DNA of 21,077 nucleotides, taken from positions 1 to 21,077 of IMG/VR virus record IMGVR_UViG_3300025860_000112; one strand, written 5' to 3'. Shown in pieces: positions 1 through 21,077 of the stretch. Position 1 is the first letter of the stretch. Each line of letters starts with the position of its first letter. A model generated the notes under the pieces. The model searched no databases, was not told the DNA's origin, and saw only the letters and a program-made list of their open reading frames with translations. The position numbers were made by a program, and so were the translations under genes. This DNA comes from a virus.

Positions 1-1297
1 TACTAGGCACAGATTCCTCCGCTTCAATAAAATGAAACTTGTCATCCAGAAACATCATAGCATCAACAAGTTCGCTCTTGCTCATCCTCTGGCTTGGACC
101 AATATCAAATGGCTTGGCTATTACCTTTTCTGAAAGCCGCCTTATATGATTAGCGGTGCTATGCTCTGGTGAGAATACAGCAAACTTCCAACCGTGATTT
201 CTCGCGAGGTTTACCGCAAGCTGGTCTATAAAATTTGATTTGCCGTGGTTGGGAACGCCAGTAACAACAGCAAATGTGGATGGCATCACCTTGTAAATAT
301 TATCCAAAGATTTGAACCCTGTAGACAATGCCTTCTGCACATTGCCGTCATAAATATTCAAAACCTCTTTCTCATAATCCCTGACAGTGTATAATCCATC
401 TATGGGGTGTGGAGCCGCCAATCCTATTATCTCCCTTAAAACCTCGGCTCCATGCTCCATTAAACATTCATTCGCATCCTTGCATTGCACATCATGAAGG
501 TTTGGGTATTCAATAGTCCAACAACGGTCTTTACCAAAGCGGTGTATCAGTTCCAGCTTTAACGCTTGCCCAGCTTCATCAGCATCAACAGCAACAATCA
601 CCTTCTCTGCCTCATGCAACCATTCGCAATTCTGCAAGGCTTGGAATCGCTTATCGTTCTCATCAAATTTTGCGGCCTTGGGTGCGCCATCTGGCAATGA
701 TACAGCATATGAGAAACCAGCTTCGTGCATGGAAAGCACATCCATCTCACCCTCAACAAATATAACTGTCTTAGAACCTGTATCATCCCACCACTGTTTA
801 ACAGCATCCATATTGAACAGGGTACGCTCTGCGCCGTTTTCTTGCCTAAACTTCTTATCCTTGGTTCTGTATTTTATGTTCACCAGTTGCCCATCTTTGT
901 GATATGGGAACGCATAACAGGCTTCCTCGCCATTGCCAAACCAGTTTCTTGTCCTAGTAATCTGAAACGCCGCTACAGTCTCTTTGCTTATGCCCCGCCG
1001 CTTAAACCATTCAAGCATTGGCTGGCTTTCTGCATCGGCCTGTTTTGGCGGTGTAGGGCGTTTGTATTCCACTGGCCTTACATACTGCCCATCTGCTTTG
1101 TAGTTAGCCCCAGCAACAGCCCCAGCCCATTCGCAATGGTGGCACTTCCAGACTGCACCCCCATCAGGCTCTATGGTAACTGATAAGCATTGGTCTGCTT
1201 TGTTGCGTCTTGTGTGTGAACATTCTGGGCAAGTGGTTTTGTGGTCGCCAGCTTTCCAGTTGCGTAGCTGTATTTTATTATCAATCAATTTTTGCAT
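1..1297 (-). CDS. TOPRIM primase-helicase, C-terminus cut by window edge
   Basis: Bifunctional replication protein of the T7 gp4/Twinkle kind: it would lay RNA primers and unwind DNA at the phage fork. I translated it by hand from the ATG at 1297-1295; the frame stays open to base 1, giving 432 residues before the edge. A zinc-binding pair lies at C23-P-E-C26 and C52-H-H-C55. The TOPRIM core follows, with VEGEMD at 181-186 and DADEAG at 238-243. A DnaB/RecA-type helicase domain begins near residue 300, with Walker A G-V-P-N-H-G-K-S at 347-354. The Walker B and later motifs lie outside the window. It starts 3 bases after the stop of the upstream replication gene, so the two are surely cotranscribed. 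The upstream sequence GGCGGGA is only a weak ribosome site, suggesting translational coupling. Confidence 0.93.
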   Translation of the reverse strand, partial: MQKLIDNKIQLRNWKAGDHKTTCPECSHTRRNKADQCLSVTIEPDGGAVWKCHHCEWAGAVAGANYKADGQYVRPVEYKRPTPPKQADAESQPMLEWFKRRGISKETVAAFQITRTRNWFGNGEEACYAFPYHKDGQLVNIKYRTKDKKFRQENGAERTLFNMDAVKQWWDDTGSKTVIFVEGEMDVLSMHEAGFSYAVSLPDGAPKAAKFDENDKRFQALQNCEWLHEAEKVIVAVDADEAGQALKLELIHRFGKDRCWTIEYPNLHDVQCKDANECLMEHGAEVLREIIGLAAPHPIDGLYTVRDYEKEVLNIYDGNVQKALSTGFKSLDNIYKVMPSTFAVVTGVPNHGKSNFIDQLAVNLARNHGWKFAVFSPEHSTANHIRRLSEKVIAKPFDIGPSQRMSKSELVDAMMFLDDKFHFIEAEESVPS

Positions 1298-1300
1298 TGT

Positions 1301-1927
1301 TTATCCCGCCAGTTGGTTTCGGTTCGTGGTTATAGCTTGCGCTTCTTCTACAGTTTCCCAACGCCGCTGGTTAAGCCATGTGGTCGCGTGAGGAATGTAT
1401 TTCTTATCTTTACCATGCGTGGTGCGCTTAAATCTACAGGTAGCTAAAAATAAATCCCTAACCCCTATATCCCTATCTGTTACTCGCTTCCATGCTTCAT
1501 AGGCTTTTGCTTTTGAACCATCGTTGCGCGGGTATGCGTTCCACCATTCCAAAAAGTCAGGCGCATATTTGTCACCCCTCTTTGTATTATTAGGTTGTTT
1601 AACTCTGATAGTATTGGGGGGCATATTTGTCACCCCCACCCCCGCAATATTGTCACCCCTGCTTAATTTAAGAGTATAGGTATTGCTAGTCTGTTTGCCG
1701 TCATCATTATACCTTGCCATCACTTCAACCATACCATCCGCCACAAGACTCTTAATTGCCCTCTGTATGGTACGCTCATCACAGCCGCAAAGCTCTGATA
1801 GCTTCTTGTATGAAGGGTAACTGGAAAAGTTCTCATCCGCGTAGTTGGCTATCATAATCAATACCAACTTGGCGGTTGGGTTCTGGCACTTGGCTTTAGC
1901 CGCCAGCCCTACTGCATCCCAACTCAT
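1301..1927 (-). CDS. winged-helix phage replication initiator-like protein
   Basis: 208 residues. The N-terminal ~90 residues form a helix-turn-helix/winged-helix domain: a DnaD/replication-protein-O type start (MSWDAVGLAAKAK), then a recognition region around LCGCDERTIQRAIKSL and a wing around GMVEVMARYNDDGK. The C-terminal part (FLEWWNAYPR, then HATTWLNQRRWE) is the segment typical of phage replication proteins that load helicase. Its position directly ahead of the primase-helicase supports an origin-binding or helicase-loading role. I chose ATG 1927 because AAAGGAG lies 6 bases upstream. An in-frame ATG at 1945 would add six residues; it sits right behind a TAACCACGA sequence resembling the leader repeated elsewhere in the window. 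The DNA target is not visible. Confidence 0.85.
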   Translation of the reverse strand: MSWDAVGLAAKAKCQNPTAKLVLIMIANYADENFSSYPSYKKLSELCGCDERTIQRAIKSLVADGMVEVMARYNDDGKQTSNTYTLKLSRGDNIAGVGVTNMPPNTIRVKQPNNTKRGDKYAPDFLEWWNAYPRNDGSKAKAYEAWKRVTDRDIGVRDLFLATCRFKRTTHGKDKKYIPHATTWLNQRRWETVEEAQAITTNRNQLAG

Positions 1928-1957
1928 GTTAGCTCCTTTGGTCATTCGTGGTTAAAC

Positions 1958-1987
1958 AACATAAACCCAGCCAATATTTTATCGCAA
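1958..1987 (-). promoter_or_regulatory. weak candidate promoter for the replication genes
   Basis: On the minus strand, TTGCGA (1987-1982) and TATGTT (1963-1958) are separated by 18 bases, each matching 4 of 6 consensus positions. It lies 31 bases upstream of the chosen start at 1927, in an AT-rich gap between divergent genes. It is a weak match, and regulated phage promoters often are. Confidence 0.3.
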
Positions 1988-2014
1988 GATTTTTTTTATT
2001 TATTTCACTTTGTG

Positions 2015-2048
2015 TGTTGACATTAGTAAACAGGTGTGCGATTATAAT
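2015..2048 (+). promoter_or_regulatory. promoter with embedded palindromic operator, copy 1
   Basis: Perfect -35 TTGACA (2017-2022) and perfect -10 TATAAT (2043-2048). The spacing is 20 bases, longer than usual, and GATTAT at 2040 gives a 17-base alternative. The -35 lies inside TGTTGAC-ATTA-GTAAACA (2015-2032), an imperfect palindrome with 6 of 7 arm positions matched. The same element recurs at 8629 and 10577. Overlap of a dyad with the -35 suggests repression by a dimeric HTH protein of this phage. Confidence 0.65.
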
Positions 2049-2061
2049 GAATAAGCAATGA

Positions 2062-2081
2062 AAACCACGGAGACTAAAATG
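2062..2081 (+). promoter_or_regulatory. repeated translation leader, copy 1
   Basis: AAACCACGGAGACTAAAATG. GGAG is the ribosome site, 6 bases before ATG 2079. The flanking AAACCAC and ACC/ACT bases are conserved at other starts in the window although the ribosome would not need them. This decides the start of the gene at 2079 over an earlier in-frame ATG at 2058. Confidence 0.75.
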
Positions 2082-2312
2082 ATAACCGCAAGCACCAAAT
2101 TGGAAAAGCTGTTAAGAGAAGGCAATTACTTAAAAGCCTTATCACTAGCCTCTAAATTTCCAAGGCTAGGCGAACACAAAGAACAGATACGTTTAGGGCA
2201 TGAAGCCAACCAGCATCCCAGCTTTTACAGGCAGATTGGCAAGAACCCTGACCAGCTAGTAGCTGATGGCATTGCCGCGTTAAAAGACAGATACGCATAC
2301 CTAACAAACTAA
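2079..2312 (+). CDS. conserved hypothetical early protein (77 aa)
   Basis: Small, mostly helical, basic protein starting MITASTKLEKLL. It has a motif-like middle (SKFPRLGEHKEQI) and a second conserved-looking stretch (HPSFYRQIGKNPDQLV, then GIAALKDRY). I recall similar short proteins in alphaproteobacterial phages, but no function is known to me. It is the first gene behind promoter copy 1. The start at 2079 is set by the leader GGAGACTAAA; the earlier ATG at 2058 would translate the leader itself and lacks a ribosome site. The stop at 2310-2312 shares two bases with the leader of the next gene. Confidence 0.8.
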   Translation: MITASTKLEKLLREGNYLKALSLASKFPRLGEHKEQIRLGHEANQHPSFYRQIGKNPDQLVADGIAALKDRYAYLTN

Positions 2313-2329
2313 ACCACGGAGAAAAAATG
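2311..2329 (+). promoter_or_regulatory. repeated translation leader, copy 2
   Basis: AAACCACGGAGAAAAAATG, fused to the TAA stop of the preceding gene. GGAG lies 5 bases before ATG 2327. A clean copy ahead of a 26-codon frame is the main reason to believe that tiny gene. Confidence 0.65.
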
Positions 2330-2407
2330 ATGTTAGCTTTTAAAATTACAATGGGCGTATTAGGGATGGCAATGTTCTGTTCACTCCCGATACTATTCTT
2401 TCTTTAA
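2327..2407 (+). CDS. tiny single-span membrane peptide (26 aa)
   Basis: A 26-residue frame, MMLAFKITMGVLGMAMFC..., ending at TAA 2405-2407. Apart from one lysine near the start it is entirely hydrophobic and would form one membrane helix. It has its own copy of the repeated leader and lies in line between two genes with the same leader, which supports real translation. Its last two stop-codon bases begin the leader of the next gene. It resembles no family I know. A regulatory or membrane-modulating micropeptide would be a guess. Confidence 0.6.
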   Translation: MMLAFKITMGVLGMAMFCSLPILFFL

Positions 2408-2425
2408 ACCACGGAGACCAAAATG
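2406..2425 (+). promoter_or_regulatory. repeated translation leader, copy 3
   Basis: AAACCACGGAGACCAAAATG, the consensus form of the leader, overlapping the TAA of the 26-codon gene. GGAG is 6 bases before ATG 2423. It is identical over 20 bases to the copy at 8678-8697. Confidence 0.75.
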
Positions 2426-3556
2426 ATTGAAGATAATGAACCAAATTTAGCGAATACTTTTTTAGCGGCACTGGCTAATCCAGAGCGAGGCATACACCTT
2501 TACAAAAAAGGAAGATACACAGAAGGTAATCGCAGACTATTGCAACGCACCATGATTGATGCACAGCGATTTGTGCTTGATAAAAAACTGGTTGAGCATT
2601 GCGCTTATTCCAGCTTAGACACTCCCCGCAACTTAGTTAAGATGGCTCAACGAGCAATACCGCCATTTGAAACCATGTTTATTGAATGGAATGAATATCA
2701 CAGAGTTGACGTATTGAGAGAGGCTTACAAACAAACATATCCAGACAAGTTAATTGATGAAGAAAACAAAGCACCATTAAAGGTTGGGTATTTGATACAA
2801 CGGCTAAATGGACACTTTATGTTTACGGCGGTAGTTGAGTTTATTGACGATAAAACTGGCAAGACAGGCGTTTGGCCTAATGGCACTAGCTTCTATTTTA
2901 GTAATGACATTGAAATAGATTATGAGTGGACATTAAGCCCTGAGTTGGACAATGACCTTGATAAGCCTGACCCAAGGGAATTAAGTGTGATACAAAAACA
3001 GGCAATGCGGCATTTAATATTCCCTTTTTATTATGATGAAAACGCAAGTGATTACGCAAATGAACTTGATTGGTTTTCCAAACGAGTGCTTGTTGCACAA
3101 TCACCGAACCTAAACACCACTGATGAAATGTGGCGCACAGGTTGGAGCAGAGATTGGATGGTTCGAAAAACCAAAAATGAACTTACAGCCATTGAGGGTG
3201 ATTTACGATTTTTAATTGTTGCCTTGGGGTTTTTGAATTATGACCATATCGTACTAGAGGACACCAAGCCCACCAAGAATGTAAAACACACTAGATTTGG
3301 GGGGCGGGTTCCAGAAAATGAATACCGTACTGTGTTTATTGATTTGCCAAAACGATGCCAAACTTTACGGCGCGGCATCCTTACAGGCACAGGTAGCCCG
3401 AAAAAAGAACATTGGCGGCGTGGACATTGGAGAGCAACCCAATGGGATAAGTTAGGCAATGTAACAAAGCACACTTGGATTGCGCCTATGAAGTGTGGTA
3501 ATCCAGAGCTAGGCCGCATTGAACATGATTACGTTTTGCGCGGCAAGAAAAGCTAA
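2423..3556 (+). CDS. hypothetical early phage protein (377 aa)
   Basis: The largest gene of the left plus-strand operon; I do not recognise a characterised family. It is soluble, with no signal peptide or membrane segment. The C-terminus (about 325-375) is rich in Arg/His/Trp: RRGHWRATQWDKLGN, then TWIAPMKCGNPELG and HDYVLRGKK. A similar RRGHWR...W..P..G...Y.V ending occurs in other phage and mobile-element proteins of unknown role and might bind nucleic acid or a metal. The leader at 2406 fixes the start. A stem-loop 30 bases past the stop probably ends the transcript. Confidence 0.85.
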   Translation: MIEDNEPNLANTFLAALANPERGIHLYKKGRYTEGNRRLLQRTMIDAQRFVLDKKLVEHCAYSSLDTPRNLVKMAQRAIPPFETMFIEWNEYHRVDVLREAYKQTYPDKLIDEENKAPLKVGYLIQRLNGHFMFTAVVEFIDDKTGKTGVWPNGTSFYFSNDIEIDYEWTLSPELDNDLDKPDPRELSVIQKQAMRHLIFPFYYDENASDYANELDWFSKRVLVAQSPNLNTTDEMWRTGWSRDWMVRKTKNELTAIEGDLRFLIVALGFLNYDHIVLEDTKPTKNVKHTRFGGRVPENEYRTVFIDLPKRCQTLRRGILTGTGSPKKEHWRRGHWRATQWDKLGNVTKHTWIAPMKCGNPELGRIEHDYVLRGKKS

Positions 3557-3586
3557 ATAGGGTTTACTCATTTCCCCTGTTTAGCG

Positions 3587-3630
3587 GGGCGGTTCCTTAC
3601 CGTGGTTGGTGGAGCCGCCCTTGTTCTTTG
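3587..3630 (+). terminator. candidate terminator after the left plus-strand operon
   Basis: GGGCGGTTCC (3587-3596) pairs with GGAGCCGCCC (3611-3620): ten pairs with one G-U wobble on the plus-strand RNA and a 14-base loop, followed by T-rich TTGTTCTTTG. On the minus strand the wobble becomes a C-A mismatch, so the hairpin is better suited to stop plus-strand transcription. It overlaps the 3' end of the convergent gene at 3597. A nearby CCCC/GGGG pair (3574-3577 with 3586-3589) could form an alternative fold. Confidence 0.5.
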
Positions 3631-3779
3631 TGGTCAGAACAATACCATGACCGTCCAAAATCAAACGAATAACAGGCTAGGTGTGAGCCACAAATTTTGC
3701 ACTCATGGTTTTTGTGTATTTTGGCTGTTGGCTTTTCGTACCTTGGCACTGTCTTTTTTCTGCTTTTCCATTTGTTCAT
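3597..3779 (-). CDS. small zinc-ribbon-like protein (60 aa)
   Basis: The C-terminal half holds C-K-I-C-G (CxxC), then W-Y-C-S-D-H (CxxH) about 20 residues later, a likely zinc-binding site. The N-terminal half is very basic (KWKSRKK, RYEKPTAKIHKNH), suggesting nucleic-acid binding. It overlaps the preceding gene by 77 bases if translation starts at ATG 3779, which has no good ribosome site. A GTG at 3749 would cut the overlap to 47 bases and still keep the whole cysteine region. It is the last gene of the minus-strand early cluster. No specific family is recognised. Confidence 0.6.
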   Translation of the reverse strand: MNKWKSRKKTVPRYEKPTAKIHKNHECKICGSHLACYSFDFGRSWYCSDHKEQGRLHQPR

Positions 3780-3867
3780 ATTCAGACTGTACCAAAACCT
3801 TCATTGCGGATATGCGAGATTTGAACCTGAGAACCAACGCTTCCCATTCTTTAGGACTGCGTTCCAT
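3703..3867 (-). CDS. short helical hypothetical protein (54 aa)
   Basis: This frame starts MERSPKEWEALVLRFKSRIS and ends in a charged, lysine- and glutamine-rich tail. It is almost entirely helical with no membrane segment. I recall similar short proteins (E-W-E-A-L-V-L-R-F-K) in marine phages, function unknown. An AAGAGA-like ribosome site precedes the ATG. It overlaps the upstream membrane-protein gene by 17 bases and the downstream zinc-ribbon gene by up to 77, consistent with coupled translation. Two long overlapping frames in different registers make this the less certain of the pair in coding assignment. Confidence 0.6.
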   Translation of the reverse strand: MERSPKEWEALVLRFKSRISAMKVLVQSEYEQMEKQKKDSAKVRKANSQNTQKP

Positions 3868-4189
3868 TCTCTTTTACTCTTGTGAATGCGGTGGCTCCCA
3901 TAAACGCCGCGACAATGCCCATATTCGCTACGACATAGGTTGATAGCAAAGATGTAACCAATGGCACTCTCTGGTCGCCCACAAGCGGAGAAACCACCAA
4001 AGCAATACAAACTGCACTAGACACAACACTGACCCAACAGATTAACCGTTGTTGGTCTTGCATTTTATCTGCGTTCTCCAGCTTAATCATGCGTTCTTCT
4101 CTAGCTATTTCTTCATCAGTCACAATGCCGTCACCATCTAAATCATGTTGCTCGTATCTTGAGCCTTTCTGTAATTTTTTCTGTGTCAT
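3851..4189 (-). CDS. EF-hand-containing two-span membrane protein (112 aa)
   Basis: Near the N-terminus lies a canonical EF-hand loop, D-L-D-G-D-G-I-V-T-D-E-E (D.D.DG.I..EE), which would bind calcium. A charged helix follows (EIAREERMIKLENADKM), then two hydrophobic segments (CWVSVVSSAVCIALVVSPLV and a second ending GIVAAFMGATAF). I recall comparable EF-hand plus two-helix proteins in marine phages. A holin or membrane-sensor role is possible but unproven. The start at 4189 follows GGTGA, and the gene overlaps the stop of the upstream one by 4 bases (ATGA). A longer upstream frame exists but lacks a ribosome site and only shadows the upstream gene. Confidence 0.8.
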   Translation of the reverse strand: MTQKKLQKGSRYEQHDLDGDGIVTDEEIAREERMIKLENADKMQDQQRLICWVSVVSSAVCIALVVSPLVGDQRVPLVTSLLSTYVVANMGIVAAFMGATAFTRVKENGTQS

Positions 4190-4668
4190 TTTACAATCAC
4201 CGTAAATAATCCCACGAATAAACCAAATGCTAAAACTACTACAACACCCGCCATAAGCCACTGTTTTAAGTTTTCTTCAAATTCCCTATCTTCTTTTAAC
4301 TTCTTACGTTTAGCAGCGGCAGCGGCTTCCTTGGCCTCTTGGATACGCTTGGCTCTCTCAGCTATGATGCCAGCCCAAGTGCCATGACCAAACCTCATGT
4401 CAACCATAGTTGCTACTTCTTGTAGCTGTTCAGCGGCGATTTTTGCATCAATCATTTCTTTAGCGACTGTATCAACGCCAAACTGGTCACCCAAACCAGT
4501 GCCAGACTTCTTGGCTCTAGCTTGTTGAACTTGTTTCTCGCCAGCGAACAGGTCATCAATTGAACTCGCAATGTCACGAATATCGTTTGCTGTCTGTATA
4601 TTTGATTTTATAAATTCCACTGATTTTTGAACCAGCGCAATGCCTGTAAGCACTTCAGCAACGACCAT
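4186..4668 (-). CDS. C-tail-anchored coiled-coil protein (160 aa)
   Basis: Helical protein: the N-terminal 60 residues are amphipathic (VLTGIALVQKSVEFIKS...), the middle (about 100-135) is a highly charged Ala/Lys/Glu coiled coil (RAKRIQEAKEAAAAAKRKK), and the C-terminus is one strong membrane helix (WLMAGVVVVLAFGLFVGLF). It would sit on the inner membrane with its bulk in the cytoplasm or virion. I recall unnamed homologues in marine phages. It is translated with the EF-hand protein (ATGA overlap), so the two may form one membrane complex. AAGGT precedes the start. Confidence 0.75.
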   Translation of the reverse strand: MVVAEVLTGIALVQKSVEFIKSNIQTANDIRDIASSIDDLFAGEKQVQQARAKKSGTGLGDQFGVDTVAKEMIDAKIAAEQLQEVATMVDMRFGHGTWAGIIAERAKRIQEAKEAAAAAKRKKLKEDREFEENLKQWLMAGVVVVLAFGLFVGLFTVIVK

Positions 4669-4723
4669 CAGATTACCTTTTTTGATAACCCTGATGGGCT
4701 GGTGAGTGTCTTTTGACTACTGC

Positions 4724-4752
4724 ATTATATCAGTAAACCTCTGTTATGACTA
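4724..4752 (-). promoter_or_regulatory. candidate internal promoter on the minus strand
   Basis: A perfect TATAAT (4729-4724) lies 17 bases from TAGTCA (4752-4747, 4 of 6 matches), at the 3' end of the DUF1064 gene and about 56 bases upstream of ATG 4668. It could give the membrane-protein genes their own transcript. It is based on sequence match only. Confidence 0.35.
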
Positions 4753-5074
4753 CAGGCGGGTCATAAGTCTCAAGAATCTTTTTCTTTATTTTATAGACAG
4801 GAGTTCGTGTTGCCACGCTTTTCACATCTTCCAAAACCTGTTTGCCGTGATGTGTATATTGGAAATCCCCCACATAATGCCCAATCTTTATTCCATTCAC
4901 CATCAGCGGGATTCTAGGTTGCAGCCGCAAGTTATCAATCTTGCCCTGCGATTCAAGCAACGCCAATATCTTATAACGCTCCGCTTCTTTTTTAGAATGG
5001 AACGTGATGCCATCAACAACAGTTTTAATGGCTCCGTATTTGTTCTTGGAAATCGTTCGCCGTGACCGCGCCAT
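4730..5074 (-). CDS. DUF1064 family endonuclease-like protein
   Basis: 114 residues matching the DUF1064 pattern: KYGAIKTVVDGITFHSKKEAERY at the N-terminus, then a GKI-x-LRLQPRIPL stretch, YVGDFQY and an LEDVKS motif, ending KKKILETY..V.ITEVY. The family has a restriction-endonuclease-like PD-(D/E)XK fold. Here the candidate catalytic residues are the Glu of KKEAERY, the Asp of GDF and the E-D-V-K set. In phages it usually sits among early or replication genes and is thought to cut or resolve DNA intermediates; the exact substrate is not known to me. It overlaps the upstream Cro-like gene by 50 bases. Confidence 0.88.
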   Translation of the reverse strand: MARSRRTISKNKYGAIKTVVDGITFHSKKEAERYKILALLESQGKIDNLRLQPRIPLMVNGIKIGHYVGDFQYTHHGKQVLEDVKSVATRTPVYKIKKKILETYDPPVVITEVY

Positions 5075-5225
5075 TTGTTGCTTCCATTATCTTGCTAATT
5101 GCTTCGTGTCGCGGATACCTTTCTCCGCTAATCCATTTAAGAACCCCGCCCTTGGAGAATCCAACAGCATCCGCAAAGTCATCAGGCTTGATGCCCTTCA
5201 TTTTCAAATATGATTTTAAGGTCAT
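5025..5225 (-). CDS. Cro/CI-type HTH regulator (66 aa)
   Basis: Small single-domain XRE-family DNA-binding protein. The turn is seen in DDFADAVGFSKGGVLKWISGE, the pattern of a Cro-like helix 2-turn-helix 3. The length is typical of Cro, with no oligomerisation or autocleavage domain. It is the first gene of the minus-strand early cluster and lies divergent from the recombination operon. Between them sits an inverted repeat at 5259-5273 that is the obvious candidate operator. It probably represses its own promoter and the divergent one. TATGAT at about 5230-5235 on the minus strand could be its -10 box. Confidence 0.88.
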   Translation of the reverse strand: MTLKSYLKMKGIKPDDFADAVGFSKGGVLKWISGERYPRHEAISKIMEATNGAVTANDFQEQIRSH

Positions 5226-5258
5226 GCCGTATCATATCTTAACAGTGTTTTTTAATCT

Positions 5259-5273
5259 ACCCCATTTTGGGGT
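5259..5273. promoter_or_regulatory. inverted-repeat operator candidate
   Basis: ACCCCA-TTT-TGGGGT: a perfect 6+6 dyad with a 3-base centre, in the 104-base gap between the divergent Cro-like gene and the exonuclease gene. Size and symmetry fit a dimeric XRE repressor site, and there is no T-tract on either side to make it a terminator. It is distinct in sequence from the palindromes at 2015, 8629 and 10577. Confidence 0.6.
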
Positions 5274-5329
5274 TGTGTGTTGCTGTATGTTGTTGTAGTG
5301 TATTTTACATAACAAGATTGGAAATGACC

Positions 5330-6106
5330 ATGAAAAACGTATTTGAACACCACGGACTAGGGCATTTATCCGCCAGTACCATTAACCAATGGATACAACA
5401 GCCAGCCCTATGTTTGCTAAAGATTGGCGGGTTTAGCGATGGGGAAGCTGGCGCGGCGGCGTGGCGTGGCTCTGGGGTTGACAGGGCTGTTACCAAAGCG
5501 GCATTTAACCCAGACATGAAAGTTGATGACCTCATTAACTTGGCGCACAAAGTATTTGATGACAGCCATACCAAATCCATAAATGAGCATAACCCTGAGA
5601 AGGTAGCCAAGGAACGCAAAGCCATTGTTGACTATGTGAAACAAGGCGCACAGTTCTACAGGGGGCTAGGTGAACAGCCTGAATCAGAACAAGGCAAGGT
5701 AGTTGTGCGGATTGGTGATATACAAACGCCTTTCGTTGGATACTACGACTTGCTCTACAAAGACAAAGTAAGAGACACTAAAACAGTTGGGCGGCAAGTG
5801 TCAGAGCTTGCACAAACAGCCAGCCGACAGGCATCAATATATGCGCTTGGCACAGGTTGTGAGCCTTGGATTGATTACGTCACCACCAAAGAAGTCAGAG
5901 CCTACAGGGTGGAGAGAGTTGACTACTGGCTTCGTCAAGTTGAGTTGGCAAGCAAATCATTGGAGCGTGTACTATCTCACTCTAATGATATTGTAGAATG
6001 TTGCCAGCTTGTTTACCCAGACCTAGACCACTGGATGTGGAGCGATACCATGAAACGTATTGCCAAAGACATCTGGCAGATGGAGAACCACGATGCAATC
6101 AGATGA
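5330..6106 (+). CDS. RecB-like PD-(D/E)XK exonuclease
   Basis: 258 residues; phage recombination exonuclease of the PDDEXK_1/RecB-nuclease superfamily. It would resect double-strand ends to feed the adjacent annealing protein, as lambda Exo does for Beta. Visible motifs: N-terminal LSASTINQWIQQPAL (family signature), D140 in VGYYDLLY, D149-T-K151 as the catalytic DxK, and Q167-A-S-I-Y171, the QxxxY motif of RecB-type nucleases. I place the start at ATG 5330 (GGA 7 bases upstream); ATG 5324 in frame is an alternative. The frame is open further upstream to 5267, but that would cover the promoter region. It is first of a tightly overlapped recombination operon. Confidence 0.9.
   Translation: MKNVFEHHGLGHLSASTINQWIQQPALCLLKIGGFSDGEAGAAAWRGSGVDRAVTKAAFNPDMKVDDLINLAHKVFDDSHTKSINEHNPEKVAKERKAIVDYVKQGAQFYRGLGEQPESEQGKVVVRIGDIQTPFVGYYDLLYKDKVRDTKTVGRQVSELAQTASRQASIYALGTGCEPWIDYVTTKEVRAYRVERVDYWLRQVELASKSLERVLSHSNDIVECCQLVYPDLDHWMWSDTMKRIAKDIWQMENHDAIR
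6082..6095 (+). promoter_or_regulatory. rearranged leader (GGAG before ACCACG) at the ERF start
   Basis: GGAGAACCACGATG: here GGAG precedes AACCACG, and the ACG abuts ATG 6093. The order is reversed relative to the AAACCACGGAG leaders. The same form occurs at 10621. It sets the ERF start inside the end of the exonuclease gene. Confidence 0.55.
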
Positions 6107-6806
6107 CATTTCAACATTACTGACCGCTTTATATAAAGCGAGAGATAATTTTAAGACCTTGGAAAAAAATGGGAGCAACAGTTTTTTCAAAACCAAAGAT
6201 GGGAAGCCCCATAAATTTTCTACGTTGGATGATATTTTTTATGCTTGCACCAATTCATTGCGAGATGAAAAGCTAGAAATATTTTACACAACCAAAGTTG
6301 TAGGTGATTTGAATTACCTATGCACTACCTTGTACCACATAGAAAGCAAGCAATGGTTGCGGAGCGAGACAGTAATCGGTGGCTCAAATAGCAAGCCCCA
6401 AGATATTGGCTCTGGCATTACATACATGAGGCGTTACCACATTCAAGCGATGCTAAACCTTGAGGCAGATTTTGAGGATGACGGTAATGTTGCTAGTGGT
6501 AGAAATTCCACTGAGTTATCACCGCCCCGCAAAACAGTTGAGATTAAAGAAATTGACTTTGATTATTCTGGCGCACCCTACCGCATATTTGATAACCAAA
6601 ACAGAGTACACCAGACCTTCACTGAGATAGAGACATGGGGTGTGCGTATGAAAAATGATGCCAATAAAAATAACGCTAACACCAAAGAAGTAAACCGTGT
6701 GCGTGGCGATGTGAAAGATTCACAGGATATGACAGAGAACGCCAAAGCAAAGATGCTTGCTTCAATTGATAGATTAGGGATGACAAATGAAAACCAAGCA
6801 AGTTAA
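6093..6806 (+). CDS. erf: ERF-family single-strand annealing protein
   Basis: 237 residues. The ERF superfamily core is plain: N-terminal helical start, FSTLDDIFYACTNSLRDEKL, a sheet region ending CTTLYHIESKQWLRSE, then Q103-D-I-G-S-G-I-T-Y-M-R-R-Y115 and LEADFEDDGN, the hallmark block of P22 Erf relatives. It anneals complementary single strands in phage recombination and genome circularisation. The C-terminal ~100 residues are divergent and polar, typical for this family. It partners the exonuclease, whose last 14 bases it overlaps. The start at 6093 follows GGAGAACCACG; an earlier in-frame ATG at 6060 lies deep in the exonuclease gene with no ribosome site. Confidence 0.93.
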   Translation: MQSDDISTLLTALYKARDNFKTLEKNGSNSFFKTKDGKPHKFSTLDDIFYACTNSLRDEKLEIFYTTKVVGDLNYLCTTLYHIESKQWLRSETVIGGSNSKPQDIGSGITYMRRYHIQAMLNLEADFEDDGNVASGRNSTELSPPRKTVEIKEIDFDYSGAPYRIFDNQNRVHQTFTEIETWGVRMKNDANKNNANTKEVNRVRGDVKDSQDMTENAKAKMLASIDRLGMTNENQAS

Positions 6807-7044
6807 AAAATTGTGGCAAGGCAAGTTTGTCTCAATACGCGACTATGAAATTAAATCCGCCATTCAACGTGGCGGGTTAAGATTGTTTCACAATAAAGAT
6901 ATTATGGAGCTATCTATTGATGAACTAAAAGCATTAAAGCCAACAGGCCAGATGCACCAATCCAAGTTCGGTGGTCAGTATCAATTAGTTGATATAACGT
7001 GGAAACCACTGGCACATGATCCAAGACAACAGGAGTTGATATAA
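6787..7044 (+). CDS. hypothetical protein in recombination operon (85 aa)
   Basis: Basic N-terminus (MKTKQVKKLWQGKFVSIRDYEI), an amphipathic middle (KDIMELSIDELKALKP), and a polar C-terminus (QSKFGGQYQLVDITWKP). It is soluble with no recognised domain. It overlaps the ERF gene by 20 bases and its stop overlaps the next start (TAATG), so it is translationally locked between the annealing protein and the SSB-tip protein. A recombination accessory role follows from position only. Confidence 0.75.
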   Translation: MKTKQVKKLWQGKFVSIRDYEIKSAIQRGGLRLFHNKDIMELSIDELKALKPTGQMHQSKFGGQYQLVDITWKPLAHDPRQQELI

Positions 7045-7454
7045 TGGACAACAAATACGAAAACTCTGGAAATCTATTCCCCGCCAACAACACTGAGATT
7101 GTCAGGCAGGGAAAGGTTGATATTGAAGGCTTAGACCATGAGCTTGTCATTGCCAAAACCGTTACACCAAAGAAAGGCATGACCATATTCCAAGTCTACA
7201 AGCAAGTTGGTGTTCTATACATCAATGATGACAAAACAGAAAAGAAGGATTGGGATATTTCTGGTGAGTTAGAAATCAACGGTGAAAAGCAAATGGCTTG
7301 GGGCAGAAAGAAAACTGATAAAAACGGCAATGACTACACTAGGATGGGGTTTGCGCCATCCAAGCCTAAAGAAGATGAGCCGTTCATCTCGCCTGATGAC
7401 TTCAATAACAAATCTTCTAAGCAAGATGATTTAGACGATGATATTCCGTTTTAG
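7044..7454 (+). CDS. SSB-tipped protein, candidate phage single-strand binding protein
   Basis: 136 residues. It ends in D-D-L-D-D-D-I-P-F, nearly identical to the acidic tip by which bacterial SSB recruits partners (DDDIPF). The body starts NSGNLFPANN and has a beta-rich run (KDWDISGELEINGEKQMAWGRKK), reminiscent of short phage proteins with an NSG.LF start and of DUF736-like proteins. It does not show the usual SSB OB-fold signature. With the exonuclease and ERF protein it would complete a recombination set. AGGAG precedes the ATG, which overlaps the upstream stop by one base. The tip is seen; the OB-fold is not demonstrated. Confidence 0.75.
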   Translation: MDNKYENSGNLFPANNTEIVRQGKVDIEGLDHELVIAKTVTPKKGMTIFQVYKQVGVLYINDDKTEKKDWDISGELEINGEKQMAWGRKKTDKNGNDYTRMGFAPSKPKEDEPFISPDDFNNKSSKQDDLDDDIPF

Positions 7455-7456
7455 TC

Positions 7457-7792
7457 ATGGCTAAACGAAACAGAATCAAACCCAAGAGATACGCTAATAA
7501 AGACCACCTTTCATGGGTTCATCAATTTGATTGTTGCTTAAAGGTCAACGGCGATTGCTTGGGCGTAATACAAGCCCATCACTTGCTGCGACCTTGGGAT
7601 GGCATTAGGGGCATGGGGCTGAAGGCCACAGACCGCAACCTTATCCCCCTCTGCCAGCGGCATCACATAATGCTTCACAAGGCTGGAAACGAAATCAAAT
7701 ATTTTGAGGAAATTACTGGCAACGGTGACTTTGGTAAAATCATTGCTCAACAGTATTGGGAAAAAAGCCCTCATAATGATGACGAGGAATAA
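7457..7792 (+). CDS. HNH-like nuclease (DUF968-like)
   Basis: 111 residues with the arrangement of small phage HNH/His-Me nucleases: C-C-L-K-V-N-G-D-C (candidate metal ligands), VIQAHHLLRPW, GMGLKATDRNLIPLCQRHHIMLHKAGNE. The AHH, the D-R-N-L-I-P-L-C and the RHH...H form a betabeta-alpha-metal-like site. DUF968/YbcO-type proteins sit in recombination modules of lambdoid phages and are thought to be structure-specific nucleases. The start lies 2 bases after the upstream stop without an obvious ribosome site, so it probably depends on coupling. Confidence 0.8.
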   Translation: MAKRNRIKPKRYANKDHLSWVHQFDCCLKVNGDCLGVIQAHHLLRPWDGIRGMGLKATDRNLIPLCQRHHIMLHKAGNEIKYFEEITGNGDFGKIIAQQYWEKSPHNDDEE

Positions 7793-8116
7793 ATGATAAC
7801 AGATGATGATGTAGAGAAGGCTATTGACTACCTACGAGATAGCGCAACAAATGCCGCCCAATCCAGAGCCAACAGGATTTATATGGATGAGTTCCGTAAA
7901 TCACTAAAGGCTTTGATTATGAGAGAATACAACCATCTGCCAGTTGGCGCACAGGAGCGTGAGGCATATGCAGATGACAGATACCTAAAACATCTTGAGG
8001 CCATGAAGATTGCGATAGCGCAGGATGAGCAAAACAGGTTCTTACGGATAGCGGCAGAGGCAAAGATTGAAGCATGGCGTAGCTTTTCCGCTAATCATAG
8101 GGCGGTCAAGATATGA
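7793..8116 (+). CDS. conserved phage hypothetical, recombination module (107 aa)
   Basis: Entirely helical and charged. It starts DDDVEKAIDYLRDSATNAAQSRANRIYMDEFRKSLKA, then PVGAQEREAYADDRYLKHLE, and ends AAEAKIEAWRSFSANHRAVK. I recognise this as a family recurring next to recombination genes in proteobacterial phages, but know no function. GAGG lies 5 bases before the start, which follows the upstream stop directly. The stop overlaps the next ATG by 4 bases. Confidence 0.82.
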   Translation: MITDDDVEKAIDYLRDSATNAAQSRANRIYMDEFRKSLKALIMREYNHLPVGAQEREAYADDRYLKHLEAMKIAIAQDEQNRFLRIAAEAKIEAWRSFSANHRAVKI

Positions 8117-8313
8117 CAAAAGATGAAAGCCTAAACAACATTAGATTACTAAGCATAGTACAAGCCGCCAAATATATGGGGGTCAGCCCTATGACCTTCC
8201 GCAAGATGGTAGAACGTGGCGATGCTCCCAAGCCTATACAAATAACGGATAGGCGTGTAGTCTGGGATAAGAAGCTGTTGGATAGTTTCATTGACAACCT
8301 CAATGGTTTCTAA
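8113..8313 (+). CDS. AlpA/excisionase-like HTH protein (66 aa)
   Basis: MerR/HTH_17-type DNA-binding protein: LLSIVQAAKYMGVSPMTFRKMVERGDAPKPIQITDRRVVWDKKLLDSFI is the standard AlpA/excisionase pattern (helix-turn-helix, then a P-x-P wing and the R-V-W strand). Such proteins act as excisionases or transcriptional activators. No integrase is visible in the window, so a regulatory role is at least as likely. It ends the recombination operon; the first ATG overlaps the previous stop (ATGA), and a terminator follows 17 bases after its stop. Confidence 0.82.
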   Translation: MTKDESLNNIRLLSIVQAAKYMGVSPMTFRKMVERGDAPKPIQITDRRVVWDKKLLDSFIDNLNGF

Positions 8314-8329
8314 TTTCCTCCCTGAACTT

Positions 8330-8356
8330 GGCCTCTCATCTGAGAGGTCATTTTTT
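8330..8356 (+). terminator. rho-independent terminator of the recombination operon
   Basis: GGCCTCTC (8330-8337), loop ATCT, GAGAGGTC (8342-8349): eight pairs including one G-U, followed by A and six Ts (8351-8356). It lies 17 bases after the AlpA-like gene and only 9 bases before the next start codon. Confidence 0.85.
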
Positions 8357-8364
8357 ACAGTGCT

Positions 8365-8607
8365 ATGAGAAAATTTAGATACAGACCCGCTATAGTGAAC
8401 AACAATCCAGTAGTGCGCTTTCTTTTTGAGGAGATGCACCGTCAGCGTTGTTGCCAAATGGATTTATCAGAGAAGGTTGGCTTGCATCGCGATACCCTGC
8501 GAAACTGGCGGACAAAACACGTTCCACGAATTGATGATATTGAAGCGGCATTGAATTGTCTTGGATATACATTGAAAGCAGTCAAAATAAAAAATAATGA
8601 AAAATAA
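8365..8607 (+). CDS. XRE-like HTH regulator (80 aa)
   Basis: Single HTH domain: NPVVRFLFEEMHRQRCCQMDLSEKVGLHRDTLRNWRTKHVPRIDDIEAALNCLGYTLKAV. Helix 2-turn-helix 3 lies in DLSEKVGLHRDTLRNWR, and the run RIDDIEAALNCLGY is characteristic of a phage regulator family I have met often. The start follows a terminator T-tract by 9 bases with no ribosome site, so either read-through or a promoter inside the preceding gene must feed it, and translation may be nearly leaderless. Promoter/operator copy 2 lies 21 bases after its stop, making it a candidate for the protein that binds that palindrome. Confidence 0.82.
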   Translation: MRKFRYRPAIVNNNPVVRFLFEEMHRQRCCQMDLSEKVGLHRDTLRNWRTKHVPRIDDIEAALNCLGYTLKAVKIKNNEK

Positions 8608-8628
8608 TCCCTTTTTATTTGTTTTATG

Positions 8629-8662
8629 TGTTGACATTAGTAAACAGGTGCGCCATTATAAT
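8629..8662 (+). promoter_or_regulatory. promoter with embedded palindromic operator, copy 2
   Basis: TTGACA (8631-8636) and TATAAT (8657-8662) with the same 20-base spacing as copy 1. The palindrome TGTTGAC-ATTA-GTAAACA (8629-8646) is identical to copy 1, and the spacers differ at only three positions. The shared AT-rich upstream and leader downstream show that the whole control cassette was duplicated. Confidence 0.65.
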
Positions 8663-8677
8663 TAGGTAAGGTAAACA

Positions 8678-8697
8678 AAACCACGGAGACCAAAATG
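8678..8697 (+). promoter_or_regulatory. repeated translation leader, copy 4
   Basis: AAACCACGGAGACCAAAATG, identical over all 20 bases to the copy at 2406-2425. It sits 15 bases after the -10 box of promoter copy 2, so it forms nearly the whole 5' leader of that mRNA. Confidence 0.75.
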
Positions 8698-8895
8698 ATT
8701 AAGTTAAAGAAAATTTTAGAGCGTACACAGTTTAAAGGCGCAGTATGGGTTGTTGTTGGCGCGGAACACATACGGATTCACCAGATTGGCAATCATTGGT
8801 TGGCTGATGAGTACCGTGATGGCAAGTATGTTTCTAACATTGCCAAAGGTGGCGCAAGCCGTGCCTTTTTGCTTAAAAGATTAGCGGCGGCTTAA
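8695..8895 (+). CDS. hypothetical early protein (66 aa)
   Basis: A short basic protein, MIKLKKILERTQFKGAVWVVVG, then IRIHQIGNHWLADEYRDGKYVSNIAKGG, ending SRAFLLKRLAAA. It is probably a small beta sheet with terminal helices, not a membrane protein. First gene after promoter copy 2, with the consensus leader. No family recognised. Confidence 0.75.
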   Translation: MIKLKKILERTQFKGAVWVVVGAEHIRIHQIGNHWLADEYRDGKYVSNIAKGGASRAFLLKRLAAA

Positions 8896-8905
8896 CAGCC
8901 CCGCC

Positions 8906-8925
8906 AAACCACGGAGACCACGATG
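8906..8925 (+). promoter_or_regulatory. repeated translation leader, composite copy 5
   Basis: AAACCACGGAGACCACGATG. It contains both forms of the leader: AAACCACGGAGACC at the left, and GGAG followed by ACCACG abutting the ATG at the right (compare 6082 and 10621). The ACCACG unit therefore flanks GAG as a direct repeat. Confidence 0.7.
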
Positions 8926-9249
8926 ACCAGAACAATAGAAATAGCAAACACAATTAAGCACCAGATTGTAGCCCAATCCCCAGCGGCGTTAATGAGTTAT
9001 GCGGCGCGGAACTTTGTTGCCCTTAACGAGACAGACAAAAGACACGGTGGCTTGCAGTTTAAGACAAGCGGATACAAGCACAAGGGGTTGGTTGTGATTA
9101 ACCTGATGTTCAATGACACCTACACCATTGAGACAGTAAAGATACGCAAGGGTGAGGTTAAGGTGTGTGATTCATATGATTATGTTTATGCAGACCAGTT
9201 GATTGAGGTTTTAGACCACATGGTAGAGGGCGTACATTATGACCGTTAA
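8923..9249 (+). CDS. hypothetical early protein (108 aa)
   Basis: Mixed helix and sheet. N-terminal helix (EIANTIKHQIVAQSPAALMSYAARNFVAL), then a beta-rich region (GGLQFKTSGYKHKGLVVINLMFNDTYTIETVKIRKGEVKVCDSYD) and a C-terminal helix (YADQLIEVLDHMVEG). The proportions look like a small single-domain binding protein; I know no family. It has the composite leader at 8906 and overlaps the following metallopeptidase-like gene by 11 bases, so their products may work together. Confidence 0.75.
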   Translation: MTRTIEIANTIKHQIVAQSPAALMSYAARNFVALNETDKRHGGLQFKTSGYKHKGLVVINLMFNDTYTIETVKIRKGEVKVCDSYDYVYADQLIEVLDHMVEGVHYDR

Positions 9250-9622
9250 ACGTATTGAGATGGCTCTGCACGTTATGGAACTTTGTGCAACCCACAAGAT
9301 TAAGGTGACATACCAGAGCCTTGAGGATTTTGAGCCTCGCTATTGGGCAAGGCGGCATCCGCGTGAAATACAAATCCGCCCAACCAAGAACACTGGATAC
9401 TATGTATCTGCCCTGCATGAGATTGGGCATATCGTAGGAGACCGCCAGATGCCCCGCAACAGGCTATTGACCCAAGAGTTGTACGCTTGGATATGGGCAA
9501 GAGAGAACGCCCTTGTGTGGACTGAGACAGCAGAGCGTATTATGCGCCGCGCTATGGATAGCTACAGATGGGAACAAAAACACAAAGATATATGGAATAG
9601 GAGATTTAGCAATGTCGTGTGA
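9239..9622 (+). CDS. ImmA/IrrE-like zinc metallopeptidase candidate (127 aa)
   Basis: It contains H60-E-I-G-H64 in the context VSALHEIGHIVG, a clear HExxH zincin motif. A downstream E80-L-Y-A-W (ExxAW) could supply the third ligand, the spacing and context seen in ImmA/IrrE (DUF955) peptidases. The N-terminus is basic and mixed. ImmA-type enzymes cleave XRE repressors to derepress mobile elements. In this window several small XRE proteins could be targets, which is inference. It is shorter than typical two-domain IrrE proteins and carries no HTH of its own. It overlaps the preceding gene by 11 bases and the following one by 11. Confidence 0.75.
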   Translation: MTVKRIEMALHVMELCATHKIKVTYQSLEDFEPRYWARRHPREIQIRPTKNTGYYVSALHEIGHIVGDRQMPRNRLLTQELYAWIWARENALVWTETAERIMRRAMDSYRWEQKHKDIWNRRFSNVV

Positions 9623-9836
9623 TAACCCTGCATTTTATTTTGTTGAGCGTGGATACAGCTACAAAGAAATAGAAACTAGATGCGGCTCTACAATCACAAA
9701 GCGAGGCCATGTTGATACAGCTTTTTGTGATGAGTGCGCTAATAACAAACAAAAGATGGCAGAGCATGAAAACAGATTGCGTATTTCTGAAGAAGATAAC
9801 GCTTGGCTTGCATCTGCTGGATGGGGGGAAATGTAA
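9612..9836 (+). CDS. small cysteine-containing protein (74 aa)
   Basis: MSCDNPAFYFVERGYSYKEIETRCGS..., then HVDTAFCDECANNKQKMAEHENRL and a C-terminal EEDNAWLASAGWGEM. C3, C24, and the C-D-E-C pair could bind zinc, suggesting a treble-clef or ribbon-like mini-domain. AGGAG lies 8 bases before the start at 9612; the in-frame sequence upstream of it only shadows the metallopeptidase gene. No family recognised. Confidence 0.65.
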   Translation: MSCDNPAFYFVERGYSYKEIETRCGSTITKRGHVDTAFCDECANNKQKMAEHENRLRISEEDNAWLASAGWGEM

Positions 9837-9837
9837 A

Positions 9838-10572
9838 ATGAACACGCTTGGAATGAAAGCACTGCAACAAGTGAAAGATAACATGATGAAGCCAATCTAT
9901 GAAAAGCGGCGTCATCTAGGTTGCGAATGGTGCGGAACCACATTTTATGGATATTACAGCAAAGAGAAGCAATCCATGTTTAATTCACCATGCTTTATTG
10001 AGGAAGGGGTATCTGTTTTCATCCCGCCATGCCCGAATGAAGATTGCGGGATGGAGAGTTTTGGGGTCTACGATGCCAAATCAGCCCTGCATCATTACAA
10101 CAAACGCAAAGAAAAAGAACGCAAGAAGGCAGAGCGTAAAGCAAAAAAAGATGCTGAACCTGTCAAGGTGAGCAAGAAACTAACCTATCCAAACAAACAA
10201 GCCTATCATGATAGGATTGAACACCTTGCCGCCAACCCAGATGATTTAACCAAATATGAGATTATGTCATCCTACTTTCTTGACAAAATATTCTGGAAAA
10301 AATTTGGCAAGGGATGCCACACACTGCAATCAAGACACTTCACAATTAAAAAACAGTTATGGGATGGAACTTACAGGAGCAATTCTGGCAAAACACGGAT
10401 GGGCGGGTTTACGCCTTACTTTAAAGTGACTAACAATCAAACAGGGAAAGAGAGAGAGGTCGGCAAAGAGAGCGTTAGGTTTGAGATAGAGCTAAAACAG
10501 AAATACGGAACCAATAGACGCAATGACCCTAAAAGAAACTTTGGATTGCCAAATAGTAGGGGATATAGATAA
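9838..10572 (+). CDS. hypothetical protein with N-terminal zinc-binding cysteines (244 aa)
   Basis: The N-terminal 80 residues contain C-E-W-C-G, then an isolated Cys, then P-C-P-N-E-D-C-G, a likely zinc knuckle or ribbon. A very basic coiled stretch follows (KRKEKERKKAERKAKK), then a mixed domain (YDRIEHL..., FWKKFGKGCHTLQSRHFTIKKQLWDGTY) and a C-terminal basic tail (NRRNDPKRNFG). This composition suggests nucleic-acid binding. The start at 9838 follows the upstream stop by 1 base, behind a G-rich run (GGGGGG) 9 bases away. Family and role unknown. Confidence 0.75.
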   Translation: MNTLGMKALQQVKDNMMKPIYEKRRHLGCEWCGTTFYGYYSKEKQSMFNSPCFIEEGVSVFIPPCPNEDCGMESFGVYDAKSALHHYNKRKEKERKKAERKAKKDAEPVKVSKKLTYPNKQAYHDRIEHLAANPDDLTKYEIMSSYFLDKIFWKKFGKGCHTLQSRHFTIKKQLWDGTYRSNSGKTRMGGFTPYFKVTNNQTGKEREVGKESVRFEIELKQKYGTNRRNDPKRNFGLPNSRGYR

Positions 10573-10574
10573 TA

Positions 10575-10606
10575 ACTGTTGACATTGGTAAACAGTATGT
10601 TATCTT
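10575..10606 (+). promoter_or_regulatory. promoter with palindromic operator, copy 3
   Basis: The palindrome extends to ACTGTTGAC-ATTG-GTAAACAGT (10575-10596) with 8 of 9 arm positions paired, the most symmetrical of the three copies. TTGACA is at 10579-10584; TATCTT at 10601-10606 is the best -10 (16-base spacing). The TATAAT box of copies 1 and 2 is not kept, so this promoter may be weaker or differently tuned. It is the reason to expect a separate transcript starting ahead of 10633. Confidence 0.55.
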
Positions 10607-10620
10607 TACTTAAACCATTA

Positions 10621-10635
10621 GGAGAAACCACGATG
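10621..10635 (+). promoter_or_regulatory. rearranged leader at 10633 start
   Basis: GGAGAAACCACGATG, the same order as at 6082: ribosome site, AAACCACG, then the start codon directly. ATG is followed by ACC, as at 8923 and 10871. Confidence 0.6.
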
Positions 10636-10896
10636 ACCAATATTTATATAGACCAAGGAATAGAGCAAGACGCTCAGAACGACATGAATATTATTTTAGA
10701 GTTGCGGACTAAAGTTGGCGACGCTATTCACCACGCTCAAAAATTACAATCAGCGGGGGCAATGGCTTACAATGACGATTTGCTTGTAAATGTTATTGAT
10801 AAGCTGGATGACATTCTTGCTGATGTAATTCAACCAGTTGAGACATTAGTAGAGGAAGGATTAAACCACCATGACCAAGCAAATAACGCCGCATGA
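10633..10896 (+). CDS. acidic helical hypothetical protein (87 aa)
   Basis: MTNIYIDQGIEQDAQNDMNIILELRTKVGDAIHHAQKLQ..., then NVIDKLDDILADVIQPVETLVEEGL. Strongly acidic, all helical, with heptad-like spacing, so a dimer or helical bundle is likely. Small acidic phage proteins like this are sometimes inhibitors or DNA mimics, but nothing in the sequence proves that. The first gene behind promoter copy 3; the start is set by GGAGAAACCACG. An earlier in-frame ATG at 10594 lies within the promoter. Confidence 0.7.
   Translation: MTNIYIDQGIEQDAQNDMNIILELRTKVGDAIHHAQKLQSAGAMAYNDDLLVNVIDKLDDILADVIQPVETLVEEGLNHHDQANNAA
10863..10873 (+). promoter_or_regulatory. degenerate leader at 10871 start
   Basis: AAACCACCATG followed by ACC, preceded by AAGGA at 10856. 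One base differs from the AAACCACG form. It lies inside the 3' end of the upstream gene, showing the motif tolerates overlap with coding sequence. Confidence 0.45.
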
Positions 10897-11080
10897 CTTT
10901 AGAGCAATGCGGATGAAGCTAGGGCTGTCGCAACAAAAGATGGCAGAATTACTTGGATACAATACAAGGTCTATGATTTGCCACCTTGAAAGCGGCAATA
11001 GATACATAACACCACGAATGACCATAACCATGAATTTACTGATGGAGAAGCATGATGATAAATTGGCACAACGCACCTGA
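10871..11080 (+). CDS. XRE-family HTH regulator (69 aa)
   Basis: Classical HTH_3 domain: DFRAMRMKLGLSQQKMAELLGYNTRSMICHLESGNRYI, with the LGLSQQKMAELLG helix 2 and N-T-R-S-M recognition helix. It is a single-domain, Cro-sized protein. It lies directly downstream of promoter copy 3 and is a candidate for binding the repeated palindrome. It overlaps the acidic protein gene by 26 bases and the next gene by 29. Confidence 0.87.
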   Translation: MTKQITPHDFRAMRMKLGLSQQKMAELLGYNTRSMICHLESGNRYITPRMTITMNLLMEKHDDKLAQRT

Positions 11081-11279
11081 GTATTCCCACAAGGGATATA
11101 TCTATAAGCCAGAGATTGAGCATGAAGATGAAGAAGGAATCCGCAAAGCGACACACCGTTTTGTAAACAGGGTTGACCCACTTGATGTTATGCAATGCGG
11201 AGAGCATACGCCTTACCGTTGGATGACCCATGAGCAAGCCAAAAAATTCATAAACAAAATGATAAGGGTACGGTCATGA
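11052..11279 (+). CDS. hypothetical protein (75 aa)
   Basis: MMINWHNAPEYSHKGYIYKPEIEHEDEEGIRKATHRFVNRVD, then GEHTPYRWMTHEQAKKFINKMI. Rich in His, Tyr and charged residues, soluble, probably one compact domain. GGAG lies 4 bases before ATG 11052 and 7 bases before ATG 11055, so the second ATG may be the real start. It overlaps the upstream HTH gene by 29 bases and its stop overlaps the lipoprotein start (ATGA). Not recognised. Confidence 0.7.
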   Translation: MMINWHNAPEYSHKGYIYKPEIEHEDEEGIRKATHRFVNRVDPLDVMQCGEHTPYRWMTHEQAKKFINKMIRVRS

Positions 11280-11509
11280 GGTGGGCTGTATTTATTATGG
11301 CGGCATCAATGACCGCCTGTAGCTACAACCCTGTGGTTGATTTAAGGGCTTCAAAAGATGAAGCTCAATTGTTCCAGAGGGATGTGATGGAGTGCAGGGA
11401 ACTAGCCAAGCAAGTTGATTGGCAAATATTCCCTACATACAGAATGGCTGTTGCAAAATGCCTAGAGGGGCGTGGACACAGCATCCTCAATGGAAGCAGT
11501 TGGAAATAA
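11276..11509 (+). CDS. small lipoprotein (77 aa)
   Basis: A short basic start (MRW), hydrophobic core (AVFIMAASMTA) and C15 in S-M-T-A-C-S make a plausible lipobox, so the mature protein would be lipid-anchored at the cell envelope. The mature part contains two further cysteines, C40 (MECRELAKQ) and C62 (AKCLEGRGHSIL), which could form a disulfide. The YNPVVD...CLEGRG pattern resembles small bacterial glycine-zipper-type lipoproteins. As an early-region lipoprotein it could alter the surface, for example superinfection exclusion; that is inference. It is not placed like an outer-membrane spanin. Confidence 0.72.
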   Translation: MRWAVFIMAASMTACSYNPVVDLRASKDEAQLFQRDVMECRELAKQVDWQIFPTYRMAVAKCLEGRGHSILNGSSWK

Positions 11510-11523
11510 AAGGAGTATTCCAG

Positions 11524-11925
11524 ATGGAAAACCGTAAATATGCAGAAATAATTCTGCCAGTGATTAACAAGCAAGCACGTTCAGTTGACCAAATATCTGA
11601 AAAGCTAGGCAAGACCAAAGCAACAATCAGCACCTACATAACTGATTGCAGAAACCGTGGACACGACATTACAAAATCAATGCGTGATGGCGTTGCTGTT
11701 TATAGATACATAAGCAAAAGTCAGCCTATAAAACACGCACCAATTTTGCAATTTGAGCAACACGATAACCCTGACCATGTGAACAACAGGGTAAATGGAA
11801 AAACTAAATTCATTGCTAAATGCTTAACTGACAGGCTAGGCTTTAACATAACTACACAACAGGCGGTTCTTTATGGGTTACATTTGGCAGACCAGAAATT
11901 AAACCCTGATGAATTTGATGACTAA
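11524..11925 (+). CDS. winged-helix DNA-binding protein (133 aa)
   Basis: The N-terminal ~60 residues are a helix-turn-helix: AEIILPVINKQARSVDQISEKLGKTKATISTYITDCRNRGHDIT, followed by a wing (KSMRDGVAVYRYI). The C-terminal part (FIAKCLTDRLGFNITTQQAVLYGLHLADQ) is helical and of unknown role. AAGGAG lies 8 bases before ATG 11524; the frame is open further upstream but only over the lipoprotein gene. It ends the operon ahead of a strong terminator. Confidence 0.8.
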   Translation: MENRKYAEIILPVINKQARSVDQISEKLGKTKATISTYITDCRNRGHDITKSMRDGVAVYRYISKSQPIKHAPILQFEQHDNPDHVNNRVNGKTKFIAKCLTDRLGFNITTQQAVLYGLHLADQKLNPDEFDD

Positions 11926-11931
11926 ACAAAC

Positions 11932-11956
11932 CGCCCCCTTGATTGGGGGCGTTTTT
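11932..11956 (+). terminator. strong rho-independent terminator
   Basis: CGCCCCC (11932-11938), six-base loop TTGATT, GGGGGCG (11945-11951), then five Ts. Perfect seven-pair GC stem, 7 bases after the stop of the winged-helix gene. The next ribosome site lies within 10 bases, so genes at 11970-12731 need read-through or a nearby promoter. Confidence 0.9.
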
Positions 11957-11969
11957 ATAGGAGCTAAGG

Positions 11970-12146
11970 ATGATTTTACAAATGAGGACATTGTTAAACG
12001 TAACGGCTTCAGTGTTTTTTCTATTCATTATTGTTATACTTTTTGAATGGGCTGTTTTAAATGCTGTATTGGGTTGCAGAACTTGGGATGAAGCAAAGTG
12101 GACTAGCGAAAGCTCTTGCGTTTCACTGAAACAATTACTGCGATAG
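11970..12146 (+). CDS. small single-span membrane protein (58 aa)
   Basis: MILQMRTLLNVTASVFFLFIIVILFEWAVLNAVLG is one long membrane helix after a short start with one Arg. A polar tail follows (CRTWDEAKWTSESSCVSLKQLLR) with two cysteines that could pair outside the cell. TAAGG directly abuts the ATG and GGAG lies 7 bases further up. It sits between a terminator and the oxygenase gene, whose start is 9 bases past its stop. Not recognised. Confidence 0.65.
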   Translation: MILQMRTLLNVTASVFFLFIIVILFEWAVLNAVLGCRTWDEAKWTSESSCVSLKQLLR

Positions 12147-12155
12147 GAGAATTAA

Positions 12156-12731
12156 ATGAGCATAGTTATACCGCCAAAGCATCGGGTAGGCGAATTAGGC
12201 GTTATAAGCCCATTGGAATTAGACAAAAGCCAGTGCAAGGATATAATTGCACTTCACAAGGATTCACAAAACATTCACAAGACAGCTAGAATACAGAGCG
12301 AAAATTCAAATGTTGTGAATATTGAAACCAGAGACACAGATGTTTGGGTAATCCATGAAAACAACTCTTGGGTTGATGCGCTTATTTGCACCGCCGCATT
12401 AACTGCCAACCAGACATTTGAATTGAATATAAGCGGTTTGATGGAGCGTCCTCAATTATTGAGGTACAAAGCACCATCCAAAGGATATGATTGGCACATG
12501 GATATTGGCAGGGGTGACGCATCTAACCGTAAAATAAGCTTATCAATATTATTGAATGATGATTACGAGGGCGGCGATTTGGCGTTCTTCTTAACAGGCG
12601 AACAATCATTAAAGCCTGATGCTGGACAAGCTATAGCTTTCCCATCGTTTTTCCCACATAGGGTTACACCATTAACTAAAGGCATTAGGTGGTCATTGGT
12701 ATGCTGGATAACAGGAGAACCATTTAGATGA
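12156..12731 (+). CDS. 2OG-Fe(II) oxygenase (PKHD/prolyl 4-hydroxylase type)
   Basis: 191 residues with a double-stranded beta-helix signature: H114-M-D116 (iron HxD), distal H168 in FPHRVTPL, and R178 in GIRWSLVCWITG for 2-oxoglutarate, plus YEGGDLAFF, typical of the PKHD-type hydroxylases. It would hydroxylate a peptide, lipid or nucleic-acid substrate using Fe(II), O2 and 2-oxoglutarate. All three metal ligands and the cosubstrate arginine are present, so it should be active. Such genes occur in cyanophages and other marine phages; the substrate is unknown. AGGAG precedes the start by 6 bases. It ends 9 bases before the convergent late genes. Confidence 0.92.
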   Translation: MSIVIPPKHRVGELGVISPLELDKSQCKDIIALHKDSQNIHKTARIQSENSNVVNIETRDTDVWVIHENNSWVDALICTAALTANQTFELNISGLMERPQLLRYKAPSKGYDWHMDIGRGDASNRKISLSILLNDDYEGGDLAFFLTGEQSLKPDAGQAIAFPSFFPHRVTPLTKGIRWSLVCWITGEPFR

Positions 12732-12740
12732 GTATAGGCT

Positions 12741-13004
12741 CTAAGCCTGTTGAGTTAAAGGCGGCAAAGTACGAGCATAATCCTTTTCAACCATCAAGCC
12801 AGCCAAAGTAGCCAGCCTATCTTTCTCGCGCATACCCTTTTCTGTGACGTTTAACACGCCCTCAGTGCGCTTAACAAACCCATCCGCTAGTAACCCACTC
12901 AAAATGTACTCATACGGCTCTCTGCCGCTTAAAACGGCGATAAGGCCGCCAAACCGAACATTTTGCACATTTGATAACCCTGTACGGCTTTTCTTGCCAG
13001 ACAT
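12741..13004 (-). CDS. winged-helix-like small protein, last late gene (87 aa)
   Basis: Starts MSGKKSRTG at ATG 13004, which overlaps the holin stop (TAATG). The core, EYILSGLLADGFVKRTEGVLNVTEKGMREKDRLATLAG, has the helix, L-x-x-G-x-V and strand-loop-strand (wing) rhythm of a minimal winged helix. It could bind DNA, perhaps as a late regulator, or be structural. The frame is open upstream to 13193 but only as a shadow of the holin gene. No T-tract terminator was found at the convergent junction with the oxygenase gene. Confidence 0.72.
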   Translation of the reverse strand: MSGKKSRTGLSNVQNVRFGGLIAVLSGREPYEYILSGLLADGFVKRTEGVLNVTEKGMREKDRLATLAGLMVEKDYARTLPPLTQQA

Positions 13005-13381
13005 TACTTTTTGAATCCCTTTAGACCGCGAATACCAAATGAAGCACCTATACTCGCGTACATCGCCCACTGGAACCATTCTGGGGTACGAGACAAGGCG
13101 GCAAAGCCATCTTCCACATATTGCTGGGTGAACGGAATGAAGCACATAGCAATTATGACAATAAAGAGAATAGTCCATGCTTCGTCTTTCCATGAGTTGT
13201 CTGACGCTTGCGCCATAATCTTTTCCCAGCCAGCTTCATGGGTAGCCGCTGTGACCATAACCTGTGCTTCTGCTTCTGCCCTTGCCTTGGCGACTGCGCC
13301 TTTGGCTTTGGTTTGCTCAACCTTAGATTCCATCCATGAGCCAGCAAGATTAGCAATCGGACCTATAAGTGCCTGTATCAT
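13004..13381 (-). CDS. 3TM holin, GTA-release type
   Basis: 125 residues with the features of the family of three-helix holins named for gene-transfer-agent release. It has an N-terminal hydrophobic segment (MIQALIGPIANLAGSWM), then an Ala/Lys/Glu helix (KGAVAKARAEAEAQVMV), SWKDEAWTILFIVIIAMCFIPF, and YVEDGFAALSRTPEWFQWAMYASIGASFGIRGLKGF. The K-D-E-W segment, the YVE-GF-AL-RTP-W-QWA block and the FGIR end are strongly characteristic. It would permeabilise the inner membrane to release the lysozyme encoded at 15038. The ATG overlaps the preceding stop (4 bases, 13378-13381). Confidence 0.88.
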   Translation of the reverse strand: MIQALIGPIANLAGSWMESKVEQTKAKGAVAKARAEAEAQVMVTAATHEAGWEKIMAQASDNSWKDEAWTILFIVIIAMCFIPFTQQYVEDGFAALSRTPEWFQWAMYASIGASFGIRGLKGFKK

Positions 13382-13584
13382 TCTATAAACTCCAAGATAT
13401 TACCGTTCTGTACCTTTACCTTTAGCTCTTTACATGACCACTTCTGGTCAAAATTATTGGTATAGCCTTCATTGCGTTTAATCTTTCTGCGTACAGACAA
13501 GCACTCAGACAAAGACTGATAAGGCGTGTACTCTACCTTCTCGCCGCCCATGACTAATAATAAAACAAAAGTAAGCTCAATCAC
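13378..13584 (-). CDS. small exported protein of lysis block (68 aa)
   Basis: MIELTFVLLLVMGG looks like a short signal or anchor; the rest is basic with C28 (SECLSVRRKIKRN) and C50 (WSCKELKVKVQ), likely disulfide-bonded outside the cytoplasm. I recall small T-L-S-E-C-L-S proteins of this kind in marine phages. There is no lipobox cysteine. It lies between the coiled-coil membrane protein and the holin with overlaps of 8 and 4 bases, so a lysis role is plausible but unproven. Confidence 0.7.
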   Translation of the reverse strand: MIELTFVLLLVMGGEKVEYTPYQSLSECLSVRRKIKRNEGYTNNFDQKWSCKELKVKVQNGNILEFIE

Positions 13585-13978
13585 CGTTACGCATCTTCTC
13601 TATGTGTTCTTCTAAATTGGTTATCCGCTTCTCATAAAACTCAAGGGTTAACTTTTGTTGCTGGTCATATGGTGCTTTGCCGCCCTCAATCTCGTCCTGT
13701 AACTTTTCTAACTCAGTAGCTAAATGCTCAATCAACATAAACTGCTCTGAATCCGCTGGCAGTGACCCCATTTCACCTCTAGGCCACTTGATGCGAAATT
13801 CTGTATTTTGCTCTAAGTTAGACTCCATCATTGTTATATTAGTCTCTATCTGGTTGAGCCTTTCAATGATGCCAAAATATGCCCATGTTGCCACTGATGC
13901 CGCCGCAACCATTGATAAAATGTTTCTGAGAGGCAAAGCGACCTCTGTATTTTCATTCAATCGCTGTGGCTTAGTCAT
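13577..13978 (-). CDS. membrane-anchored coiled-coil protein (133 aa)
   Basis: The N-terminal segment PLRNILSMVAAASVATWAYFGII is one membrane helix; the rest is mostly coiled coil (ERLNQIETNITMMESNLEQ and EFYEKRITNLEEHIEKMRN) with a conserved-looking centre (FRIKWPRGEMGSLPADSEQFMLIEHLATE). I recall close relatives in many marine phages, annotated only as hypothetical. The topology (N-terminal anchor plus long coiled coil) is that of an inner-membrane spanin, but the length and central block differ. It overlaps both neighbours by 8 bases. Confidence 0.75.
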   Translation of the reverse strand: MTKPQRLNENTEVALPLRNILSMVAAASVATWAYFGIIERLNQIETNITMMESNLEQNTEFRIKWPRGEMGSLPADSEQFMLIEHLATELEKLQDEIEGGKAPYDQQQKLTLEFYEKRITNLEEHIEKMRNGD

Positions 13979-14210
13979 AAGTTTCCATGCCCATCATTCC
14001 TGAGAGGCCAAATATTTCCATAATCATAAACGTGAAAAATAGAAGCAAAACCCCGCCAGCGATTAGCTTTCCTGAAAAATTAGTAGAACCAATCTTGATG
14101 GCAACAAACTCATTACCCAGTATCCTAAGAACTAGCTCAAAGCTGTTTTGATCAACATTTACTTCAACAGGCTTTTTCTTTTCTTCAGTCACAACTTTTC
14201 TTCCCTGCAC
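13971..14210 (-). CDS. single-span membrane protein (79 aa)
   Basis: The N-terminal half is charged (EEKKKPVEVNVDQNSFELVLRILGNEFVAIKIG); the C-terminal half has one membrane helix (LIAGGVLLLFFTFMIMEIFGLSGMM). The start MQGRKVVTEEKK overlaps the upstream gene by 26 bases. Not recognised. Together with the genes at 13577 and 14185 it forms a run of small membrane or secreted proteins in the lysis block. Confidence 0.65.
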   Translation of the reverse strand: MQGRKVVTEEKKKPVEVNVDQNSFELVLRILGNEFVAIKIGSTNFSGKLIAGGVLLLFFTFMIMEIFGLSGMMGMETYD

Positions 14211-14427
14211 AATCTTCTGGAAAGCAATGCGCCATCATGCGTAAATATTTATTTTGATATGTTGCTTCCCACATTTCTTCATCAATTAGATACTCGCACT
14301 GCGCTTCTGTCATTTTTTGCTGCAAAACAATTTGATTGCCCATGTACTCCCAGACAGTTCCAGTATTGCCCCAAATAGTAATGACAAGGACGTAAGCCAC
14401 CTCAGTTGTGTGGTGGATGTTAAACAT
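14185..14427 (-). CDS. small cysteine-containing exported protein (80 aa)
   Basis: A hydrophobic stretch near the start (EVAYVLVITIWGN) may export or anchor it; the remainder, CEYLIDEEMWEATYQNKYLRMMAHCFPEDCAGKKSC, carries four cysteines near the C-terminal half, suggesting disulfides in an oxidising compartment. Short proteins with a signal and a Q-C...C...C tail are common as phage hypothetical genes. It lies 3 bases after the nuclease gene stop. Role unknown. Confidence 0.65.
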   Translation of the reverse strand: MFNIHHTTEVAYVLVITIWGNTGTVWEYMGNQIVLQQKMTEAQCEYLIDEEMWEATYQNKYLRMMAHCFPEDCAGKKSCD

Positions 14428-14430
14428 CCT

Positions 14431-14817
14431 TTATATAATTCCTCTTATCGTTCTGAGGTCATCTAGGTTCTTTTCTTTTTTGCCGCCATCATATTCCCAC
14501 GCATAACCACGGCTGACCATTTCTTCGTTGATGTTAATTACACCGCACCATATGGTTCCAAGCATCCGACCATACTTGCCATCTTTTTCAGTAGATACCC
14601 ACAGGTTATCACAATCAGCTATGCGGCGTTCTAAAAATTCTTTGGCCTCTAAGCCAAGCTCTTTTTCTTCTAAGTCCTTGGTTCTGCTTTCTGGCGTATC
14701 AATACCAGCCAGACGCACACGCTCTTTTTTGGTGAGGTCAAACCCAAGGTCAATAATTATATCAATGGTATCTCCATCAACCACCTTGACCACTTCTTTG
14801 ATTTTGTACTCATACAT
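14431..14817 (-). CDS. staphylococcal-type thermonuclease (SNase domain)
   Basis: 128 residues covering a single SNase domain. VVKVVDGDTIDI holds the metal-binding D-G-D16; RVRLAGIDTPES gives R35, D40 and E43; EKDGKYGRMLG gives R84. These are the counterparts of R35, D40, E43 and R87 of the S. aureus enzyme, so it should be an active Ca-dependent nuclease cutting DNA or RNA. There is no signal peptide, so it would act in the cytoplasm or be released at lysis. I favour ATG 14817 (GGTGA 5 bases upstream) over the in-frame GTG at 14826, which overlaps the preceding stop. It is unusual between lysozyme and holin. Confidence 0.92.
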   Translation of the reverse strand: MYEYKIKEVVKVVDGDTIDIIIDLGFDLTKKERVRLAGIDTPESRTKDLEEKELGLEAKEFLERRIADCDNLWVSTEKDGKYGRMLGTIWCGVININEEMVSRGYAWEYDGGKKEKNLDDLRTIRGII

Positions 14818-14822
14818 AAGAT

Positions 14823-15038
14823 TCACCGCTTTTTCTTAACCCACTTTTCAAAAGTCACCCGCTTACTTTGTGGGCAAGTGTACCCATAAGGGATGACGGT
14901 TACTGGATTATAGTAATAATGATATCTGCTTTGACTACGCTCACAAAAATACTCGCATATTGTGTGCATCTTGTAGGGATATGTGTGGCCTACGGTTGCT
15001 GTTCCAAAAGCGCAAATAATCACTATGGTTTCATACAT
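14823..15038 (-). CDS. small exported cysteine-rich protein (71 aa)
   Basis: MYETIVIICAFGTATVG resembles a signal peptide. The mature part is rich in Tyr, His and Cys (CEYFCERSQSRYHYYYNPVTVIPYGYTCPQS) and ends very basic (EKWVKKKR). Probably secreted or periplasmic with disulfides. The start overlaps the lysozyme stop by one base. No family recognised. Confidence 0.6.
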   Translation of the reverse strand: MYETIVIICAFGTATVGHTYPYKMHTICEYFCERSQSRYHYYYNPVTVIPYGYTCPQSKRVTFEKWVKKKR

Positions 15039-15466
15039 TAAAACTCCGCGCTATCTTCACCAGTTCTTATCATGCCAGCAACACGCTCTGACCTTGCGCC
15101 AACTTGTTTCGCATACTTGGAATCAAGCAACTCTTCTGCGGCGGCGTGATAATCCCTGCGCTGTAACCCGCCAAGCATTTTAACAAAGCCATGCAATCTA
15201 GGGATGCCCATATTGAAAGCCAAATCAGCTAACGCACGTTGACGCACTTCATCCAAATCCCGCCACCAAGGAAAAGCCTTATCAAGCTCATTCTCAATTA
15301 TGGTAATGTCATTGGTCAAAAGATAATCAATCTCATCTTCTGATAAGCCACGGTCTTTAAGGTTCCTACCCACCCCTATAGTTTCTATTCCAAGGTGGTC
15401 TTTATATACCTTGCTCTCAACGCCCTCATGAAAGCGGATTTGCGAAATAAATCTGTTCTTGTTCAT
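15038..15466 (-). CDS. endolysin, GH24 (T4-type) lysozyme
   Basis: 142 residues, muramidase that cuts peptidoglycan between N-acetylmuramic acid and N-acetylglucosamine at lysis. The catalytic triad spacing is exactly that of T4 lysozyme: E14 in FHEGVE, D23 in YKDHLG, T29 in IETIGVG (E+9=D, D+6=T). Further family features are the F-N-M-G and R-R-D-Y-x-x-A-A-E-E-L-L-D-S-K segments and R-A-x-R-V-x-x-M-I-x-T-G near the end. There is no N-terminal signal-arrest helix, so it should depend on the holin at 13004. It overlaps the upstream membrane protein gene by 4 bases. Confidence 0.95.
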   Translation of the reverse strand: MNKNRFISQIRFHEGVESKVYKDHLGIETIGVGRNLKDRGLSEDEIDYLLTNDITIIENELDKAFPWWRDLDEVRQRALADLAFNMGIPRLHGFVKMLGGLQRRDYHAAAEELLDSKYAKQVGARSERVAGMIRTGEDSAEF

Positions 15467-15687
15467 TTGTCTGCCTTTGTCTCCAGTCGGTCAAATATTT
15501 TGCCGAGCATAATTTTAATGTCTTTGATGTCATCACGATAGTCCTCACGGCGAACATATGCGAGAGACACCTCCTTCATTTCCTTATCAAGCGTTTCAAG
15601 TTTTGACCAAATAGCCCTTACAAAAAACGCGATTAAACCTGTTGCTGTAATCCACAATAAATCATGAAACCCCATGTTATCCATCAT
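15463..15687 (-). CDS. membrane-anchored helical protein (74 aa)
   Basis: MGFHDLLWITATGLIAFFVRAIWSKLETLDKEM: one N-terminal membrane helix running into a charged coiled coil (YVRREDYRDDIKDIKIMLGKIFDRLETKAD). GGAGG lies 4 or 7 bases before the first or second of two adjacent ATGs. It sits immediately ahead of the lysozyme. Candidates are an inner-membrane spanin-like or holin-like lysis protein; I cannot choose. It overlaps the stop of the distal tail protein gene by 4 bases. Confidence 0.75.
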   Translation of the reverse strand: MMDNMGFHDLLWITATGLIAFFVRAIWSKLETLDKEMKEVSLAYVRREDYRDDIKDIKIMLGKIFDRLETKADK

Positions 15688-16310
15688 AAAGCCTCCATTG
15701 CATCAAAAGTTATTCCATATTTACTAACTTCATCTGCATCCCAATCAATCATCGGGCTTTCCATGCGAAACAAACCCTTTGGGTTGGTATACACAACGGT
15801 TTCGCCAGACGCTTCCGCTGTCTTGATAGCTGGCTCTATGTTTATATCTGCATTGCCGCTTGAATCTGTATTCACATCATCCACGATCATGTGCAACTTG
15901 CTTGTTGCAGCAGACCCAAGCTGAATGTAATCCCCAGCCCGAAAAGCATTAGCAAGACTATTTTGGCTAGTTGAAATAGCAATGGTATAAGCACCGACTG
16001 AGATGCTTGCCCCCAGCGTAACTCCGCCGCTAATTGTTCCTCTTGGTGTTCTGGCATCTGGGTCTCCTAAAAGAAATGTGCCTTTTCTTCCATGTAGCTT
16101 CAATATAAAGGCTTGCCAATTAGCTGCATCCGAACGCAGCATGGGCGGCAATGACATAGTTGCTGACCATAACGCAAAATCATATTCAAAAATTTGCTGT
16201 GCGCCAGAAAACGGCGAAACAGACAAAGCTGTTTTGCGCTGTAAAGCCCATGTAGACTTTTGATAATACGGTGAGCTTGGGACAGTGAGTGGATATGTTG
16301 GAGCCGCCAT
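15684..16310 (-). CDS. distal tail protein (DUF2460/TIGR02217, GTA gp12-like)
   Basis: 208 residues matching the DUF2460 family: MAAPTYPLTVPSSPYYQKSTW at the start, then YDFALWSATMSLPPM, a LHGRKGTFLLGDPDARTPRG block, GDYIQLGS, SKLHMIVDDVNTDSSGNADINIEP and the end VVYTNPKGLFRM...YGITFDAMEAL. In the Rhodobacter GTA this is the gp12 distal tail protein, forming the ring at the end of the tail tube. Its place right after the tape measure fits. In a GTA it is followed by hub and peptidase genes; here lysis genes follow instead. Start overlaps the tape-measure stop by one base. Confidence 0.9.
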   Translation of the reverse strand: MAAPTYPLTVPSSPYYQKSTWALQRKTALSVSPFSGAQQIFEYDFALWSATMSLPPMLRSDAANWQAFILKLHGRKGTFLLGDPDARTPRGTISGGVTLGASISVGAYTIAISTSQNSLANAFRAGDYIQLGSAATSKLHMIVDDVNTDSSGNADINIEPAIKTAEASGETVVYTNPKGLFRMESPMIDWDADEVSKYGITFDAMEAL

Positions 16311-18613
16311 TATGCAAATACCTTACTAATTGCTTTGCCTCTACGCTTACCATCAATAACGGCTTGCATCGTCTCAGCCTTGAAGCGTGGAAGCATATTC
16401 ATCATTTCTGTTTTTACAGTCTGCGATACTCCTGTATCAACTTGAATGGTTTGATAGATATTTACAGGCGCACCGCCACTCATCAAATTCTTGGTATCAT
16501 GGTTGTTACGAATGACCCCACCACTATGGGGGATAAACAACTCAGGACCACGCTCACCCACAAGAACAGGACCGCCGCCAGCCCTACGCCTTACCGCGCC
16601 TCCACTAGCAAATGAATCTGATGCAGATGTGAACTGCATAGAGCTAGAGCCAGAACCAACAGAGCCGCCGCCGCCAAAACCACCGAAAACCATAGCCATA
16701 ATCTTTTTGATAATAAAAGTTTTTATAGCTTCAGCGATTAACTCTTGTACTAAATTGGCAAATATATTCTTGAGAGCATCAGCGTCTAGCTTGCCCTTAA
16801 CCACGGCCTCTGCAAGCACGTTTGCAACAGCATCGCCAGCCCTCCTTGCGGCGGCTTCGGTAGCGGCAAACATTGGGTCAAGGCGTTTCATTTCAAGACC
16901 GATTTTATTGGTTGCCATCTGGTATTCATCTGCGTTTATTTTGCCTTCAGCAAATGCTTCATTCAACCCTAATTGAGTCTCTTTTAACGCATCTTCCACT
17001 TCAGTAAATTCAGAAACAAAATCAACCCCTTTTTCGACAGTGGCATTACGAGCATCTTCTGCTTTTTTTAGAGCGTTGACTGAAGATTGTAATTTAGCGT
17101 TTGCTTCTACCTGCTTTAGTATTTTTTCTGATTGGCCAGCTTCAAGATTGCCCATTTCAAGCGCAACCTCTAATTGACGTAGCTGTGCTTCTGTTTGCCC
17201 ATTCAATTCAGCAGTGAGCATTGCCTCTTTTTTTATTAAGTCATCTAATCTTGTTTGACCCTCTGTTTGAAGTGCGGCTCTCTCATCTTCTATTTCTTTT
17301 AATTTTTCTTTGGCTAATGTCTGAGCTTCTATTTGCGCTGTGTGCTTTTCTTCTTGCTGAATCAAGGCCAACAATTCTTTAGCTTGCTCTGTAGTTATAG
17401 CAGTTAGACCACGCATAGTTTCATTAGCCTTTAGATGCGCAGATGACATTCCAAGCATTTCTTCTTTTGCTTGTTGGGTTTTGAATCTTTGAGCATCCAA
17501 TGCTTTAGATACAGCCTTTTCTGCATCTATCATCTCTTTTGTTTTTACAGTATTTTTTTCTTTGGCATCTGCTTCTTTTTCTATGACAGGAGTTAATTCA
17601 GCAATCCTTGCTCTTAACGCAAGAACTTCTGGGGTTAATTTCTGTATTTGAGCCGTGTAAAATTTTGTTAATCTAGGAGTTTGCTCCATAGCTAATGAAT
17701 AAGAAGAAATCTTTGCTGTTAATCCGTCTAGTTCAGCCCTAGCTTCTTCAAGGGAAAGGTCATTAGTATCACTTAAAAAGCCAATGGCCTTCAAAAGCTC
17801 CCTTGTACCGCCGACCATGCTAGTAATAGTTTTTACAAATTCCTTCATTTGCGGCAGGGTTTTTTGACCAAGCTCAACAGCAAATTCAGCTAATTCAGCG
17901 TTCATAGCATTGACTAGATTGGCATAACTACCAGCCGTATCAGCGGCGTTGCCTTGTGCATCGGCAGTGCCAGCATATATTAAATTAAGTCTAGCTTGAA
18001 TTTTTGTTGCTTGGTCTACCGCTAGGACATTCTTTGTAATGCCCATTCGATACAATTCAGTTTGTAAAGCCGCTTGGTCAATTACAATTCCGTATCGCCT
18101 TAAAGTCTCATGGTTGCCTACTAAAGCAGATGTGAATGAAGCCATAACTTCTGAGGTAGCGACATTCTTAAATGAGCCAACATCAGTAGCCAATTTGACC
18201 AAATCAACAGATAGCTTTGCCGCCTCGCCTCTAGCAAAACCCATAGGAACAAAGGTATCTTGAACATTAGCGGCAAGCCCCTCTAGTTCAAAACTAGAAC
18301 GACCAACAGCATTTGCAAATTCGCCTAAGTCATCTCTAACTTGACCAACAAATGAACCAAACACCGCCGCTGACATATCTTGCATTTCTTCAATGTCAGA
18401 TGCAAATTTTGTTAGGGCTATCGAACCTCTAGCGATTTGAGCTACAAAAACACTGCCCAAGACCGCCTTTGCGACATTGCCAAACTTCTGCATATCGCTT
18501 TGCATACGCTTTGTTGTTTTTTGGGTATCGTTTTGCAATGTTCGTAAATCACGCCGAACATCTTTCATGTCTGATTCAATGCGAACCAGTAAGGTATCTA
18601 CTGTTGTTGCCAT
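16310..18613 (-). CDS. tail tape measure protein (767 aa)
   Basis: It sets tail length and is threaded in the tube until DNA injection. The N-terminus has MATTVDTLLVRIESDMKDVRRDLRTLQNDTQ, then an alanine/glycine-rich helical region with TSALVGNHETLRRYGIVIDQAAL. A long charged coiled coil spans about residues 280-560. Near 610-670 comes a hydrophobic segment (NIFANLVQELIAEAIKTF, then a glycine-serine run). The lambda-H-like signature GGPVLVGERGPELFIPHSGG lies at about 681-700, with a basic end. At about 0.15 nm per residue the tail would be near 115 nm. The start at 18613 follows AAAGGTG. Confidence 0.95.
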   Translation of the reverse strand: MATTVDTLLVRIESDMKDVRRDLRTLQNDTQKTTKRMQSDMQKFGNVAKAVLGSVFVAQIARGSIALTKFASDIEEMQDMSAAVFGSFVGQVRDDLGEFANAVGRSSFELEGLAANVQDTFVPMGFARGEAAKLSVDLVKLATDVGSFKNVATSEVMASFTSALVGNHETLRRYGIVIDQAALQTELYRMGITKNVLAVDQATKIQARLNLIYAGTADAQGNAADTAGSYANLVNAMNAELAEFAVELGQKTLPQMKEFVKTITSMVGGTRELLKAIGFLSDTNDLSLEEARAELDGLTAKISSYSLAMEQTPRLTKFYTAQIQKLTPEVLALRARIAELTPVIEKEADAKEKNTVKTKEMIDAEKAVSKALDAQRFKTQQAKEEMLGMSSAHLKANETMRGLTAITTEQAKELLALIQQEEKHTAQIEAQTLAKEKLKEIEDERAALQTEGQTRLDDLIKKEAMLTAELNGQTEAQLRQLEVALEMGNLEAGQSEKILKQVEANAKLQSSVNALKKAEDARNATVEKGVDFVSEFTEVEDALKETQLGLNEAFAEGKINADEYQMATNKIGLEMKRLDPMFAATEAAARRAGDAVANVLAEAVVKGKLDADALKNIFANLVQELIAEAIKTFIIKKIMAMVFGGFGGGGSVGSGSSSMQFTSASDSFASGGAVRRRAGGGPVLVGERGPELFIPHSGGVIRNNHDTKNLMSGGAPVNIYQTIQVDTGVSQTVKTEMMNMLPRFKAETMQAVIDGKRRGKAISKVFA

Positions 18614-18633
18614 TTATGAGACACCTTTCTTCG

Positions 18634-18861
18634 TTAGTCTGGATAAAGCTCCATCAACCCTTCAAGCTCACCCTTGCTAAGTGGGGGCGGTTTCCCACCA
18701 GAATGAAACTCTGCAAAACCTTCAAATGCCGCGTATAACTCTGCAAAACTCATATTCCAAAATTCTGTAGATGACATTTGCATTTTGCCCAAGGCAGTCC
18801 GCATCCACTCATCCCACGGCAGTTTATCTAAAGCAACACTTCCGCCTGTTCTTCGTTTCCC
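18634..18861 (-). CDS. tail assembly chaperone T domain, reached by -1 frameshift
   Basis: This frame encodes LPWDEWMRTALGKMQMSS, TEFWNMSFAELYAAFEGFAEF and a GGKPPPLSKGELEGLMELYP end, matching the TIGR02216 small chaperone (GTA gp10.1-like). In its own frame two TGA codons stand just upstream of base 18861. No ATG, GTG or TTG occurs until an ATG that would cut off the conserved LPWDEW. The slippery heptamer at 18855-18861 connects it to the G-like gene: after residue 107 (AAC) the ribosome shifts back one base and continues here, for a fusion of about 180 residues. This is the lambda G/GT arrangement. Independent expression from CTG or the internal ATG is the alternative. Confidence 0.85.
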   Translation of the reverse strand, partial: GKRRTGGSVALDKLPWDEWMRTALGKMQMSSTEFWNMSFAELYAAFEGFAEFHSGGKPPPLSKGELEGLMELYPD

Positions 18862-19175
18862 TCATCACCGCCAGCCGATAGTATTGATGTTAGCACTAAG
18901 CCAACAGCGGTAATCCCAGATGTAACACCAGCCGACCAGAGAAATTCACCTACTTGCTTTTCAGATACATCATTCCCTCCCGCCCTTATTACAGGGGTAA
19001 TAATAGCTATCATCTGAGATGTTGTAAGCAAACCTTCAGATAAGGCTTGAGTGACTTTTACAATGCCCATGCCGCATGATTGCTCAATACGAACAGCAAC
19101 ATCCAAAGTCACTTTCCCTTTATATTTCTTCTCCCCCAGAACTATCTCTAGCTCCCCGCGCTTTGGATTTGACAT
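18828..19175 (-). CDS. tail assembly chaperone G-like (GTA gp10-like, Phage_TAC_11)
   Basis: 115 residues: GELEIVLGEKKYKGKVTLDVAVRIEQSCGMGIVKVTQALSEGLLTTSQMIAIITPVIRAGG...SEKQVGEFLWSAG is the pattern of the GTA-family chaperone PF11836. It coats the tape measure during tail assembly. AAGGAG precedes ATG 19175 by 7 bases. It overlaps the preceding gene by 56 bases. Its last eight codons follow the slippery GGGAAAC site, so its stop at 18828 ends the short form only. Confidence 0.88.
   Translation of the reverse strand: MSNPKRGELEIVLGEKKYKGKVTLDVAVRIEQSCGMGIVKVTQALSEGLLTTSQMIAIITPVIRAGGNDVSEKQVGEFLWSAGVTSGITAVGLVLTSILSAGGDEGNEEQAEVLL
18855..18861 (-). promoter_or_regulatory. programmed -1 frameshift site GGGAAAC
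   Basis: Read in the G frame, the codons are GAG GGA AAC; the heptamer G-GGA-AAC fits X-XXY-YYZ exactly and differs from lambda's GGGAAAG only in the last base. Shifting back one gives GGG AAA and opens the T frame, which runs 73 more codons to TAA at 18636-18634. The two TGA stops of the T frame lie just upstream of the site, so the slip must occur at or after it. I see only a weak GGCGG/CTGCC pairing downstream; a stimulatory pseudoknot is not evident. Confidence 0.85.
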
Positions 19176-19392
19176 CCTCTTTCTCCTTGGCTTCTACCAA
19201 TAGTTCTTCGCCCCTTTGGGCTACGTCATTAACGGTTGCGGCGGTATATGTTTGACCACCGCACTTAAACTTCCCATCGGCCTTTAACTCTGAGGCGGGT
19301 GGGATATTAAAGATGGTGGCATCTTCACTAGACTTCATTTGTCCATTAAAGGTTTTGCCACCAACTTCAATTTCTACATCAACCCAAGACAT
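19120..19392 (-). CDS. tail-module hypothetical protein (90 aa)
   Basis: MSWVDVEIEVGGKTFNGQMKSSEDATIFNIPPASELKADGKFKCGGQTYTAATVNDVAQRGEELLVEA: a small beta-rich domain followed by a charged, flexible C-terminus (KEKEDVKSKARGARDSSGGEE). I know no function. Its position between major tail protein and chaperone suggests a tail decoration, a minor tube component or an additional chaperone. Its stop is 55 bases inside the chaperone gene. Confidence 0.7.
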   Translation of the reverse strand: MSWVDVEIEVGGKTFNGQMKSSEDATIFNIPPASELKADGKFKCGGQTYTAATVNDVAQRGEELLVEAKEKEDVKSKARGARDSSGGEEI

Positions 19393-19395
19393 TCA

Positions 19396-19809
19396 TTACA
19401 CCGTAGCAAATGTGATTGTGCCAGAGCTTTCAAAGCTAAAGCTGTAAGTCACTTCACCATTGTACTCGCCGCCATATTCAAGGGTGGTCAACATAAATGC
19501 ACCTGTAAACGTGCCAAAGTCAGGCACAAGGAACTGATAGTTTGTTAAGGCTGATACGTTAAATTTGCCCTTAAGTGTTGTTTCTGAGGCTGAATCAGTG
19601 AATACGCCACTACCTGACACACTGATAGAGTTAACTCCGCCCTGCGCCAAGATGGTTCTAGCACCACTTGAATCTTTATTCGTCACATCAACCATCTCAT
19701 CATTCAAGGTTAATGAGGTTGAACGCATACCGCCGATTGTTGTGAAAGCCTCTGGGCTTGCGCCATCACCGATTTTCATTAACAGGGCTGAACCTTTTTG
19801 TGCCGCCAT
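19396..19809 (-). CDS. major tail (tube) protein
   Basis: 137 residues: MAAQKGSALLMKIGDGASPEAFTTIGGMRSTSLTLNDEMVDVTNKDSSGARTILAQGGVNSISVSGSGVFTD, then the C-terminal strands LTTLEYGGEYNGEVTYSFSFESSGTITF. This is the phi13/TIGR02126-type major tail protein (PF06199-like), matching GTA gp9. Hexameric rings of it stack into the tail tube. The gene follows the terminator gene by 12 bases. Confidence 0.9.
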   Translation of the reverse strand: MAAQKGSALLMKIGDGASPEAFTTIGGMRSTSLTLNDEMVDVTNKDSSGARTILAQGGVNSISVSGSGVFTDSASETTLKGKFNVSALTNYQFLVPDFGTFTGAFMLTTLEYGGEYNGEVTYSFSFESSGTITFATV

Positions 19810-19821
19810 GTCTAGTCTCCT

Positions 19822-20232
19822 TTAATTGTCTGACACAACAGCACGAAATCTCATGACACCATGCCGTGTAATACCATCACCCTCTGTAAGTGTCGTTTGA
19901 AACTCATGTTTCAAGTTCACCCCAGAAGCACCCGAAACAGTATAACTCACATCGTTTAATGCGGTATATACCTGTTCCATAATTTCTTTTATATCACGGT
20001 TCCCACGATATTGCGACCATATATGAATGGTCAACGTATGTTCGTGTAAATCCTTGTCTTTGGCGGAAACATTAGTAGCTGTTTCATCCCCAATAACAAC
20101 ATAGGGATAAGCTGTATCTGTTGGCACATCATCAAATACCCCTGTAATAGCGTTTCCAGCGTAATCAGTGATGCTTGCGCCTGTTAGCTTGCTATATACC
20201 GCCTTTTGTAATTCCCAGCTATGTAGTGCCAT
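19822..20232 (-). CDS. tail terminator, DUF3168
   Basis: 136 residues: ELQKAVYSKLTG, a VFDDVPTDTAYPYVVIGDETATN block, the HEHTLTIHIWSQYRGNRDIKEIMEQVYTAL motif, and C-terminal strands ending GVMRFRAVVSDN. This is the DUF3168 family that caps the tail tube and joins it to the head (GTA gp8 type). Start overlaps the upstream stop by one base. Confidence 0.9.
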   Translation of the reverse strand: MALHSWELQKAVYSKLTGASITDYAGNAITGVFDDVPTDTAYPYVVIGDETATNVSAKDKDLHEHTLTIHIWSQYRGNRDIKEIMEQVYTALNDVSYTVSGASGVNLKHEFQTTLTEGDGITRHGVMRFRAVVSDN

Positions 20233-20651
20233 TATTTAGCCTTCACTATCTGTTTAGCCAAACGCCTTATCTTTGGCTTGTTTTCTTCTAACGCGGGGTG
20301 CATGAAGGGTCTAGCCGCCATTTTAGATGTGCCAAACTCTAATGCCTCAGAATAATCCGCGCGGCTCTCTACATTAGCCCCTAGTCCGTCAGGGTCTATA
20401 TCTAAAACAATATTTTGAACAAGAAACCCTTGGTCTGTTTTCGGCGGCTCACCCGCCGCTGACCTTTGCCCTGTTTTGCCGCCTCTTGTATAAAACGCTC
20501 CACTGCGGCTTCCCTGATTTATAGATTGAACGGCTGTATTTCGCACCAAATTACCAGCCCTACCTACCAAAGCCTTCAAATTAGCCTCATAATCCTTCAA
20601 AGCAGAGCCGTAGCGGGGCTTGCTGATGATTTTGGTAGTTACCCTAGCCAT
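20232..20651 (-). CDS. HK97 gp10-family tail completion protein
   Basis: 139 residues. MARVTTKIISKPRYGSALKDYEANLKALVGRAGNLVRNTAVQSI, then SGAFYTRGGKTGQRSAAGEPPKTDQGFLVQNI, ANVESRADYSEALEFGTSKMAARPFMHPALEE. The Y-x-x-x-L-E-F-G-T-x-x-M-x-A-R-P-F-M-x-P-A block is the signature of this family, which acts at the head-tail junction and in tail completion. The order adaptor, gp10-like, terminator is standard. Confidence 0.92.
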   Translation of the reverse strand: MARVTTKIISKPRYGSALKDYEANLKALVGRAGNLVRNTAVQSINQGSRSGAFYTRGGKTGQRSAAGEPPKTDQGFLVQNIVLDIDPDGLGANVESRADYSEALEFGTSKMAARPFMHPALEENKPKIRRLAKQIVKAK

Positions 20652-20998
20652 TACGTTGCAACGCCTTCCTCGGCTAAAATTTCAAGGTATTTATCACGCT
20701 CATCTTTATTTTCAATTCTGCGGATATTGAAGAAACGATTGTAAGATGTGCCATCTACTGTAAAGGCATAAAGTATTCTGTGCGCTACTGTAAGGTCGCG
20801 CCTATGTCTAATTGTGATTTTATGGGTTGTCCTAGCTTCATTCTGGTCGCCAAAGAAACTTTCGCCCCCGCCCTGTGCTTCTATTCTGCCAAATGTCGTG
20901 GCAAATGTTGAGAACGTGCCACCGTTACCCCCGCCACCATCAGCGGATGTTGATTTGCTTTGAAGCTGTAGAGAATGTTGCATCTTACCGATTGCCAT
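20651..20998 (-). CDS. head-tail adaptor (SPP1 gp16/TIGR01563-like)
   Basis: 115 residues: a beta-barrel protein with GRIEAQGGGESFFGDQNEARTTHKITIRHRRDL and YAFTVDGTSYNRFFNIRRIENKDERDKYLEILAEEGV. The H-K-I-x-I-R-x-R and I-x-N-x-D-E-R-x-x-Y-L blocks are typical. It closes the portal-connector stack beneath the head. ATG 20998 overlaps the preceding stop by one base (TAATG). Confidence 0.9.
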   Translation of the reverse strand: MAIGKMQHSLQLQSKSTSADGGGGNGGTFSTFATTFGRIEAQGGGESFFGDQNEARTTHKITIRHRRDLTVAHRILYAFTVDGTSYNRFFNIRRIENKDERDKYLEILAEEGVAT

Positions 20999-21077
20999 TA
21001 GTAGCCCCCACTAAATGCGCTAACTCCATATCTCATAATGACGTATGGCTGAAGCAATGATGTTACCAAGGCGGGTA
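20998..21077 (-). CDS. C-terminal end of upstream head-tail connector gene (partial)
   Basis: Twenty-five residues are visible, ALVTSLLQPYVIMRYGVSAFSGGY, ending at TAA 21000-20998, one base overlapping the adaptor start. By position this should be the GTA gp6-type or HK97 gp6-like connector, but the fragment is too short to prove it. Confidence 0.55.
   Translation of the reverse strand, partial: PALVTSLLQPYVIMRYGVSAFSGGY

Follow-up and report, generated by a model that had tools for sequence, protein, structure and literature searches.

The sequence AAACCACGGAGA, found ahead of several genes in a 21,077-nucleotide stretch of viral DNA (IMG/VR record IMGVR_UViG_3300025860_000112, positions 1 to 21,077; hereafter the window), probably acts as a translation start signal specific to phages and not as an ordinary ribosome-binding site, because this marine virus and its relatives put it before many small early genes and unrelated Rhizobium phages use it too. 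From comparison of these sequences we favor, at a probability of roughly 0.6, an SAS-type translation-initiation element that would be read at the RNA level and would serve small early and accessory genes. The repeat joins an invariant (A)ACCAC to the 5' side of the Shine-Dalgarno (SD) GGAG, 6 nt before the ATG, and occurs in two settings: as a leader near the 5' end, behind the promoter-operator TGTTGAC-N4-GTAAACA, or alone between the genes of an operon.

Leader copies and promoters in the window

The five copies of AAACCACGGAGA that a sequence-only reading of this DNA had listed (2062, 2311, 2406, 8678 and 8906) are all present, on the plus strand and directly before start codons, while the reversed pattern does not occur in the window at all. 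Compared with the reference AAACCACGGAGACC, the copies at 2406, 8678 and 8906 are exact, that at 2062 has one mismatch and that at 2311 has two. Allowing up to three mismatches, the window holds 9 matches as against 1.09 +/- 0.95 in shuffled sequences, no shuffle reaching 9. Copy 1 (AAACCACGGAGACT, 2062-2075) lies in a 5' UTR behind a promoter and precedes the start codon at 2079 of a 77-aa gene (PHROG 18237). Copies 2 (AAACCACGGAGAAA, 2311-2324) and 3 (AAACCACGGAGACC, 2406-2419) share bases with the TAA of the preceding ORF, as had been noted, and lead into a 26-aa hydrophobic micropeptide (start codon 2327) and a 377-aa gene (start codon 2423), respectively. Copy 4 (AAACCACGGAGACC, 8678-8691) again stands behind a promoter, before a 66-aa gene (start codon 8695), and copy 5 (AAACCACGGAGACC followed by ACGATGACC, 8906-8919) is intercistronic, before a 108-aa gene (start codon 8923, PHROG 9437); the latter, read as AAACCACGGAGACCACGATGACC, does contain both the canonical and the rearranged form. 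The leaders are asymmetric, oriented with their genes and confined to the non-structural arm on the plus strand. Consistent with the earlier description, no leader is present at the minus-strand tail genes, and a partial AACCACGAATGACC that had been overlooked is located at a minus-strand start near 1945.

The proposed variant copies fared unevenly. The rearranged leader at 10621-10632 (GGAGAAACCACGATG, GGAG followed by AAACCACG; plus strand) is promoter-linked, directly 5' of the ATG at 10633, and we regard it as a genuine variant because the orthologous gene in relatives bears the canonical leader (G001:32318, G005:18714). The second rearranged form, at 6082-6092 (GGAGAACCACGATG, GGAG-AACCACG; plus strand) before the erf start at 6093, is doubtful: it lies within the final codons of the ORF before it (ending in MENHDAIR and a stop codon) and recurs in close relatives only, and therefore may be fortuitous. 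The degenerate copy claimed at 10863-10870 (AAACCACC; plus strand), before the ATG at 10871 of an HTH gene, is by itself not above chance level.

A sigma-70-like promoter, missed in the first reading, precedes three of the window copies (2062, 8678 and 10621), and its -35 box sits within the imperfect palindrome TGTTGAC-N4-GTAAACA. The promoters, all on the plus strand, are located at 2015-2047 (TGTTGACATTAGTAAACA; palindrome 2015-2032 overlapping the -35 box, -10 near 2040-2047), at 8629-8661 (TGTTGACATTAGTAAACA; palindrome 8629-8646, -10 near 8654-8661) and at 10577-10606 (TGTTGACATTGGTAAACA; palindrome 10577-10594). Of the 26 palindrome sites listed, 23 have a leader no more than 90 nt downstream. 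Transcripts from such promoters are predicted to begin about 10 nt ahead of ACCAC. Intercistronic leaders that have no promoter also exist, some of them overlapping a stop codon, which argues against a purely transcriptional role.

Constraint on the leader and its distribution

Leaders occupy the position of the ribosome-binding site (RBS), the start codon lying 4-10 nt downstream, and the distance from leader to ATG is exactly 6 nt in 41 of 46 marine copies. The core is close to all-or-none: exact and one-mismatch copies number 36 and 3 in marine group 1, 10 and 1 in group 2, and 39 and 14 in phages P10VF and phiM9 combined, whereas about 15 mismatched copies per exact copy would be expected by chance. 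Between P10VF and phiM9, the exact core is kept at five orthologous genes whose products share 28-62% amino acid identity, while the promoter spacer diverges. Counting against the preferred reading, leaders copied along with exchanged genes could on their own account for the identity of the copies within the marine group.

Absence of the motif elsewhere was part of what would have refuted the sequence-only reading; the motif is in fact present in relatives and in unrelated phages. In ten marine-type or metagenomic records, as in two Rhizobium/Sinorhizobium T4-like phages, GGAG starts are flanked by ACCAC more often than by any other sequence, and the motif was also found in two further Rhizobium phages; one 45-kb phage carries 11 copies. 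The marine and Rhizobium lineages have essentially no proteins in common, and none of 432 GGAG starts at unrelated viral control loci has the ACCAC flank. Across viral contigs, the real motif shows extra core copies at a density of 16 per 100 kb, versus 4.9 and 2.0 for permuted-flank controls, which are found in such contigs too, but far less often in multiple copies. The motif is absent from related Roseobacter and Pelagibacter phage isolates, so that phages infecting such hosts can do without it, and T4-like phages of enterobacteria and Aeromonas, considered as further carriers, gave single weak matches that were not repeated within those genomes. A literature search for the sequence itself matched 83 papers, and the 20 of these that were listed all belong to unrelated fields.

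The possibility that phages mimic the leaders of host genes was rejected. In 84,980 genomes the long form gave 11 isolated matches, which come from scattered phyla and lack the promoter, and a set of 96 alphaproteobacterial genomes (0.6-6.5 Mb) is only weakly enriched (69 motif matches versus 33 for the reversed pattern).

Alternative explanations and gene exchange at leaders

The earlier proposal that the flanks serve a second function holds in so far as there is constraint beyond GGAG, seen in the near all-or-none flank, the fixed spacing, retention at orthologs and occurrence in unrelated phages; the part that invoked extended pairing with 16S rRNA does not. An alphaproteobacterial 16S rRNA, which may not be that of the host, contains two 7-nt complements (AAACCAC with GTGGTTT and CACGGAG with CTCCGTG) where about 0.7 would be expected by chance. 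However, the most stable leader:16S duplex (-13.5 kcal/mol) does not differ from the average for flank-shuffled leaders (-13.4 +/- 1.5), and the leader pairs with the 3' tail less stably than its shuffled counterparts (-6.6 versus -8.2), leaving recognition of the flank by 16S rRNA beyond the anti-SD barely credible. An ordinary strong RBS, in which an A/C-rich unstructured context of GGAG was selected for accessibility only and recently duplicated together with its promoter, seems to us quite unlikely. Predicted unpaired GGAG is indeed higher for window leaders (0.73) than with shuffled flanks (0.64) or at other GGAG starts (0.48), and relative to shuffled flanks it is modestly better in marine phages and no better in P10VF, so that on predicted accessibility an explanation by structure alone is weak. 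Selection for accessibility should moreover produce a graded bias instead of a single exact 5-mer almost devoid of one-mismatch forms, and hosts barely use the motif (the above 69 matches in 96 genomes, versus 11 in a single 45-kb phage).

As to what might read the flank, an RNA-binding protein, a small RNA and a role in mRNA stability would all be compatible with the sequence data. At gathering cut-offs, no Rfam family matched, and comparisons of the phage proteins yielded no candidate binding protein for the leader. Regulation by CsrA/Rsm, which recognizes an ANGGA core, was rejected, a CsrA homolog being encoded in 0 of 11 phage records and 8 of 58 alphaproteobacterial genomes. DUF3310 (SaV-like) has been suggested to act in SAS translation in Adephagia (PMC11373665); our search for this domain gave no match, the positive control likewise being without signal.

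On our best reading, the leader also often serves as a joint for the exchange of small early genes. Gene swaps at leaders are seen at G002:1769/2023 versus G003:4160, G002:2239 versus G003:4376, G002:30936/31124 versus G003:32676/32933, and window 8680 versus L154:4193. If the leader were mainly such a joint, its identity would be maintained by short-homology exchange and it would have no function beyond GGAG. This fits the precise swaps with breakpoints at leaders, the excess of alignment ends near them (88 versus 13.2 +/- 5.8 at random positions, and 1.73 per leader versus 0.65 per other start, although the pairs are not independent) and the Erf-type annealing protein that the phage encodes (an Erf homolog at 6093-6806); similar repeat-mediated gain and loss of genes has been described in cluster O mycobacteriophages (PMC4351075). 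We nevertheless consider it unlikely, since the same gene has a different upstream region in 12 of 32 pairs at leaders and 20 of 83 elsewhere, a modest difference, and since neither the fixed 6-nt spacing nor the core shared with Rhizobium T4-like phages, with which no genes are shared, would be explained. Recombination as the sole explanation was rejected: breakpoints are enriched at leaders, yet discordant junctions are also found at other starts.

Asymmetric leaders that are oriented with transcription and partly intergenic, in a window encoding HTH-like proteins (e.g. at 10871), could alternatively be double-stranded DNA sites at which a phage repressor stops transcription at gene starts in the manner of stoperators. 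This is very unlikely given that the leader falls exactly on GGAG, whose distance to the ATG is constant, and that promoter-linked sites already have a separate palindrome fit for an HTH dimer. The stoperators of cluster A mycobacteriophages, contrasted with SAS in PMC3203893, act in transcription regulation. They resemble the leaders as numerous short asymmetric sites oriented with transcription, but their position is independent of SD and start codon, whereas leaders are fixed to both.

Relation to SAS elements and biological meaning

The preferred reading, an SAS-type initiation element, takes its model from cluster K mycobacteriophages, which carry SAS and extended SAS (ESAS) elements with the consensus GGGATAGGAGCCC (PMC3203893, PMC11373665, PMC12699233) and a putative role for SAS in gene-expression control (PMC12699233). 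Both systems consist of a short (13-14 nt), near-identical asymmetric repeat that forms the RBS of many non-structural genes, has the SD core inside, is conserved beyond the bases pairing with the anti-SD, includes the preceding stop codon in some copies and, in a subset, stands behind a sigma-70-like promoter with an imperfect inverted repeat. On the other hand, the leader sequence described here (AACCACGGAGA) is unlike SAS, its extension is 5' of GGAG and brings no longer anti-SD pairing, and the palindrome has 7-bp arms around a 4-bp center and overlaps the -35 box, whereas ESAS arms are 17 bp. The phages are unrelated, are not known as mycobacterial, and have an identical sequence across unrelated families. 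Common descent with cluster K is not indicated, as the sequence differs and the tape measure protein encoded in the window can be matched to characterised phages only in part, at about 27-35% identity. Microbacterium cluster EF phages have an SAS-like motif, GGGAAAGGACCCC, conserved at ten RBS positions and associated, as is the leader, with a conserved element further upstream; sequence and host phylum are different, and no sharing with unrelated phages was reported there (PMC7302621).

The Rhizobium-type phages show a further feature. At 27 of their 73 promoter-linked sites, an anti-leader arm is predicted in silico upstream of the promoter, and modeling suggests that it could bury the leader in read-through RNA; the arm is absent in the window and its marine relatives (mean z about +0.4). 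T4 genes e, soc and 49 have hairpins that sequester the RBS, with an internal late promoter. The predicted Rhizobium-type arm is similar in that it can pair with the leader in read-through RNA only, a likeness that does not extend to the window and marine relatives.

Under the SAS-type reading, the invariant extension would be recognized, most likely at the RNA level, by the initiating ribosome or by a putative trans-acting RNA-binding partner, and genes bearing the leader would therefore receive strong, coordinate translation, probably early in infection. Because every cassette starts with the same sequence, genes could be exchanged at the leader with their expression signals still working. 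It is a tentative and on balance doubtful extension of this reading that several unrelated phage families, at least one infecting Alphaproteobacteria, converged on the RNA word ACCACGGAG as a phage-specific initiation signal hardly used by host genes. If so, a shared host component, or phage factors of like specificity, would recognize the word, and phage mRNAs would be distinguishable from those of the host.

SAS elements have been known in mycobacteriophages since 2011, their function being putative. Here the SAS architecture is seen with a different sequence in phages that are not related to those, and two phage groups without kinship share one identical word. As cultured phages of Rhizobium and Sinorhizobium carry this word, the question becomes testable in a tractable host. 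The answer would be either that the initiating ribosome of these hosts has a sequence preference so far overlooked or that a new translation factor exists. The leader would also represent a working design for exchangeable gene cassettes, with a possible RNA switch as an additional feature in the Rhizobium phages.

Leader copies and associated promoters in the window

In the window, a 21,077-base IMG/VR virus record, the 2.0-12.7 kb half carries short, mostly non-structural genes on the plus strand, including those for an Erf annealing protein (6093) and an HTH protein (10871); replication genes (primase-helicase-like) at the left end and tail genes (tape measure-like) at the right end lie on the minus strand, and cultured relatives of this virus are only remote. 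The sequence-only reading had reported a repeated leader, a Shine-Dalgarno GGAG with the 5' extension ACCAC, before early starts. All five copies are found exactly where it placed them (2062, 2311, 2406, 8678 and 8906, each on the plus strand), and those at 2311 and 2406 do overlap the stop codon of the preceding gene. Loose matches are far above chance (9 in the window versus 1.09 in shuffles). The rearranged or degenerate forms fared unevenly: the one at 10621 is a real variant, since orthologous genes in relatives have a canonical leader at the same place, whereas that at 6082 lies inside coding sequence and that at 10863 does not rise above chance. Positions 2327-2407 encode, behind a leader of its own, a hydrophobic micropeptide of 26 aa (MMLAFKITMGVLGMAMFCSLPILFFL), whose end is kept in a distant second marine group (L104, G007 and G008).

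Three plus-strand sites (2015-2032, 8629-8646 and 10577-10594) hold TGTTGAC-N4-GTAAACA, an imperfect palindrome that contains the -35 box TTGACA and starts 48-50 nt before a leader. Its arms are invariant over relatives and its centre is variable. Because the right arm sits in the spacer, where a sigma-70 promoter does not need it, the palindrome is likely a phage operator; the HTH protein at 10871 is encoded in the same window. On the opposite side of the 2015 promoter, a divergent minus-strand gene begins with TTAACCACGAATGACCAAAGGAGCTAACATG (1927-1955), a partial or decayed leader. The leader follows 23 of the 26 palindrome sites listed for the window and its marine relatives, a count in which the window and the near-identical record G004 are not independent. 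Judged from the -10 box, transcription is predicted to start about 10 nt before ACCAC. Other copies lie between cistrons without a promoter, and because of these we prefer a role in translation over one in transcription.

Distribution of the leader and constraint on its core

Occurrences of ACCACGGAG with an ATG shortly after number 11, 7 and 6 in relatives of 44.9, 43.6 and 43.7 kb; each of the Rhizobium phages P10VF and RL38J1 has 20, and Sinorhizobium phage phiM9 and Rhizobium phage RHph_N34 have 18 apiece. The backwards control pattern occurs 0 times or once. The second marine group also has the leader, but with a different promoter (TTGACATATGAAAACA). Four copies occur in G013, a 16-kb contig of another lineage, and three each in contigs G014 and G017, which are suggestive only. 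ACCAC is the commonest 5-mer before GGAG at starts in all 12 genomes or records analysed, with no near rival, and occurs at none of the 432 starts in the 62 control loci that permuted patterns retrieved. The real pattern found 34 stretches and two permuted patterns 49 and 13, yet the permuted-pattern loci are much poorer in further copies of their own core; the leader word is therefore not common across viruses globally and is repeated inside particular genomes. Leader-like matches without genome-wide repetition occur before motA in Aeromonas phage B614 (L233; an isolated TAAACAAAACCACGGAG) and at two starts in Ochrobactrum phage OH (L234).

The core is nearly all-or-none, with exact to one-mismatch ratios of 36:3, 10:1 and 39:14. 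Of the 46 marine copies, 41 lie 6 nt from ATG, and in the Rhizobium phages this distance is mostly 7-8 nt. Five P10VF/phiM9 ortholog pairs, whose proteins are only 28-62% identical, keep the exact core on both sides while the promoter spacer has changed; from other orthologs the core is wholly absent. The marine and Rhizobium groups have essentially no recognisable proteins in common, so common descent of genes cannot explain the shared word; it must have arisen by convergence or by transfer of the leader on its own.

Possible functions of the leader

The observation of a repeated leader is confirmed, and its interpretation partly supported. The proposed second function of the conserved flanks stands insofar as there is constraint beyond GGAG, visible in the near all-or-none core and its exactness in diverged orthologs. 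The suggested pairing with 16S rRNA is not the cause: the leader does not lengthen anti-SD pairing and, on an alphaproteobacterial 16S, pairs no better than flank-shuffled versions. The flank improves GGAG accessibility only modestly in the marine phages, the leader matched no Rfam family, and no CsrA homolog was found in the phage records. What reads ACCAC may instead be the ribosome itself, an sRNA or RNA-binding protein of the host, or an unrecognised phage factor.

In Rhizobium-type phages, an upstream arm able to pair with the leader, such as GTTTCCGTGGTTTT, accompanies 27 of 73 promoter-linked sites versus 1 of 14 others, mostly within the promoter spacer (L254-L269 in P10VF and phiM9, L279-L311 in RHph_N34 and RL38J1, and L146 and L150). 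In P10VF the 9-mer TTTCCGTGG occurs only at arm-bearing promoters (4/4). Predicted pairing reaches -25.7 kcal/mol, with z to -10 relative to shuffled upstream sequence, and at the best sites the predicted unpaired probability of the leader in read-through RNA is 0.00-0.03. In transcripts that run in from upstream, the leader would be buried by the arm; a transcript that starts locally has no arm. T4 genes e, soc and 49 have RBS-sequestering hairpins of similar design, and arm and leader may form a comparable switch, like that of gene e. The arm may also be an inverted repeat acting at the DNA level instead. The window has no such arm.

Gene exchange offers another possible role. The ends of alignments are over-represented at leaders. 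In G002 and G003, two of the compared viral records, the promoter is identical, and G002 has one extra gene between this promoter and the shared MRHTAKK gene, joined at the leader; elsewhere a single gene is exactly replaced between two leaders (G002:30936-31124 versus G003:32676-32933). The gene at window position 8695 stands in L154 behind the other promoter copy type. Across G002, G003, L148, L154 and L158, small early genes are swapped as cassettes with joints at leaders, leaving 0 to 2 genes between one promoter and the conserved 108-aa gene. Because discordant junctions are also many at leaderless starts, we regard exchange as a side effect or an additional advantage of the leader and not as its main function.

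Relation to start-associated sequences

The closest known system is the Start-Associated Sequence and its extended form (SAS/ESAS) of cluster K mycobacteriophages (PMC3203893), in which a SigA-like promoter and its inverted repeat lie within the ESAS (PMC11373665); a second SAS-type case is known from Microbacterium cluster EF phages (PMC7302621). The leader resembles these in every layout feature tested, but neither its sequence nor its descent makes it one of them. What is new here is the leader sequence, the phage groups carrying it, and one identical word common to unrelated phage families. The function of cluster K SAS/ESAS is still putative (PMC12699233), as it is for leader-type elements generally, and culturable Rhizobium phages now allow it to be tested.
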